Positions 1-64,000 of a DNA stretch of 64,000 nucleotides are shown here, piece by piece. Made by a program: the position numbers and the translations under genes. The notes beneath the pieces were generated by a model. That model was not told where the DNA came from, did no database searches, and worked only from the letters and a program-made list of their open reading frames with translations. Position 1 is the first letter of the stretch; each line of letters begins with the position of its first letter. This DNA is from Phormidium sp. FACHB-1136 (GTDB taxonomy: Bacteria; Cyanobacteriota; Cyanobacteriia; Phormidesmidales; Phormidesmidaceae), in contig NZ_JACJRS010000015.1 in the NCBI RefSeq assembly GCF_014697375.1, positions 1 to 64,000 on the forward strand, read 5' to 3'.

Positions 1-65
1 CTCTACTTTTGCCTAAATTCATCGCCGCTAAGCTTAACCCCTTGCCCCCTCAGGTCTCCCAAAGC

Positions 66-1082
66 TTAGTAACTTAGTACCCCTGTCCAGAACTTATGAC
101 TGTCCAGTTTATCAGGATGATGAAAGAAGAAATAAGAAAAAGGAACAATCAGGGCATTGTAGGGAAGTAGTTGAGAGACTGGGATTCGATAGCAGTTTTT
201 AAAGTACTCAACAGTTCTCTCTATGGCATCTTTTGCTTTATCCCAAGTATTGATAAACTCATCCTTGCGAATGTTTAAGATGACTTGCCTCTTGCATTCT
301 TTTGTCAGAATCAATGAAATTACTTGCAAAACAGTGGCATCTGAAATAGTCTCGTAGTCTAGAGGTTTTAGTGCATCTACTAGCTCCTGGAATTTCTCTG
401 ACAAGTCAAATGACTTATCAGCATCAAAAGTCTTTGCAACCATGATCTCAAAAAGAGATAATGACTTTCCTCCGACATTGATTCGAGTGAAAATCTCTGT
501 AGCTATATCTACAGGTGCATCTTTAACCTGAATTATGGAGTATTGATAGCTTTCAATTCTATTTTTGTAGATTTTAAGTTTCTCATGATATTTACTGGAA
601 TATGAAGCTAATACTGTAAAGTCACCTGCCAAGAGATTCAGGACACTGATTAAGCCATCTGTATCTCTGCCTTCGATGTCAGTTATAACAATCTGATCAG
701 ACTCTTCGGCATCTAAGTCAATGAAAATTTTGGAGAAATCATCTTCTCGACTATTTTCTCGAACTAAGGTGATACCTCTCAGACTGGCAAAAAGGCTTGT
801 TAATCTCTGTTGTCCATCTAAAACATAATCGACAAAATCGCCTTGATCAGCCTCTGGGAGAAGTTGATTTCCAATATTTTTAACAGAACGGAGACGTTCT
901 TTGGTGCGCCAAAAAATAAATGTTCCTATTGGATATCCTTTGACAATGCTATCTATCAGTCCTGCTGATTTCTGCATAGTCCATACAAAGTCTCTCTGGA
1001 ATTGCGGAATTTTAATTTGTCCCTGCTCAATCGCATTAACTAAATTAGAGAATGTCTTTACTTGAGGCTCTGGTAATTGCAC
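66..1082 (-). CDS. DUF262 (GmrSD N-terminal-like) protein, probably C-terminally truncated
   Basis: The 338-residue product opens with a DUF262 domain. The region IPQFQRDFVW near residues 25-35 and the YVLDGQQRLTSL motif near 85-97 are the conserved DUF262 (ParB/Srx-like fold) signatures. DUF262 proteins include the GmrS half of type IV restriction enzymes and other defence nucleases. Members of this type usually run to about 550-600 residues with a second helical or HNH-type domain, but this ORF stops soon after the DUF262 core, and its last dozen residues do not look like family sequence. The 5' end is intact: the start lies 47 bases from hypC. Base composition is more AT-rich than the neighbouring hyp genes, which fits acquired defence DNA. 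It may be a remnant; a short family member cannot be excluded. Confidence 0.7.
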   Translation of the reverse strand: MQLPEPQVKTFSNLVNAIEQGQIKIPQFQRDFVWTMQKSAGLIDSIVKGYPIGTFIFWRTKERLRSVKNIGNQLLPEADQGDFVDYVLDGQQRLTSLFASLRGITLVRENSREDDFSKIFIDLDAEESDQIVITDIEGRDTDGLISVLNLLAGDFTVLASYSSKYHEKLKIYKNRIESYQYSIIQVKDAPVDIATEIFTRINVGGKSLSLFEIMVAKTFDADKSFDLSEKFQELVDALKPLDYETISDATVLQVISLILTKECKRQVILNIRKDEFINTWDKAKDAIERTVEYFKNCYRIPVSQLLPYNALIVPFSYFFFHHPDKLDSHKFWTGVLSY

Positions 1083-1129
1083 TATTTTTCTCCTTTTACA
1101 GCAATCTCAAATCGGGAGATTTTGTGAGA

Positions 1130-1405
1130 TCATTTTAAGTTTGCTATTTCTAATTCCCTGGTGTCAAATTCTGCGAGTTGATCAAGTAAATCTAACGTAG
1201 CTGCCGCCTCGTCGGGATCGATGCGGTTGAGGGCAAAACCGACATGAACCAGCACCCATTCCCCCACACAGCTTTCGAGGGGATGGTCTTCATCCACAAT
1301 GCAGGCAATGTTGACAGGCCGCCGCACACCGCTGATATCGACAATAGCGAGTTGGTTAACGGGGTCGCTGATGGATTGAATCTGTCCAGGAATTCCGAGG
1401 CACAT
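1130..1405 (-). CDS. hypC: HypC/HupF-family hydrogenase maturation chaperone
   Basis: This 91-residue protein begins MCLGIPGQI, the N-terminal signature of HypC/HupF; Cys2 is the residue that contacts the large-subunit precursor and HypD. HypC works with HypD to deliver the Fe(CN)2CO centre to NiFe hydrogenase. Length is typical for the family (75-95 aa). It lies 68 bases downstream of hypF on the same strand, so the two are probably cotranscribed. No hydrogenase structural gene or other hyp gene (A, B, D, E) is in the window, so their partners must lie elsewhere. Confidence 0.93.
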   Translation of the reverse strand: MCLGIPGQIQSISDPVNQLAIVDISGVRRPVNIACIVDEDHPLESCVGEWVLVHVGFALNRIDPDEAAATLDLLDQLAEFDTRELEIANLK

Positions 1406-1473
1406 AGGAGTCTTTTAGGTTGAGTTTGGGGTTTTAACTTTTAACTTTTGAACTTTGCCTTAAAAACCGCGAT

Positions 1474-4089
1474 CTACGTAGGCGGTGGTTGGGAGGATTG
1501 GGCGGCGGCGATCACGGCTTGGCCGAGGGAGAGCCCGCCGTCATTGGGGGGGACTTGGTGATGGGTGAGGACGGTGAGGCCAAGGGTTTGCAGGGTTTGT
1601 TTCACTTGGGCGGTGAGGATTTGATTTTGAAACACGCCGCCGGAGAGGGCAACGGTTGTTACGTGGTGACGTTGGGCCAGGTTTTGGGCCAGGGTGGATA
1701 GGGCGTTGGCGAATCCTACATGGAAACGGGCGGCGATGATTGCGGGATCCGTATTTTGCTGTAAATCCTGGAGCAGACTGGGCCACAGGGGGGCGGGGTC
1801 AAGCACTAGGGGTTGAGGGTTGAATGCGGAATCCGGCTTGTTGATCTCCAGGATCAGCGGGCGAGGAGACCTCGCCCCTACGGTATTGGGTGTGCCCTGA
1901 AGGGTGAAGGAGTAGGCGGAATCTTGGGCGGATTCGAGGTGGTGGGGTTGGATGAGGGCTTCGAGTTCGATGGCTCCTTGGCCTTCGTAGGTGGCGGTTT
2001 CGCGACAGAGGCCCACGGCGGCGGCGACGGCATCAAACAAGCGTCCGGCGGCGGAGGCCAGGGGTGCATTGAGGTTTTGGGCCAGCATGGAATCTAGCAG
2101 GGCCAGGGGTTTATTTTTGAAAAAGCGCACCAAGGCCAGTTTTGGGAAGGTTTTCTGGACGGTTTGCCAATCCCCAAAGGCTGCGACGAGGTGGGCGTAG
2201 GTGTTGCGCCAGGGTTGGCGGATGGCCTGGGTGCCGCCCAGCAGGGCCACGGGTTTGAGGTGGGCGAGGCGACGACATTGGCGATAGTCCGCCAGCAGAA
2301 ATTCGCCGCCCCAGAGCGTGCCATCGTCGCCATAGCCCAGGCCATCTAGGGCGATGCCGAGGACGGGGGGCGCTTCCAACGGCAAGCCATTATCCGCCAT
2401 GCAAGCGGCGATGTGGGCATGGTGGTGCTGCACAGTGGTGAGGGGAATGCCCTGACGCTCGGCCCAGTCTTGGCCCAGTTTGGTGGAGAGATATTCCGGG
2501 TGGGCATCCACGACGAGATGAGCGGGTTCGTATTCAAACAGGTTGAGGTAGAGATCCAGCGCCTGCCGATAGCCCTGGTAGGCCGCTGCATTTTCCAAGT
2601 CGCCCAGGTGTTGGGAGAGAATCGCCTGTCCGGGCCGCAGCAGGCAGAAGGTACTTTTGAGTTCGCCACCGAGGGCGAGAATTGGCGGCACACACTCAAA
2701 CCCAGCGGGCAACGCAATCGGCGCAGGGGCGTATCCCCTAGCCCGTCGGAGAATCTGGGGCTGGCCCTCGACGACCCGCACCACAGAATCATCCACCCGG
2801 TTCACAATGTCGCGGTTGTGCAGCAAAAAGTAGGTGGCAATGTCGCCCAACTGTTCCCGTACCGCTTCGTTGGTGATGCATTGCGGTTCGTCGGAACGGT
2901 TGCCGCTAGTCATCACAATGGGCCGATCCAACCGCTGCAAAATCAGGTGATGCAGGGGCGTGTAGGGCAGCATGACGCCGAGAGTTCCTAAGCCGGGGGA
3001 GAGGGATGGGGAGAGGGGGAGTGGGGAGTGGGGAGTGGGGAGTGGGGAGTGGGGAGTGGGGAGTGGGGTGAGGAGGACGATGGGGGCGGCAGGGCTTTGC
3101 AACAATTCGGCTTCCTGGGGGCTGATCTCGCAGTAGGGGGCGATGGCGGCGAGATCCTTCACCATGAGGGCGAAGGGTTTGTGGTAGCGGTGTTTGCGCT
3201 GGCGTAAGTTCTGGACGGCGTCATCATTAGTGGCATCGCAGGCGAGGTGAACACCGCCTAGACCTTTGATGGCAACAATTTCGCCTCGCAAAATCAGGGT
3301 AGCGACGGCTTCGGCTTCGTCAACTAAGGAGAGGGACTGGCTGCATGAAGGTTTGCCGTCGGCCCGCTCTAGCCACACCTTGGGGCCGCAGACGGGGCAG
3401 GCGGTGGGCTGGGCATGGAAGCGGCGGTTGCCCACGTCCTGGTAGTCCTGGCGGCAGGAGGGGCACATCTCAAACCAGGCCATGCTGGTGCTTTGGCGGT
3501 CGTAGGGTAGGTGGCGGATGATGCTGAGCCGGGGGCCGCAGTGGGTGCAGTTGGTGAAGGGATAGCGAAAGTAGCGGCTGCGGGGATTGAGAATATCCGC
3601 TAGACACTGGGGACAGGTGGCGGCATCGGGGGGGATTTCGGTGCGGGCGGGGGTGTGGGTGCTTTCGGCAATGGTGAAGCCTTGTTCCGTCACGGCGTCC
3701 AAGGCTAAGGAATAACGCTGAATACAGGCAATTTTGGCTAAGGGTGGCTTTTCCTTCAGTAAATTAGCCACAAACTGGTTGAGTTGGGCCTGGGTACCCG
3801 CCAGATGAATCAACACGCCTTCGCCATCGTTCAGCACATGGCCGCGTAACCCCAGTTCCACCGCCAGCCGATAGACCGTGGGCCGAAAGCCCACCCCCTG
3901 CACGGTGCCCGTCACCCGCAGCGCTTCGGCCACCTCACCATGGGTAACGTCACGCTGGAACGGCGGCAGATCGGGAAGGTGGGAGGGCGTTCCCATGGCG
4001 AAATGACCCGCTGTAGAGCAACGGGAGAGCAGTTGATCTGGGCTGTAGGAGGGCGTCATGGCAACCAATGCAACGCCTAGGGACATCAA
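1474..4089 (-). CDS. hypF: Carbamoyltransferase HypF
   Basis: HypF makes the thiocarbamate on HypE that becomes the CN ligands of NiFe hydrogenase. The 871-residue protein shows an acylphosphatase domain (VTGTVQGVGFRPTVY, about residues 58-140), two zinc-finger pairs (CPQC...CTHCGP and CPSC...CPVCGP, about 160-240), a YrdC-like domain, and a Kae1/TobZ-like C-terminal domain with the HHHAHIA metal-binding motif and ALSGGVFQN near the end. About 50 residues precede the acylphosphatase domain with no clear homology, and no strong ribosome-binding site marks any of the candidate Met starts, so the true start may be downstream (for example 3996). A Pro/His/Ser insert (PTPHSPL repeated) in the YrdC region is encoded by a 7-base tandem repeat at 3019-3067 that makes the frame dependent on copy number; the frame is open here. 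Confidence 0.93.
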   Translation of the reverse strand: MMSLGVALVAMTPSYSPDQLLSRCSTAGHFAMGTPSHLPDLPPFQRDVTHGEVAEALRVTGTVQGVGFRPTVYRLAVELGLRGHVLNDGEGVLIHLAGTQAQLNQFVANLLKEKPPLAKIACIQRYSLALDAVTEQGFTIAESTHTPARTEIPPDAATCPQCLADILNPRSRYFRYPFTNCTHCGPRLSIIRHLPYDRQSTSMAWFEMCPSCRQDYQDVGNRRFHAQPTACPVCGPKVWLERADGKPSCSQSLSLVDEAEAVATLILRGEIVAIKGLGGVHLACDATNDDAVQNLRQRKHRYHKPFALMVKDLAAIAPYCEISPQEAELLQSPAAPIVLLTPLPTPHSPLPTPHSPLPLSPSLSPGLGTLGVMLPYTPLHHLILQRLDRPIVMTSGNRSDEPQCITNEAVREQLGDIATYFLLHNRDIVNRVDDSVVRVVEGQPQILRRARGYAPAPIALPAGFECVPPILALGGELKSTFCLLRPGQAILSQHLGDLENAAAYQGYRQALDLYLNLFEYEPAHLVVDAHPEYLSTKLGQDWAERQGIPLTTVQHHHAHIAACMADNGLPLEAPPVLGIALDGLGYGDDGTLWGGEFLLADYRQCRRLAHLKPVALLGGTQAIRQPWRNTYAHLVAAFGDWQTVQKTFPKLALVRFFKNKPLALLDSMLAQNLNAPLASAAGRLFDAVAAAVGLCRETATYEGQGAIELEALIQPHHLESAQDSAYSFTLQGTPNTVGARSPRPLILEINKPDSAFNPQPLVLDPAPLWPSLLQDLQQNTDPAIIAARFHVGFANALSTLAQNLAQRHHVTTVALSGGVFQNQILTAQVKQTLQTLGLTVLTHHQVPPNDGGLSLGQAVIAAAQSSQPPPT
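3019..3067. repeat. Heptanucleotide tandem repeat inside hypF (7 copies of GAGTGGG)
   Basis: Seven perfect consecutive copies of GAGTGGG occupy 49 bases; on the coding (minus) strand the unit can be read as CCCCACT. It resembles the cyanobacterial short tandemly repeated repetitive (STRR) heptamers, whose best-known consensus is CCCCA(A/G)T, differing at one base. Because 7 is not a multiple of 3, each gain or loss of one unit shifts the hypF frame, while three units restore it and add seven residues. Confidence 0.92.
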
Positions 4090-4190
4090 GAACCAATCAC
4101 GTTCCGGCGGGAGAGAACACGATACCTATGAGGGTAAAGGGAGCGCGGGCGGTTTGGCGAAATCCCTATGGTTTTCTTTAGTGTTGACGC

Positions 4191-6404
4191 CTAGGACGGA
4201 TTCGCGACGACTTGGGCACTCAGGCGTTGGGTCATGGTTTCGGCGGGGAGGGGGCGGGCGAAGTAATAGCCCTGACCCATGGGGCAACCCATCTGGGCGA
4301 GTTGCTGCCGCTGATAGTCGGTTTCCACCCCTTCGGCCACCACCTGCATTCCCATCCCCTGGGCTAAGTTGAGGATGGCGCGGATGATCCCCAAGGCTTC
4401 GGATTGGGGATGATCGGGCTGAATTTGGCCCACAAAGGACTGATCGATCTTCAGCACGTCCACCGGAAAACGATGCAGATAGCTGAGGGAGGAATATCCG
4501 GTACCAAAGTCGTCTAGGTTCACCTGAATGCCAAGCTGCCGCAGTCCGGCCAAGACTTCAGCCGTGTGGGCGGTGTCTTCAATTAAGGCCCGTTCGGTAA
4601 TTTCCAGGTGGAGAAAGGCGGGATCGAGGGCGGTGCTCGCCAGCACTTGGTCGATGGTATTCAAGAAATCCGACCGCTGAAGTTGCTGACTGGCCACGTT
4701 CACGCTGGCATAGAGGGGCTGATCGGGAAACTGGCGGTGCCACTGCTGCAACTGATGGCAGGTGGCCCACAACACCCATTCCCCAACGGCTTGGATCAGT
4801 CCGGCTTCTTCGGCGATGGGGATAAACACCTGGGGGCTAATCATGCCCCGTTCGGGGTGGGGCCACCGGGCCAGCGCCTCTACCCCCAGCCATTGGCCCG
4901 TGGCCAGGTCTACCTGGGGTTGGTAATAGACCTGAAGTTGATCGGTTTCGATGGCCCGCCGCAGGTCGTGTTCTAGGGTGAGGCGGTGCAGCATTTCCTG
5001 ATGCATTTCCGGGTCGAAGACCTCGTAGCAGGCACGGCCCCGGCTTTTGGCCCGATACATGGCGGTGTCGGCATCCCGGAGAATTTCGGTGCCGCTTTGG
5101 TAATAGCCCGCCGACCACACAATACCGATGCTGGCGCTGATCACCACGGGCTGATTCTCCAGATGGATGGGATGGGCCAATCCGGTTTGGATGGCGGTGG
5201 CCACCTCAATGGCGCTGGTGATGTCATTGAGGTCGGGCAGCAGCAGGCCAAATTCATCGCCCCCCCAGCGGGCTAGGGTGTCGCAGGGGCGTAGGTATTG
5301 GCCGAGAATTTGGACGACGGTTTTCAGCAGATGATCGCCCGCCCCATGGCCCAGGCTGTCGTTAATCAGCTTAAAGCGGTCAATATCAATGAACAGCACC
5401 GCAAAGGAACGGGGGGTGTGCCCCTGGTGGAGGGCATAGTCTACCCGCTCCATAAACAGGGTGCGGTTGGGCAGTTGGGTGAGGTCGTCGTAGAGCGCCT
5501 GGTGGCGCAGTTGGGCCTCTACCCGCACCCGTTCGGTCACGTCCCGCGACACCGTTTGCACCTGCACCACTCGGCCCCGTTCGTTGAGGATGGGACGGGC
5601 TAGGGTCTCTAGCCAAAGCTCGTCGCCGGAGGATCGCACCGCCCGGTAGATCAACTGGGCTAGGGTTTGGGGGGGGCGCAGGGCTTGGATTTGTAGGCGC
5701 ACCCGCTCCCGGTCGTCGGGGTGGATGAAGTCGTAGAAGTTTTGCCCCGTCAGCTTGTCGGCGGTGTGACCCAGCAGGCCCAGGCAGGAAGGGCTGACGT
5801 AGATAAAATGCCCCTTCAGGTCGTGCAGGCCCACCAGGTCGCTGATGTTGTCGGCCACCAGGCGGTAGCGCATCTCCGAATCGCGCAGGTCTTTCTCGAT
5901 GCGCTTGCGTTCTTCAATTTCTTGACTGAGGATGCGGTTGGCCTGAGCCAGTTCGGCGGTACGGGTTTTTACCTGCTGTTCCAGGGTTTGGTTCATCCGC
6001 TGAATGGTGCGCTGGGCGATCTGGAGGGCCAGTTGGTTCTTCACCCGTACCAGCACCTCATCGAGTTGGAAGGGCTTGGTAATATAGTCCACGCCACCCA
6101 CCCCAAAGGCTTGCACCTTGTCGATGGAATCCCCTAGGGCGCTGAGAAAAATCACGGGGATGTCTTGGGTGGTTGGGTTTCCCTTCAGCCGCCGACACAC
6201 CTCGTAGCCGTCCATCCCTGGCATCCGAATATCCAGCAAAATTAAATCAGGGCGCTCGGCCTGGGCCACCCGCAGCGCCATGTCGCCATTAATCACCCCA
6301 CGCACATCGTAGCTCTGGGCGATAAGTGCAGTGGACAGCACCCGCAAATTCTCGGTGGTGTCATCCACAATCAGGATGATCGGATTCCCTTCCGGTTGCG
6401 TCAC
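4191..6404 (-). CDS. Response regulator with PAS, GGDEF and EAL domains (c-di-GMP turnover)
   Basis: This 737-residue protein is a receiver-controlled c-di-GMP enzyme. The receiver is about residues 8-125, with phosphoacceptor Asp58 (LILLDIRMP) and Lys110. A coiled linker of about 130-170 and a PAS domain of about 175-290 follow. The GGDEF domain is about 300-455, with an intact RWGGDEF motif at 379-385 and the inhibitory RxxD (Arg372-Asp375) five residues ahead. The EAL domain is about 470-725, with GVEALARW and DDFGTGYSS intact. Both cyclase and phosphodiesterase motifs are therefore present, and the net activity cannot be predicted. Its start lies inside the 3' end of the upstream hybrid kinase gene (44-base overlap), implying translational coupling and that it is that kinase's likely output. 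Confidence 0.93.
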
Positions 6405-8706
6405 GCCCTTGTTCTACCAGTTCGACAATTTTGTCACAACGAAAATCCTGCACCCAACGGCGCAAGGTGAGAGCCAACGGTTGATGGTCGGGGGGCAGGT
6501 CATCTAGCAGGGCATAAAGCGCTTGGCTATTGGCCACCATCGCTCCTGCATACAGCCGCTGCACCCAGTCGGCGGGGAGGGCGGTTAAATCGAGGCCAGA
6601 TGCATCGACGGATGGCGAACCGAGGGAGACGGGGGCGGCTGGAACGGTTGGCTCGGCATAGACATAGCGTACCCCAAGATGTTGTCGGATGGCCTCTAGT
6701 AGGTCGTTCTCTCGGATGGGCTTGCGGAGGAAGCCGTCGCAGCCGCTCTCTAGGGCCGTCACTTCATCTTCGTCAAAGGCACTGGCGCTAAGGGCGATCA
6801 CCACTGGCCCAGCGGCGCTCTCGGCGCTCTCGGATCGAATCTGCCAGGTGGCTTGGTAGCCGTCCATCCGGGGCATCCGGAGATCCATCAAAATCAGGTT
6901 GGGGTGCCCCTGCCGCCACTGATCTACGGCATCCTGGCCATCGCAGGCTCCCATCACCTCAAAGCCTAGGGTTTTGAGCAGGGTGAGGAGCAGCCGCCGA
7001 TTCGGTTCGTTGTCGTCGGCTACGAGGATGCGCGGCACCGCCTGATCGGGGGCCAGACCCAGCACGGCTTCGTCCCCTGGGCGCGGCTTTAGCTCCACCT
7101 GATCCACCACCGTTACGGGCAGATGCAGGACGAAGGTGCTGCCCTGGGGGCTAGTGTGGGCCAGGGTGAGGTCGCCCCCTAGGATTTGGGCAAACCGCCG
7201 ACTGAGGGCCAACCCCAGACCCGTTCCATCCTGGCGGGTGCGGCCCGTGTCGGTTTGGGAAAAGGGCTGAAATAAATCCCGGATTTGGTCGGCAGCAATG
7301 CCGGGGCCAGTGTCGCTGATGCTGAAACGTAACGTGGGAGTCTGGCTGTCCTCGGGTTTAGCCCCAGCCACCGTTAGGATCACCGTCCCGGCGGGGGTGA
7401 ACTTGAGGGCGTTGTCCAGCAGGTTGAGCAAAATTTGCTGAAGTTTACCCTGGTCGGTGCGGATGTAGGAGGGCAGATCCTCCCCCAGGTGAAAGGTGAG
7501 GCTCAGCCCCTGGGCGTTGGCCCTGGGCAACAGCATATCCACCAACTGCTGCACCAAGTCCGGCAGGCTAAAGGCACTGGCGATTAAACTCATTTGGCCT
7601 GCTTCTATTTTGGCCAAACTGAGGATGTCGTTAATCAGACTGAGCAGGTATTCGCCGCTGGAGGCGATGGTGGCGAGGTGATCTTGGGTGTCTTCGGGTA
7701 GGCGGGTGTCGCGGCGCAAAAGCTGGGCATAGCCGAGGATGGCGTTCAGGGGCGTGCGGAGTTCGTGGCTCATGTGGGCTAAAAAGTCGCTCTTGGCGCG
7801 GTTGGCCCGCTCGGCGGCATCCTTCGCCTGTTGAGCCTGATCCAACAGCCCAATTTGGTACAGCGCTAACCCCAAATGGTGAGACACCTGGGTCATCAGA
7901 TCCACGTCCTGGGCTTGCCAGCGGCGGGAGGTGGCATTGTGGTAGGCGCTCAGCAGCCCCCAGAGCTGGTCTTGCTGAAAAATGGGCACGATGGCATAGG
8001 CCCGCACCTGAAATTGCTCCAAAATGTCGATGTGGCAAGGGGTGTGGCCACTGAGGTAAATGTCATCTACGGCAAAGGTTTCCCGGTGGCGGTAGCGGCC
8101 TCCCCGGTGCTCTTGTAGGTAGGTGTCTGACCAGATGGTGCGACGGCCATCCCCCACCAGCCGGATCCAGCCCTCGGCCACAGATTCCGAGACAAAGTGA
8201 CCGCTCCAGTCCTCGGCAAACTGGTACACCGAGGTGCGATCACAGCCCAGCAGGTGCCGCAGTTCCTCGGTGGCCACAGCAAACATATCCTGGAGGTCAA
8301 AGCTTTGGCGCAGACGATCCACCAGCCGCCCTAGGGACTTTTCTCGCTCGATCTGGTGCTGAAGACGCACCTCCGCCCGTTTATAGCGGGTGATGTCGCG
8401 TCCGACGGCCTGAATTTCGATCAGTTGGCCCTGGTCGTCAAACTGGCCATGGTTGTACCACTGCTGCCACAGCACCTCGGTGTTGGGAGCCTGGATGCGG
8501 GTTTCGTGGTTAAGCTGAGCATGGTCGAGGGTGATGGTCATCACGTTCAGTTCGGGCCAGCCATCGAGACTCTGACTGAGGTGGGGAGGTTCGGTGAGAT
8601 TGGCCAGATCCACCACGTCGCAACCAAAGTATTGACCGTAGGCCTCGTTGGCATAGACCACCTGCCCACCGGGCCGAAAATGACACACTAACTCACCCCG
8701 GATCAT
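6361..8706 (-). CDS. Cyanobacteriochrome-type hybrid histidine kinase (PAS-GAF-HisKA-HATPase-REC)
   Basis: The 781-residue protein has an N-terminal PAS (about 1-110), a GAF (about 125-285), HisKA with SHELRTP (His314), an HATPase with N432, DTGPGI and GTGLGL, and a C-terminal receiver (about 558-678; Asp608, Lys662). The GAF carries features of red/green cyanobacteriochromes: Trp192-x-Asp194 (IWSDTYLQ), GGRY, AVDDIY, then Cys224-His225 in [10 protein letters not shown], the expected bilin-attachment pair, and LWGLLSAY with Tyr255. No PHY domain follows, which also fits a cyanobacteriochrome rather than a phytochrome. It has no signal peptide or membrane segment, so it is cytoplasmic. The C-terminal tail after the receiver overlaps the next gene, a REC-PAS-GGDEF-EAL protein. 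Bilin binding is inferred, not shown. Confidence 0.9.
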
Positions 8707-8991
8707 CCGCCATCGACCTCCACCTGTGAAATCCCCGCTATCTAGATTACCCGGATTAGTTCACGACCTTAACGCCCTGCCCCAGGTTAGATAGGTTAGA
8801 TGCTGGGCCTGGCTAGAGACGGTGACGAGGGGGGTATAGATCCGCCAGCCCCCCAGCCCGCAACGGCATCGGTCACCGCGAAACCGCAACATCAATATTC
8901 CAACCTGAAAAAGCTGACCTATCATTAGGCCCAGGGTTGTGTTATGTCGCTCAGACCCCAGCGTCAGACCCCAGAGGGGGAGGGAAACATT

Positions 8992-10650
8992 ATGAAACTA
9001 CGCCATATCCTGTTGGTCTGTGGGGTGTTAGGAACACTCCTGGCCCTGTTGCCTGTGGCCCAGGCCCAGGACGGTGCCGCCTCCGAGGCTGAGGACAAAC
9101 AGCCCCTTCCCACCCAGGTAGACACTCCGTGGGGGGCGGGCACCACGGACGCGACCCCCGATGACTCCGACATTGAACTAGCCCCTGCCGACAGCCTTTG
9201 GTTCGAGCAGGATTCGTTAGACGGTTTGCTGCCGGAAAACCTGCCCACGGAAGCCATGCCCCCAGCGGACGACCTAGAGGATGGGGAACTCAGCCAGGAA
9301 GAGGAAGAGGAAGAGGAAGAGGAAGAGGACTTCCCCGCCATTGAAGCGGAGGAAGACCCGCGTGTCCTAGCGGTAGAAGCCCTCAACCAGGGCATCGAAC
9401 GCTACAACAGCCAGAACTATCCTGAGGCGCTAGAATTTTTCACCAACGCCCTCACCCTCGACCCCAGCAACGCCAATGCCTACCTCTATCGAGGGTTGAC
9501 CCTAGCGCAGCAGGGCGAAACGGAGTTGGCCCTCGCCGACCTCAACCGAGCCATTGCCATCAACCCCAGCAACGCCACCGCCTATCTGGCACGGGGCGCG
9601 GTGTTCTATCGGCAAGGGGATCTGGCCCAGGCCCTGGAGGACTTTAACACCGCCCTGGCCGCCGATGACACCAACGCCAACGCCTACCTCTACCGGGGGC
9701 TGATTGACGCCGAACGGGGGCGCTACGACCTGGCCCTGGAGGACTTTAACACCGCCCTGGCCATTAACCCCAACCACGCCTCGGCCTACCTGCTGCGGGG
9801 CTTTGCGCAGGAAGCACTGGGCGATTATCCAGGGGCGATTGCTGACTTTAGTCGTGCCATTGAACTGAATGGGGATCGGCCCAGAGCCTATATGGGACGC
9901 GGGGTGGCCCACTATCGCCTAGGGCTGTATGACGCCGCCCTCAACGACCTGAACGAGGCCATTCGCCGCAACGATCAACTGGCCAGCGCCTACCTCAATC
10001 GTAGCCATGTGTATTTCCGCCAGGGCCGTACCACCCGTGCCCTCCAGGACTTAAATCAAGCCCTGGTACTCAACCCCCAACTGGCCGAAGCCTACCTCAG
10101 TCGGGGGGCCATTCGCGCCAGTCAGGGCAACCTGAGGGGGGCCGAACAGGACTTTGCCCAGGTGCTGCAACTCAATCCCGATTCTGCCTTGGCCCATAAG
10201 CAACAAGGCGACGTGCTGAAGCAGGCCGGAAATATTCTCGCGGCCCTAGAAAGCTACACCGAGGCCCTGTTTATCGACCCCGCCTACGTCGATGCCTTCC
10301 TGGCCAGGGGGCAAGTTCGCATGGCCCTTGGGGATCCCTTTGGAGCCATCGACGACTATAGCCAAGCCCTGGCCATCCAACCCAACAACCTGGATGCCTA
10401 CGCCGCCCGGGGCGAAGCCTACCTGACCGTGGGACAAATCCCCAGCGCCTACGAGGACTTCACCCGTGCCATCATCCAAGGTTCCAACCAAAACAACCCG
10501 GAGTTGTTCTTGAGCCGGGGTATGGCGCGAGCCCGCCTGGGAGACAGCCTGGGGGCACGGCAAGACTTTGAACAGGCCGCGAACCTCTACCTGCAACAGG
10601 GCAATGCCGCTGGCTATCGCCAAACCCTCGACCAGATGGCTAACCTGTAG
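8992..10650 (+). CDS. Secreted TPR-repeat protein
   Basis: I start the gene at 8992 rather than the earlier in-frame ATG at 8944 because a purine-rich AGGGGGAGGG stretch sits just upstream and the product then begins with a clean signal peptide (MKLRHILLVCGVL, ending near AQAQ). The mature protein has an acidic low-complexity region with ten consecutive Glu, encoded by a GAA/GAG repeat at 9298-9327, then about a dozen tandem 34-residue TPR units to the C-terminus (recurrent AYLYRGL, ALEDFNTAL, AINP). Such proteins act as periplasmic or membrane-associated scaffolds; no catalytic domain is visible. The gene following 66 bases later (DUF3122) is also exported and may be in the same operon. Confidence 0.85.
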   Translation: MKLRHILLVCGVLGTLLALLPVAQAQDGAASEAEDKQPLPTQVDTPWGAGTTDATPDDSDIELAPADSLWFEQDSLDGLLPENLPTEAMPPADDLEDGELSQEEEEEEEEEEDFPAIEAEEDPRVLAVEALNQGIERYNSQNYPEALEFFTNALTLDPSNANAYLYRGLTLAQQGETELALADLNRAIAINPSNATAYLARGAVFYRQGDLAQALEDFNTALAADDTNANAYLYRGLIDAERGRYDLALEDFNTALAINPNHASAYLLRGFAQEALGDYPGAIADFSRAIELNGDRPRAYMGRGVAHYRLGLYDAALNDLNEAIRRNDQLASAYLNRSHVYFRQGRTTRALQDLNQALVLNPQLAEAYLSRGAIRASQGNLRGAEQDFAQVLQLNPDSALAHKQQGDVLKQAGNILAALESYTEALFIDPAYVDAFLARGQVRMALGDPFGAIDDYSQALAIQPNNLDAYAARGEAYLTVGQIPSAYEDFTRAIIQGSNQNNPELFLSRGMARARLGDSLGARQDFEQAANLYLQQGNAAGYRQTLDQMANL

Positions 10651-10716
10651 GGTATGGGACGGGGTAGGGGTAGGGGTAGAGGATCGATCTCCTCGCCCGC
10701 CGGCCAAGGAGAGGTC

Positions 10717-11268
10717 ATGACTGTTAGCCACCGAATCACCCCAGATACCCTGTGGGTCTGGGCACGGCGTCTGGCTCTAGCGTTGGCGCTGGGTCTGTTG
10801 CTGCTGATCGTCACTGCGGCCCCCGCCTGGGCCTCCATCCACACCTACCACGAACAACCGGGCCAAACCACCTTCCGATCTCGCCAAAGCCTGCGCGATC
10901 AGCGGGATATGGCCTGGCAGGCCACGGTATTCAAACGCTACCGAGGGTCAGAGATCCAGGGCATCTACCTGCGTCTTGTCGGCTTTCCGGGGCAGGTGAC
11001 GGTGGATCGCCAGGGTGACCTCACTATCGACACCGGAACCACCGCCCACTGGATCGCCCCCTACGCCCTCGATCCCCAAACCCCAGCCTCGGTGCTGCCC
11101 GACAACGTTAGCCAATACGACCTAGCGGCGGTGTTGACGGTGATGCCCCGCCCCATTCCCCTCACCCTGTCCGTGCCCCTGGTGGGCCAAGCCCCCGCCC
11201 AACTCGTCGTCGCGCCCTACGTCGTCAAAGAATGGCTCACCATCGCCCAAACCCTCCCCGACCCGTAG
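10717..11268 (+). CDS. DUF3122 family exported protein
   Basis: The product of about 183 residues matches DUF3122, a cyanobacterial family of unknown function, by the block SIHTYHEQPGQTTFRSRQSL followed by DQRDMAWQ and IYLRLVGFPG. I place the start at 10717: AAGGAGAGG at 10706-10714 is a good ribosome-binding site and the protein then begins with a typical signal peptide (long Leu/Ala run ending in APAWA). The longer reading from 10654 would add a Gly/Arg run encoded by a TAGGGG repeat and is unlikely. It is probably periplasmic or thylakoid-lumenal, since a Sec-type signal and no other membrane span are seen. It follows the secreted TPR gene. Confidence 0.8.
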   Translation: MTVSHRITPDTLWVWARRLALALALGLLLLIVTAAPAWASIHTYHEQPGQTTFRSRQSLRDQRDMAWQATVFKRYRGSEIQGIYLRLVGFPGQVTVDRQGDLTIDTGTTAHWIAPYALDPQTPASVLPDNVSQYDLAAVLTVMPRPIPLTLSVPLVGQAPAQLVVAPYVVKEWLTIAQTLPDP

Positions 11269-11453
11269 GGCGCATCATGCCAAGCTGGGGTTAGAGGCCT
11301 TGGTCATAGGCCTTGCCGGGAAGAGGCGGTGCTAAGGACGAGAATCTGACGGTTGGGGGCCACCCCAGTCAGGTGAGTGCAGGTATGACGCTTCCTTTAA
11401 CCGGAGTCATCGGTAGTCCTATGTCGTACAGGCTAGAGAATAATCAGGCGACC

Positions 11454-12509
11454 CTAAAGACTTTTGGATTTCAGCAAAACCCCTTCCTGGCGGAGGCCGG
11501 AGAGGGTGGCTTGCCCGGTACAAAAGAGGACGGTTTTGATTTCGGCGATTAGTACCTCGGCGAGGGCGGCAACGGCGGCTTCAGAATCGCTGGCGGCCTT
11601 CAAAAAGGGATAGGCCAGCCCTGCCAGATCGGCCCCTAGGGCGAGGGTTTTGGCCACGTCTAGGCCGTTGCGCAGGCCACCGGAGGCAATCAGCGGTAGG
11701 TTAGGGGCGACTTGGCGGGCGGAGATCAGGCAATCGGCGGTGGGCAGGCCCCAATCGGCAAAGGTTTGGCCCAGGCGACGCTGGAGGGGATCGGTGGCCC
11801 GTTCGCTTTCCACCTTGGCCCAGGAAGTGCCCCCGGCCCCAGCCACATCCACAGCGGCCACCCCCGCCTCCATCAGTCGCCGCACTAGGGGGGCAGAGAT
11901 GCCGTTGCCCACCTCCTTCACCACCACGGGCACGGGCAGGGCGGCGCAGATTTGCTCAATTTTGGTCAGCAGTCCTTTGAAATTGGTGTCGCCACGGGTT
12001 TGCACCGCCTCTTGCAGGGGGTTGAGGTGCAGAATCAGGGCGCTGGCCTCTAGGTGATCCACCACCTGGTGGCATTGGTCGAGGCCGTAGTCATAATTGA
12101 GCTGCACCGCCCCCAGGTTGGCCAGTAGTAGAATGTCTGGGGCCACGTCCCGCACCCGAAAGGTGGTCATTAGGTCGGGGTTCTCTACGGCGACTCGCTG
12201 GGAACCGACCCCCATGGCCAGACCGTAGCGCTGGGCGGTGGCGGCTAGACGCTGGTTAATTCGCTGGGCTTCCTCGGTGCCCCCCGTCATGGAGGAAATC
12301 AGCAACGGTGCCCCCAGGCGATGGCCCAAGAATTCCGTACTCAGATCAAGATCCTGCCAATCCACCTCTGGCAGGGCACAATGGCGAAACCGCAACCGCT
12401 CCAGCCCCGTGCTCACCTGGCTGCACTGCACATTGTCATCGAGGCAAATCCGCAAATGATCGGCCTTGCGGACTTGGGTTTCGTGGGTGGCCAGGGGCGA
12501 TACAGTCAC
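11454..12509 (-). CDS. fni: Type 2 isopentenyl-diphosphate delta-isomerase (FMN-dependent)
   Basis: The enzyme interconverts isopentenyl and dimethylallyl diphosphate, balancing precursors for carotenoids, chlorophyll phytyl chains and quinones. The 351-residue length is typical. Motifs of the FMN TIM-barrel family are visible: RKADHL near the N-terminus, ISSMTGG (about 72-78), HLNPLQE (about 160-166), [22 protein letters not shown] and IASGGLRNG. Cyanobacteria typically use this type 2 enzyme. It is followed upstream by pyrR on the same strand with 68 bases between, part of which is a 12-base tandem repeat; coupling of the two is likely incidental. Confidence 0.95.
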
Positions 12510-12543
12510 AGGGTTAACTCAACAACGTTCATCCTCCATAGTA

Positions 12544-12579
12544 GGCAAGAACGTCGGCAAGAACGTCGGCAAGAAGGTT
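12544..12579. repeat. 12-base tandem repeat (3 copies) between fni and pyrR
   Basis: Two perfect copies of GGCAAGAACGTC and a third with two changes at its end (GGCAAGAAGGTT) run directly into the pyrR stop codon. The repeat ends within two bases of the coding region, so copy-number change would mostly affect the 3' untranslated region of pyrR or the leader of fni. Confidence 0.85.
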
Positions 12580-13126
12580 ACCCCTCTGGTTTCAACAACT
12601 GCACCCCATCGCGGCCATCGGTGTCGTGGAGGAAGACTTTGACTAATTCGTCCTTGGCGGTGGGTAGCACCCGTCCCACAAAGTCGGGGTGGATGGGCAG
12701 TTCCCGATGGCCTCGGTCTACCAGGACGGCAAGACGAATGGCGCTGGGGCGACCATAGTCCAGCACGGCATTGAGGGCGGCGCGAATGGTGCGTCCGCTG
12801 TAGATTACGTCATCCACCAGCACCACCACTTTGTTAGTGAGGTCGAAGGGAATTTTGGTGCGGGCGGGGGTGCGGGTGCTAATTTTGTCGAGGTCGTCGC
12901 GATAGAGGGTGATGTCGATGGCCCCCACGGGCAGTTGCACCTCCTCCAGGCGCTGAATTTGGTGGGCCAGCATATGGGCTAGGGGTACCCCACGGGTGTA
13001 GATACCGATTAGCACTAGGTGGCGCAGGTCTCCGCCCCGCTCAATCACCTCCGAGGCCAGACGATTGAGGGTACGCCGCATTTCTTCGGCAGACAAAATT
13101 TCAACAACAGGGCTGCTGGCACTCAT
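12578..13126 (-). CDS. pyrR: PyrR: pyrimidine operon regulator / uracil phosphoribosyltransferase
   Basis: The protein of about 182 residues has the type I phosphoribosyltransferase fold, with the PRPP-binding loop [18 protein letters not shown] and the N-terminal block [17 protein letters not shown] typical of PyrR. In firmicutes PyrR binds pyr mRNA to cause attenuation and also makes UMP from uracil; in cyanobacteria the RNA-binding role is less established. I choose the Met at 13126 ([11 protein letters not shown]) because homologues begin there; the longer ORF to 13180 adds a hydrophobic stretch with no family match. Confidence 0.9.
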
Positions 13127-13336
13127 GGGGCTACCTAGGCGGTAAAAAAAGACCAAAAACACAAGACATAACCGACCCACACTATAACCCGCCCCATCGG
13201 GTTCTATGGCCAGGGTTCACCCTGATTTCCCACCGCATCTGGCTTGGCAAACCCCAAGTCTCACCCCGGCCTCCGGTATTCACGGGTGCTGTCTGCGTCC
13301 CCGGTATCAGCGGGGACGAACAAGCCAGATGGCCTA

Positions 13337-14629
13337 TCATCGGTGCATCGATCCTAGGGCCAACAGTCGTTCCAGTTTAGGTACCGTGAGCGGTAGGGAT
13401 AGCACGAGATCCACCAGGGTTGCCACGGGGGCGGTGACGGGGGGGATCTCAGGTTCCGTCAGCAGCACCAGGGTTGGGCGGGGGGTAGGCAACCGTTGAA
13501 GGTTGGCGACGAGGGCAAGATCCTCTTCCTGAGCCAGAATCACCAGCAGGTGAGGCGGCTGGGGCTGGAGGGCGGCGATGACCTCCGGCCAATCGGTCTG
13601 GCGGTTGACCTGCCAGCCGCAGAGTTGGAGGTAATTTAGCCAGGGATGGTGGCGGTCGGGGTTGGGATCGAGCATCACTAGGCTAGGGGCGTTGGTTGGG
13701 GCGCGAGGCGGCGTGGGTTCAGACGGGCGCAAGGTTTTACTGGGATGGCCATGCCTAGGCAGATACAGCAAAAATCGACTGCCTTGGTTAACCACGGATT
13801 CCACCGTGACATAGCCGCCGTGCAATTGGGCGAGTTGCTGGGTGAGGGCGAGCCCTAGTCCGGTGCCGTCGTAGCGGCGATTGAGGGTGTTATCCAGTTG
13901 GGTAAAGGGCTGAAAAAGCTGATTGAGCTTGTCCTCTGGGATGCCAATGCCCGTATCGGCCACGGCAAACTGTACTAGGTCGCCCACCCCCTGCACCGTC
14001 AGCGTCACCTGCCCCCGATCCGTAAACTTGATGGCGTTAGAGAGCAGGTTCAACAACATTTGGCGGAGACGATGCTCGTCGGCGAAGCAGTCCTGGGCTG
14101 CTGCATCCACCTGGTAGGACAGGGCGATGGGCTTGGGGGCCACCCGAGGCTCCACCATCGCCATGCAGGTTTGGCACAGGGCCGGAAGATCCACTGCCGA
14201 GAGCCGCAGGTGTTCCTGCCCCGCTTCCACCTTCGAGAGATCGAGGATGTCGCTAATCAGCGATAGAAGGTGTTCGCCACTGGCGTGGATACAGTTGAGG
14301 TATTCCAACTGCTTGGCGGTCAGCGGCCCTACCACCTGCTGGCTGAGCAGAGACGACAACCCCAAAATGGCATTGAGGGGGGTGCGCAGCTCGTGGCTCA
14401 TCATCGCCAAAAACTGGCTTTTAGCCTGACTCGCGGCCTCGGTAGCACGTTGCTGAGTCGCTAAGGCTTGATTGTCCTGCATCTGCTGGGCCACCTGGGT
14501 CGCCAACTGCTGATACTGGGCCTCCCATTCCGCGAATAGGTGCTGAAGCTGTTGAAAGGCCACTGGATCGTGGCAGAGATGGTGTAGATAGTCCAGATTG
14601 AGAGGGCACATAGCACATAGATTAGGCAA
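13337..14629 (-). CDS. Histidine kinase with degenerate C-terminal receiver-like domain
   Basis: The 430-residue protein has a coiled N-terminus (about 25-70), a HisKA domain with [15 protein letters not shown] (His79), an HATPase with NLLSNAIKFTD, DTGIGIP and GTGLGLAL, then a Pro-rich linker and a C-terminal segment (about 318-425) that resembles a receiver. Where a receiver normally has LDILLLD, this one has HLLVILAQEED with no Asp at the phosphoacceptor position, so it is probably a pseudo-receiver used for protein contacts. No sensory PAS, GAF or transmembrane domain is present, so the kinase must be cytoplasmic with an input through the N-terminus or a partner. It stands alone, with no response regulator adjacent. 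The start could be Met7, as the N-terminal CAMCPL segment is not informative. Confidence 0.88.
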   Translation of the reverse strand: MPNLCAMCPLNLDYLHHLCHDPVAFQQLQHLFAEWEAQYQQLATQVAQQMQDNQALATQQRATEAASQAKSQFLAMMSHELRTPLNAILGLSSLLSQQVVGPLTAKQLEYLNCIHASGEHLLSLISDILDLSKVEAGQEHLRLSAVDLPALCQTCMAMVEPRVAPKPIALSYQVDAAAQDCFADEHRLRQMLLNLLSNAIKFTDRGQVTLTVQGVGDLVQFAVADTGIGIPEDKLNQLFQPFTQLDNTLNRRYDGTGLGLALTQQLAQLHGGYVTVESVVNQGSRFLLYLPRHGHPSKTLRPSEPTPPRAPTNAPSLVMLDPNPDRHHPWLNYLQLCGWQVNRQTDWPEVIAALQPQPPHLLVILAQEEDLALVANLQRLPTPRPTLVLLTEPEIPPVTAPVATLVDLVLSLPLTVPKLERLLALGSMHR

Positions 14630-14837
14630 GAGGGCAAGGCTGGCTCGACGCTATGGTGACGAGCCATACCCCTAGAAATCCCAGATTTTGCCGATCTGCA
14701 TCGCCAAAACAGGCAGAAAATATAAAGAAAATCTTTAATCCCTAGGAGAACGCAGGCTATCCTAGCCCCTAAGCCTGCTGTCTCACCCGCAGCCGAAGAA
14801 ACAACCTATTTTGCCCCTCACCCTCGCCCCAACAAGA

Positions 14838-14865
14838 ATGGCAGAGAAAACGAGTTCTCTGCCAT
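14838..14865 (-). terminator. Stem-loop downstream of the RRM gene
   Basis: A perfect 11-bp inverted repeat (ATGGCAGAGAA and TTCTCTGCCAT) with a six-base loop lies 62 bases beyond the RRM protein stop. On the minus strand it is followed by a modest T-rich stretch, so it is a plausible but not textbook intrinsic terminator. Confidence 0.5.
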
Positions 14866-14927
14866 AGGCTCACAATTCTGTTTGGTTGTAGAGGAGGACT
14901 GAGGGCCACCTCCCTAGGCGTCTGGGT

Positions 14928-15251
14928 TTACCAGCGAGAGAACTCGCGGTTGCCGCCATTGTCGCGACCACCAAAGTTGCCTCGGGGTGCGCCACCACCA
15001 GACCGCTTTTCCTTAGGCCGCGCTTTGTTGACCCGAAGCTCGCGCCCCATCCATTCCGCTCCGTCGAGGGCCTCAATGGCCGCATCTTCGTCAGCTTCCT
15101 TTTCCATTTCCACAAAGGCAAAACCGCGAGGACGCCCCGTTTCCCGGTCGGTGGGTACCGTCACTCGGCTAACGGCCCCATACTCGGCGAAGACTTCGGT
15201 AATGTCTCCCTCCGTGGCATTGTAGGCTAGGTTCCCTACATAAATCGACAT
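14928..15251 (-). CDS. RRM-type RNA-binding protein (cyanobacterial Rbp)
   Basis: The product of about 107 residues is a single RNA recognition motif. RNP2 is IYVGNL at residues 3-8 and RNP1 is RGFAFVEM near 43-50, followed by a short Gly/Arg/Asn-rich tail. This layout matches the cyanobacterial Rbp family, several of which are cold-induced or implicated in mRNA localisation. I start at 15251 (MSIYVGNLAYN) because family members begin there and a GGAG lies about 8 bases upstream; the longer reading to 15305 is not supported. It is monocistronic, with a gene-free stretch of about 310 bases upstream that could hold a long leader. Confidence 0.93.
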   Translation of the reverse strand: MSIYVGNLAYNATEGDITEVFAEYGAVSRVTVPTDRETGRPRGFAFVEMEKEADEDAAIEALDGAEWMGRELRVNKARPKEKRSGGGAPRGNFGGRDNGGNREFSRW

Positions 15252-15563
15252 GGCACAACTCCAAATTAGACGTGAAATGTAGACAAGTTCGATTCGGAGT
15301 GGCACTCACCGATTTACCCGAAAACTGAGATCAGACTGTGATTAACCAGCCTACCGAAAGCAAAACATGTTACCCGCTTACTCTAACACAAGGCACCCAG
15401 TCGTAAACGGTTTGTAACACAGTGTCAGCGGTCGTTATAGCCTTTTGGCATCGCCCTTCTCAAGCCCTGTCCACAGGGCTAAATTGAAAGTGGTTTTAGG
15501 GCCAAGGCGGCGACCCCCGTGGTTCGCCCGACTGAACGACTTAAAGCCACGGATAGGTTGACC
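15252..15563. other. Intergenic region upstream of the RRM gene
   Basis: No ORF is credible here. The part nearest the RRM gene is more AT-rich and probably holds its promoter and leader. A perfect inverted repeat with 8-bp arms (AGCCCTGT and ACAGGGCT, 15463-15480) lies nearer the phosphatase promoterless side, and could terminate transcription or be an operator. Confidence 0.5.
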
Positions 15564-16397
15564 TTAAACCGTTGCCACATAAGGGTTAGCGGCTGTCTCA
15601 ATGTACCCTGGGGTCATCGGCCAAGCGGGAGCAGGGCCAGCGGGCAGACCCGTTTCTCCTGGAGCCATGGGCCTGGCCGCGTGGGGAAAGGTGGGTGGCA
15701 TCGCTCCATAGTCTTGTAGGTGTGATTGGCGCAATTGGCCCTGTTGGTTGGCCTGCCAAATGTTGCCGCTGGTGATGTCTAGGCAGGTGAGCCACTGCCC
15801 TTCACAGGCGGCGGTATCTAACCCAATGGTGTGCCCTAAATTGAGGGGATAACCGCTACGTTGGGGGGTATGGCCACACACGAGAACCTTGCCCGATGAA
15901 TGGGGTTGAGGATGCTCTAATTTGTTCCAAAAAATCACCCGATCTGGCTGACGGAGTAGGGGCATTTGGGAGGACAGCATCCCATGGGAAAAAATGTGTT
16001 TATTGGTTGCAAACCAGCGCAGACAATCATGCTGCAAAAAATGCCAATGGCTATCGGGAATGACGGTTAAATCGACGGGATTAACCTCGCCCCCCGGCGG
16101 TAACCCAGCGTAGGAGGCTAGGGTATGGGTATCAACAAACACTTCACCATGGACAACGGCCCGCCCAAACCGCCCTGCAATGAGCATTTTGAGCTCGTGA
16201 TTACCCAGGAGTGGTATTAATACGCCCCAGCTAGACAGGCGTAGTAAAAGGTCTAAAACGGTCTTTGTTTCTGGCCCTTTATTGATGTAGTCTCCCAGGG
16301 TAATCATGCGGTCGCTGGGATGTAGCGCAATCGCTGACAAAAGGGTGTCAAAGGCGGTGGCGCAGCCATGAATATCACCGACTGCAAAGAGGCGCAT
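15564..16397 (-). CDS. PPP-family metallophosphatase (protein phosphatase-like)
   Basis: The 277-residue protein carries the calcineurin-like phosphoesterase signature: GDIHG at residues 7-11, GDYINKGP near 36-43 and GNHE near 66-69, with CGHT further on, in the order of bacterial serine/threonine and diadenosine phosphatases. The second motif reads GDYINKG where most PPP enzymes have GDxVDRG; the first Asp is kept, but the second Asp is Asn. A Pro-rich tail after about residue 230 is outside the domain. Substrate is unknown; phosphoprotein and ApppA-type dinucleotides are both possible. It is a single gene. Confidence 0.85.
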   Translation of the reverse strand: MRLFAVGDIHGCATAFDTLLSAIALHPSDRMITLGDYINKGPETKTVLDLLLRLSSWGVLIPLLGNHELKMLIAGRFGRAVVHGEVFVDTHTLASYAGLPPGGEVNPVDLTVIPDSHWHFLQHDCLRWFATNKHIFSHGMLSSQMPLLRQPDRVIFWNKLEHPQPHSSGKVLVCGHTPQRSGYPLNLGHTIGLDTAACEGQWLTCLDITSGNIWQANQQGQLRQSHLQDYGAMPPTFPHAARPMAPGETGLPAGPAPAWPMTPGYIETAANPYVATV

Positions 16398-16482
16398 AGC
16401 CGCTAAAAACCATCGAAAAGGCGATGCCTTGACTATATCAATTCTCCCTTAAACTCAAGGTTATTGTTAACTTAAGTCAGGG

Positions 16483-17922
16483 TTAAGGTTTTTGCGTTTT
16501 GATCGGACGGTTGCGAGGGGGCAGGGCACGGCCTTCGGAAAATTGGCGCTCTAGGCGACCCAGCCACAGCCATAGGGATCCGGCGATGAGGGGAACTCCC
16601 GTCAACAGGGTGCCGCCGAGGGGGGAGAGGCTTCCGGCTAGGGTTAGGGTCAAAGGAATCAGCGACCAGGCCACGGCACTGACGATCAGCAGGCCCGTGC
16701 GAAGGGTCTGAATCCGCCGTAGCGCTACCCGACAACTGCGGCAGTGCTGGGTGTGGGACTGGTAGCGATCCAAGAGGGCGGTGGTGGGTAATGCTGGCGG
16801 CAGAGGTTGGCCGGGGAAGGGATAGGCCTGGAAGTCGCTCAACCATTTGCGGTAGGCTATCACGTAGCGATCCGCCTGGGTGGGCAAATAGCAAGCCTGG
16901 GCGTAGGGTTTGGGGTCTGCCTTTTCCAGTTCGCGCTCTTGAAGATGCAGAAAAATTTGGTCGTCCTCTAGCACGCCATTGTTGCCGATGTGGCTAAACC
17001 AACGGGGGGTGATCTGAATGAACAACCCCGGTAGCTTGGCGGAGAATTTGAAGGGAAACCGCGCAAACAGGCGGCATTCCCCCTTGCGAATGGGGGTGGC
17101 GTAGACCACGGTGAGGGTGCGGCCAAATTGCTTGGAGGTGAGGTCTTGGTACATCAATCCTGGGGCAACAAACACGGTGTGCTGGGTGCCGAGTTTGCCC
17201 TTGCGGGGGCCTTCTGGCCATCGAACGCGAAACCCTTGCTTGGAGAAATCCACCATTTCTGTCACCATGGGAGCGGCGTTGTCGCGGTTACCCACGGTTT
17301 TGTGATGGGTGTAGGGAATGTGGCTGGCATCGAGGACGTTTTCCAGCAGGGTGATCGCGTCGTAGGGCAAGTCCCGAAAGGTGTTGAGCATCACCCAGCC
17401 ATCGGGGTCTTCCTCCACCGGGCCGATGATGGGCACCGCCACCTGGGGCGCATTCTCGGCTTTGCCGGGGTAGACAAACAACAACCCCTGTTTGACGATG
17501 GCGGGCAGGGCCACCGCACAGGCTCGCGAAGATCGATGGGCCTCGGTATCCGCCGCCTGTTGGGGAATCTGCTCACAGGTGCCCTCCCCGGAAAAGGCCC
17601 AGCCATGGTAAGGACATTCCAACAGCCCCGCTTCGTTGACGCGACCTTCGGACAGAGGCGCGAGACGGTGGGGACATTTGTCCTCAAACACCCGCCAGAT
17701 GTTCCCCTTTGGATCCCACCAAATCACCAAACCTTGATCCAGTAGGGTAAAGCGGGTGGGTAGGACTGGGTCTAAATCTTCAACGTAGGCGACGGGATAC
17801 CAGGCTTCGGCCACATCAAAGCGCTGGGGATCAGGGCCACCAGCGGGCAATCCCTGGGGTAACTGGGGCCGCAACATGTCCGGTTGAGTGGAGACATCCG
17901 GTTGAGTGGGGGTAGCCGTCAT
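16483..17922 (-). CDS. Rieske 2Fe-2S oxygenase of the pheophorbide a oxygenase (PaO/Ptc52/Tic55) family
   Basis: The 479-residue protein binds a Rieske cluster through CPHR (Cys83, His85) and CPYHGW (Cys103, His106). The mononuclear iron site is indicated by NVLDASHIPYTHH (about residues 197-209), and the PaO C-terminal domain follows. A CxxC (HCRSCR, about 393) and two hydrophobic segments near the C-terminus (LLIVSAVAWSLIPLTL and LLTGVPLIAGSLWLWL) match the membrane-anchored PaO/Tic55/Ptc52 subgroup. In plants these oxidise chlorophyll intermediates; cyanobacterial members are largely uncharacterised. It needs ferredoxin or another reductase supplied elsewhere. It is the only gene in its transcription unit as far as can be seen. 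Confidence 0.92.
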   Translation of the reverse strand: MTATPTQPDVSTQPDMLRPQLPQGLPAGGPDPQRFDVAEAWYPVAYVEDLDPVLPTRFTLLDQGLVIWWDPKGNIWRVFEDKCPHRLAPLSEGRVNEAGLLECPYHGWAFSGEGTCEQIPQQAADTEAHRSSRACAVALPAIVKQGLLFVYPGKAENAPQVAVPIIGPVEEDPDGWVMLNTFRDLPYDAITLLENVLDASHIPYTHHKTVGNRDNAAPMVTEMVDFSKQGFRVRWPEGPRKGKLGTQHTVFVAPGLMYQDLTSKQFGRTLTVVYATPIRKGECRLFARFPFKFSAKLPGLFIQITPRWFSHIGNNGVLEDDQIFLHLQERELEKADPKPYAQACYLPTQADRYVIAYRKWLSDFQAYPFPGQPLPPALPTTALLDRYQSHTQHCRSCRVALRRIQTLRTGLLIVSAVAWSLIPLTLTLAGSLSPLGGTLLTGVPLIAGSLWLWLGRLERQFSEGRALPPRNRPIKTQKP

Positions 17923-18348
17923 CGTGATTCACGCTGCGTCATTGGTACACCTCATATTGTGTTACAAAACTTCGTGATTTGCCGTTACCGGGGCCAATCC
18001 ATCGGTGGAGAGCGTTTTTCCCTATCCTGATCGACCCTGTGGCGGGGCAGGAATGCGAGAAATCATGGCCCTCAAATTTGGGGGAACCATGGAAGAATTG
18101 GGAATCCATCGAGGGAAATTTGTATTTCTAGCTACGCTTCCCTTGGGACATCTGCTGTCGCGCCAAGACCTGCCCGTCTCGGCGATGAACGACAGCATCG
18201 GACATTAGCGGTTTTTGTCGGCTGAATTCAGAATAAATTCTAATCTTTCTGTGGATTATCTGTAACTGTTGTCACACTAGAGAAACCCTAACGAAGCTTT
18301 AGGGATCGCCCAACCCAAGGAAGGCAACTCGACCCACTTCTCGATCTC

Positions 18349-18377
18349 CCCCTAAACTGCCGACGCCTGTTTAGGGG
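18349..18377. promoter_or_regulatory. Stem-loop in the glgP upstream region
   Basis: A perfect 9-bp inverted repeat (CCCCTAAAC, GTTTAGGGG) closes an 11-base loop. There is no downstream T-tract, so it is not a standard intrinsic terminator. It might be a structured RNA element or a protein-binding palindrome; no known riboswitch class was recognised. Confidence 0.3.
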
Positions 18378-18622
18378 CATCGATCAAACGTTGCCTAATT
18401 GCCCCTTGATTCAGGGATAGATAGTCTGACTCAACCTTGATTTTCTCCTGACCTCCGCTGAAGGCGACGCTGATTTTCCTGGGTAAAATGACCGATCAGG
18501 CTCATCTTCGCAATAGTCTGTTACATCTTCAAGGACTCCATACACCAAAGCTTTAAGAATCGAAGCGACCTCAAAAGTTCATCGGAAGACGCATTGGTTA
18601 AAATAACTTAACATTGCTACAT

Positions 18623-18835
18623 TTAGCTCTCATAATTACAGCTTAGGTCAAGGTCTTCATATGTGTGATTGGATAAGGATTCTGGGTATTCTAAATCTAG
18701 GATGATGGCGTTCATTTTTTCAGGCGTTGAAGGCAATCGGTGATTGCAAAATTTTGGGATCGCCAAAAAATCAATGGCGGCATGAATGAAGCCTTTACAA
18801 AGCTCCGTGCGTTTTGTCTTGAAAGCCGCTACCAT
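18623..18835 (-). CDS. Possible small hypothetical protein
   Basis: A 70-residue reading frame within an AT-rich intergenic region. It has no signal peptide, no recognisable domain and no clear ribosome-binding site. It could be chance or a gene remnant. Confidence 0.12.
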   Translation of the reverse strand: MVAAFKTKRTELCKGFIHAAIDFLAIPKFCNHRLPSTPEKMNAIILDLEYPESLSNHTYEDLDLSCNYES

Positions 18836-19051
18836 GAAATCACTTAAGTCGATTTAATAACCTGATTCGCGTTGGCTATATTACCGTTAAAGCTCCCAGT
18901 TCGGTATTCAGCCCAGTGAGCGAATCTATAGCTATCCCACTATTCAACGACTTCAACAACTGAGTTCACGCCTTGAGTGCGCCTAGGGCTTTGCCCCAAC
19001 TTGTGCGCTGAAGGGACAGACCATGACCATGCATGTAGTTAGGGGCCAACC

Positions 19052-21622
19052 ATGATTAGACCATCCACCCAATCTTCCCAGACCTCTCAGGTCTCTCAGC
19101 CCGAGAGTCCCCGATTCAGCATTACTCAGCCTTCGGCAGAGGGGGCTGTCTATCGGGATCCACCGTTGACGCCCTATCACAGCGAGTCGTCGGAGCAGCT
19201 TAAGCAGGCGCTATTCACCAATCTCTACTGCGAACAGGGCAAGGACGAGCAGTTTGCCAATGCCCACGACTACTACATGGCCCTGGCCTACAGCGTGCGC
19301 AACGAATTGATGAAAAAGCGCATCCGCACCGCCAAAACCTACGCCGACAGCAAAGCTAAGGCCGTCTATTACCTCTCGGCGGAATTCCTCATGGGTCGCC
19401 ACCTGGGCAACGGCCTGATCAACCTGGGCCTGCACGAAACCATGCGCCACACCCTCGCCGATATGGGCCTGGAACTGGACGAACTGCTGGAGCGGGAGGC
19501 AGAACCGGGCCTGGGCAACGGTGGCCTGGGGCGGCTGGCGGCCTGCTTTATGGATTCCCTCACCACCCTGAACCTGCCTGCCATTGGCTACGGCATCCGC
19601 TACGAATTTGGTATCTTCACCCAGGTGCTCCACAACGGCTTCCAGCACGAGCAGCCCGACAAGTGGCTGAGCTTTGGCAATCCCTGGGAGATCGCCCGTC
19701 CCGATTATCAGGTGGAAATCAAGTTCGGCGGCTACACCGAGGTCTATAAAGACAGCGACAACGACTACCGCGTGCGCTGGATGCCGGGACAGACGGTAAT
19801 CGGCATTCCCCACGATTCCCCGGTTCCGGGCTACGGCACCGAGAACGTCAACATTCTGCGGCTGTGGAAGGCGGAGGCGGGCAGCGCCTTTGACCTCCAT
19901 GCCTTCAACGCCGGGGACTACTTTGGGGCCGTGGCCGACAAGATGATCTCCGAGAACATCACAAAAGTCCTCTACCCCAACGACGAAACCCTCCAGGGCA
20001 AAGAGCTACGGCTGCAACAGCAGTATTTCTTCGTGGCCTGTTCCCTGCAAGACATCATTCGCCTGCACCTGCGGGATCATGGCCATCTCGAAACCCTGGC
20101 CGACTTTGCTGCCATCCAGCTCAACGACACCCACCCCGCTATCGGCGTGGCGGAACTGATGCGGATTCTGCTAGACGAGCATCACTTTAACTGGGATCAA
20201 GCCTGGACCATCACCCAGCGCTGCTTTGGCTATACCAACCACACCCTGATGCCCGAAGCCCTGGAATGCTGGTCGGTGGATTTGTTTGGGCGCTTGCTGC
20301 CCCGCCACCTGGAGCTAATCTACGAGATCAACCACCGCTTCCTCAGTCAGGTGAAGCTGCGCTATCCCAAGGATCCCGAACGGCTGGAGCGGCTATCGCT
20401 GATTGCCGAAAGTCCCGAACGGAAGGTGCGCATGGCCAACCTCGCCTGCGTGGGTAGTCATGCCATCAACGGGGTCGCCGCTTTGCATACGGAACTACTG
20501 AAACAGGACGTGCTGCGCGACTTCTACGAACTCTGGCCCGACAAATTCACCAACAAAACCAACGGCATCACCCCCCGTCGCTGGCTGTTGCAGTGCAATC
20601 CGCGCCTGTCCCAGCTCATTACCGAAACCATCGGCGAGAGTTGGATTACCAACCTCGACGACCTGCGCCACCTGGAAGCCCACCTGGATAACCCCACCTT
20701 CCAGCAGGCTTGGCATTCCATCAAACAGGCCAACAAGTGGGATCTGGCCCACATCATCCACAGCCGCCTCGGCATCGAGATCAACCCCGACTCCATGTTT
20801 GATGTGCAAATTAAGCGCATCCACGAGTACAAGCGGCAGTTGCTCAACATCCTCCACGTCATCACCCTGTACCACCGGATTCTGCAACACCCCGACCAGC
20901 CCGTGGTGCCCCGCACGGTGATCTTTGGCGGCAAGGCGGCTCCCGGCTATGCCATGGCCAAACTGGTGGTGAAGCTGATCACCGCCGTGGCCGATGTGGT
21001 CAACGCCGATCCCATCGTGGCCGGACGGTTGAAGGTAGTGTTCCTGCCCAACTACAACGTCTCCCTGGCCCAGCGCATCTTCCCCGCCTCCGACCTCTCG
21101 GAGCAAATTTCCACCGCTGGCACCGAAGCCTCCGGCACCGGAAACATGAAGTTTGCCCTCAACGGTGCCCTCACCATCGGCACGTTGGATGGGGCCAACA
21201 TCGAAATCCGCGAAGAAGTGGGGGCCGACAACTTCTTCCTGTTTGGCCTCACCACCGAGCAAGTGTCCGCCTGCAAGGCCGTGGGCCACAACCCCTGGTT
21301 CTACTACGACACCAACCCCGAACTGAAGCGCGTCCTCGATAGCATCGCCAGCGGTCTCTTTGCCCCAGATCACCCCGATCTGTTCCTGCCCCTGCTGGAT
21401 TCCCTGCTGGTGGACGATCCCTACCTGGTGATGGCCGACTACGGAGCCTACGTGCAGTGCCAGGAACACGTTAGCCGCTGCTACGAAGACCAGGCCCGCT
21501 GGACGCGGATGTCGATTTTGAACGCGGCCCGCATCGGCAAATTTTCCGCCGACCGCACCATCGCCGAATACACCCGCGACATCTGGCATGTTAAGCCCAT
21601 CGAGGTGAATCCAGAGGGTTAA
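19052..21622 (+). CDS. glgP: Glycogen/starch/alpha-glucan phosphorylase
   Basis: The 856-residue enzyme releases glucose-1-phosphate from glycogen. It matches the family over its full length: the block YLSAEFLMGRHLGNGLINLG (about residues 110-130), EPGLGNGGLGRLAACFMDS, NDTHPAI, GITPRRWL, the QIKRIHEYKRQ segment, and the PLP-binding region GTGNMKFALNGALTIGTLDGAN near residue 690-711. An N-terminal stretch of about 50 residues rich in Ser/Gln is outside the conserved domain. It is preceded by a 1.1-kb gene-poor region and followed directly by a strong terminator, so it is a single-gene unit. In cyanobacteria glgP works in night-time glycogen breakdown. Confidence 0.97.
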   Translation: MIRPSTQSSQTSQVSQPESPRFSITQPSAEGAVYRDPPLTPYHSESSEQLKQALFTNLYCEQGKDEQFANAHDYYMALAYSVRNELMKKRIRTAKTYADSKAKAVYYLSAEFLMGRHLGNGLINLGLHETMRHTLADMGLELDELLEREAEPGLGNGGLGRLAACFMDSLTTLNLPAIGYGIRYEFGIFTQVLHNGFQHEQPDKWLSFGNPWEIARPDYQVEIKFGGYTEVYKDSDNDYRVRWMPGQTVIGIPHDSPVPGYGTENVNILRLWKAEAGSAFDLHAFNAGDYFGAVADKMISENITKVLYPNDETLQGKELRLQQQYFFVACSLQDIIRLHLRDHGHLETLADFAAIQLNDTHPAIGVAELMRILLDEHHFNWDQAWTITQRCFGYTNHTLMPEALECWSVDLFGRLLPRHLELIYEINHRFLSQVKLRYPKDPERLERLSLIAESPERKVRMANLACVGSHAINGVAALHTELLKQDVLRDFYELWPDKFTNKTNGITPRRWLLQCNPRLSQLITETIGESWITNLDDLRHLEAHLDNPTFQQAWHSIKQANKWDLAHIIHSRLGIEINPDSMFDVQIKRIHEYKRQLLNILHVITLYHRILQHPDQPVVPRTVIFGGKAAPGYAMAKLVVKLITAVADVVNADPIVAGRLKVVFLPNYNVSLAQRIFPASDLSEQISTAGTEASGTGNMKFALNGALTIGTLDGANIEIREEVGADNFFLFGLTTEQVSACKAVGHNPWFYYDTNPELKRVLDSIASGLFAPDHPDLFLPLLDSLLVDDPYLVMADYGAYVQCQEHVSRCYEDQARWTRMSILNAARIGKFSADRTIAEYTRDIWHVKPIEVNPEG

Positions 21623-21632
21623 TACCAAGACA

Positions 21633-21672
21633 GGCATCCCAGTCTTAAAAGACTGGGATGCCCCCAGTTTTT
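21633..21672 (+). terminator. Intrinsic terminator of glgP
   Basis: A perfect 14-bp inverted repeat (GGCATCCCAGTCTT and AAGACTGGGATGCC) with a two-base loop is followed within a few bases by AGTTTTTG. It starts about 10 bases after the glgP stop. Confidence 0.88.
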
Positions 21673-21741
21673 GTCTCCTAGCCGTTCATTTCCGTCAAGG
21701 TCTCCCCCTTTACCTCGCTTGAATGGCAGGCCCTACTCCTC

Positions 21742-22104
21742 TCAGGAGTGATGAAATCGGGGGTGCAGGTAGGCGGCGACGGGTTGTCCCTGGCCAAAAT
21801 GTTGTTCCACAATGACGGCTACATCCTCCGGGTGCAGGCGGCAATACCAGGTATCATCGGGCAGAATGTGTACCGTTGGCCCCGAACTACACTGCCCCAT
21901 GCAGCCACTCGCCGCCACCAAAATCTGCGGAGATTGGTGATCCCGAAACGCGATCAGTACTTCATCACTCCGATTCCGCAGGCAGGAACGATGTTGACAG
22001 ACCTGCACCAGCCACCGTTGGGGAAGCCCAGGGGAGGGATCAATAGAGCCTGTAATCGGCGACGGGAGAGGCGGGTTGGGGGGCGCGGAATAAGATTCAG
22101 ACAC
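21742..22104 (-). CDS. Thioredoxin-like [2Fe-2S] ferredoxin domain protein
   Basis: The 120-residue protein has a C-x4-C (CQHRSC) and C-x3-C (CMGQC) pattern in a thioredoxin-fold context, the ligand arrangement of the thioredoxin-like [2Fe-2S] ferredoxins also found in hydrogenase and formate dehydrogenase subunits. It starts only six bases after the stop of the SNF2-type gene on the same strand, so the two are cotranscribed. An N-terminal Pro/Ser-rich segment precedes the domain. Its redox partner is unknown, and its tight link to a helicase-like gene is unexpected. Confidence 0.85.
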   Translation of the reverse strand: MSESYSAPPNPPLPSPITGSIDPSPGLPQRWLVQVCQHRSCLRNRSDEVLIAFRDHQSPQILVAASGCMGQCSSGPTVHILPDDTWYCRLHPEDVAVIVEQHFGQGQPVAAYLHPRFHHS

Positions 22105-22110
22105 CGTATT

Positions 22111-25100
22111 TTATCCTTCGCTAATCATCCGCAGCAGTTCGTCGGTGGAGATCTTGCCGCTCATGTCGGTGCCCTCTAGGAGGCTGTCGGCCAGATCGCG
22201 TTTTTGTTTGTGCAAGTCCACGATTTTTTCCTCGATGGTGTTTTGGGCCACTAGGCGATAGATGGTGACGGGGCGTTGTTGGCCCATGCGGTGGGCGCGG
22301 TCGCTGGCCTGGTCTTCTACGGCGGGGTTCCACCAGGGATCCATGTGGATCACATAATCCGCTGCGGTGAGATTCAACCCGGTGCCCCCGGCTTTGAGGC
22401 TAATCAAAAACACATCGCCCTGGCCAGATTGGAAGGCATCCACTCGTTTTTTGCGATCTTTGGCGGGGGTGCTGCCATCGAGGTATTGGTAGTGAACCTT
22501 TTGCTGATCTAAAAACTCGCGCAGGATGGCAAGGTGATCGACAAACTGGCTAAAAACCAGGGCTTTGTGGTTATTTTCCAGCAGTTCTTCCAGAATTTCG
22601 CCAAAAGCTTCCAGTTTGGCGCTAGGGAGCTTGGGTTCGGCTTTCACCAGGCGGGTGTTGCAGCAGGCGCGGCGTAGTTTCATGATTTCCGCTAGCACTT
22701 GCAGGTGTTTGGCCCCGCCCTCGGCCCCCGGTTCCGAGAGTTTGGCGATGGCCTCCCGGCGCAGGGCTTCGTAGAAGGCCATTTCCTGAGCGCTGAGTTC
22801 TACCTGGAGGGTGATTTCGGTGCGGGCGGGCAGTTCCTCTAGCACCTGGGTTTTGGTGCGGCGCAGGATGAAGGGCTGGATGAGTTTCTTCAGACGGTTG
22901 CGGGCCTGTTTGTCTTGGTTGCGCTCGATGGCGTTGGCAAACTTTTGGTTGAACTGTTCCTGGGAACCCAGCAGACCGGGATTGATGAACCGAAACAGGT
23001 TCCACAGTTCCCCCAGGTGGTTTTCGATGGGGGTGCCCGTGGTGAGGATTTTGAAGCCGCCCTGGAGTTTCATCGCCGCTTGAGATCGCTTGGTGGCGGA
23101 ATTTTTGATCGCCTGGGCTTCGTCTAGCACGATGGTTTGCCACTGCACCTCCGCCAGCATTTTGGCGACTTCTTCCTGTTGCAGCAGGCCGTAGCTGCAC
23201 ACCAGTAGGTCGAAGGGTTGGAGGTTGTCCAGGACTTTTTGACGGTCGCCGCTGCCGAAGGGAATGGGGTTGAGGGTGGGGGCAAACTTTTCGGCCTCGC
23301 TCAGCCAGTTCATGCACACGGAGGTGGGCGCGACGATCAGGGTTGGCCCCTCCGGCGCACGGGTGAGGATCACCGCCAGGGCTTGCAGGGTTTTGCCCAG
23401 GCCCATGTCGTCCGCAAGGCAAGCCCCCACGCCCCAGTGGGCCAACCGCGCCAGCCAGTTAAAGCCCTCTCTCTGGTAGTCCCGCAGTTCCGCTTGCAGG
23501 GTGGAGGGCAGTTCTGGCTTGAGATCCTGGGCTTCCTTTAGGCGTTTGACGTGATCCTTCCAGTGCTTGTCGGTTTGGAGTTGGCCCACCTCGTCCATCC
23601 AGTCTTCCATGGCCAGGGAGGCGAGCGGATGGAAACGCACGCCCTTGCCGCTGTTTTCCGAGAAGGCCCGCAGTTCATCGAGGCGCTTGCGAAATTCCTG
23701 GGTCAGCGCCACAAATTCCCCATCGGCCAGCTTGATGAACCGACCGGGGGAAGCTTCCAGGAGGGCCATCAACCGCTGCATATCCAACACCTGGTCATCG
23801 CTGATGGACAGTTCGCCATTGGCGGCAAACCAGTCCCGCTGACGCTGAATCTGCACCTTGAAACTCCCCAGACCCACCTGATTGACGACCCGCATTTTTT
23901 CGCCTTCGGGCCATTCCACCACCGCCTGATCGCCCAGGTCTTGCAATTCCAGTAGCAGTTCTAGGCAGTCTTCCGGGTCTTCAATCAGCCATTCTCCAGC
24001 CTCATCCTCCAACCGTTGTAGGGTGGGGCTGGCTTTTTCCACGGCACGGGCCAGCTTTTCCTCTTCCTTCAGATTGCGATGGGTTTGCAGCCGTTTGCCG
24101 CCCACCTCTGCCAGCACCATTTCGCCGCCGCTGCCCGGTCGGTAGTAGGGGCCATCGTCGCCAAAGGGCCGAGTCAGCAACGACACCTTGAGGCCAGCCC
24201 CCGCAGGCAGCAGGTGAATATGGGGAATGGTCTGGGCGGGCACCTCCTCTGCGTCGGTGATGCCGCCGCCAATGTCGGAATGCACCGTCACCAGGCTGAC
24301 GATGGCATTGAGGGTTTCTAGCACCTTTTCCTTGGCGCTTTCCGGCACCTCCAGGGCGTTTTTGGGGCCAAGGATGGTGGCGATGCGCTGGTGTTCCTTG
24401 GTGAACTCCACCACCTTGACGCGGGTGGGGGTTTCCTTAATCAGCGCCACGGACTGCTGTTCCTCTAGGGGCGGCGTCAGGGAGAGGGTAAGCATCCCGT
24501 TTTTGCCCTGTTTCACCGTTAGGGCGGGTTCTCCTTTAACGACTTCCAGGGGCGTCGTGGGGGCGTCTTCCCAAAACACCAGGGGATGCCCCACTAGGGC
24601 TAGCATTACCTTATCCAGGAAATAGTAATTGGTAGACCCATAGGAACCGTATTCTGAGGTTAGGCAAGCACAAATCTCCCGATCCTGGGGTGTCAGGTAG
24701 GGAAAGTCCGACAGGCTATACTTCAGGCGATGCAGGGCCACCGCTCGGCCTCGACTCCAGCCGCCCTTAACGCTGATTTTCTGCTCCTTCGGTTGCAGCA
24801 TCCAGTTTTGGCCGGAATACATCGTCAAAAACCAGGCCATCCGGTACTCGGTTTCTACCGCTGCCGCCGATCCTTCGGCCTTGGCCAGACCGGAGTTGAG
24901 GCCGATCAACGCCGTCAGGGCCATTTCCCAGGGTTCCTTGGGGCTAATGATCTCGGTGATGGGCTGAATTCCGGTGGACTCCCGCAGGGTCGGGGCTTCC
25001 TTGCCGTAGAGGCTGCGCGGGTTAAGGTGAGCTAGGATCATGGCCGCTTCTAGGGCGAACCAGTCGTAGCCAGCGGCCTTGGCATCTTTGTAAATATCCT

Positions 25101-26346
25101 TCACCGGGTTTGGAAGCCGATCACGGGCCGTTTCTAAATCCACCCAGTACAGGCAGAGGGCATCGATCAACGACTCAAAGCTATGGGAATCAGCCAGGGT
25201 GCTGAGGGGGGTGTTGGTGAGGTAGGCCTTGGCGGTGGTATTGCCCTGCAAGGTCTGGGCCACCTTTTCGAGGGATCCGTGGGTCACAGCAAGCCAGTGG
25301 CGATAGGTCTGCTCGGCGATGGGATGGGCATATTCCTCTGCGGTGCGAAGGCTGGCGGCACTACCCTCTTGTAACAGGGCCAATATCGGGAAAACTCCTG
25401 GCACGGTATCAAAGTAAATTTTGCGCTTGCCCGTGGCCTTCTTCAGCAGCTTGAGCGCCACCTGGCCTAGCTCGCGGGTTTGGGCATAGTCTCCCCGCAA
25501 ACAACTGAGCCAGCCCTGCAACAAAAGGGACTCCTCCGGGGCATCCTGGGCCAGGTCTTTAATCCCCGCTTCCGCCTCCGCCAGCCGTCCCCGCATCAGC
25601 AGTTGTTGAATCCAAATATTCCGCAGTTGGTTCGAGGCCATGGAGTCCTCTTGCTGACAGTCCTCATGCAGCAGGGCAAAGGCATCCTCCGCCGGGGTGA
25701 GGGACAGGATGGAGTTGACACAGAGGTTGCCCAGGGCCGCTTCGTAGATGTCGGGGTCTTTTTTCAGGGTGAGGAACCACTCCCGGTCGAAGGGGTTGTT
25801 GCAAATTAGCTCAAACACCTGGGCCATGGAAATGCGGCTGGTGGCAAAAACATGGTTGTAGTAGGTCTCAAACTGGGCCTCAATGTAGTCCCAATCCACC
25901 CGATAGAGACCAATGCGCACCTCCCGCAGAAACTGATCTTCGCTTTGGAATGACCGCTGATTCCGGTTCCAGTTCGCCGTTGGAATTGGCAGCTTCTCCT
26001 GCACCACCGTCACCATGGTCTCAAAGGTGCCCTGGGCTAGGGCATCGCGGGTCACCATTTCCACCAGCAGGGGATGACACCGGGAACCATGTCCGCCTTC
26101 AGCCACCAAGATCCCGTGGTTCATCAACCGGGTCAGATGGGGATTCAATGCGGCTAGGTCGTACTTAAGCGTTTGGCCGCTGTGGCTCAGGTAGGCATTG
26201 AGGCAATCTACCACCTTGGTCTTGCCCACGGGGGTGTAGATAATGGAGAACAACTGCACCAGTTCCCGATCAAAGGCTGGGATCTGGTGATAGCGTTCCA
26301 GCAGTTTTGCCCGCTCATCCTCCAGCGATATCTGCGCCTTGGCCAT
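22111..26346 (-). CDS. Large SNF2-family DEAD/DEAH-type ATPase with long N-terminal extension
   Basis: The 1411-residue protein has a complete SNF2 helicase core from about residue 954 to the C-terminus. Visible motifs are LADDMGLGKT (Walker A, Lys about 985), VLDEAQAIKN (motif II as DEAQ, about 1075), TGTPIENHLGELW (motif III), ALVFSQFV, GGTGLNLTAAD, DPWWNPAVEDQASDRAHRMGQ (motif VI, about 1346-1356), then VTIYRLV and TIEEKI. The first ~950 residues hold no domain I can name; parts look helical and repeat-like (about 200-420), and a winged-helix-like region may lie at about 40-110. Such proteins remodel nucleoprotein complexes, for example RNA polymerase or transcription bubbles, but the substrate here is unknown. 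It is followed by a ferredoxin gene at six bases. Confidence 0.92.
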   Translation of the reverse strand: MAKAQISLEDERAKLLERYHQIPAFDRELVQLFSIIYTPVGKTKVVDCLNAYLSHSGQTLKYDLAALNPHLTRLMNHGILVAEGGHGSRCHPLLVEMVTRDALAQGTFETMVTVVQEKLPIPTANWNRNQRSFQSEDQFLREVRIGLYRVDWDYIEAQFETYYNHVFATSRISMAQVFELICNNPFDREWFLTLKKDPDIYEAALGNLCVNSILSLTPAEDAFALLHEDCQQEDSMASNQLRNIWIQQLLMRGRLAEAEAGIKDLAQDAPEESLLLQGWLSCLRGDYAQTRELGQVALKLLKKATGKRKIYFDTVPGVFPILALLQEGSAASLRTAEEYAHPIAEQTYRHWLAVTHGSLEKVAQTLQGNTTAKAYLTNTPLSTLADSHSFESLIDALCLYWVDLETARDRLPNPVKDIYKDAKAAGYDWFALEAAMILAHLNPRSLYGKEAPTLRESTGIQPITEIISPKEPWEMALTALIGLNSGLAKAEGSAAAVETEYRMAWFLTMYSGQNWMLQPKEQKISVKGGWSRGRAVALHRLKYSLSDFPYLTPQDREICACLTSEYGSYGSTNYYFLDKVMLALVGHPLVFWEDAPTTPLEVVKGEPALTVKQGKNGMLTLSLTPPLEEQQSVALIKETPTRVKVVEFTKEHQRIATILGPKNALEVPESAKEKVLETLNAIVSLVTVHSDIGGGITDAEEVPAQTIPHIHLLPAGAGLKVSLLTRPFGDDGPYYRPGSGGEMVLAEVGGKRLQTHRNLKEEEKLARAVEKASPTLQRLEDEAGEWLIEDPEDCLELLLELQDLGDQAVVEWPEGEKMRVVNQVGLGSFKVQIQRQRDWFAANGELSISDDQVLDMQRLMALLEASPGRFIKLADGEFVALTQEFRKRLDELRAFSENSGKGVRFHPLASLAMEDWMDEVGQLQTDKHWKDHVKRLKEAQDLKPELPSTLQAELRDYQREGFNWLARLAHWGVGACLADDMGLGKTLQALAVILTRAPEGPTLIVAPTSVCMNWLSEAEKFAPTLNPIPFGSGDRQKVLDNLQPFDLLVCSYGLLQQEEVAKMLAEVQWQTIVLDEAQAIKNSATKRSQAAMKLQGGFKILTTGTPIENHLGELWNLFRFINPGLLGSQEQFNQKFANAIERNQDKQARNRLKKLIQPFILRRTKTQVLEELPARTEITLQVELSAQEMAFYEALRREAIAKLSEPGAEGGAKHLQVLAEIMKLRRACCNTRLVKAEPKLPSAKLEAFGEILEELLENNHKALVFSQFVDHLAILREFLDQQKVHYQYLDGSTPAKDRKKRVDAFQSGQGDVFLISLKAGGTGLNLTAADYVIHMDPWWNPAVEDQASDRAHRMGQQRPVTIYRLVAQNTIEEKIVDLHKQKRDLADSLLEGTDMSGKISTDELLRMISEG

Positions 26347-26795
26347 AGTTTGCCCATCCTAATCCAGCTATCAGCTATAGGAGTGATTGTATCGGCTAAC
26401 ACGGGGTGCCAACGGCTTTCCTAGTACATAATCGCCCCTTGGTGGGATCCTTCTGCGCCTAGGGTCATCTACGGTTCTTGACCAGGGGTAAACCCCACCG
26501 TAGAGAAACCTCGCCATAGATAGCCACCGGACAGAGCCACCATAGATCGGGCGGGAACCGAACCGGGGATGCTGGCGTCAACGCAACCTCAGTTCGGTGG
26601 CTCCCTGAGGGCCTAGAACCGTAGCCCAACCGAGGACATCCGTAGGGTATCTGTGATATACATAGGCAGGGCTGGCATAGATCAGGTCGATGCCGTTGAT
26701 ACAGCACCGCAGCGAAACTTAACACAGTGATGGCCAATCCATCAGAGCTAGGGTGCCAGTTAACAATGACGTGATGGTTCAACCAACAGGTTTTT
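26347..26795. other. Intergenic region between the SNF2-type gene and a small conserved-looking protein
   Basis: About 450 bases separating divergent genes. I see no credible coding sequence (a 105-residue minus-strand frame at 26465-26782 has no homology-like features) and no clear hairpin. Promoters for both flanking genes should lie here. Confidence 0.4.
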
Positions 26796-27119
26796 ATGGC
26801 TCGCTATACCAACTTATTAACCCTCTCTGAACCCGAAACCCCCCAAAGTCTAGGATCTTCCATTGTTCAAACCCTAGAGGATTGTGGGCTGAGCATGGTG
26901 TATGCCAACAAAGACTATTTTGTCGCCAAAGAAAAACCAGGCCAGGTGGCCCTCGCCCAACTCACCACCATTGAGGTGATGATCAACCAACCCACCTCAG
27001 TCGCCAACACCGCCCGCGTGAACTTGGTGGTCAAAAATGAAGAGCTGCCCCTTCAGCAGGATAACCACTGCCAACGCATGTTTGAAACCGTCAGTCAGGC
27101 TATTGGAGCCATGCTTTAG
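26796..27119 (+). CDS. Small hypothetical protein, probably conserved in cyanobacteria
   Basis: The 107-residue product begins MARYTNLLTLSEPETPQ and has no signal peptide, membrane segment or Cys. Composition and codon use are like flanking genes, and it reads as one folded alpha/beta domain with a central VALAQLTTIEVMINQ segment. I do not recognise the family and assign no function. The ribosome-binding site is weak. It stands alone between divergent genes. Confidence 0.65.
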   Translation: MARYTNLLTLSEPETPQSLGSSIVQTLEDCGLSMVYANKDYFVAKEKPGQVALAQLTTIEVMINQPTSVANTARVNLVVKNEELPLQQDNHCQRMFETVSQAIGAML

Positions 27120-27206
27120 GGTAGCCCATCGCCATGGCCTCAGATCACTGTAGGGACGAGGTAACCTCGCCCGCTGATACTCGGGGCAAGCAGGCCGTAT
27201 TTAGGA

Positions 27207-27659
27207 TTAGGTAAACGGATTCTCATCGACCTCGAGTTCTTCTTCGCCTTCCTCTACCATGTTGGGGCTGATGAGGGTGATGTCGAACTCGTCGGGGGGG
27301 AGGCTAGATTGGCTATCGCGCTTGAGTTGGTAGTAGATGGCCCTAGCTTGGGGGCCAAACACAATCTCGTCTTCGTTCTTTAGGTCGTGGGCCAGTAGTT
27401 TGCGCCCGTTGATCAGCATTCCGTTGGCGCTGGGTTTGCCCTTCAGGTTGCCGTCCACAATTCGGTAGTAGAAGGTGTCGTCGTCCTTCGGCAGTTGCAC
27501 GAGGGTGGCGTGATGCCTAGAGACAAACTGAGAGGACAGCCGAATATCGCACTTCGGGTCGCGGCCAATGGAATAGACCGACCCATCTAGGACGATTTCG
27601 CGACGGCCCTTGCTGTCTTCAACAATCAGAATATTACTCAGCTTGTTATGTAATGCCAT
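27207..27659 (-). CDS. FHA domain protein
   Basis: The 150-residue protein is a forkhead-associated domain, which binds phosphothreonine peptides. Key features are YSIGRDPKCDIRLSS (about 27-41), SRHHATL (about 47-53) and the NGMLINGRKL loop (about 79-88). A short acidic tail follows. It has no kinase, secretion or other domain, so it probably acts as an adaptor. It ends about 90 bases from the converging small-protein gene and is next to a cNMP-fold protein on the same strand, although 134 bases separate them. Confidence 0.9.
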   Translation of the reverse strand: MALHNKLSNILIVEDSKGRREIVLDGSVYSIGRDPKCDIRLSSQFVSRHHATLVQLPKDDDTFYYRIVDGNLKGKPSANGMLINGRKLLAHDLKNEDEIVFGPQARAIYYQLKRDSQSSLPPDEFDITLISPNMVEEGEEELEVDENPFT

Positions 27660-27793
27660 ACTCGAACACTGAAAAATGGTTTGGCCTGAGCATCAGGGCG
27701 ATTCACAGAGTGATATCGGAACGATTGTTTCCTAGTGTACCTCTAGATTTTGCCTGAGATGGCAACCTGGCCCTAGGAGTCCTCGTTGTCGTC

Positions 27794-28387
27794 TTATTCT
27801 GGGCGGGACGCATCGGTTTCGGGGTGATCTAGGGCTTCCCAAGGGTTGGATCGGGCATTGCGTAGCCGTTTGAGGAGCCAGTCGAAGCGGATTTCTCCCA
27901 TCGAGAGGAGATCCTCCATTTCGTCCATAATGCCGGTTTCGTTGCCTAGGCTCACGGGTCGCCAATGCTCCCCTTGGAGATGTTTGACGGTGCTCCGGAG
28001 CCGACTGGACAGCAGAATGGCCATGGCTTTGTAGAAGCGCGAGGCAAACCAGGTATCTTGCTGCAATTGTTGGTGTAGGTGTTCCCAGGGAATCCCCAAA
28101 ACCACGGTATTTTCTAGGGCGATGACCGTGGCTGAGGGGGGTAGACCATCCACAAAAGACATTTCCCCCACCACTTCGCCGCTGGCCAATTGGGCAATGG
28201 GCTGCTGGCTGAGCGCCTGTACCGACACCTCTAGGCAACCATCGAGGATTAAAAACAAATGGTTGCAGGGTTGGCCTTCATGGATCAGCACTTCCCCCGG
28301 TTGAATTTCCTGTCGCTGCCCTGTGGAGACCAGCCAGTCTACATCTTCGTCGTCTAAGACGCCTAGGATAAATACAATACGCTTCAT
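27794..28387 (-). CDS. Cyclic nucleotide-binding-fold protein without DNA-binding domain
   Basis: The 197-residue protein has the CAP effector fold (about residues 12-125): GQRQEIQPGEVLIHEGQPCNHLFLILDG, then GEVVGEMSFVDGLPPSATV and LGIPWEHL. The phosphate-binding cassette reads GEMSFVDGLPPSATV, so the Arg that usually precedes SAT (RSAT) and contacts the cyclic phosphate is Pro here. cAMP binding is therefore doubtful. The helical remainder (about 130-190) shows no helix-turn-helix, so it is not a CRP-type transcription factor. It lies upstream of the FHA gene on the same strand. Confidence 0.85.
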   Translation of the reverse strand: MKRIVFILGVLDDEDVDWLVSTGQRQEIQPGEVLIHEGQPCNHLFLILDGCLEVSVQALSQQPIAQLASGEVVGEMSFVDGLPPSATVIALENTVVLGIPWEHLHQQLQQDTWFASRFYKAMAILLSSRLRSTVKHLQGEHWRPVSLGNETGIMDEMEDLLSMGEIRFDWLLKRLRNARSNPWEALDHPETDASRPE

Positions 28388-28722
28388 TGGTGTAGCCCCA
28401 TGGTGTGCAAACGTTGGCTCCCCTGATGGTAGGGTTGAGGCTGGAATCCGGGGTGGGTTTCGGCGGGCTGGGCGGCGATCAATCGAATCAACCTAATCAT
28501 CTACCTTGTCAGCGTTTTAGCATACGGCTTGGGGGGCATGGCAGGGGGCTAGATCGTTGCCGCAATGGATCGAAACATTCAAGCGCACCCTTGGAAGCGC
28601 AGGGATAGGACATGGATCTAACCTCCATTGTACCAATCTCGGCCAGGTTATCTGCCCCCTCTAGGACACTGCGGCAGTTAGGGGTGCTAAGGTAATGAAC
28701 CGGAACCGTTGTTGCTGGTGCC
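28388..28722. other. Divergent intergenic region
   Basis: About 335 bases between the divergently read cNMP-fold and thioredoxin genes. No coding sequence or hairpin was recognised; promoters for both genes are expected here. Confidence 0.4.
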
Positions 28723-29544
28723 ATGGGACAGTCGATCACCGTTACCCAAGCCAATTTTGAAACCGATGTGCTGGTGCAGTCCGTCGATCAGGTGGTGCTG
28801 GTGGATTTCTACGCCACCTGGTGCGGCCCCTGCCAAATCCTCAAGCCCATGCTGGAAAAGCTGGCCCAGGAGTACGACATCACCGTCGCCAAAATTGACA
28901 TTGACCAAAACCCTGAACTGGCCAAGGCCTTTCGGGTGGAGGGGGTGCCCGATGTCCGCATCGTCAGCCAGGGGCAGGTGATGGAGGGCTTTGTGGGGGT
29001 GCTGCCAGAGCCCCAAATTCGGGAATTGCTGACCAAGCTGGGGCTGAAATCCACCCTCGACCAAGCCTTTGACGCCTTGGATGCGGTGCAGGCCAGCGGC
29101 GATGTCGCGGCTACCCAAGCGGCCCTGACCGATCTGCTCACCCAATTTCCCGACAACCCCGCCGTGTTGATGACGGCGGCCCAGGTTTATCTGGGCCAGG
29201 GATCGGTGGACTTAGCCCGCCAATACATCGACCTCATCCCCACCGAGGATCGATCCATCGCCCACGCGGTGGACGGGCTGCGGGAATTGATCGCCCTGCA
29301 CGACACCCTCGCCGAACCCGCTGAGGACAATCCCCTAGAACTGGCCTATCGGCGGGCCTGCGAAGCGACCCTTGCCGCCGACTATGACACCGCCCTAGCC
29401 GAATTTCTGGTCATCGTGCAGCAGGATCGGCAGTTTCGGAATGACGGTGCCCGCAAAGCCATGCTGACGGTGTTTAAGCTGCTGGGCGACGGGGACGACC
29501 TCACCACCACCTACCGCAAGCGGTTGATGCAGTCGCTTTACTAG
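28723..29544 (+). CDS. Thioredoxin-domain TPR protein (CnoX/YbbN-like)
   Basis: The 273-residue protein has an N-terminal thioredoxin fold with an intact WCGPC active site (Trp33-Cys37), then a helical C-terminal half with TPR-like repeats. This is the layout of CnoX (YbbN), a chaperone-redoxin that protects proteins during oxidative stress; unlike E. coli CnoX, the active-site cysteines are both present, so it may be a true oxidoreductase, as some alphaproteobacterial members are. No signal peptide is seen, so it is cytosolic. It is a single gene. Confidence 0.9.
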   Translation: MGQSITVTQANFETDVLVQSVDQVVLVDFYATWCGPCQILKPMLEKLAQEYDITVAKIDIDQNPELAKAFRVEGVPDVRIVSQGQVMEGFVGVLPEPQIRELLTKLGLKSTLDQAFDALDAVQASGDVAATQAALTDLLTQFPDNPAVLMTAAQVYLGQGSVDLARQYIDLIPTEDRSIAHAVDGLRELIALHDTLAEPAEDNPLELAYRRACEATLAADYDTALAEFLVIVQQDRQFRNDGARKAMLTVFKLLGDGDDLTTTYRKRLMQSLY

Positions 29545-29802
29545 GCGGCTGATTCAGCGGAGGAAAAGAAAGATCGGGTCGCTACTAACAAAACTCTGGA
29601 GGATCCCCCTTGTATCTTAAGAGTCAGGACGGTAGACCGTTTTCCCCCAGGTTCTAGAAACCGAGATTTAGTCCAGGTCGCCGTTCTGTCATGCATCAAC
29701 ACCTCGAAAAATCGCCAGGGTCACGAACCCGTATCGAACAAGGTTGAGTGGGGCATGGCTGTCAAGACCGGGGAAAATGTCATCCACTGATGAGGTATCG
29801 CC

Positions 29803-30787
<985 letters not shown>

Positions 30788-31163
30788 CAATCAAGATAAT
30801 CGCTAAATCCCTCTCCCAAGGTGAGAGAGATACTTTGATCAGTTTCCGGCTCCCCTCTTCCGCCCTGGGAGAGGGGCTGGGGGTGAGGGGGCGGAGACTT
30901 TGTGATCTACGGAGTCTAGGGAAGCGTTGTATTCTTCGTAACCTTGTGCTCTCCGTAGCCTTGACTAGCCGTTGAGGAGGGCATGGTCGTTTTGGCGGAG
31001 ATACGACATAATGGGTCTATCGCTGGAGCCCACAAGAGTATTTTTGCGTAGGGTATTGTTGCGCAACTATCAGGTGAATATCGCAGAGTGAACCGTTCGG
31101 CTAAGCCGATGCGGCTAGGTTAAGTCGCTTACGGTGTCCTAATGTCGCCACTGAAGCCATACC
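30788..31163. other. Intergenic region with a dispersed hairpin repeat
   Basis: No coding sequence is credible in these 376 bases. The first part holds the hairpin-rich repeat described at 30808-30892. The remainder precedes the TPR gene and presumably carries its promoter. Confidence 0.45.
30808..30892. repeat. Hairpin-forming intergenic repeat (cyanobacterial MITE-like)
   Basis: The 85-base block pairs within itself: CCCTCTCCC facing GAGAG, and CTCCCCTCTTCC facing GGGAGAGGGGCTGG. The wording CTCCC...CCTGGGAGAGGGGCTGGG is one I know as a widespread intergenic repeat in cyanobacteria and other bacteria. It lies immediately after the broken IS110. Confidence 0.55.
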
Positions 31164-32453
31164 ATGATGATTAGCGAACTCCTGAAGGTTGGCACTGAAA
31201 AGGCCAAGTTGGGCTATTTCCAAGATGCCCTGGAACTGTTCTCCCAGGCGATTCGGATCGATGATGCCTGTGCCAAAGCCTACTACAACCGGGGCTGTGC
31301 CTACCGCGACTTGCAACGTCCACAGGAGGCGCTGGAGGATTTTTCGATGGCCCTGCACCTCGACCCTGGCTTGATCAATGCCTACATTAACCGGGGCAAC
31401 CTGTACCGCACCCTAGGTCAATTTGCGGCGGGTCTGGCGGATTTAAACCAAGCCCTTGCACGGCAACCCACCGATCTAAAAGCCTACGGCAATCGGGGGC
31501 GCATCAAACTGGATATGGAGGACTATGGGGGTGCGATAGCCGACTTTTCGGTGGTGTTGACCCAGCGGCCTTACTTTCCAAAGATCTTACTCTGGCGGGG
31601 GTTGGCCTACCTCAAGCAGGGAGCCCACACGGCCCTAGCCGAGTACCGTCGTCAGGCCTATCAGCACGCCATCGACGATTTCGCCACCCTTCTAGCCCAG
31701 CAGCCCCGCCACCCCGAAGCCCTCAACTATCGGGCGGTGGCCCACTTTCAACTCCGCAACTATTACCAGGCCGTCCTCGATATCAACCAAGCCCTCGAAC
31801 ACCAGCCAGACTACGCCGAAGCCTACATTAACCGAGGTATGCTGCGCCACGAGCTAGGGGATTTTCAAGGAGCCATCGACGACTATACCAGGGTGCTAGC
31901 CATCAATCCGGCCCTACAAGATCATTCCTATAATCAAACCCTGGTGGGGTTAGCCCTGGATAGCCCCGACCCCGTCGCGGAGGATGTGCCCCTGAATCTA
32001 CGGTTTCGGCTGGCGGATTTGTACGACAGCCGGGGGCAGTTGCGGTCGCAGGTGGGCGACATGGACGGATCGAACGCCGACTATACCCTGGCGCTGAGGT
32101 TTAATCCTAGCTGTGGGCGCATTTTGGCCAACCGGGGCCGAGTTCTGAGTCGTCAGGGCCGCTATTTGGCCGCCATCGCCGACTTTAACCAAGCCCTAGC
32201 CCTCAAATCCGAGGATGCCCTCACCTACTGCGACCGAGGCTATGCCCACTATTTCCTAGAAGACTGGAACCAAGCCCTAGCTGACTTCAACCAAGCTATT
32301 GGCCTCGATCCCTATCTGGCAGAAGCCTACATTGGTCGGGGCCATACCCGCATTCGACTAGGCCAAAGGGCCACCGCCGCCATGCAAGACTTTCGCCAAG
32401 CCCTAGATCTCGCCTGGGATAGCCGCCAACCCCAGCGGTCGCGGCCCCTGTAG
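31164..32453 (+). CDS. TPR-repeat protein
   Basis: The 429-residue protein consists of tandem TPR units from the N-terminus onward (ALELFSQAIRID, AYYNRGCAYRDL, ALEDFSMAL, AYINRGNLYRTL, and so on), about ten in all. It has no signal peptide, so it is probably cytoplasmic. Repeats are close in wording to those of the secreted TPR protein earlier in the window, suggesting shared ancestry. The product is a protein-protein interaction scaffold with no evident enzymatic domain. Confidence 0.88.
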   Translation: MMISELLKVGTEKAKLGYFQDALELFSQAIRIDDACAKAYYNRGCAYRDLQRPQEALEDFSMALHLDPGLINAYINRGNLYRTLGQFAAGLADLNQALARQPTDLKAYGNRGRIKLDMEDYGGAIADFSVVLTQRPYFPKILLWRGLAYLKQGAHTALAEYRRQAYQHAIDDFATLLAQQPRHPEALNYRAVAHFQLRNYYQAVLDINQALEHQPDYAEAYINRGMLRHELGDFQGAIDDYTRVLAINPALQDHSYNQTLVGLALDSPDPVAEDVPLNLRFRLADLYDSRGQLRSQVGDMDGSNADYTLALRFNPSCGRILANRGRVLSRQGRYLAAIADFNQALALKSEDALTYCDRGYAHYFLEDWNQALADFNQAIGLDPYLAEAYIGRGHTRIRLGQRATAAMQDFRQALDLAWDSRQPQRSRPL

Positions 32454-32542
32454 GATGCCTCCCCGGCTTTTTGCTTCTAGCCGTTACGCCCCTCTCGGCA
32501 ACTTATACTAGAGCCTGACGAAACCGGAGCAAACCGTATCCC

Positions 32543-33232
32543 ATGGGCCAACATTTCGTGATTACGGGCGTAAGTCGTGGCCTAGGGCGGGCCTTGGCGG
32601 AGGCATTGATTGCCGAAGGACACCGGGTTTCGGGCTGTGCGCGACAGGCTGAAACGATGGCGGAACTGGCGCGTCAGTATCCCGATCAGCATTTTACGGC
32701 GGTAGACATTGGTGATGCGGCGGCGGTGCAGACCTGGGCTGAGGCGGTTTTAGACCAGGTGGGGGTGCCGGATTTTGTGATCAACAATGCGGGCTTGGTG
32801 AACGAGCCTGCGCCCCTGTGGCAGGTGCCCGTGGCGGAATTTGAGGCGGTGGTGACGGTGAATATTTTGGGGACGGTCAACGTCCTCCGCAGCTTTGCCC
32901 CAGCCATGATTCAACGGGGCAGCGGCATTTTTGTGAACTATAGTTCTGGCTGGGGCCGAGGCACTTCGCCAGAATTTGCCCCCTACTGCGCCACCAAATG
33001 GGCCATTGAAGGTCTGACCCAAGCCTTTGCCCAGGAGTTGCCCCCCGGCATGGCAGCGGTGGCCCTCAATCCCGGCATCATCCACACCGACATGCTAGAA
33101 ACCTGCTACGGCGACGAGGCCGCGAACTTTACCCCCATCGCCCAGTGGGTGAAAACGGCCCTACCGTTTATTTTGGGCCTGAAACCCCAGGACAATGGCC
33201 GTTCCCTCTCGGTGCCGGGTAGTTTGTCTTAA
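32543..33232 (+). CDS. Short-chain dehydrogenase/reductase (SDR)
   Basis: The 229-residue protein has the classical SDR layout: nucleotide-binding TGVSRGLG at residues 8-15, NNAG near 81-84, and a catalytic Ser and YCATK (Tyr-x-x-x-Lys) near 150-155. The C-terminal end is short. Substrate is unknown. Since Arg rather than Asp follows the glycine motif, NADP(H) preference is possible but not established. It lies 89 bases after the TPR gene on the same strand. Confidence 0.9.
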   Translation: MGQHFVITGVSRGLGRALAEALIAEGHRVSGCARQAETMAELARQYPDQHFTAVDIGDAAAVQTWAEAVLDQVGVPDFVINNAGLVNEPAPLWQVPVAEFEAVVTVNILGTVNVLRSFAPAMIQRGSGIFVNYSSGWGRGTSPEFAPYCATKWAIEGLTQAFAQELPPGMAAVALNPGIIHTDMLETCYGDEAANFTPIAQWVKTALPFILGLKPQDNGRSLSVPGSLS

Positions 33233-33308
33233 GCTGAATGATTGATCACCCCAAATCATGATCGGGCGTTCTACTTACCTGTCCTGCCCACCTTATGCAA
33301 TTTGACCA

Positions 33309-33917
33309 TTACTTCGCTGGGCGATCTCGGCTTGGATGAACGCCTTTCCCCTGTCGCCCCAGCAGATAGCCCAAGGCTCCGGGGATGGCTAGTAGGGTAA
33401 TCAAAATGGTGGTGGAGGTGCTCAGGCGGCTGGAGAGGGTGCGGGCTGGATCCAGCCCTTCCCACAAAAAGCGCCCGGTGACAATCAGGGCGTAGAGACC
33501 AGCGGTGATGGCGCTGAGGCTGGAGATAAATTCTCTGAGGGTTGGCAGGTGAGCCTGGGGCGTTCTTCGGCCTACTAGTACCCCGGCAATGAATCCTGCC
33601 GTTGCTTGAAACGCTACAAACGTCAGCCGCAGATTGAGGCCCAGGGGTTCCTTTTCGGCGGCCATGTGCCCAGCCAAGATGCCTCCTATCCCCAGGATCA
33701 TCCCCGCAATTGCCCCTACGGCCATCCACCAGTACACGGGCCGCGAGATATAGGCGCAGGCCACAATTAGGCCAGACATGCCCAAGGAAGTCAGCACCGT
33801 GGCCTGGGCCAAGGGCAACTGGGTGACGATGCCCAGGGTGAGGCCGACGCCGATGATCGTGCCCAGTGCCATGATTAGGCTTTGCTGGGGGCCAGTGGTT
33901 TTGGTGAAGTTTTGCAT
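33309..33917 (-). CDS. Polytopic membrane protein of unknown function
   Basis: The 202-residue product has about six hydrophobic segments, for example ALGTIIGVGLTLGIV, SGLIVACAYISRP, VGAIAGMILGIGGILAG, AGFIAGVLVG, ITAGLYALIVTGR and ILITLLAIPGALGYLLG. No transporter or enzyme signature is recognised. It lies downstream of the DUF1254 gene on the same strand, beyond a hairpin-rich spacer (33918-34084), and converges with the SDR gene. Confidence 0.65.
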   Translation of the reverse strand: MQNFTKTTGPQQSLIMALGTIIGVGLTLGIVTQLPLAQATVLTSLGMSGLIVACAYISRPVYWWMAVGAIAGMILGIGGILAGHMAAEKEPLGLNLRLTFVAFQATAGFIAGVLVGRRTPQAHLPTLREFISSLSAITAGLYALIVTGRFLWEGLDPARTLSSRLSTSTTILITLLAIPGALGYLLGRQGKGVHPSRDRPAK

Positions 33918-33986
33918 GGGGAGAGTGCAGGCTTGTGGTTGCAGAGATCCTAGGATTTTATTTCTATCGAGGGATTCATTCCAATG

Positions 33987-34084
33987 GCGGCTGAGGGGTG
34001 CAGAACCCTGGGATCTTGGCCAATTCAGATCCCAGGGTTCTACGTGGGGGTGCCCACAAGGTGCGGCTGAGGAGTGCAGAACCC
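33987..34084. repeat. Direct repeat flanking a perfect hairpin at the DUF1254 gene end
   Basis: Two 22-base copies of a sequence beginning GCGGCTGAGG(G/A)GTGCAGA occur at 33987-34008 and 34063-34084, differing at one base. Between them, AGAACCCTGGGATCT (34002-34016) and its exact complement (34027-34041) form a 15-bp stem with a 10-base loop. The stem can act as a transcription terminator in the DUF1254 or the reverse direction, although there is no T-tract. The repeated wording suggests a small mobile or duplicated element. Confidence 0.75.
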
Positions 34085-35413
34085 CTAGATCCGCTGCATG
34101 GCAGGAGCCGTCCAGGTGCCATCAAGGGCTTCTGCTTTGGGCCAGTACAGCCGCATGGCGCAGAAGAAGGGGCCAGCGGGGGCCGGGAGCCAGTTGGCCT
34201 CTAGATCCGCACCGGGGGATTCGGTCTGAATGTAGAACGTCAGTCCACCATCGGCATCGCGCTGGAACTGGGGCAGCATGGGCGAGTTGAGCAGGTAGCG
34301 GTTGAGCGGGTTGGCCACCAGCAAACTAGCGGGCAGTTCGTACATCGTCAGCGACCAAAAGGCATTCACCGGGGGCAGGTGATCGGCGGCAAAGTGCAGG
34401 GTGTAGCGGTTAGCTCCGTTCAAGGGCTGGCCATCGGCATCGACGGTGTAGAAGGGGTACATGGCCTCCTGCTTGGAGTTGCCAAAGATGCCCAGCACCG
34501 CCGCCGCCATCCGGTAGAGGTAGTTGTTCTGCAAATAGTCGCGGGTGCCGAACAGATCGCCGGAGGTGACTTGTCCGGCATCAACCTGTTTTTTCAAGGC
34601 CGCAAATTCGGCCCAGGCATCGGCCACACCCTGGGCCATGGCTGCTTTCACCTCCGGGGCAAGGGCATCCGCCGAAAACCCCTGCCCTGCCTCCACACCG
34701 ATTTGGGCAAACCGGGATCGCAAGTCCACTTCCGAGGGTACCGGGGGGCAAAATTGCAGCAGAAAATTCAAAATGCCGAAAAATTCTAGGGAGGTCTTCT
34801 GGGCATCGGGGGTGAGGGGCGGCACAAACGCAACCGGGGGGGCACTGGCTGGAGCGGATTGTCCCAAAAATTCCGACAGCGGCTGAAGTTGGTATTGGGC
34901 CTGAATTTCCTTCACCTGATCGAGATCGGCGGGATTAAACAGTTGGGTGCGATAGATCGCCTGGACAAACTCGGTTTCGGCGCGAATCACTTTGCTGACG
35001 CCGCTGGGGGTTTCGCCTTGCCAATTGGGGCCAGCAATCACAAACACGCCGCCGCCATTGCCCGTGGCGCGGCTACCGATGTACTCGAAATTGAACGTGT
35101 ACAAATCCACTAGTTGGATGCTGAAATAGCGTTCCGGCTCTAACTCTGGCACGGTGATCACAATTGGTTCTGCCCGCAAATCTAGCCCCGCCATGGAGTA
35201 GGGCGTGTCGGAGTTGGGGGTCTGAACAGCCTTATCCTCCGGCGTAAACACGCGGGCAATATTGCGGAGATGGTTCCAGGAGGCTTTGTATTCAGGGTTT
35301 TGAGCATCAACAAAATAGGCGTGCTGGATACGATAGCTGTCTACCATCGGAAAGCCATAGATGTAGGCTTCTTTGGCAAGGTTACGGATTTCTGCAAGGT
35401 CGTTAATCAACAT
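34085..35413 (-). CDS. DUF1254/DUF1214 domain protein
   Basis: The 442-residue protein has the two-part DUF1254-DUF1214 layout. Marks are EAYIYGFPMVDSYRI at the N-terminus, TPNSDTPYS (about 80-90) and, in the C-terminal half, YPFYTVDADGQPLNGANRYTLHF with PPVNAFWSLTMY. These proteins are widespread and of unknown biochemical function; structural relatives suggest ligand binding rather than an obvious catalytic site. I place the start at 35413 (MLINDLAEIRNL), where homologues begin, rather than the longer frame to 35533. It is the last gene of the sulfatase-associated minus-strand cluster, 61 bases from the small secreted protein. Such genes often lie beside arylsulfatase and DUF2092 genes in other bacteria. 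Confidence 0.85.
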   Translation of the reverse strand: MLINDLAEIRNLAKEAYIYGFPMVDSYRIQHAYFVDAQNPEYKASWNHLRNIARVFTPEDKAVQTPNSDTPYSMAGLDLRAEPIVITVPELEPERYFSIQLVDLYTFNFEYIGSRATGNGGGVFVIAGPNWQGETPSGVSKVIRAETEFVQAIYRTQLFNPADLDQVKEIQAQYQLQPLSEFLGQSAPASAPPVAFVPPLTPDAQKTSLEFFGILNFLLQFCPPVPSEVDLRSRFAQIGVEAGQGFSADALAPEVKAAMAQGVADAWAEFAALKKQVDAGQVTSGDLFGTRDYLQNNYLYRMAAAVLGIFGNSKQEAMYPFYTVDADGQPLNGANRYTLHFAADHLPPVNAFWSLTMYELPASLLVANPLNRYLLNSPMLPQFQRDADGGLTFYIQTESPGADLEANWLPAPAGPFFCAMRLYWPKAEALDGTWTAPAMQRI

Positions 35414-35474
35414 AGGAAAGCCTTTTAAGAACGTGTTCAGAAGACAGAAATCAGGCTTTTTAGGAGAGCAAAAT

Positions 35475-35786
35475 CTAATCGATATACACCACGACGTACT
35501 GGTTGTTGTAGGGCTGATAATAGGTGGCCCCACACTGGTAGACCATCACCCCATCGATGTAGATGCTAGAACAACCAACGGGTAGGGTCGCCGCGTAGAT
35601 GGTGGATCGTCGGATCACCCGCCTTGTGGTGCGCCGAGCCGCCCCCGCCACGCTGACCGGGGTAGCAGGCCGACCCACCACCGCCGCTGCTGGTTGCGTC
35701 AGCCCACCGCTGAACACGCCCTCCATCACACCTCCCGCCGCGAGGAGCCCACAGGCTCCAATTGCTAAACGCTGCATTGAGTTCAT
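35475..35786 (-). CDS. Small exported protein, paralogue of the adjacent 35891-36214 gene
   Basis: The product of 103 residues (start at 35786, with GGAG eight to ten bases upstream) has a signal peptide (MNSMQRLAIGACGLLAAGG) and a mature region: VVGRPATPVSVAGAARRTTRRVIRRSTIY, then LPVGC, YIDGVMVYQCG and TYYQPY...YVVVY. The two Cys spaced around the IDG block could form a disulfide. It is clearly related to the next gene, with identical PATPVSVAG and VIRRSTIY blocks. Similar short secreted proteins ending in a YYxPY...VVVY motif occur near DUF1254 genes in other bacteria; function is unknown. Confidence 0.78.
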   Translation of the reverse strand: MNSMQRLAIGACGLLAAGGVMEGVFSGGLTQPAAAVVGRPATPVSVAGAARRTTRRVIRRSTIYAATLPVGCSSIYIDGVMVYQCGATYYQPYNNQYVVVYID

Positions 35787-35890
35787 GGTTAAATCTCCAA
35801 ATTCAAACGGTTGACTCACCCCGACCTTTGCTGCAAAACGCTTCGCGAACGGGCAACCTGCCCAGGCGAGGGCGCTATCTCTAACTGGGG

Positions 35891-36214
35891 TTACTCGACA
35901 TACACCACCACGTACTGATCGCCGTAGGGTTCGTAGTAGGTGCCACCGCAGGAGTAGAGACTCACCCCTTCGATGATCACGGTGGAACAGCCCACTGGCA
36001 GACTGGCGACGTAGATGGTCGATCTCCGAATTACCTGCCGTGTGGTGCGTCGGGCTGATCCGGCCACACTGACGGGAGTGGCGGGGGCACCCACCACGGC
36101 TTCGGCCCGCTGGGTGACTAGGCGGCTGTTAAACAGTCCATCGGCGACAGCGCTCACCGTCAGCAGGGCCACGGTGCTCAGCAGGGCAGATTTCATCATC
36201 GGTTGCTGTAGCAT
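35891..36214 (-). CDS. Small exported protein, paralogue of the 35475-35786 gene
   Basis: The 107-residue product starts with a signal-like stretch (MMKSALLSTVALLTVSAVADG) and has the same mature layout as its neighbour: AVVGAPATPVSVAG, RRTTRQVIRRSTIY, LPVGCS, EGVSLYSCGGTYYEPY and QYVVVYVE. Its start codon overlaps the stop of the DUF2092 gene by one base (TAATG), so the two are translationally coupled. The pair arose by local duplication; both keep two Cys at equivalent places. Confidence 0.8.
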   Translation of the reverse strand: MLQQPMMKSALLSTVALLTVSAVADGLFNSRLVTQRAEAVVGAPATPVSVAGSARRTTRQVIRRSTIYVASLPVGCSTVIIEGVSLYSCGGTYYEPYGDQYVVVYVE

Positions 36215-37005
36215 TATTCAGCCTCCTGAAAGTCTTCGAGCTGGCTGGGGGGAAGGGCTTCGAGTTGCCGTGCCCCGGTTGGAACGGTAAAGGTAAAGGC
36301 ATTCTGGCTGACGGAGGGGTTGGTGTTCCAGTCGCGCAGACGAGTTTCGTACTGGGGCGAACCCGTCACCCACTTGGTGCTAATCACGTACTTCATGGGC
36401 AGGGGCACATCCCCGGTTCGCACCCAAATTTGCCAGTCCACATCGTCCTCCCGGAAGGCCAGATGGTGAACTTCCACCCCGTCGATGTAGCCCGTGCCGA
36501 GGTATTGGCTGCTGGTCACGCCTTCCATCAGCACCTCGTAGGGGTTGCTAAACAGCAGGTCGGCCCCCGGAAAGGGAATGCCCGTGTCGGCCTCCACTGC
36601 CAGAATGGCCTCGTCCACGGTGCCCGTGAAGGCTTGCTGCACGTAGGCGTTAATCCGTCGTCCAAACACAGTGATCTGGCTACCGTTAAACAAAATATCC
36701 ACATCAGCCAATGGCCCCTGACGGCGGACATGGAGACCATTGGGGCGATTGAGCAACACCGAGGCATAGCTACTAAATTGCAGCTTTTGCCCGTTAGTCG
36801 CGATGACTTCAAAATCAATGTCGCTGTTGACGCTGAAGGTGTCTAAATCCGCCAAATAGTCGGACATGAACTGCAAGACTTCGGTGGCGTTGGGGTCGAG
36901 GTCTTGGGCTTGGGCGGGGGGCAGGATGACTGCTCCTAAACTCAAGGCCATACCAAGCGCTAGGGACGTGCTACTCATAGGTTTTAGACGATTCATATTG
37001 CTCAT
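36214..37005 (-). CDS. DUF2092 family exported protein
   Basis: The 263-residue protein has a signal peptide (about 34 residues, ending AQAQ) and a DUF2092 domain, recognised from the pattern SDYLADLDTFSVNSDIDFEV, GQKLQFSSYASVLLNRPNG and later YIDGVEVHHLAFREDDVDWQIWV. DUF2092 proteins are predicted periplasmic and related in fold to outer-membrane lipoprotein carrier LolA-like proteins, so a lipid or hydrophobic ligand carrier role is possible. Its gene is directly coupled to the small exported protein downstream and lies 197 bases after the secreted sulfatase on the same strand. Confidence 0.85.
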   Translation of the reverse strand: MSNMNRLKPMSSTSLALGMALSLGAVILPPAQAQDLDPNATEVLQFMSDYLADLDTFSVNSDIDFEVIATNGQKLQFSSYASVLLNRPNGLHVRRQGPLADVDILFNGSQITVFGRRINAYVQQAFTGTVDEAILAVEADTGIPFPGADLLFSNPYEVLMEGVTSSQYLGTGYIDGVEVHHLAFREDDVDWQIWVRTGDVPLPMKYVISTKWVTGSPQYETRLRDWNTNPSVSQNAFTFTVPTGARQLEALPPSQLEDFQEAE

Positions 37006-37202
37006 GATGTTTCTCGTTAAAGAAGGTTTTCTTGGGGAAGAAAGCCCCGATTTCTAGCTCCCCTCTCTCTACGGGCCGTGGCTTGGGGATAGAGCCTTCG
37101 ACGTTGGTCGGTCAGCCAGCCCTCCGATGAACCAATCCGCCATCAAGCCCTGGATAGATCGGTAAATCGGTAAGGCGGCGGACTGGCTCACAGAAGTAGG
37201 CG

Positions 37203-38645
37203 TTACGGTAGGTTGTCGATGGCCTCGGCTTCCTCTGGGGTGGCAACGGAGGAAAACAGCGCACTCTTCGCCGCCCCCAGGGCTTCCGTTAGCACCAGCG
37301 GGAATTCAGCTTCCTGGGATGCCATTTCGACCCGTTGCTTGAGTCGGTTCACCATCCGACGGTTGCGATCCGCCAGGTTGGTTTCCTCGCTAGGATCCTG
37401 GGCAAGGTTAAACAGTTCGGTTTTGGAGGGGATGGTAATTTGCCAAACCAGTTTCCAGTCGCCCTGGTGGACGGCGGCGCGGAAAGGCTCAACATCGTAG
37501 CCTAGGGCTTCGCGGTCGAGGGATTGCCCCTCGGCTAGGGCTGGCCAGATATTTAGCCCATCCAGGGGTTTGGTTTGATTGAGGGATGCCCCAGCCAGGT
37601 TGGCGAGGGTTGGGTACCAATCAATGATGTGCATGGGCTGGTTTGCCACAGATCCAGGTTCGATCCGTCCTGGCCAGTTGGCGAGGGCCACAACGCGAGT
37701 ACCTCCTTCGTAGAGCGATCCCTTGCCGCCACGAAACGGGCCATTATCCGCAGGAATGGTGCCCCCAGAGGTATCCACTTCCCCGGTAACCGCAGCCGAA
37801 CGGGGGCCACCGTTGTCGCTTTGGAAAACAATCAGCGTATTGTCCCGCATTCCACGCCGTTCCAGCGCTGCGACGACCTGGCCAATCTGTTCATCCATAA
37901 CCGTGATCATAGCGGCATAGGCGCGGCGGCTAGGATCCTCGATATTGGCGTATTGTGCCAGAGCCTCCTCCGGGGCTTGGTAGGGGGCGTGGGGCGCAGT
38001 AAAGGCGAGGTACAGGAATAGCGGAGTATTGGCGTCGTGCTCGTCGATCAGCTTCACGGCATCCTGCCCCAACAGCGTGGTGACATAGCCCTCTTCGTTG
38101 ACCAATTCATGGTTGCGGTACCAATCCACCTGGTTGTGGGCGGCGTGGGTAAAGTAGTCGATTTCGCCCAAAATTGGCCCATATTGGTAATCAAACCCCC
38201 GATTTAGAGGCCAGTATTTGAAATCGGCATGGCCCAGGTGCCACTTGCCCACAATGGCGGTTTTGTAGCCCGTTTCCTTCAGCGCCTGGGGCAAGATCCA
38301 TTCATCGGTGGCTAGCCCGTAGGTCGCCGCCGAGGGAATCGCGATGGTCTGCAACCCATAGCGGAAGGGATATCGCCCCGTCATCAGGGCCGCCCGCGAC
38401 GGCGTACACCAGGGATGGGCGTGGTAATGCTCCAACTGGACGCCCGTTTGGGCCAGCCGATCTAGGTTGGGGGTTTTAATATCAGACCCGTGAAACCCAA
38501 CATCCTTCCAGCCCAGGTCATCGGCCATGATGTAGAGAATATTGGGGCGCGGCGGTTCCTGGGCCATCGCCCCTAGGGGCAACCATCCCCGGATTCCCAC
38601 CAAAAGGGCCGCCATAAAAGCGACCAAGAGACTCAATTTTTTCAT
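37203..38645 (-). CDS. Exported type I sulfatase (formylglycine-dependent)
   Basis: The roughly 480-residue enzyme is in the alkaline phosphatase/sulfatase superfamily. It has an N-terminal signal peptide (MKKLSLLVAFMAALLVG ... AMAQ), the metal-binding RPNILYIMADDLGWKDVG, and the formylglycine motif CTPSR in HPWCTPSRAALMTGRYPFRYG; the Cys is oxidised to formylglycine by FGE or anSME, neither of which is in the window. Other sites are VGKWHLGH and SDNGGPR. The family resemblance is to N-acetylgalactosamine-6-sulfatase and arylsulfatase B-type enzymes, which remove sulfate from carbohydrates or aryl esters. I pick Met 38645 (MKKLSLL), with 38654 also possible; GGGAG lies just upstream. It is divergent from the AraC regulator across a 316-base spacer. 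Confidence 0.92.
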   Translation of the reverse strand: MKKLSLLVAFMAALLVGIRGWLPLGAMAQEPPRPNILYIMADDLGWKDVGFHGSDIKTPNLDRLAQTGVQLEHYHAHPWCTPSRAALMTGRYPFRYGLQTIAIPSAATYGLATDEWILPQALKETGYKTAIVGKWHLGHADFKYWPLNRGFDYQYGPILGEIDYFTHAAHNQVDWYRNHELVNEEGYVTTLLGQDAVKLIDEHDANTPLFLYLAFTAPHAPYQAPEEALAQYANIEDPSRRAYAAMITVMDEQIGQVVAALERRGMRDNTLIVFQSDNGGPRSAAVTGEVDTSGGTIPADNGPFRGGKGSLYEGGTRVVALANWPGRIEPGSVANQPMHIIDWYPTLANLAGASLNQTKPLDGLNIWPALAEGQSLDREALGYDVEPFRAAVHQGDWKLVWQITIPSKTELFNLAQDPSEETNLADRNRRMVNRLKQRVEMASQEAEFPLVLTEALGAAKSALFSSVATPEEAEAIDNLP

Positions 38646-38961
38646 GCTAGGCATTACTCCCATTCATCGTCCGTGGCTAGAGGCAAGGGGGCTAGGGCTA
38701 GGTCTAAACCGCACGACACAGCCGAGCAACATTAAACAAAATGAATCCGTGAATTCCTTGAATCCGTGAATTCTTCATACCTTGGCCCTAGGGCACCAGC
38801 GTAGAAGTTCGCTAAAATGATGGCTATCCCAAAATTGCAAGATCACAAAAACGAAACATTAAGAATTATCAAAATCATCACGTATCTCTCTTGGCGGGCC
38901 GTTTTCTCTAGGAGATGCCCGATTACTTGCCCGATTACTTGCCCTATTACTCGACTGAGGC
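38646..38961. other. Divergent promoter region of the sulfatase and AraC genes
   Basis: About 316 bases with no coding sequence. Two adjacent copies of AATCCGTGAATTC lie near 38745-38775, and three 12-base repeats (TGCCCGATTACT) lie at 38916-38951 just before the AraC start. Both sets of repeats are possible operator sites for the AraC-type regulator; promoter boxes were not identified with confidence. Confidence 0.5.
38916..38951. repeat. Three 12-base tandem repeats just before the AraC start codon
   Basis: Two perfect copies of TGCCCGATTACT at 38916-38939 and a third with one change (TGCCCTATTACT) at 38940-38951 end 10 bases before ATG 38962. The spacing puts them where a leader or operator would be. 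Confidence 0.7.
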
Positions 38962-39954
38962 ATGACATCACTGAAGAACTTGGGATCTCAATTGCTGAAC
39001 GATGTCGGCCCTAGCGTTGCATCGCTTTATACCTTTAGAGATATTGATGAACTGGCGGCTTTCTTGCCCGAAGATGTCCGCCTGACGCCCCTGGAGTGTG
39101 AGCCTTTTCGATGTCAGTCTGCCTTCCTCAATCTCGGTGCGGTTCAATTTAGCTTTAATCATGTCAATCGAAACCTCTATGCCACAGGGGGTAAACAGAC
39201 AGGCTTTTTAAGCTTTTCGATGATCCTCCAGGGTGGTGGAAAGTACGGTATTGAAAATAATCGACTGGTCAACGAGGACTATTTGTTTGGCTTTGATCCA
39301 AATCGTAAGGCCGATCTGGTCTTTCCAGGGAATTGCCTCTACTGTGCGGTCTACATTCAACCAGATCTCTTTGACGCCTATGCCCAGGCTATGGATCGCC
39401 TAGATTTGGATGGTAAATTCTTGGCCACCAATTATGCCTATATTGCAGACTCTTTCACTCCTTTACGTTCCTATCTAAGACAGATTTATACCTTACTGAT
39501 TAAACAATCGGGACAGTTGCAAAATCAAGACTTTCAACAAATTATTTTGCAAGACTTTATTCCTTTGTTGATTGCTGCATTGCCCGTTAAATCATCATCC
39601 CAAAATGATGCAAAGTTCCTGCGCCGTTCTTGCTTGGTCAAGCAGGCAAATGACTATATGCAATCCCACCTAGATCAGGTGCTAACGCTTACGGATCTAT
39701 GTCAAGCCCTAGGCACCAGTAGCCGCGCCCTTTGCTATGGGTTTCAGGAAGTGTTTGGCATCAGTCCCATGTCCTACCTAAAAATTCTCCGGTTAAAAGC
39801 CGCTCATCAATTACTCAAAACAGCGCACCCAACTACGATCACGGTTACGGAATCCGCCACTCGCTATGGCTTCTGCCACTTGGGGTATTTTTCCCGCGAC
39901 TACAAACAAATGTTTGGTGAAATACCCTCCGAAACCTTGAAAAAGCACTATTAG
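38962..39954 (+). CDS. AraC-family transcriptional regulator
   Basis: The 330-residue protein has an N-terminal ligand-binding or dimerisation region of the AraC_binding_2 kind (about 1-210) and two helix-turn-helix motifs at the C-terminus (about 230-325), recognised from DYMQSHLDQVLTLTDLCQALG and the second half SATRYGFCHLGYFSRDYKQMFGEIPSE. It is divergent from the secreted sulfatase gene and in the middle of the sulfatase-associated cluster, so it is probably its regulator. The ATG at 38962 has only a weak GAGG upstream. Confidence 0.9.
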   Translation: MTSLKNLGSQLLNDVGPSVASLYTFRDIDELAAFLPEDVRLTPLECEPFRCQSAFLNLGAVQFSFNHVNRNLYATGGKQTGFLSFSMILQGGGKYGIENNRLVNEDYLFGFDPNRKADLVFPGNCLYCAVYIQPDLFDAYAQAMDRLDLDGKFLATNYAYIADSFTPLRSYLRQIYTLLIKQSGQLQNQDFQQIILQDFIPLLIAALPVKSSSQNDAKFLRRSCLVKQANDYMQSHLDQVLTLTDLCQALGTSSRALCYGFQEVFGISPMSYLKILRLKAAHQLLKTAHPTTITVTESATRYGFCHLGYFSRDYKQMFGEIPSETLKKHY

Positions 39955-40065
39955 AATCAGTATTTGTCAGAGATCATGTCAATCCTTTGTGAACCTATAG
40001 CGAATTTCAGATGAACGCGATGTAGGCAAGGAATGTAAGCGCTTGTTTGCAGGGCTAGCTCAGTA

Positions 40066-40094
40066 CTCCCAGGGTTTTTTAAGAACCCTGGGAG
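40066..40094. terminator. Bidirectional stem-loop between AraC and arylsulfatase genes
   Basis: An 11-bp perfect inverted repeat (CTCCCAGGGTT and AACCCTGGGAG) with a seven-base loop (TTTTAAG) lies between the ends of two convergent genes. It can terminate both. Confidence 0.7.
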
Positions 40095-40104
40095 ATGCCG
40101 AGAG

Positions 40105-42474
40105 CTACTGCCGCGCCATGGCCACCCGTAGCCGTTCGTCGGGGGTAATCAAGTGGTCGTGGTCGTCTTTGCCCACATCAAGCTGCACCCAGTGGATCTT
40201 GCCCGTGAACTTGCTGCTGTGGGCGTTGTAGTCGGGGGTGACGGGCGTGCCCGATTCGTAGCCGATGTCAGTGGTTTCATCCGCCGAGAAAATCATCGGC
40301 TGGGTGGCTTCAACCCGTCCGGTGCCCACGGATTGGCCGTCGTAGTAGAGGGTGACGTTGCCCCCCTTGGCGAGGCCACCGCCATCGTAGGCAAATTCCA
40401 TCCGCACTTGGTGCTTGCCCTGGGGAATGGGGGTTGTGGCCTCGGCGTAAAACTCCTGGATACCCAGCACGTTGTAGGCGAACTTAAGCTTGCCCTCCTT
40501 GGTGTAGACGCTCCAGCCACCAAACTTGCCGCCCTGGGCGATGATCACCCCCTCGACGGGTTTGTCCTTCACCTCAATTTCCGCCGTAATCGAAAAGGAC
40601 TTGTTCTTGATGCTGATGACGCTGTTTTCCGACAGGCGGCCCATGCCCGCAAAGAAAATTTGCGAATCGCCCTTCACCAGGGAAGGACGACCAGCGGTGG
40701 CGGGGTCAATACGCTCGGTCTGACGGTCATCCAGGGGCAGCACGTTGTACTTCACGGCTTCGATCAAAAAGAGGCGCTGAAGTTCGTGCAGCTTTTCGGG
40801 CATTTCCGCCGCCAGGTTGTGAAACTGCGTCCAGTCTTTGCTGCCGTCGTAGAGTTCCCACACATCATCGTCAAAGGCGGGCATCTGCTGACCGACCATC
40901 ACCCAGGGGGTGCGGTGCTTGGTGATGGCGCTCCAGCCCTTGTAGTAGATGCCCCGGTTGCCAAACATCTCGAAATATTGGATTTCGTGGCGTTCTGGTG
41001 CGTTGGCATCGTTAAAGCTGTAGGCCATGCTGGTGCCTTCGTAGGGGCTTTGCAGCACGCCGTTCACCATCGTGGGTTCAGGAATGCCAGCGACTTCTAA
41101 CACCGTGGGGGCCACGTCAATCACATGGCTAAACTGGTGTCGCAGGCCGCCTTTCTCCGAAATGGCCTTGGGATAGCGAACAATGGTGCCGTTGCGGGTG
41201 CCGCCCCAGTGGGAAGCCACCTGCTTCGTCCATTGGTAGGGGGTATCCATCGCCCAAGCCCAGCCCACGGCGTAGTGGTTGTAGGAATCTGGCCCGCCAA
41301 AGTCCTCCAGCTTGGACTGCATGAATTCCGGCGTTTCTAGCCCAGCCATGCCGTTGAAGTTGGCCATTTCGTTGAAGGCTCCGTGGATGGTGCCCTCGGC
41401 GGATGCGCCATTGTCACCGATGATCACGTAGATCAGGGTGTCATCGAGAATTTCCAGGTCTTCCAGTGCCGAAATCACCTGCCCCACGGCGTGATCGGTG
41501 TGCTCCAAAAATCCGGCGTAGACCTCCATCTGCCGCTCTAGCACGGGCTTGTAGGCGGCATCCATCTCATCCCAGGCGGGGATTTCGGCATGGCGAGGGG
41601 TGAGTTCGGCATCAGGGCCAATTACACCCAGTTCCTTCTGGCGGGCAAAGGTAATTTCCCGCTGGCGATCCCAGCCGTGGCTAAACTGGCCCTTGTACTT
41701 CTCGATCCATTCCTTGGGCACATGGTGGGGCGCATGGGTGGCACCGGGGGCAAAGTACATAAAGAAGGGCTTGTCGGGCATCAGCGCCTTTTGCTGGCTG
41801 ATCCAACCAATCGCCTTTTCGGCCAAGTCCTCGGTCAGGTGGTAGCCCTCCTCAAAGGTGGCGGGGGGTTCGATGGGGGTGGTGCCTTCGTAAAGGGCTG
41901 GATCCCACTGGTTGTTTTCGCCGCCAATGAAGCCATAGAAATACTCGAAACCGCCGCCCCCGGTGGGCCATGCGTCAAACGGCCCCATGGGCGAACTCTG
42001 CCACACGGGCACCTCGTGGCACTTGCCCAGCATGGCGGTGGAGTAGCCGTTGAGCTTCAGAGTCAGGGCCAGGGGCGCTTTGGTGTTGGGCCGCACGGAA
42101 CATTGCCCCGGTGCCGCCGTAGCCGTTTCGGTGATGTTGCCCATGCCCACGGAATGGTGGTTGCGCCCGGTCAACAACGCTTGACGGGTGGGGGCACAGA
42201 GGGCGGTGGTGTGGAAACGGGTGTACTTCAGCCCTTCCCCCGCCAGTTTCTCGAAGGTGGGGGTATGGCAGGGGCCACCAAAGGCACTAGAGGCCCCAAA
42301 GCCCACATCGTCTAACAGCACCACCAACACGTTGGGGGCATCCGCTGGCGGGCGCAGATCGCGAATGGGGGGATACTTGGTATCTGGATCCTTGGCATCG
42401 TAGGTGGTGATGCCAAAGTGGGTCTGGTCAGGAATGGGCAGAATGTGGCGTGGCACCGGATGGGTTGAAGTCAT
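40105..42474 (-). CDS. AtsA-type arylsulfatase with C-terminal sandwich domain
   Basis: The 789-residue enzyme has the sulfatase core with formylglycine motif CAPTR in TTALCAPTRQALLTGRNHHSVGMG, preceded by PNVLVVLLDDVGFGASSAFGG (metal-binding Asp pair). Other sites are MLGKCHEVP and IIGDNGASAEGTIHGAFNE. After about residue 640 a concanavalin-like domain follows (VKDKPVEGVIIAQGGKFGG, YYDGQSVGTGRV). This length and layout match large bacterial arylsulfatases like AtsA of Pseudomonas. No signal peptide is visible, so it may be cytoplasmic or use a non-Sec route. It is directly downstream of the outer-membrane barrel gene on the same strand. Substrates are probably alkyl or aryl sulfate esters; the exact one is unknown. 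Confidence 0.93.
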   Translation of the reverse strand: MTSTHPVPRHILPIPDQTHFGITTYDAKDPDTKYPPIRDLRPPADAPNVLVVLLDDVGFGASSAFGGPCHTPTFEKLAGEGLKYTRFHTTALCAPTRQALLTGRNHHSVGMGNITETATAAPGQCSVRPNTKAPLALTLKLNGYSTAMLGKCHEVPVWQSSPMGPFDAWPTGGGGFEYFYGFIGGENNQWDPALYEGTTPIEPPATFEEGYHLTEDLAEKAIGWISQQKALMPDKPFFMYFAPGATHAPHHVPKEWIEKYKGQFSHGWDRQREITFARQKELGVIGPDAELTPRHAEIPAWDEMDAAYKPVLERQMEVYAGFLEHTDHAVGQVISALEDLEILDDTLIYVIIGDNGASAEGTIHGAFNEMANFNGMAGLETPEFMQSKLEDFGGPDSYNHYAVGWAWAMDTPYQWTKQVASHWGGTRNGTIVRYPKAISEKGGLRHQFSHVIDVAPTVLEVAGIPEPTMVNGVLQSPYEGTSMAYSFNDANAPERHEIQYFEMFGNRGIYYKGWSAITKHRTPWVMVGQQMPAFDDDVWELYDGSKDWTQFHNLAAEMPEKLHELQRLFLIEAVKYNVLPLDDRQTERIDPATAGRPSLVKGDSQIFFAGMGRLSENSVISIKNKSFSITAEIEVKDKPVEGVIIAQGGKFGGWSVYTKEGKLKFAYNVLGIQEFYAEATTPIPQGKHQVRMEFAYDGGGLAKGGNVTLYYDGQSVGTGRVEATQPMIFSADETTDIGYESGTPVTPDYNAHSSKFTGKIHWVQLDVGKDDHDHLITPDERLRVAMARQ

Positions 42475-42647
42475 GATTCGTGTTCCTTATCGTCGTTTGC
42501 TATTTCAGATTGCGAAACCATGAAACGGAGTGAGATAGACCACCGATTGCATGGGTAGATTCTCCTGATAGAGCAAGGCCAAGCTTTACCGTGGGATGGG
42601 GAGGCCATTGGCAACCCACCCCGTCCGCCTTACCCCAGATCAACTCC

Positions 42648-43946
42648 CTAAAAGCGGAAGCCGATATTGATATAAGGCCCATGCTGATCGATGTTGAGGT
42701 CAACCCGGTCAGTGTTGTAGTCGGTGAAGCCGAAGCGATACCCCGCCCCCAGGGTGGTATCGCCTGAGAACATCCAATCAAGCCCACCCTGAAGGCCGTA
42801 CTGCATCAGCCCCCCAATGCCAAATCCAGAGATCGTGCCCGTTCCGACTAGGGCGAACTTAGGGTTGGCATTCCACCGCACCCGACCGCCAATCAGCGGC
42901 GATACGACGGTGCGGCTGTCGTTAAACTGGCCCGAACCACCCAAATTGGTGCTCAAACCGAGCCGGGTATTCACTTGGGTTAAACTCAGACCACCCAACA
43001 CATCAAACACAAAGGGGCCTAGATCGTATTCTGAACGGATGCCCTCTGGATTCACTCGCGCTGGGTCGTAAAAGCGATAGCTGCCAGCCAGGTCGGCTCG
43101 CATGAGTTGGGTTGTTAAGGCTGCATTGATTTGGGCGGGAATAAAGTTCGCTAACCCCGGAAACCGCACATCCCTGTCCACAGTACTCTCAGTGGACAGG
43201 GAAACGTAGTCGAAGTTGGATAGAATCCCAAGCTTATAATTCGGGTTCCAGGCTTCAAAGCCACTGAAGAGGGCGAAGTTTAAGTTATTGCGTAGCGCCG
43301 TTCTAATTTGGTTGGGTTCCAGGTCAAAGTTGATACCTCCTCCGGAACCGCCCTGGTTACTGTTCAGGTTATTAAAGTTGGCTGAACCCGAAATGCTAAA
43401 GGGAATATAGATATAGGGCGTAAGCAAAAAGTGCCACTTATCCGAAGGGGAGGATTCTGCGGTCGTCTGGGCCACATCAAGGGGCTGGTCGAGGGGCGTT
43501 GGCAGCAGATCCTCGCTCACGAGGGAAGCCTCCGTCCGTTGCAGATCGCGACTGCTGGTTGAGAGCGGCAGCCAGGGATCCTCTGTCAATCGGGGATCCG
43601 CCCCTTGGGCCTCGTTACTGAGGTCAGAATTCGGAGTGGCCTCAGGATTGACGGACTCCCCAGCGGTTGCATCAGCCGTCTGGGCCGATTCAGCAACCTG
43701 GGTCTCCGGTGACATTACGTCCGCAGAGACGACAGCAGGTGACTCATCCTCAGGCATTCCCTCAGACAATTCCGCCGCTATTCCCTCAGCAACCTCGGTC
43801 TCAGGCACCGATTCCACGACCTCTGGCCATGGTTCCAGGCTTGTAGGTTGGTCGTTGATCTCCTCCAGGGAGGGGAGAGCGCTGGCTGAGGTGGGCAGCA
43901 GTGCGATGGCGGCAGCGAAGCCGATAATTGGGGTGAGATGGGTCAT
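42648..43946 (-). CDS. Outer-membrane beta-barrel protein
   Basis: The protein of about 432 residues has a signal peptide (MTHLTPIIGFAAAIALLPTSASA), a long acidic and Glu/Ala/Ser-rich N-terminal region (about 25-170), then amphipathic beta strands (WHFLLTPYIYIPFSISGSANFNN, FALVGTGTISGFGIGGLMQYG, LGAGYRFGFTDYNTD) ending in ...INIGFRF, the terminal aromatic signature of outer-membrane barrels. I choose Met 43946; the longer frame reaches into the upstream gene. It may serve as a porin or surface channel for the sulfated substrate, but substrate specificity is not readable. Its neighbours are a Spy-like protein upstream and the arylsulfatase downstream. Confidence 0.82.
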   Translation of the reverse strand: MTHLTPIIGFAAAIALLPTSASALPSLEEINDQPTSLEPWPEVVESVPETEVAEGIAAELSEGMPEDESPAVVSADVMSPETQVAESAQTADATAGESVNPEATPNSDLSNEAQGADPRLTEDPWLPLSTSSRDLQRTEASLVSEDLLPTPLDQPLDVAQTTAESSPSDKWHFLLTPYIYIPFSISGSANFNNLNSNQGGSGGGINFDLEPNQIRTALRNNLNFALFSGFEAWNPNYKLGILSNFDYVSLSTESTVDRDVRFPGLANFIPAQINAALTTQLMRADLAGSYRFYDPARVNPEGIRSEYDLGPFVFDVLGGLSLTQVNTRLGLSTNLGGSGQFNDSRTVVSPLIGGRVRWNANPKFALVGTGTISGFGIGGLMQYGLQGGLDWMFSGDTTLGAGYRFGFTDYNTDRVDLNIDQHGPYINIGFRF

Positions 43947-43965
43947 GGTTGGGGTTCCTATCGGC

Positions 43966-44586
43966 CTAGTCAGAAAAGCGAACATCAATGATTTGGCCGC
44001 TGCGGTCTAGGGCCAAATCCAGTTGTTCTGCACCCCGATCTAGCTGCACTTCGCTCGGCATTTCTACCATCACTTCCCAGCCATCGGCCCACAGTTCGTC
44101 CAGCACGGTGTTGATATCTTGGCCGATCAAATTTTCGGGAAAAACCGCCATGGGTTCGGCGGGGGCAAGGCCCAGGTAGGCCCGCACATAGTCGTTGATG
44201 ACCTGGCGCTGATCTAAATTCAGCACAGATCGCAGGGCTAGATTGCGCTCGAAAACTACGGTATCGAGGGCTTGCCGGGTGGTCAGCACTTGGTCATGGG
44301 CATCGCTGAGGGCGAGGTCTGCGGTGGTGGGCACCAGCAGGTTATTCATCATCTCTAGGGCGGCTAGATAGTTGGCCGTGGCCTCGGCAATCTGCGGCTC
44401 GTAGGCATCAAAAATGGCCTCCATCTGCGCCGCCTGATCATCCGTGAGGTCGTCTACATCCAGATCTTCCGTAGATTGGGGTTGGGTTTCGGCGGGGGCG
44501 GAGGTGGTCTGGGCCAAGGCCGAGGACGAAACACCCATTACACAACAGGCCGATACCAACAAACCAGAAAAAAGCGTCTTCAACAC
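43966..44586 (-). CDS. Spy/CpxP-like periplasmic protein
   Basis: The 206-residue protein has a signal peptide (MLKTLFSGLLVSACCVMGVSSSALAQ) and a helical domain with the pattern LTDDQAAQMEAIF and LNLDQRQVINDYV, the repeated LTxxQ-type motif of Spy/CpxP chaperone-like proteins. A C-terminal segment of about 60 residues (LIGQDINTVLDELWADGWEVMVEM) is outside this and might bind a partner. It is first in the minus-strand segment that continues to the outer-membrane barrel (20 bases away). The role could be stress buffering in the periplasm. Confidence 0.72.
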   Translation of the reverse strand: MLKTLFSGLLVSACCVMGVSSSALAQTTSAPAETQPQSTEDLDVDDLTDDQAAQMEAIFDAYEPQIAEATANYLAALEMMNNLLVPTTADLALSDAHDQVLTTRQALDTVVFERNLALRSVLNLDQRQVINDYVRAYLGLAPAEPMAVFPENLIGQDINTVLDELWADGWEVMVEMPSEVQLDRGAEQLDLALDRSGQIIDVRFSD

Positions 44587-44903
44587 CGTATTTAGTCCTT
44601 TTTGAATGCTTCGTGATGCAAAATGTTCGCTTAGGCTATAGCAGTTATTGGTTGAGTGAGGTACAAATTTCGGGGCTTCAGATCCCCCCAGGTTCTATCG
44701 GTCGTCGATTTACCTGATTACTCCCCTTCATAAGCTGCTGGTTATACACATCGTGTTTTATGCCGTACGTCCTTGGAGATCCCCCTAAATCCCCCTTAGA
44801 AAGGGGGACTTTGAACCCGATCCCCCTCTTTTTAAGAGGGGCTTTGAATCCGATTTCCCCCTTTTCAAGGGGGGCTAGGGGGGATCAATCCCAGGAAACC
44901 CCA
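44587..44903. other. Intergenic region with hairpin repeat
   Basis: No coding sequence. The second half is the nested hairpin repeat at 44778-44886. The first half is AT-rich and should contain the promoter of the Spy-like gene. Confidence 0.5.
44778..44886. repeat. Nested-hairpin intergenic repeat, MITE-like
   Basis: The 109-base block has an outer inverted pair GATCCCCCTA (44778-44787) and TAGGGGGGATC (44876-44886). Between them are three smaller hairpins: CCCCCTT-AAGGGGG, CCCCTCTT-AAGAGGGG and CCCCCTT-AAGGGGG. The wording GGGGGACTTTGA recurs in variants and is one I know from a very common cyanobacterial intergenic repeat. It lies at the 3' end of the BASS-transporter gene, so it may also act as its terminator. 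Confidence 0.75.
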
Positions 44904-45809
44904 CTACTCCAGCCCCGGCGTCATCTCAGAGGGTGGGGCCGCTTTGGCCAACTGTTTTTGGTAGAGACGCACGTAGATTTTGCTGGCAATGGCCGTCATC
45001 ACCGCGTAGGCGGCAATGGTGACTAAAATTTCGTGGGCCACATTGGGGAAATTCAGCGTAATCAGGGCAATCGCCAACCCGGCATTGCGGCTGGCCGTCG
45101 CCTGGGCAATGGTTTGCCGAGTAAAGGGATCTGGCCCGCCCAGGTAGTGCCCCGCCACCAAGGCCGCCGCCGCCATCAGCACCCCCGCCAAAATGGGCAG
45201 TGGCCCCGCTTTCAGCACCATGGCCAACCCAATGGCCAGCACCACTACCACCACACCCACCAGCATCGCCGAGCTAATGCGGTTGAGGGGTTCGGCAAAT
45301 TCCTCAGCAAAATCGGGCAACCACTGCCGAATCGCCGCCCCACCAATCAGCGGAATCCCTTGCACCATGAGGATCTGTCGCCCCACCACCGCCACCGACG
45401 CCGAGGCATCATTGGGATACAGGGCCGCCAGAATGGCCAACCACAGCGGCACCAGCACAACGGCCAACAGCGCCATCGTGGCCTGAAAACTGCCTGCGAG
45501 TTCCGGATCGCCCGCCCCCTTCAGCATCTTGCGGTAGGTAAAGGGCGCACCAGGGATGATCGCCATCGCCCCAATGCCCGCCCGCACCTCAAAGGATAGG
45601 GGCAGCACCCAAACCAAAACCATGGCCGCCACGGGCACGACGACAAAGGCCGCAATCACCGAGCGCACCAGCAAACCGGGCTGTCGCCAGAGCCGCGCCA
45701 TACCGCTAAACCCCAGCACCAAACCCATGGACAACAGCGTGGCGAACACCGCTAGCTGAGCAAAGCTACTTAACAATTCTTTGATATTAAAAGCACCATC
45801 CACGGGCAA
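44904..45809 (-). CDS. BASS-family transporter (bile acid:sodium symporter type)
   Basis: The 301-residue protein is very hydrophobic with about nine transmembrane segments (FAQLAVFATLLSMGLVLGF, SVIAAFVVVPVAAMVLVWVLP and others) and has features of the BASS/SBF superfamily: ATLLSMGLVLGFSG in the first segment and the ATASRNAGLAIALITLNF block in the second half. BASS proteins carry organic anions including sulfated or sulfonated compounds and 2-keto acids; no substrate can be assigned. Its position next to sulfatases, with an AraC gene divergent upstream, suggests an organic sulfate ester or the product of its cleavage. Confidence 0.82.
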   Translation of the reverse strand: MPVDGAFNIKELLSSFAQLAVFATLLSMGLVLGFSGMARLWRQPGLLVRSVIAAFVVVPVAAMVLVWVLPLSFEVRAGIGAMAIIPGAPFTYRKMLKGAGDPELAGSFQATMALLAVVLVPLWLAILAALYPNDASASVAVVGRQILMVQGIPLIGGAAIRQWLPDFAEEFAEPLNRISSAMLVGVVVVVLAIGLAMVLKAGPLPILAGVLMAAAALVAGHYLGGPDPFTRQTIAQATASRNAGLAIALITLNFPNVAHEILVTIAAYAVMTAIASKIYVRLYQKQLAKAAPPSEMTPGLE

Positions 45810-46207
45810 ACCGCCTATTTAAAAGAGGGATTAAAAAAGCCTATCAATGTAAAGAAAGATGTATCTTAATGGCGTTTTTCAGGATTTTAAACGTCAGGAA
45901 CCGTCAACTCCTGAGGCGCAAAACGCTCAGCAGACGACCCTTAATATGGATAACCTTAGAAATATCACCCTACCCCCTTGTCTGACTTGTCATTTTGCGC
46001 CAATATCCGAAAGATAATCTTAAGAAATGGAGGGTGCCGACCCACGATTAAGATACCTCTGCCCAATCAACTCCTGGGCAAAGCCCCAAGCTCCAAGACA
46101 CGCTCGTCTAAAACCGGAACTGACCGCAAGCAGGGCATTTCTACCGATCAACCTGACCTCTAGCGATCTAAAAGTATTGCTGCAAAACTATTCAGTAATA
46201 TTGCCCT
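45810..46207. other. Divergent promoter region of BASS transporter and second AraC gene
   Basis: About 400 bases, AT-rich near 45810-45990. No credible coding sequence was seen. It should carry the promoters for the divergent BASS transporter and AraC genes; I found no clean palindromic operator. Confidence 0.4.
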
Positions 46208-47209
46208 ATGGATTCAATCCCCCTGATTAGAACGGCTATTTTGCTCCGCTTTACTGACTTTTCAGACCAAATTGGTGCCCCCACTGAACGATGGCTAGAC
46301 CAAGCTAATCTGTCGCCTGTTCTGCTCACCAATCCAGAGCGGTTGATACCCATGGTGCAGAGCGCAATTTTTGCTGAACAGGTGGCACGGGCCGAAGGAA
46401 TTGATAACTTCGGGTTCTTGATAGGGCAATCAACAAATCTGACGCATCTCGGCCAGTTTGGGGCCATGATTCGCTGTTCGCTCACCCTGTATGACCTATT
46501 AACCACCATCGAAAAGACGATTAACTTACTCAATTCGGGAGAGCGCGTTAGTCTCCGGTGGAGCACCGACGCCCTTTGGTTGCAAAGCCACCTATACGCC
46601 CTAGATCACCAAGCACATTCCCAGGCTCAATGCTTTAGCATCATGGCTTACTTAAACGTCCTACGGATGGCTCTGGGGCCAACGTGGCAGCCGCCCGAAG
46701 TACATTTAACGACTCAGCACAATCCGGCCCTTTTAGATTGCAACGGCCTTGAAGGAGTGCGGATTAGTTTTAATCAGCCCTGCAACGCCATCAAAATTCC
46801 GAGGGAGTTCGTTAGCCAACCCCTGCACCCGTCATCCACCGTCCCAGGACAGTTTGAAGTCCTGCATCAGTCGGCCCCCGCCCTCGATTTCCTCCCATCC
46901 CTCAAGCAACTGATCGAATCCTTGCTGCCCCAGGGTGGCCCTAACATTGCCCAAGCCGCCGGGGCATCGGGGATGAGTGTGCGGAGTTTTCAGCGTCGGT
47001 TGGCTAACCACGGCGTGAGCTACGGCCATTTAGTGGATGAAGTGCGGTTTCATCTGGCCGCCCAATGGCTTAAGGGCGAGAGTGCCCCCATTACCGATAT
47101 TGCCGCCGAACTAGGCTATACCGATACCGCCAACTTCACCCGTGCGTTCAAGCGTTGGGCAGGCGTTTCGCCCAGAGAATTTCGCGCCACCCATCAAGGC
47201 TCAGGGTAA
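46208..47209 (+). CDS. AraC-family regulator, arabinose-binding-like N-terminus (OruR type)
   Basis: The 333-residue protein has an N-terminal effector domain of the kind seen in OruR, ArgR and related AraC regulators (about 20-210) and a C-terminal double helix-turn-helix, with GGPNIAQAAGASGMSVRSFQRRLANHG and ITDIAAELGYTDTANFTRAFKRWAGVSP. It is divergent from the BASS transporter and not related in its N-terminus to the AraC gene at 38962. It probably regulates part of the sulfatase-associated cluster. The ATG at 46208 has no clear Shine-Dalgarno sequence. Confidence 0.9.
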   Translation: MDSIPLIRTAILLRFTDFSDQIGAPTERWLDQANLSPVLLTNPERLIPMVQSAIFAEQVARAEGIDNFGFLIGQSTNLTHLGQFGAMIRCSLTLYDLLTTIEKTINLLNSGERVSLRWSTDALWLQSHLYALDHQAHSQAQCFSIMAYLNVLRMALGPTWQPPEVHLTTQHNPALLDCNGLEGVRISFNQPCNAIKIPREFVSQPLHPSSTVPGQFEVLHQSAPALDFLPSLKQLIESLLPQGGPNIAQAAGASGMSVRSFQRRLANHGVSYGHLVDEVRFHLAAQWLKGESAPITDIAAELGYTDTANFTRAFKRWAGVSPREFRATHQGSG

Positions 47210-47311
47210 AACGTCCCTCACTCTGTGGTAGAGATGACTTGGGAGATCCTAGCAGTAGGCCAGTCTAGACGACTCAACGACTCACAGGAATGAGCAATCA
47301 GGCCCAAGGGG

Positions 47312-49483
47312 CTACTTAGCGTTGAGATCAGCTTCAGCCTCAACCAGCCAGCGTTCGGCGTCGGGGGCAGACAGGGGATGGGTGAACCAATGGCCCTGGG
47401 CTAGTTCGCAGCCTAACCCGTGAAGTTGTTTCCGCTGATGATCAGTTTCTACGCCTTCGGCTACGGCCTCTAGGCCCAGGCGGTTGCTGAGGGTAATCAG
47501 GGTCTCCACGATGTTGGCGCTAGGGCCATGGGTTTCCATGGTGGTTACAAAGGTGCGGTCAATTTTAAGGGCGCTCACCGGAAGCTGGTGCAGGTAGCTG
47601 AGGGAGGAATAGCCCGTCCCGAAGTCGTCGATGGTGATGCTGAGGCCCAGATCGCGCAGTTGTTGGAGCCGTAGGGCCATGGCCTGGATGTTTTGGATCA
47701 GTGTGCTTTCGGTAATTTCTAGGTTGAGGCAGCAGGGCGATAGGGCCGACTGGGCCAGGATGGATTGGAGGTAGGGAATCAAATCGTCACGCCACAGGTC
47801 TTGGATGGAAACGTTAAAGCTGAGGGTGAGGTGGGCGAGATAGGGATAGTGGCGCTGCCAGAGAGCCAGTTGTTGCAGGCCCGTCTTCAGCACCCAGCGA
47901 TCTAAGGGAACAATCAACCCAGTTTCCTCGGCAATGGGGATGAACTCTATGGGCAGCAACAGCCCTCGCTGGGGATGGTGCCAGCGTACCAACACCTCAA
48001 AGCCGCAAACTTGGCCCGTGGCCAGTCGCAGAATGGGTTGATAGTGCAGCACCAATTCCTGGTGGTCGATGGCCCGTCGCAAATCCTGCTCAAGCTGGAG
48101 GCGATCGAGCATCTGCTGCCGCATTGAGTCATCAAAAATGACGAAGCAGCCTCGGCCCCGTGCCTTGGCGCGATACATGGCAATGTCGGCGTCACGCAGG
48201 GGTTCGGTGGGGTCCTGGTATTGGGCAAGGCTGGTGACAATGCCGAGGCTGGCGTTGAGAAACACCTCCCGCCCCTGTACCAGGAAGGGTTTCTGCAATT
48301 CCTCGAGCAGACGCTCTGCGACGACTTCCACAACCTGAAAACTATCCACTTCTTCCAGTAGCAGCACAAATTCATCGCCCCCCAGACGAGCGGCCATGTC
48401 GCTAGATCGCACCATTCCCCCTAGGGTGTTGGCCACGGCGACCAAAATATCGTCCCCCGCCTGGTGGCCTAGGCTGTCGTTGATCACCTTGAAGTGGTCG
48501 AGGTCGAGAAACAACACCGCAAACTGGGCTTGGGGATAGCGCCGGGATCGCTGGATGGCTAATTCGAGGCGCTGCTTCAGAAAGTTGCGGTTGGGCAACC
48601 CGGTGAGGGCATCATGGAGGCTGTTGTACAGGATTTGGGCCGCAGCTTGGTGGCGTTCTTCCTCGGCCTGTTTGCGTTCGGTGATGTCGGTCAGGGTGCC
48701 GCTCAGGAGTTGGGGCTTGTCGTCGGCATCCCATTCCACCACTTTGCCCCGGTTAAGCACCCAAACCCAGTGGCCTTCGCGATGGCGTAGCCGAATTTCG
48801 CTGTCAAAGGTAGGGGTGAGGTTTTCTAAATGGGCGGCGAGGGCGGCGAGGTGTTTTTCCTGGTCGTCGGGGTGAATGAGCGGCACCCAGGTCTCGTAGC
48901 GGGTAAAGTCGAGGGTCGTTGGAGAATAGTCCAGCATTTGGATGCAGCGGTCATTTACCCACACGGTGCCGCTAGGGAGGTGCCAATTCCACAGGCCAAT
49001 GCCCGATCCCTCGATGGCCAGTTTCAGCAGTTCGCGGGTGCGCTCTAGGTCGTTCTCGGCCTGCTGGCGTTCTCGGCGATCCTGGGCATCGCGCAGTTCC
49101 CGTCGCACCGCTTCCCCCAGGCGCGATAGGTTGTCCTTCATCACATAGTCGCAGGCTCCGGCCCGCATCAGGGCTACGGCGGTGGCCTCGCCCACGGTGC
49201 CCGATACCACGATAAAGGGGATATCCTGGCCGCTCTGTTTCAGCAAATCGAGGGCGGCGGGGGCGTTGAGGTGGGGTAGTTTATAGTCCGATAGCACCAC
49301 ATCCCAGGGTTGGGTCTGGAGGATTGTCTTAAAGTCATCGGCGGTTTGCACCTGAGCCCAGGTGAGATCCTCAAACCCAGCTCGCTTCAGTTCGCGCCGC
49401 AGTAGCACGGCATCATCATCACAGTCTTCGACGATTAAGACGCGGAGGGAAGCATCGGCGATGTTCATAAATGGCAGCGACAA
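47312..49483 (-). CDS. Response regulator with PAS, GGDEF and EAL domains
   Basis: The 723-residue protein has an N-terminal receiver (about 13-130, phosphoacceptor Asp66 in VVLSDYKLP), a PAS domain (about 150-270), a GGDEF domain with intact RLGGDEF (366-372) and an upstream RxxD inhibitory site (Arg359-Asp362), and an EAL domain (about 460-715). The EAL signature reads FEVLVRW (EVL instead of EAL), while DDFGTGYSS is intact, so phosphodiesterase activity is likely but not certain. It is the third gene of a signalling operon: the stand-alone receiver gene ends three bases upstream. It has the same domain order as the protein at 4191-6404 but belongs to a separate operon. Confidence 0.92.
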   Translation of the reverse strand: MSLPFMNIADASLRVLIVEDCDDDAVLLRRELKRAGFEDLTWAQVQTADDFKTILQTQPWDVVLSDYKLPHLNAPAALDLLKQSGQDIPFIVVSGTVGEATAVALMRAGACDYVMKDNLSRLGEAVRRELRDAQDRRERQQAENDLERTRELLKLAIEGSGIGLWNWHLPSGTVWVNDRCIQMLDYSPTTLDFTRYETWVPLIHPDDQEKHLAALAAHLENLTPTFDSEIRLRHREGHWVWVLNRGKVVEWDADDKPQLLSGTLTDITERKQAEEERHQAAAQILYNSLHDALTGLPNRNFLKQRLELAIQRSRRYPQAQFAVLFLDLDHFKVINDSLGHQAGDDILVAVANTLGGMVRSSDMAARLGGDEFVLLLEEVDSFQVVEVVAERLLEELQKPFLVQGREVFLNASLGIVTSLAQYQDPTEPLRDADIAMYRAKARGRGCFVIFDDSMRQQMLDRLQLEQDLRRAIDHQELVLHYQPILRLATGQVCGFEVLVRWHHPQRGLLLPIEFIPIAEETGLIVPLDRWVLKTGLQQLALWQRHYPYLAHLTLSFNVSIQDLWRDDLIPYLQSILAQSALSPCCLNLEITESTLIQNIQAMALRLQQLRDLGLSITIDDFGTGYSSLSYLHQLPVSALKIDRTFVTTMETHGPSANIVETLITLSNRLGLEAVAEGVETDHQRKQLHGLGCELAQGHWFTHPLSAPDAERWLVEAEADLNAK

Positions 49484-49486
49484 CGT

Positions 49487-49906
49487 TCAGAGGTAGGAAC
49501 TAACCTGATTAATCTGTGTCCAATACATCCCCAAGCGCTCGACAGCGGTGGTAAATTCGTCCATGGATACAGGCTTACGGACGTAGCTATTGGCCCCTAG
49601 ATGGTAGCTGTTGAAAATATCACGCTCCTCGCTAGACGAGGTGAGCACGACGATGGGAAGGTTCTGCGTGGCCTCGCGGCTGCGAATCTGACGCAGAACC
49701 TCCAAACCATCCACCTTGGGTAGTTTCAGGTCTAAAAACACGACGATGGGGAGGGGATGCATGGCCCCTAGCCGTTGCAATGCTTCCTCCCCATTGTGGG
49801 CGACAATCACAGGATTGGTGATGTTACCCCGACGCAGGGCGCGTAGGGTGAGGCGTTCGTCATCGGGGTTGTCTTCCACGAGCAAAATACTGCGTAGGGT
49901 GGTCAT
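49487..49906 (-). CDS. Stand-alone receiver (Rcp1-like response regulator)
   Basis: The 139-residue receiver has the Asp-pocket residues in VEDNPDDERL, a phosphoacceptor in VVFLDLKLPKVDG (about Asp59), and KP with Lys near 112. The wording LVEDNPDDERLTLRALRR and the alpha5 end match the Rcp1 family, partners of phytochrome-like kinases of the Cph1 type. The start overlaps the stop of the multi-PAS kinase by four bases (ATGA), so they are translationally coupled. Confidence 0.93.
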   Translation of the reverse strand: MTTLRSILLVEDNPDDERLTLRALRRGNITNPVIVAHNGEEALQRLGAMHPLPIVVFLDLKLPKVDGLEVLRQIRSREATQNLPIVVLTSSSEERDIFNSYHLGANSYVRKPVSMDEFTTAVERLGMYWTQINQVSSYL

Positions 49907-52245
49907 GGTTGTGCCTCCGCCAGGGCAGATCGCAGGGGTAGGGTGAAGGATAGGGTCGCGCCCTGCTCCACCGTTGCCTCGGCCCAGACGCGCCCACCGT
50001 GGCGATGGATAATCCGCTGTACCGTGGCTAGCCCAATGCCCGTACCGGGGAATTCATCCGTATTGTGGAGACGCTGGAAGACTCCAAAAAGCTGGTTGGC
50101 GTAGGCCATGTCAAATCCGGCCCCATCGTCCTGGAGAAAATAGACGGTTTCGCCATCCTGTTGGGTTTGGCCAAAGGTAATGTGGGCCTGGGGATGGTGG
50201 CTGGTAAATTTCCAGGCATTTTGCACCAAATTGGTGATTACCACCTGCATCAAGGTTCGATCCGCCCAGGCTGTGAGATCCGGCGTTAGGTGGAGGTCAA
50301 CGCAACGTTCCGGCTCATCCCGCTGAAGTTCCGCCACCTGTTCCTGGACTAAAGCGCTCAGATCCACCCATTGATAGTGCATCGCCGCCCGCGACACCCG
50401 CGACAACCGCAGCAGGTCATCAATGAGCTGGCCCATGCGCTGAATGTTGTGGCGAATGCGGCGAAAATAATCCTGCCCGTCGGCATCCACCCGGTCGCCA
50501 TAGTCTTCTAGGAGCGCCTGACTGAAGCCATCAATGGCCCGCAGGGGAGCGCGTAAATCGTGGGAAACCGAGTAGGCAAAGGCTTCTAGCTCCCGGTTTG
50601 AGGCTTCCAGTTGGGCCGAGGTTTGGCGAATCTGCTCCTCCGCCAGCTTGGCCTCAGTGATGTCAATCATGGTGCCAATCATGCGCCAGGGTTGTCCGCT
50701 GGCATCGGTTTCCATCAGGGCGGTGGCCCGCACCCAGCGCAATTCGCCATCCTGTCGAAAAAAACGCAGGGTTTGGGAGGTGGGCTGGGCACCGGAGAGC
50801 ACCCGCACCAGATCGGCCTCCAGCAGGGGTAAATCCTCTCGGTGGAAGGTTTGTAGCCATTCTCCTAGGCTGGTAGGGCCGTGGTCTAGGCCGTAGATGT
50901 GCAACAGCCGATCATCCCAGGTCACGGCCTCGGTTTGGAGGTCAATGGTCCAGGTGCCAATGCGGCCAGAGTCTAGGGCCACACTCAACCGCAGGGAGAT
51001 CTCCTCCATCTGACGTTCTGCCCGTTTGCGCTGGGTAACGTCCTGGGCCGTGCCCGTGAGGTGAGTCACCACGCCTTGGTCGTTGCAAAGGGTTTCTCCG
51101 CGCACGTTAATCATGACTTCGGTACCATCGGGGCGCACAATCCGAAATTCCTCATCGTAGGGCTCGTGGGTAGACAGGAGTTGATCCACCACCTGACGAT
51201 GACGTTCCCGATCCTCTGGATGAAAACGCTGCTGTAGATCCTCAAAATTGACCAGGACGGTATCTAGGGACAGGCCAAAAATGCGATAAAGCTGATCCGA
51301 CCAAAGAATCCGCTCCGTGGCCAGTTCAAAGGTCCAACTGCCGAGATTACCGATGCGTTGGGCCTCCCGTAGGTGGGCTTCGCTCCGTTGCAGCTTCGCT
51401 TCGGCCTCTTTCAGTCGGGTAATATCCACATGGCACCCCACCATATGGAGCGGATTCCCAGCGTCGTCCCACTCAATCACCCGTCCGGCGCAAAGCACCC
51501 ACACTGTCGATCCGTCTCTGTGGTGATAGCGCACCTCGTTGTAGTAGGGCTCTACGCCGTGGCTGGCAATGTGCCGATCCATACAGGCCAGGGTAGGGGG
51601 CAAGTCCTCCGCAAAAATCAGCCGCTGCCAGGTGTCTACCTCCGTGGGCAGGTCGGCATCGTCATAGCCAAACATCCGCTTCAGGCCGGGGCTCATGTAG
51701 TTGATGCCTTGGGCAAAATCAATATCCCAATAGCCCGCCAGAATCGATTCCAGGGTGGTCTCCAGCAGATTCAGCTCCACCCGCAGTTGCTCGGTTTGTT
51801 GCCGTTCCTGGGCCGCCTGCTGGTGTTCCGTCACATCCGTAAAGTAGAAGGTGAGGCCATCATGGCTGGGGTAAATGCGGTTCTCAAACCAGCGCTGGAA
51901 CGGAGGGTAAAAAAAGGTCGCATTGATGGGACGCTGCTCCGCCATGGCCTGCTGCGCCTGGGCATAGACCGGGTGGTCTACGGCGTCTGGAAATTCTGCC
52001 CAAACGTTTTTCCCCCGCAGTTCCGCCAGGGATCGATGGAGTATTTGCGTTGCCCGTGGGTTGAGATACACCACCCGACTCTGGGTATCTAGGGCCAGCA
52101 CCCCATCGTTAATTCGATCGAGCACGCTGGCCAAAAGATCCTGGCCCTCAACGTCCAGGGCGTTGATCTGGAGGCCATCCTGATCCTCGCCGCTCACCGC
52201 GCTCCCTTGCGCATCATCGATGGCAGCAGCAGGTACGTTTACCAT
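49903..52245 (-). CDS. Multi-PAS histidine kinase (Cph1-like kinase core)
   Basis: The 780-residue protein has four PAS domains (about 36-140, 160-278, 295-410 and 415-535), then HisKA with SHDLRAP (His562) and an HATPase with NLVQNAWKF (Asn676), DDGAGFD and GTGIGL. The SVSHDLRAPLRAIDGF wording is that of the cyanobacterial phytochrome Cph1 class kinase. No GAF or PHY domain is present, so no bilin site is seen; the PAS ligands are unknown. It is first in the operon with the Rcp1-like receiver and the REC-PAS-GGDEF-EAL protein, indicating a phosphorelay that ends in c-di-GMP turnover. Confidence 0.93.
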   Translation of the reverse strand: MVNVPAAAIDDAQGSAVSGEDQDGLQINALDVEGQDLLASVLDRINDGVLALDTQSRVVYLNPRATQILHRSLAELRGKNVWAEFPDAVDHPVYAQAQQAMAEQRPINATFFYPPFQRWFENRIYPSHDGLTFYFTDVTEHQQAAQERQQTEQLRVELNLLETTLESILAGYWDIDFAQGINYMSPGLKRMFGYDDADLPTEVDTWQRLIFAEDLPPTLACMDRHIASHGVEPYYNEVRYHHRDGSTVWVLCAGRVIEWDDAGNPLHMVGCHVDITRLKEAEAKLQRSEAHLREAQRIGNLGSWTFELATERILWSDQLYRIFGLSLDTVLVNFEDLQQRFHPEDRERHRQVVDQLLSTHEPYDEEFRIVRPDGTEVMINVRGETLCNDQGVVTHLTGTAQDVTQRKRAERQMEEISLRLSVALDSGRIGTWTIDLQTEAVTWDDRLLHIYGLDHGPTSLGEWLQTFHREDLPLLEADLVRVLSGAQPTSQTLRFFRQDGELRWVRATALMETDASGQPWRMIGTMIDITEAKLAEEQIRQTSAQLEASNRELEAFAYSVSHDLRAPLRAIDGFSQALLEDYGDRVDADGQDYFRRIRHNIQRMGQLIDDLLRLSRVSRAAMHYQWVDLSALVQEQVAELQRDEPERCVDLHLTPDLTAWADRTLMQVVITNLVQNAWKFTSHHPQAHITFGQTQQDGETVYFLQDDGAGFDMAYANQLFGVFQRLHNTDEFPGTGIGLATVQRIIHRHGGRVWAEATVEQGATLSFTLPLRSALAEAQP

Positions 52246-52443
52246 AACTCTAGCCCTGCGGGGTTTTCTAATCGAACGGCACCTTTCCTCTCTCCATATC
52301 TCTTAGATTGCCCCAATTTCTTCGGTTTAGTATGTTGTGTCGCCAAAGTTCAGCACCTTCTGTATCCTTGGCGACCTGTTCCCCGCAGGGCACGGATCCG
52401 AGCGGCGATGCCCCTAGCCGCAGCCCAGCCTTCAAAGCCGCCT

Positions 52444-53340
52444 CTAGGAATAGCGGATTTGCAAGAGCAGACGATGAGATGTCTGTGGGGGGATGACCTT
52501 GTGGAAACAAGAGGGATCTTGTACAAAGCCAAATCCTCGTGACCCTGTGATAACCAACTCCTTTTCTTTGCCGTAATAACGCATCACCGCTTCATCACTT
52601 TGGCAACCACCAGAAATTAACATCTTGAATGGTTTACCTGTGCGGGAGCCTTGAATCATGACATGGGGGCCAGAATTCTCGTCTACATCAGTGATGTAAA
52701 AGTAAGCCGTCATGAAATTATATCCGGCAATATCGTAGTGAAAACTGACTGGAGGATAGGTTTGACGAATGACATCATGCGGCAAAGGAGAGGCAATACT
52801 CCAAGTTAGATGCCAACTGATTTTTGTCGGGTGATAGTGGAGATAATCGTGGACAATGGTTAGGAGAAAGGGATCCTCTAGGAGCTGCTGAATAGCAGGG
52901 CAAGTCTGCCCAGGACTGGCCGTTACTAGGGCACGCATGACAGGATGGCCATCGGCCAAGTGTCCATTATGAACTTCTGAGATATAAAAGTTTCGCTGAT
53001 AGCCAGGTTCCCTACAAGGCGTCTTGAGGGCATAATCTAGGATTTCTGTCACCATATTTTCAGGTAGCCTTAATCCTAGGGATACCCCTGCTTGATGCAT
53101 ATTTCGAGTGTGTTGTGACAACGTATGCCAGCTAAACACAGAGGTCTCAGCAGCATTTAGGGCAGGAGAATAAAATCTAGAAAAATAGTATTGCTGAGCA
53201 AATTTAAATAGACTGTAGGTTTTTCGCACTACAGCAAATCGGGCAAAACGCTGAGTGATTCCTCCCATTGGAGGTCGCTTAAGAGGATTTTTGAATCTGC
53301 CGAGATATCCCTTCAACCGATTATCAGATGAATTAACCAT
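52444..53340 (-). CDS. PhyH-family Fe(II)/2-oxoglutarate dioxygenase-like protein
   Basis: The 298-residue protein is recognised from its C-terminal half: VSFHYDIAGYNFMTAYFYITDVDENSGPHVM supplies the HxD iron ligands, and FHKVIPPQTSHRLLLQIRYS supplies the distal His and the 2-oxoglutarate-binding Arg. Members of this family hydroxylate lipids, sugars or small molecules. The N-terminal ~90 residues are basic and unrecognised. GC content is clearly lower than the flanking signalling genes, and the region beyond it is palindrome-rich, hinting at acquired DNA. It sits alone on the minus strand. Confidence 0.72.
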   Translation of the reverse strand: MVNSSDNRLKGYLGRFKNPLKRPPMGGITQRFARFAVVRKTYSLFKFAQQYYFSRFYSPALNAAETSVFSWHTLSQHTRNMHQAGVSLGLRLPENMVTEILDYALKTPCREPGYQRNFYISEVHNGHLADGHPVMRALVTASPGQTCPAIQQLLEDPFLLTIVHDYLHYHPTKISWHLTWSIASPLPHDVIRQTYPPVSFHYDIAGYNFMTAYFYITDVDENSGPHVMIQGSRTGKPFKMLISGGCQSDEAVMRYYGKEKELVITGSRGFGFVQDPSCFHKVIPPQTSHRLLLQIRYS

Positions 53341-53404
53341 GAGTGACTTTCCTACTAATCAAATTGTTGAATGATAATTCCTGTATGTTGATCCACCCCT
53401 GATG

Positions 53405-53438
53405 CTTAGGTAGTACGTTCATGAACGTACTACCTAAG
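53405..53438. repeat. 34-base perfect palindrome
   Basis: CTTAGGTAGTACGTTCA at 53405-53421 is followed directly by its exact reverse complement through 53438, with no loop and centred on CATG. Such a structure could be a hairpin when transcribed or a binding or resolution site. The length is greater than chance would readily give. Confidence 0.9.
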
Positions 53439-53495
53439 ACTTATTAAAACCACCCTAAATGGCTTATGGCGGCTTTCAGTAAGATGCGACACAGG

Positions 53496-53515
53496 CAAGG
53501 GGCTTAAGCCCCTTG
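53496..53515. repeat. 20-base perfect palindrome
   Basis: CAAGGGGCTT and its reverse complement AAGCCCCTTG abut with no loop. Similar GGGGCTTAAGCCCC wordings are common in cyanobacterial intergenic DNA. It lies 57 bases beyond the 34-base palindrome. Confidence 0.85.
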
Positions 53516-54214
53516 TTCACAGGCTGTAGGTGTACCTCATCAATCAGAGAACCGCGATCTCTGAATCTGAGTGTCAACCCAAGGCGAAATGAATCTCATG
53601 GAGAACCCTGAGACATTAGACGTTAAGACTCTAGCAGAGTCAATTATTAGTCATTTAAGCTGCGCTAGGCTAATCGTTCCGAAAGCCTTATCGCTAGGGA
53701 TTCAGAACAATTTCTATGCCATCTAAATGCACAATAGCTTGCTAGCTTCTGATCTCTGACTTCTGAAGATTCCGGAACCAAAATTCTCCCGACTTAAGTC
53801 AATCCTCTCGAACCTGACTTTTTGATGATCTGATCTTGAAACCCTGATCTTGCTCTAGGTGAGCTTTAGCCTACGGACACTCAATTCGACTGGTTTACCC
53901 CTGGTATCAGCGGACGAGGAGATCTCAATCCTAGGATTTTTCGAGCTAGGGATCGGAGTTTTCCAATGCGGATTTGATATGAGATGGACGTTTGCTTAAT
54001 CTGAGTGACTGACCCTGAAGGTTAATGACGATCTCCGTCAGCGTTTTGCGACCAACTTGATATGAATCTAGCATACCTCTGTATAAACACGTAGGCTTAT
54101 TTCTTTTCTTTACATATGGCGGAGATCGTTGAGGATGATGGGATTCTTGGCTTGGGGATTGGGCACGACCTGGGTTTTTCGTTGTCTGAAACGCTTTTGT
54201 CGCAAGGGTTTTCA

Positions 54215-56089
54215 TTATTCCTCGGCGATCTGGAGTTCGTAGATATTCCAGAATGCGCCGCCGATGGCCGTGTATTGCACCCCTTCCACCGTGTTCCGCA
54301 CCGCCGCCAGGGAGAGGTTGTTGATCAGGTAGATGAAGGGGAGATATTCCTGGGTGAGTTGCTGGGTTTCTTGGTAGAGTTCAAAGCGGCTTTCCTCGTC
54401 GATTTCCTGGGCGGCTTGGATGTAGAGATCGGCGATACGGCGTTCCCAGTCGGCGGCTTGCCATCCTTCTAGGGGCGTTTGGCTGGGGCCAGCCTGTTGG
54501 TTAAAGGCATGGAGGGCACCATCCAGCAGCCACACGTTTGCGCCACCGTTGGGTTCTAGGCCACCCGTCAGACCCAGGATGCAGGCTTCCCACTCCAGGC
54601 TATCGGTGAGGCGATCCACCAGCACGTTGAAGGCGAGGGGTTGGAAGTCTACCTGAATGCCCAGGCGCTCTAGGTCGGTTTTAATTTGGGCTCCGATGGA
54701 TTCCCGAATGCGGTTGCCAGAATTGGTGATCAGGGTGAACCGCACTCGGTTGCCATCGGGGTCTACCAATTGGCCAGAACTATCCAGGGAAAAGCCCGCT
54801 GAGGTCAGGAGTTCTTGGGCTTTTTCGGGGTTGTAGTCGTAGGTGCGGATGCCCATTTCTGGGGGCGCAAAGAAGGGGCTGGGGACGGAAATTGGGGAGG
54901 TTTGGACGGCCCCTAGCCCTTGAAAAATGTTGTTGATCAGGGTTTCTCGGTCGATGCCGTAGGAAATGGCCTGCCGAAAGGCGACATCGTTAAACCAACG
55001 AGATCGGATCGGATCGACCAGGGGTTTGCCGTTGCGGCTCGCCTGATTGAGATTAAAGAAGAAGAAGTTGGTGCCCAGGTCGGGGCCACCGTTGTAGATG
55101 GTGAAATTGCCGCGATCCTCCTCCTGTTTCAGCAGGGAAAAGAAACTGGGCTGCACCCCAACGGAATCTAGGCCACCGGATCGAAACTGCAAAAAGGCCG
55201 TATCCGTAGACCCAACAATTTGCCAGACAATTTGCTCGATGAAAGGCTGAGGGTTACCCGCCCCATCCTGCTTCCAGTAGTAGGGATTCCGCTCGAAAAT
55301 CACCCGCTCTCCCGGAATATATTGCCCCAGGCGATAGGGGCCATTGGTAATGATTTGGGCGGGGGGCGTGTCGGTGCCCCAGGTGGATAGAAACAGCGGC
55401 GTCCCGTCGGCCCCTGTGGTCTCCACCGATGGCCGCAGAATGTGGGCCGGGATGATTTCGGTCTCCGTGTTGCGCAGAATGGGGGCAAAGGGTTCTGGCA
55501 AGGAAAACTGCACCCGCCGATCATCCACCGCCGTCACCGTGGGCAGCAAGCCTTGGGTGCCAATGCGGAAGCTGTCGCGGCCATTGGTGGGGATGTCGGA
55601 GTTAAACAGCACCTCGTAGGTGAACACCACGTCCTCCACCGTCAGCGGTGCCCCATCCGACCACCGCAACCCCTCCCGCAGGGTAAACACAATGGTTTTG
55701 CCGTCCTCAGAAATGTCCCAGCTTTCCGCCAGGGCCGGAATCACGTCTCCGGTCAGGCCATCGGTGCCCGTCAGTCCCTCAAAGGTCCAGCTAAAGATAT
55801 TGGGCGATTCTTGGCTCAAGATGGGGTTAAAGGTCTTGGGGTCGCTGAGGGTACTGAGCACTAAGCGGGGAATATTGGCTTCGGCCTTGGCAAATTGCTC
55901 CAGGCTACATCCCCCCAGGGGCAGCATCAGAACCAGGATCAGCAGCACGACTAGACCGCCCCGCCCCCAACCCCGCCCACGAAGCCACCAGGCCATCTGT
56001 AACCAAAATCGGCTCATCCAATACAGCCGAAACCAGCCCCTAACCCCTTGCCAGGGAACATGCCAGCCTAGGATAGACGGTTGTGCCAT
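54215..56089 (-). CDS. ABC transporter substrate-binding lipoprotein (SBP family 5, peptide/nickel type)
   Basis: The 624-residue protein has a long hydrophobic N-terminal segment (GGLVVLLILVLMLP) ending in lipobox LGGC, then a family 5 solute-binding domain: LSTLSDPKTFNPILS, LAESWDISEDGKTIVFTLREGLRWSDG, GPYRLGQYIPGERVIFERNPYYW, and ISYGIDRETLINNIFQGLG. Family members bind oligopeptides, nickel chelates or other solutes. No permease or ATPase genes are adjacent, so the partner transporter is elsewhere. I start at 56089 because GGGGAGAG precedes it by eight bases. The N-terminus before the hydrophobic segment, rich in Trp and Arg, is unusually long for a signal peptide; a start at MSRFWLQM would give a normal length. 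Confidence 0.9.
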   Translation of the reverse strand: MAQPSILGWHVPWQGVRGWFRLYWMSRFWLQMAWWLRGRGWGRGGLVVLLILVLMLPLGGCSLEQFAKAEANIPRLVLSTLSDPKTFNPILSQESPNIFSWTFEGLTGTDGLTGDVIPALAESWDISEDGKTIVFTLREGLRWSDGAPLTVEDVVFTYEVLFNSDIPTNGRDSFRIGTQGLLPTVTAVDDRRVQFSLPEPFAPILRNTETEIIPAHILRPSVETTGADGTPLFLSTWGTDTPPAQIITNGPYRLGQYIPGERVIFERNPYYWKQDGAGNPQPFIEQIVWQIVGSTDTAFLQFRSGGLDSVGVQPSFFSLLKQEEDRGNFTIYNGGPDLGTNFFFFNLNQASRNGKPLVDPIRSRWFNDVAFRQAISYGIDRETLINNIFQGLGAVQTSPISVPSPFFAPPEMGIRTYDYNPEKAQELLTSAGFSLDSSGQLVDPDGNRVRFTLITNSGNRIRESIGAQIKTDLERLGIQVDFQPLAFNVLVDRLTDSLEWEACILGLTGGLEPNGGANVWLLDGALHAFNQQAGPSQTPLEGWQAADWERRIADLYIQAAQEIDEESRFELYQETQQLTQEYLPFIYLINNLSLAAVRNTVEGVQYTAIGGAFWNIYELQIAEE

Positions 56090-56426
56090 GGAAAATCTCT
56101 CCCCTTTGCCGAAGATGGCCTCCCCAACCCAAGTGGAAAAGCCACGATTGCCTCTCAATTACTATACCGACTGGGCACTCTGTCGCCTGAGATCTCTGTC
56201 GCCTGAGAACTCTGTCGCCTGAGAACAAGGCCACAGGGTAGCCCTCCAGTCCCTAGATTAACGAAGGTGTCATTTCAGTTGCGAAGCATTAACAATCCTT
56301 GCTTTTTATGACAGCTTTCTAATCGGTAGTATTTTATACAGTTTTTTCAATTATTTTGATTAGTAGAGGGGCGATGCCATCTCCCCACCCCTGCTACTCC
56401 GCCCAAGCTTACCGAGAGGTTCCGCC
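56090..56426. other. Divergent intergenic region
   Basis: About 340 bases between the substrate-binding protein and a small plus-strand gene. Three near copies of TCTGTCGCCTGAGA lie at about 56178-56224. An AT-rich stretch at about 56280-56360 with TAGTATTTTATACA is the probable promoter of the small gene. Confidence 0.45.
56280..56360 (+). promoter_or_regulatory. Probable promoter region of the small plus-strand gene
   Basis: The AT-rich block holds TAGTAT and TATACA-like -10 candidates at about 56327-56340, with no well-spaced -35 element. It lies directly upstream of the 65-residue gene. Confidence 0.3.
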
Positions 56427-56624
56427 ATGTCTGCCCAAGATCAAGCCCGTGTGCTGATGATGCGCCACCACCATATGATTAAAAACCGCCAGCAGTCTAT
56501 GCTGTGTCGCACGAATGAAGAGGTAGGGATGCCCGGTGATGCTCACCACTGGAGCAGTATCCAAGGCAAGCCTTCCGCCAATGCCGCCCGCAGCTACGAC
56601 CGCAGTGGCTCGGCCATGAGCTAG
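56427..56624 (+). CDS. Small protein with His/Gln-rich N-terminus, unrecognised family
   Basis: The 65-residue product starts MSAQDQARVLMMRHHHMIKNRQQSMLCR and ends YDRSGSAMS. GAGAGG lies seven bases before ATG, an appropriate ribosome-binding site, and an AT-rich promoter-like stretch precedes it, so I judge the gene real. It has no signal peptide or membrane helix. The His3 run and Cys could bind metal. I recall no function. Confidence 0.6.
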   Translation: MSAQDQARVLMMRHHHMIKNRQQSMLCRTNEEVGMPGDAHHWSSIQGKPSANAARSYDRSGSAMS

Positions 56625-56670
56625 ATTTCCCGTTGGTCTGTCCATCTTGGCATTGGTGTCGAGTTCGTTA

Positions 56671-56710
56671 GTCTTGAACCCGTTGTCTTGAACCCGTTGT
56701 CTTGAACCCG
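56671..56710. repeat. 14-base tandem repeat (almost three copies)
   Basis: GTCTTGAACCCGTT occurs at 56671-56684 and 56685-56698, with a partial third copy (GTCTTGAACCCG) at 56699-56710, ending four bases before the cyclase stop codon. It lies between the convergent small gene and the first cyclase. Confidence 0.85.
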
Positions 56711-56713
56711 CCC

Positions 56714-58549
56714 TCACGGCTGAATACCCCCCGCTGACCTGGCTGGCACAGTCCCCAGGGGCGGGGTGTTTTGTGGGGGGTGGGATGATGGGAACCTTGG
56801 CCCGCGCAGCCAGTAGGTTTCCATGCTGCCTCGGCCCTTGACTTGGATGGTGCCCCTCGGTTCGAGGTAATAGCGATCCTTGAGGTGTTGGTAGGTGCTG
56901 GCGGTGACTTGAATTCGACCCGGTTCCCCCAGAGATTCCATGCGGCTGGCCACATTCACCGCATCGCCCCAGAGGTCGTAGATAAATTTCTTGGTGCCAA
57001 TCACCCCGGCCACCACCACCCCGGTGTTGATGCCAATGCGAAGCCGCAGGGGTTCCCCAGCCATCACTTCAAAGGCCGTGGTGACCTGCTGCATGGCTAG
57101 GGCCATGTCGGCCAGTGCTTCGGCATGGTCGGGGCGGGGGGTGGGCAGACCAGCGGCCACCATGTAGGCATCGCCAATGGTTTTGATTTTTTCGAGGCCA
57201 AACTGTTCTGCCAACGCATCAAAGGCGGAGAAAATTCGGTTCAGCAACTCCACCAGTTGAATCGGCGAGAGGTGGCGGGAGAGTTGGGTAAACTCTACAA
57301 TGTCCGCGAACAAAATGCTGACCTCATCGAAATGCTGGGGCACGGAGGTGCGGCTATGCATCAGTTCGTCGGCGATGGGCCCTGGCAGGATGTTCAGCAG
57401 CAGGGTTTCGGCCCGTTGTTGCTCCGCTTGCAGCTTTTCAGCGCTCACTTGCAGGTCGTCTAGCATGGCGTTCACCTGCTGGGTGAGGTGACTGAGTTCG
57501 TCCTCGCCCTGTACCGCCACTCGCTGGGTGAGGTCATTGGTGGTGCCAATGGATCGCACCTCCTGGCTAAGCCGGATCACCCGTTGCAAAATCGCCCGAT
57601 CCAGCAGCAGCAAAATGGCCCCGGTGAACAGTACACAGGCTCCCAACAGAGCCAACCCAAGGGTTCTGCGGCTAAGCTCTCCCTGGTGATGGAGGTCGCG
57701 GGGGAGGGATACCTCCAGCAGGGCTTGGGGCTGGCCGTAGATATTCGACCAGAGGGCATAGCCCTTCAGTAGGTTCCGGTCTTGAATCTGAAGCTGGGTG
57801 GGGGATGGGGAGTCTCCGAGGGCAGGGCGGAAGTCGAGGCGGGAGGGGGGCAGGCTCGGCACCTGGGCCAGCAAGTCCGCCACGATGGCCTGGAGGGGGG
57901 TAGAGCCAAGGGCGTCAAGCTCAGGGTGAATCGTGAGATTGATCTGGGTGCGCTGCTCCAGATCCTCCTCCACGGCTGCATTGAGGTAGCGCCCCATCAA
58001 TAGGGATCCGGCGGCGGGGCCGATATTATCATTGCGTAGGATCGGCTTGACCACCGTTAGGATCAGTTGATCCTTCACGGGCAAAAGCCCCTCGTGATAG
58101 TGGGCCAGGTGGGGGAATTGCAGAAGTGGGCTCTCGGCGGTGAGATGGGTCAGGAGATCCGGGGGGATGGCCGTCACCAACCGCCTAGACGGAATATCGT
58201 AGTGGACGCCGTGGACGATCTGTCCGGCGGTGTTGATCACAATGATGAAGTTTAGGTCTAGGTTGCGCAGGGCCGAAGCCTTGAGGTTGTCTTCGATGTA
58301 GCGGTCATTCTCCCCTTTGGCAAACCCATAGGTTTCGTCCCAAGCGGCCCAGTCGCTGGTGAGCCGTTGCAGTTGATCTAGATCGTTGGCCAGGGCTTGC
58401 TCCACCCGCTGCACATTGCGCTGGGCATCTTCCTGCTCTAGGCGCTGATAGCTGCGCTGCAACATCATCGATAGACTGGCGTAGATCATCACCAGAAACC
58501 CCAGTACGGGCACGGTGATCAACAGCAGGGTTTGATGGCGTAGGTTCAT
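56714..58549 (-). CDS. Class III adenylate cyclase with CHASE4 and HAMP domains
   Basis: The 611-residue membrane protein has an N-terminal transmembrane helix (LLLITVPVLGFLVMIYASLS), an extracytoplasmic CHASE4 domain (DWAAWDETYGFAKGENDRYIE, about 65-250), a second helix (LALLGACVLFTGAILLLL, about 300-317), HAMP and coiled linker, then a cyclase domain (about 400-570). Metal Asp residues are in LFADIVEFTQLS and IGDAYMVAAGLP; the base-specifying residues appear as Lys in KIKTIGD and Asp in IYDLWGDAVNVASRMES, the adenylate-type pair, so cAMP is the expected product. It is a tandem paralogue of the gene at 58690-60627. Confidence 0.93.
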   Translation of the reverse strand: MNLRHQTLLLITVPVLGFLVMIYASLSMMLQRSYQRLEQEDAQRNVQRVEQALANDLDQLQRLTSDWAAWDETYGFAKGENDRYIEDNLKASALRNLDLNFIIVINTAGQIVHGVHYDIPSRRLVTAIPPDLLTHLTAESPLLQFPHLAHYHEGLLPVKDQLILTVVKPILRNDNIGPAAGSLLMGRYLNAAVEEDLEQRTQINLTIHPELDALGSTPLQAIVADLLAQVPSLPPSRLDFRPALGDSPSPTQLQIQDRNLLKGYALWSNIYGQPQALLEVSLPRDLHHQGELSRRTLGLALLGACVLFTGAILLLLDRAILQRVIRLSQEVRSIGTTNDLTQRVAVQGEDELSHLTQQVNAMLDDLQVSAEKLQAEQQRAETLLLNILPGPIADELMHSRTSVPQHFDEVSILFADIVEFTQLSRHLSPIQLVELLNRIFSAFDALAEQFGLEKIKTIGDAYMVAAGLPTPRPDHAEALADMALAMQQVTTAFEVMAGEPLRLRIGINTGVVVAGVIGTKKFIYDLWGDAVNVASRMESLGEPGRIQVTASTYQHLKDRYYLEPRGTIQVKGRGSMETYWLRGPRFPSSHPPQNTPPLGTVPARSAGGIQP

Positions 58550-58610
58550 TGTCGGGGGCGAGCGTGGGACAGGCTCAGAGAAATCACCTAGGGCAAATCA
58601 GAGAGATCTC

Positions 58611-58634
58611 CTGTAGCCTACTGCCTGACTACCC
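58611..58634 (-). promoter_or_regulatory. Duplicated upstream element of cyclase 1
   Basis: The block starting CTGTAGCCTACTGC and ending TGACTACCC lies 62 bases before the first cyclase start and recurs with one mismatch before the second cyclase (60700-60723, 73 bases before its start). The conserved copy is longer than expected for unrelated intergenic DNA and could be promoter or operator. Confidence 0.5.
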
Positions 58635-58689
58635 CATTAGGCGATAGCAATTCGGATAACCGAGGGCGGATCTGCGACTTTACAGACTT

Positions 58690-60627
58690 TTAGGACATCT
58701 CGGCCACCGAGGTGGAATATCCCCCATGGGTTGGGTTAGTGCAGTCTCCAGGGGTGGCGTTGATTGGGGGCGGTTGGGGAGGTTCAGATCGTGGCCCCCG
58801 TAGCCAGTAGGTCTCCATGTCGCCCCGGCCCTTGACTGGGATGGTGCCCCTCGGTTCGAGGTGATAGCGATCCTTGAGGCGTTCGTAGGTACTAGCAGTG
58901 ACTTGGATTCGGCCCGGTTCCCCTAGGGATTCCATGCGGCTGGCCACGTTCACCGCGTCGCCCCAAAGGTCGTAGATAAATTTTTTGGTGCCAATCACCC
59001 CGGCCACCACCACCCCAGTGTTGATGCCAATGCGAATACTAATGGGGGCATCTTCGCCAATGTCGAAGTTGGTCACCACATGCTGCATCGCTAGGGCCAT
59101 TTCGGCAATGGCCTCGGTATGGTCGGGGCGGGGGTTGGGCAGACCAGCCGCCACCATGTAGGCATCGCCAATGGTTTTGATTTTTTCGAGATCAAACTGC
59201 TCGGCGAGGGCGTCAAAGCTGGAGAAAATATCGTTGAGGATCTGCACTAACCGAATCGGCGATAGGCGGCTAGACAACTGGGTAAAGCCCACAATGTCGG
59301 CAAAGAGAATGGTCACCTCATCAAAGTGCTGGGGCACCGAGGTGCTGGTGTGCATCAACTCGTCGGCGATGGGCTCTGGCAGGATGTTCAGCAGCAGGTT
59401 TTCAGCCCGCTGTTGCTCTGCTTGCAGCTTTTTAGAACTCTCCTGAATCTCATCCAACATGGCGTTCACCCGCTGGCTCAGGTGGCTGAGTTCGTCCTCC
59501 CCCTGCACCGCCACCCGCTGGGTGAGGTCGTTGGTTTGGCCAATGTGCTCCACCTCCTGGCTGAGGGTCACCATGCGCCGCAAAATCACCCGATCCAGCA
59601 GCAGCAAAATGGCTCCGGTGGAAATCACACAGGCTCCTAGCAGCGCCAGCCCCAGGGTTTGGCGGCTGAGTTGTCCTTGTCGATAGATATCACGGGGGAG
59701 GTTCACCTCTAGGAGCGCCTGGGGTTGGCCGTAGATATTGGGCCACAGGGCATAGCCCTTGAGCAAGGTGTGATCCTGAGCGGTTAGCCGCGTGGGGGAT
59801 GGGGTGCGTCCTAGGGTCGGTGTCTGGACTCGGTTGGCGGCAAGGCGTGCAGCGGCTTCGGCCATCAACGGATCCAGAATGGCTGGTATGTTATGGGCCT
59901 GCCCCGGATTGTTCAGCCCCAGCTTGTCTAGATGACCCCGGTTGCCCAGATGACCCCGGTTGCCCAGATCCGCCCCTGCGGCAAGATCTATCGCGTCTAG
60001 GTCTGGGTGAACGGTGAAACTCACCTGGGTGCGACGGATTAGATCCGCCTCCACCGACGAATTGAGATAGCGGCCTATGAGTATGGCTCCCCTGGGTGGC
60101 CCGGTGGCGTCACTCCGCAAAATTGGCTCCACCACCGCTAGGATCAGGTGGTCATCCACGCGCATCAACCCCTGGTGGTGATAGGCCACATGGGGAAACT
60201 TCAGCAATGGACTATCCGCCTCCAGTTGGGCCAGGATGCCGGGGGGAACGGGGGCAAACTCGCCCTGTTCCAAGTTGTAGGCGTTGCTATAGATCACCTC
60301 GCCCTGGGTGTTCACCAGCACGATGAGATTGATCCTCAGGCTTTCAAAGGCGTACTTTTGAAAGTTGGAGGCCACGTAGGCGGCGTTGCCGTCCCGAATA
60401 AATTGATAGGTGTCATCCCGGACGGCCCAGTCCTCCGTGACACTATGCAACTGGTTCAGATCGCTGATCGCAGCTTCCTCCACCCGCTGCACATTGCGCT
60501 GGGCGTCCTCTTGCTCTAGGCGGTGATAGCTACGCTGCAAAACCACGGATAGACTGGCATAGACAAGCACCAGAAACCCCAGCAGGGGAACCGTCGTCAA
60601 CAGCAGCGTTTTATGGCGTAGGTTCAT
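58690..60627 (-). CDS. Class III adenylate cyclase with CHASE4 and HAMP domains (tandem paralogue)
   Basis: The 645-residue protein has the same layout as its neighbour: helix (LLLTTVPLLGFLVLVYASLS), CHASE4 (DWAVRDDTYQFIRDGNAAYV), second helix (LALLGACVISTGAILLLL), HAMP and class III cyclase (LFADIVGFTQLS, EKIKTIGDAYM, IYDLWGDAVNVASRMES, again Lys/Asp for ATP). The start at 60627 aligns with that of the paralogue. The sensor domain has an extra ~30 residues including a tandem LGNRGH repeat encoded by two 18-base copies at 59931-59966. Sensor divergence with conserved catalytic domain suggests that the two respond to different signals. Confidence 0.93.
   Translation of the reverse strand: MNLRHKTLLLTTVPLLGFLVLVYASLSVVLQRSYHRLEQEDAQRNVQRVEEAAISDLNQLHSVTEDWAVRDDTYQFIRDGNAAYVASNFQKYAFESLRINLIVLVNTQGEVIYSNAYNLEQGEFAPVPPGILAQLEADSPLLKFPHVAYHHQGLMRVDDHLILAVVEPILRSDATGPPRGAILIGRYLNSSVEADLIRRTQVSFTVHPDLDAIDLAAGADLGNRGHLGNRGHLDKLGLNNPGQAHNIPAILDPLMAEAAARLAANRVQTPTLGRTPSPTRLTAQDHTLLKGYALWPNIYGQPQALLEVNLPRDIYRQGQLSRQTLGLALLGACVISTGAILLLLDRVILRRMVTLSQEVEHIGQTNDLTQRVAVQGEDELSHLSQRVNAMLDEIQESSKKLQAEQQRAENLLLNILPEPIADELMHTSTSVPQHFDEVTILFADIVGFTQLSSRLSPIRLVQILNDIFSSFDALAEQFDLEKIKTIGDAYMVAAGLPNPRPDHTEAIAEMALAMQHVVTNFDIGEDAPISIRIGINTGVVVAGVIGTKKFIYDLWGDAVNVASRMESLGEPGRIQVTASTYERLKDRYHLEPRGTIPVKGRGDMETYWLRGPRSEPPQPPPINATPGDCTNPTHGGYSTSVAEMS
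59931..59966. repeat. Two 18-base tandem repeats inside the second cyclase gene
   Basis: GATGACCCCGGTTGCCCA occurs twice in a row, in frame, and encodes the LGNRGH repeats in the extracytoplasmic sensor domain. The paralogue lacks this segment. Confidence 0.9.
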
Positions 60628-60699
60628 TATTAAACGCAAGCTTTGGGCAAGCTGGGGGAGGTTCCCTAGAATCCACTGAGGACAAACCAGAGGCCCCCC

Positions 60700-60723
60700 T
60701 GTAGCCTACTGCGTGACTACCCA
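60700..60723 (-). promoter_or_regulatory. Duplicated upstream element of cyclase 2
   Basis: Same block as at 58611-58634 with one base changed. Downstream of both copies, similar wording continues (GGATAA within 20-30 bases), so the conserved tract may be 60 or more bases. Confidence 0.5.
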
Positions 60724-60863
60724 ATCCGGCGAGGCAAATCCGGATAATCTAGGGCCAAGAGTCGTTTTCTGTAATCCAGCCATTCTCCTAAACATTTGTT
60801 TACATTAAGAGATGGGGCACCCTTGCCCCAGGGCGTGATCATCTCATCGGGGAGCCTTCCAGC

Positions 60864-62177
60864 GTGACTATTTTTTCCACCTTTAGCCCATCGGTGCGGG
60901 CCAATTTAGCCATCTTGTTTGCCGCAGGGCTGTGCTTTTGGTCGGGGTTGGCGGGGCTATTGCCCACCCTGCCCCTGTTCATCGAAACCCTGGGCGGCAG
61001 CGGCCAGCAAATCGGTATTGTGATGGCCTCCTTTGCCATTGGGCTGTTGGTGGCGCGTCCGGCCCTGGCTCGTTTGGCGGATACCCGTGGCCGCAAGCTG
61101 GTGATGATCATTGGCCTCATCGCCGTGGCCCTGGCTCCCTTTGGCTACTTACTGGTGCAAATGCTGCCCCACCTCCAGTTTCCGATTTCCCTGGGGGCAT
61201 GGAGGCTAACCGTGGATGGGTCTATCCTCGCCCTCATCGCCATTCGGGCCTTCCACGGTCTCAGCATTGCCGCCTTTGTGGTGGCCTACAGCGCCCTGGT
61301 CGTGGATCTGGCTCCCCCTGCCAATCGTGGCGAACTGATTGGTTATATGACCCTCGTGAATCCCCTCGGCCTTGCCCTAGGGCCAGCGCTGGGGGGCTTT
61401 TTGTACGAAGCTTCAGGCTTTCGGGTGGCGTTTTTGGTAATGGGGATTCTGGGATTCCTGGGCCTGTTCCTGGTGCTGCGCCTAGAGGAACCCTACCGCC
61501 CCGGTGCGGGACAGGCCAAGACCGCTGATACTGCCTTTTGGAGCCAACTTTGGTCAGGTCGGGTGCGCACCCCAGCCATGATTTTACTGCTGGTCGGTCT
61601 GGCCTTTGGCACCCTGAGCACCTTTGTGCCCCTCTACGTGCGCGAGGCTGGGTTAGCGCTGAACGTCGGCCTGATCTACGCCGCCTCCGCCGTGGCCAGT
61701 TTTACCTCTCGACTGGTGGTGGGCCGAGCCTCCGACCGCTACGGACGGGGACGATTCATCACCGCCAGTCTGCTGATCTATAGCCTCGCTATGGGGATCT
61801 TTTGGCTGGCCAATAGCGCTCCCCTGTTTCTGTTGGCTGGGGTAATCCAGGGCTTTGGGGCCGGGACACTGATTCCCATGATTGCCGCCTTGATGGGCGA
61901 CCGATCCAGCCCCGCCGACCGAGGCCGCACCTTTGGCCTTGCCATGGTGGGGTTTGATGTGGGTATTGCCCTGGCTGGCCCCGTTTTTGGAACCATCGCC
62001 GATGCCCTCAGCTATCGCGGCATCTTTGGCCTCGCCGGAGTGATGACCTTGACGGGCCTCCTCATTTTCATTACGGCCTCCAGCAAAGACCTCCCCCACT
62101 CCCTCCGCTTTGCCCTCGGTCAAGGGCGCGACATCTACGCCGTAGACGGATGGCAGGGCCAAGCCACACCAGAATAA
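60864..62177 (+). CDS. Major facilitator superfamily transporter
   Basis: The 437-residue protein has 12 hydrophobic segments in two halves. The MFS signature appears as LADTRGRKLVMIIG between helices 2 and 3 and as GRASDRYGRGRFI in the second half. It resembles drug or small-molecule exporters of the proton-coupled type. No neighbour suggests a substrate. It is divergent from the second cyclase. Confidence 0.9.
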   Translation: MTIFSTFSPSVRANLAILFAAGLCFWSGLAGLLPTLPLFIETLGGSGQQIGIVMASFAIGLLVARPALARLADTRGRKLVMIIGLIAVALAPFGYLLVQMLPHLQFPISLGAWRLTVDGSILALIAIRAFHGLSIAAFVVAYSALVVDLAPPANRGELIGYMTLVNPLGLALGPALGGFLYEASGFRVAFLVMGILGFLGLFLVLRLEEPYRPGAGQAKTADTAFWSQLWSGRVRTPAMILLLVGLAFGTLSTFVPLYVREAGLALNVGLIYAASAVASFTSRLVVGRASDRYGRGRFITASLLIYSLAMGIFWLANSAPLFLLAGVIQGFGAGTLIPMIAALMGDRSSPADRGRTFGLAMVGFDVGIALAGPVFGTIADALSYRGIFGLAGVMTLTGLLIFITASSKDLPHSLRFALGQGRDIYAVDGWQGQATPE

Positions 62178-62579
62178 AACCCGTTGGGGGCCTCCGCTCT
62201 GGGTCGTTCTGCTCGTTCTGCGGTCCCAAGTCTGCGTTAAGTAAGACGACAAACAGCATGGAAATGCGCGATCATCAACTCCTGAAAGAGTTTTCCGCTA
62301 AAGTGCGCCAGCCATTTCTTGATGCAAAAATCTGGGCCGTTGGCTCACGGGCTAGGGGGAATGCTCAACGGCCAGCAAGTCATCGGAAAATTTGGCGAAA
62401 TCCTGAAAAACTCACGTTTTTTGACAATAGGTTGTCTGAATCGATCTAGCTCTGTCACCATAGAGAGCAGCTTTGGTGTGAGTTGTGTACGGTTTCCGTT
62501 GGCGGGTCTACCTGTCCAACCTCGTCACAGACCTGGTTTTGAGTCCCTGTCTTTCGAGTCAAATTTGGTAAATAAATCC
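62178..62579. other. Region with a nucleotidyltransferase-like remnant
   Basis: About 400 bases between the MFS and META genes, with one possible gene fragment described separately (62258-62449). The rest is AT-richer and presumably holds the META gene promoter. Confidence 0.4.
62258..62449 (+). pseudogene. Remnant of MNT-type nucleotidyltransferase
   Basis: The frame from ATG 62258 reads MEMRDHQLLKEFSAKVRQPF and on through IWAVGSRARGNA, matching the start of minimal nucleotidyltransferases (GSRARG motif) used as the antitoxin in MNT/HEPN pairs. The expected DSDID catalytic segment does not follow; the frame continues with unrelated basic residues to the stop. It is therefore a truncated or decayed gene. 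No HEPN partner is visible. Confidence 0.4.
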
Positions 62580-63707
62580 ATGAACGCCTTTCGTACCGCC
62601 GCTTTTGTAACCGCTTCCGTCGCTTGGATGGGGACGGCCTGTATGGTGCCCGTTAGCCTGGATGAACAGGATGCCCTCGTCGGCACCGTCTGGGAACTTC
62701 AGCAAATCCAGATGAATGATGGTGCGCTCTTTGTGCCCAATCCGCCCCAGAACTACACCGTAGAATTTACGGAGGTTGGGGAAGTGTTCATCCAGGCCGA
62801 TTGCAACCGCGCCGCCGGAGCCTTCAACCTGGTGGATGGCCGCATTACCATCACCCTCGGCCCCACCACCACCGCCGCCTGCCCTGAGGGATCCATCGAC
62901 ACCCGATTCCTGCAAGGTCTGAGCAATGCCAACATGCTCTTCTTCGAGGGCGACGATATGTTCATTGACCTCGCCTACGGTAGTGGCACCATGCAATTCT
63001 CTCCCTCCGCCACGGTATCGCTCACGGGCCGCGTCTGGGAACTCCAGGACATTCAGTTCAACGACGGCAAACGCTTAGTGGCTGAGCCCCCAGAAAACTA
63101 CACCGTCGAGTTTATGGACGATGGTTCCATGGCCGTGCGGGCTGACTGCAACCGGGGCCGGGGCAGCTTTACCGTGCCCGAACCTGGCCGCCTTAGCGTC
63201 GATCCCATTGCCACTACCCTAGCCGCCTGTCCCGAGGGTTCCATCGGTGGTGACTTCACCCAATCTCTCAGCAACGCCAACCTGTTCTTCTTCCAGGATG
63301 GCCAACTCTTTATTGATTTGGCCTTTGACAGCGGCACCATGCGGTTCCAGGAATCGGCGACTCCCTCGTTGGTGGGTCGTGTCTGGAAGCTCCAGCAAAT
63401 CCAAATGAACGACGGTTCCCAAACCGTTCCCAACAACCCCGAAAGCTACACGATTGAGTTCATGGATGATGGTGGCGTCGTCGTGCAGGCCGACTGCAAC
63501 CGGGGGCGGGGCAGCTTTGCCACCACCGCCGACAACCGCATCAACATCACCGGGGTAGCTACCACCCGCATGGCCTGTGCCGAGGGTTCCTCCGACGCCG
63601 CCTTCCTGCGGGGTTTGGATAGCGCTAACAGCTACTTCTTCCGGGATGGCCAACTGATTATCGAGCTGATGTATGACAGCGGCAGCATGATCTTCTCAGC
63701 GAATTAA
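62580..63707 (+). CDS. Triple META-domain exported protein
   Basis: The protein of 375 residues has a signal-like N-terminus (MNAFRTAAFVTASVAWMGTAC; the Cys could be a lipidation site although the lipobox is degenerate) and three tandem META/HslJ-like domains of about 110-120 residues. Each starts with VW(E/K)LQ(Q/D)IQ(M/F)NDG and contains YT(V/I)EF, DCNR and a final FF...L(F/I)I(D/E)L(A/M)(Y/F). META domains are found in the heat-inducible outer-membrane-associated protein HslJ and in proteins of unknown role. I start at 62580, after the earlier frame residues that lack homology. A terminator follows. Confidence 0.85.
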   Translation: MNAFRTAAFVTASVAWMGTACMVPVSLDEQDALVGTVWELQQIQMNDGALFVPNPPQNYTVEFTEVGEVFIQADCNRAAGAFNLVDGRITITLGPTTTAACPEGSIDTRFLQGLSNANMLFFEGDDMFIDLAYGSGTMQFSPSATVSLTGRVWELQDIQFNDGKRLVAEPPENYTVEFMDDGSMAVRADCNRGRGSFTVPEPGRLSVDPIATTLAACPEGSIGGDFTQSLSNANLFFFQDGQLFIDLAFDSGTMRFQESATPSLVGRVWKLQQIQMNDGSQTVPNNPESYTIEFMDDGGVVVQADCNRGRGSFATTADNRINITGVATTRMACAEGSSDAAFLRGLDSANSYFFRDGQLIIELMYDSGSMIFSAN

Positions 63708-63744
63708 TCCCAGATCCCCCTCAGCCTCACCATGGCTGAGCCTT

Positions 63745-63778
63745 AGCCCCTAGCGTCGTTGCTGACCTAGGGGCTTTT
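63745..63778 (+). terminator. Intrinsic terminator of the META gene
   Basis: AGCCCCTAG pairs with CTAGGGGCT (63767-63775), with a T-run immediately after. A second small hairpin (CTCAGCC/GGCTGAG, 63720-63740) lies just before it. Confidence 0.8.
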
Positions 63779-63792
63779 GCTGATGGGGAGGA

Positions 63793-64000
63793 CTACAGGC
63801 CGCGAATGATCGCTTGGTAGGCGGCGGCATCGGTGCCCACGCCAGCGTTGGCGGCAAAGGTGCCTTCGTTGTGCATGGCCTGAAGGTTGCTGACGCGGTT
63901 GCCGGGATTGGGGTGGCTGCTAAGGAACTCCGGTGGGGTGCCGCCTCGACGTTCCAGGGTTTGCATGAAGGTAATGAACCCGGTGGTGTCGTAGCCTGCT
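63793..64000 (-). CDS. M48-family metallopeptidase, C-terminal fragment (runs off the window)
   Basis: Reading the minus strand from the window edge gives about 68 residues ending in IIRGL with a stop at 63793-63795. The segment FMQTLERRGGTPPEFLSSHPNPGNRV is the conserved tail of M48 peptidases of the BepA/HtpX-related kind, where the His-Pro in SSHPNPGNR is typical. The HExxH active site must lie beyond the window. No start is visible. Confidence 0.85.
   Translation of the reverse strand, partial: AGYDTTGFITFMQTLERRGGTPPEFLSSHPNPGNRVSNLQAMHNEGTFAANAGVGTDAAAYQAIIRGL

Follow-up and report, generated by a model that had tools for sequence, protein, structure and literature searches.

A putative light-to-c-di-GMP two-component system: a red/green-type cyanobacteriochrome hybrid kinase gene overlapping a REC-PAS-GGDEF-EAL regulator gene in a filamentous cyanobacterium

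To our knowledge, light control of c-di-GMP in cyanobacteria has so far been described for one-component proteins, which respond mainly to blue, green and teal light. In SesA/SesB/SesC of Thermosynechococcus and Cph2/Cip1 of Synechocystis, a cyanobacteriochrome or phytochrome GAF domain controls c-di-GMP (PMC8846402, PMC9090330). A proven cyanobacterial hybrid kinase with an adjacent REC-GGDEF regulator is the CdgK-CdgS pair of Anabaena PCC 7120, in which CdgK is encoded directly upstream of CdgS and cotranscribed with it, and in which the Asp of CdgS controls c-di-GMP synthesis (PMC9927289). Here, we describe a gene pair that joins a cyanobacteriochrome hybrid kinase to a REC-PAS-GGDEF-EAL regulator. 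Each half is of an already known kind, and our literature search found no published study of this light-to-messenger two-protein pairing, although it recurs in other cyanobacteria.

The pair lies in the 64,000-nucleotide stretch of DNA analysed here (the window), from a filamentous cyanobacterium of the Nodosilinea group, and all features given below are on the minus strand. The kinase gene (6361-8706, 781 aa, ATG start) encodes, as judged from Pfam matches to GAF, HisKA, HATPase_c and Response_reg and from its orthologues L097 and L002, a PAS domain, an XRG cyanobacteriochrome GAF domain, HisKA, HATPase, a receiver and a C-terminal helical domain; upstream of its ATG, no in-frame start precedes a stop. 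The regulator gene (4191-6404, 737 aa, GTG start) overlaps it by 44 nt (6361-6404), an overlap of 41-44 nt in the orthologues. Direct reading of the DNA confirmed both reading frames and the 44-base overlap given in a preliminary description of the locus, and the phospho-acceptor His314 of the kinase and Asp58 of the regulator's receiver, which it had also named, are both present at those residues. The downstream hypF was considered as a further member of the unit and rejected, as the genes downstream differ in both orthologues. An Rfam scan of the window returned no RNA features.

The GAF domain (residues 122-293; 7828-8343) identifies the kinase as a candidate photoreceptor. In phmmer searches against the PDB, it matched NpR6012g4 (6bhn; E 2.1e-60, 51% identity), AnPixJg2 (3w2z; E 1.4e-55) and Slr1393g3 (5dfx; E 8.3e-50), and in trees it falls with the known XRG members, the split from CY-type GAF domains being supported at 100/98. 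The XRG lineage is defined by the WXDXXL motif (PMC11284453), which here reads W192-S-D194-T-Y-L197 (8116-8133). Cys224-His225 (8032-8037) and Tyr255 (7942-7944) align with C321-H322 and Y352 of AnPixJg2, as W192 and D194 do with W289 and D291, and Cys224 is therefore the canonical chromophore Cys. This alignment had been named beforehand as a comparison that could overturn the assignment to a red/green-type bilin site, should Cys224 fall away from the chromophore Cys; instead, every residue is in place and the XRG pocket is complete. In the window protein and in both orthologues, the pocket residues F/W/D/F/H/C/H/F/Y/I/Y match positions 268, 289, 291, 308, 318, 321, 322, 329, 334, 336 and 352 of AnPixJ, and the Phe positions involved in green tuning are conserved. 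The GAF domain has no second Cys, and the DXCF Cys position is occupied by Tyr196. On these alignments the domain is an expanded red/green (XRG) cyanobacteriochrome with a complete pocket and predicted red/green photochemistry. A biliverdin or far-red reading was rejected, since at the four BV4 positions (Y, T, Y and V at AnPixJ 293, 308, 318 and 336) the window protein has Y, F, H and I, matching at only one. We regard it as very unlikely that the domain has the cyanobacteriochrome fold but lacks useful photoconversion, or carries another bilin, with the kinase sensing mainly through its PAS domain. XRG domains that have lost photoconversion or gained biliverdin binding have been reported (PMC11284453, PMC7504144), and Tyr196 is a residue of the biliverdin type. 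Against this, phycocyanobilin-type residues occupy the remaining three BV4 positions, the other pocket residues are canonical, pcyA is present in the genome, and the GAF domain is as conserved as the rest of the kinase or more so (dN/dS 0.10-0.17).

The HisKA domain (7597-7797; Pfam 2.1e-23) carries His314 (7765-7767) in the motif HMSHELRTP and is followed by HATPase_c (7111-7455; Pfam 3.5e-26) and a receiver with Asp608 at 6883-6885 (6685-7029; Pfam Response_reg 1.8e-25); the catalytic residues of the kinase core and of both receivers, the kinase's and the regulator's, are kept. The N-terminal PAS-like domain (residues 1-112; 8371-8706) is degenerate: the window protein itself has no Pfam match there, and the assignment comes from PAS_4 matches in the aligned parts of the orthologue L097 (7e-4) and the homologue L162 (2.6e-14). 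The C-terminal domain (residues 685-781; 6364-6654) has no assigned Pfam family, is common to many cyanobacterial hybrid kinases and forms four helices in the AF2 model (pLDDT 75); its best Foldseek match, the Hpt domain 1sr2, is weak (E 0.31), and it has no conserved His. The N-terminal PAS domain, the kinase's own receiver and this tail did not appear in the preliminary description.

A relay through an Hpt domain was considered and rejected: the kinase has no Pfam Hpt match, hhalign of the tail against a profile built from the genome's seven Hpt domains gave no match, and none of those seven is a small stand-alone ORF, every one lying in an ORF of at least 403 aa. In the absence of a recognisable Hpt in the kinase, we infer direct transfer from His314 to Asp58, a route that is plausible and is complicated by the kinase's own receiver; given that receiver at its end and the large ORFs that hold the genome's Hpt domains, a four-step relay and a direct transfer are alike tentative.

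The regulator has the makings of a c-di-GMP enzyme. Its receiver (6042-6377; Pfam 3.8e-28), with Asp58 at 6231-6233, is followed by a PAS domain (5523-5852; Pfam PAS_3 4.1e-16, PAS_4 2.9e-15), a GGDEF domain (5034-5498; Pfam 6.6e-46) and an EAL domain (4251-4967; Pfam 1.7e-77). The GGDEF site (residues 381-385; 5250-5264) is intact, together with a 16-letter protein stretch not shown here, and is predicted to be active; an RxxD I-site (RPCD, residues 372-375; 5280-5291), optional in the family, lies five residues upstream. The EAL motif (4872-4880), a 10-letter stretch likewise omitted and the other catalytic motifs are intact, and the signature is complete (E509-A-L, the N of SVNVAS, the E of a further stretch of 18 letters, the residues of LKIDQSF, the E of AEGVE and the Q of GQGYYF). 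All of these metal- and c-di-GMP-binding motifs align with MucR (5m3c) and MorA (4rnh), again predicting activity; the intact GGDEF, RxxD and EAL motifs reported before are borne out. Together with the E value of about 2e-60 for the GAF domain against solved XRG structures, that of 2.4e-110 for GGDEF-EAL against MucR excludes chance resemblance. The regulator is thus most likely an enzyme that makes or breaks c-di-GMP, the direction (DGC or PDE) not being legible from the sequence. Composite GGDEF-EAL proteins that act as effectors or binding proteins exist, LapD among them, and the regulator could be such a c-di-GMP effector rather than a net enzyme; with the catalytic motifs of both sites kept and both domains under strong purifying selection (dN/dS 0.07-0.12), we consider this highly improbable.

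The two genes are inherited together. Both genes and their overlap are retained in 2 of the 27 congeneric genomes, in orthologues that have diverged to 66-88% protein identity, with the overlap DNA conserved and dN/dS of 0.07-0.34 over all domains. The rarity of the pair in the genus was counted against it as a relay. In another family, the genomes G357 and G313 have the same PAS-XRG-kinase layout directly ahead of a REC-GGDEF-EAL gene, with kinases 44-46% identical to that of the window, and a REC-GGDEF-EAL gene comes next after about 12 of the roughly 45 cyanobacteriochrome-hybrid-kinase loci that we read, in seven families. The idea of a module unique to this genome was accordingly dropped, and the module is less unusual than first implied; the proposed partnership of the two proteins, for its part, is strengthened by the joint retention of genes and overlap and by equivalent pairs in unrelated families, with phosphotransfer between them still presumed.

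The regulator belongs to the same family as the partners of two dCache-HAMP kinases, L099 and L184, with which the receiver and tail of the window kinase also group (support 97/86). Because regulator and receiver-tail both group with dCache-sensor modules, a PAS-cyanobacteriochrome sensor was probably grafted onto an older hybrid-kinase and REC-PAS-GGDEF-EAL pair, the closest relatives of which carry dCache or transmembrane sensors. Trees of the HisKA-HATPase core gave no resolved placement and hence no exact breakpoint. The AU test did not reject a topology in which the paired kinases all form one group (p-AU 0.37), and a common origin for the kinases of the window, G357 and G313 was neither demonstrated nor rejected (p-AU 0.38 for the GAF domain, 0.15 for receiver and tail).

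Altogether, we think it likely, judging from sequence, that the two genes form a light-responsive two-component system controlling c-di-GMP. In our model, the GAF domain would bind phycocyanobilin on Cys224, with a red-absorbing dark state and a green-absorbing photoproduct; the two states would alter autophosphorylation at His314, from which the phosphate would pass directly to Asp58; and the output at colony level would most simply be cellulose or other extracellular matrix and motility. The only PilZ domain in the genome lies within a cellulose synthase. It is also conceivable, if unlikely, that the light sensor is real and acts mainly on something other than the overlapping regulator. In that case, the phosphate would go to the receiver within the kinase itself, and control of the c-di-GMP enzyme would lie chiefly with a different kinase or with the PAS domain of the enzyme. 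Asp608 is intact, the kinase receiver is its fastest-evolving domain in one comparison (dN/dS 0.34), the regulator does have a PAS domain, and many other cyanobacteriochrome hybrid kinases adjoin regulators of other kinds; but the overlap is kept in diverged orthologues, the adjacency recurs in several families, and the receiver-tail and the regulator trace to one family of pairs. If the two-component reading is true, light would be integrated through phosphorylation, red/green would join the colours linked to c-di-GMP, and a small soluble kinase-regulator pair would suit optogenetic control of this messenger. The evidence for a sensor swap suggests how ligand-sensing c-di-GMP modules can become light-sensing. 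More speculatively, and with considerable doubt, such pairs may represent a recurring type of two-component photoreceptor in cyanobacteria in which a cyanobacteriochrome is swapped onto Cache-type modules, phosphotransfer to the c-di-GMP enzyme is Hpt-free, and the Hpt-like, His-less four-helix tail is the docking site for the regulator.

Compared with known systems, the GAF domain shares 46-51% identity with NpR6012g4, AnPixJg2 and Slr1393g3, and has in common with them the complete chromophore pocket, the WXDXXL motif and the Cys-His pair. Slr1393 is a histidine kinase, as is the window protein, whereas NpR6012 and AnPixJ are transducers of the methyl-accepting chemotaxis type and the output here is a hybrid kinase beside a c-di-GMP regulator. 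In SesA/SesB/SesC and Cph2/Cip1, which are one-component proteins, sensor and GGDEF/EAL are fused and the responses are to blue, green or teal light; in the window, two different genes encode the GAF and the GGDEF-EAL domains, phosphotransfer would be needed and the predicted colours are red/green. With CdgK-CdgS the pair shares a hybrid histidine kinase gene adjoining a REC-GGDEF regulator gene, here with the 44-nt overlap. CdgK, however, is membrane-bound, with CHASE, five PAS, one GAF, two receivers and an Hpt domain, whereas the window kinase is a soluble PAS-cyanobacteriochrome protein lacking a C-terminal Hpt and is therefore not filed as a CdgK orthologue; relative to CdgS, the regulator additionally has PAS and EAL domains. 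Beyond the genus, the regulators most similar to that of the window (52-53% identity) are those of the L099 and L184 pairs, which share with the window pair the kinase receiver, the tail domain and the gene overlap, and which differ in having an extracellular ligand sensor where the window kinase has a light sensor.

The hybrid histidine kinase and the c-di-GMP regulator are open reading frames on the minus strand at the locations given in the preliminary description, with the kinase gene at 8706-6361 (Pfam GAF, HisKA, HATPase_c, and Response_reg) and the regulator gene at 6404-4191 (Pfam Response_reg, PAS, GGDEF, and EAL), and the 44 nt overlap proposed between them is borne out by the sequence. 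Residues 1 to ~110 of the kinase form a degenerate PAS domain without a Pfam match in the window protein; Pfam finds PAS in the aligned part of the orthologue L097 (7e-4) and, at 2.6e-14, in the part of the homologue L162 aligned to the kinase N-terminus. The last 95 kinase residues matched no Pfam family. A second histidine kinase (HisKA-HATPase; 13337-14629, minus strand) with no recognisable sensor domain lies ~5 kb from the pair.

The source assembly comprises 5.98 Mb, and its closest named relative is Nodosilinea sp. P-1105 (locus L002). Both genes have full-length orthologues in two of 27 congeners, G016 (77% identity for the kinase and 88% for the regulator) and G001 (66% and 74%). The overlap measures 44 nt in G016 and, in G001, 41 nt counted from the likely ATG or 77 nt if the earliest possible start is taken; the kinase C-terminus common to the orthologues, ESDHPDCG, is read, in a different frame, from the stretch that encodes the conserved regulator start. 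All domains of both proteins have dN/dS (NG86) values of 0.07-0.34, and within the kinase the GAF ranks with the best conserved. In the window the pair is followed directly, also on the minus strand, by the hydrogenase maturation gene hypF (1474-4089); a nitrite/sulfite-reductase-like gene follows in G016 and a different set in G001. Because these neighbours differ, the unit consists of the kinase and regulator genes alone.

Compared with all solved structures, the kinase GAF matches NpR6012g4 (2.1e-60), AnPixJg2 (1.4e-55), and Slr1393g3 (8.3e-50). In an alignment of ~80 GAF rows, including AnPixJ and Slr1393, it has F, W, D, Y, F, and H at AnPixJ positions 268, 289, 291, 293, 308, and 318, and C, H, F, Y, I, and Y at 321, 322, 329, 334, 336, and 352. 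The proposed red/green-type chromophore site is thus present, agreeing with AnPixJg2 at 11 of the 12 positions; the sole difference is at 293, where Slr1393g3 shares the Tyr of the window. Phe268 and Phe329 are, according to Rockwell and Lagarias, reportedly the pair required for a green photoproduct. In the GAF tree, the expanded red/green (XRG) rows, including the window, split from CY-type GAFs with support of 100/98. WXDXXL is the hallmark of this lineage, typical members of which bind phycocyanobilin and switch red/green (PMC11284453). One of four biliverdin-enabling residues, taken from the 3w2z/5zoh pair following the concept in PMC7504144, is present, and a single bilin reductase, PcyA-like and 244 aa long, is encoded in the genome. 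Judged by its XRG-type pocket, the GAF is most likely a bilin-binding red/green photosensor.

At the output end, MucR (2.4e-110) and MorA (2.5e-109) match the GGDEF-EAL part of the regulator from end to end. Every catalytic motif expected of an intact GGDEF and EAL is there, together with the RxxD I-site, as proposed; the best NCBIfam matches are phosphodiesterases, scoring under the family cut-offs. Most likely, light would flip the GAF between red-absorbing and green-absorbing states, the change of state would alter kinase activity, and phosphorylation of regulator Asp58 would alter c-di-GMP.

Of the steps in this mechanism, the route of the phosphate is the least secure. In Anabaena CdgK-CdgS, phosphate passes from His to Asp, on to an Hpt, and finally to a further Asp (PMC9927289), whereas the window kinase has a receiver and no recognised Hpt. 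Because, moreover, all Hpt domains of the genome sit in other large ORFs, we prefer direct transfer from His314 to Asp58, with the kinase's own receiver competing. The unnamed 90-100 aa domain after the receiver (6361-6669; residues about 680-781) is predicted to form four helices (pLDDT 75), and the top-scoring structural hit for it is the RcsD Hpt (E 0.31, probability 0.92, TM 0.47); no conserved His was found in this tail, and profile comparison found no link with Hpt. The tail may be a docking relic. Homologues occur in many cyanobacterial hybrid kinases (about 50 aligned loci), with an invariant Trp and a near-invariant FRFDxI motif (FRCDKI in the window kinase).

In a search of 390 genomes from the class, the kinase's two closest homologues beyond the genus (G357 and G313; 44-46% identity) share the PAS-XRG-HisKA-HATPase-REC layout. 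A REC-GGDEF-EAL gene lacking PAS follows each of them, within 3 and 62 nt. Among ~45 cyanobacteriochrome-hybrid-kinase loci, a REC-GGDEF-EAL gene came next at 12, which fall in seven family groups and include the window and its orthologues, a figure that is a description and no rate because loci were sampled by kinase similarity; the remainder had other regulators next, or none. At L137 (260-5769; genome G056), an ETR1_N ethylene-receptor-like PAS-cyanobacteriochrome hybrid kinase resembling UirS/SynEtr1 precedes a REC-GGDEF-EAL gene by 38 nt, possibly linking ethylene or UV/blue light to c-di-GMP.

Other members of the regulator's REC-PAS-GGDEF-EAL family adjoin dCache-HAMP kinases (L099, L118, and L184) or, at L115, the second pair of the source genome, a kinase with a multi-transmembrane N-terminus. 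The L115 genes (2625-8043, contig C101) overlap by 23 nt, and homologous pairs were found in most congeners. Trees of the HisKA-HATPase core gave no resolved placement of the window kinase; in the receiver-plus-tail tree, its clade groups with the dCache kinases L099 and L184 (support 97/86). Read most simply, this one well-supported branch suggests that an existing c-di-GMP pair acquired a PAS-cyanobacteriochrome sensor, and perhaps the kinase core with it, ahead of its kinase receiver and tail.

The single PilZ domain of the genome lies within a BcsA-like cellulose synthase (L194, 2063-6495, contig C146) with a likely BcsB-like gene just upstream, and this synthase is a probable c-di-GMP effector. 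In Thermosynechococcus, cyanobacteriochromes affect cellulose-dependent aggregation and phototaxis via c-di-GMP (PMC9090330). Because of this precedent and the placement of the sole PilZ, control of matrix or motility would be the natural first phenotype to expect of the pair.

In a 2022 census, the cyanobacterial light inputs to c-di-GMP were all one-component proteins, namely SesA-C, Cip1, and Cph2 (PMC8846402), while CdgK-CdgS is a two-component case with no confirmed light signal. Among the open-access papers that we searched, none was found to describe a GGDEF/EAL regulator under the control of a cyanobacteriochrome kinase. The pair is, by its sequence, a real and functional-looking module, and it is a variant on already known kinds of system.
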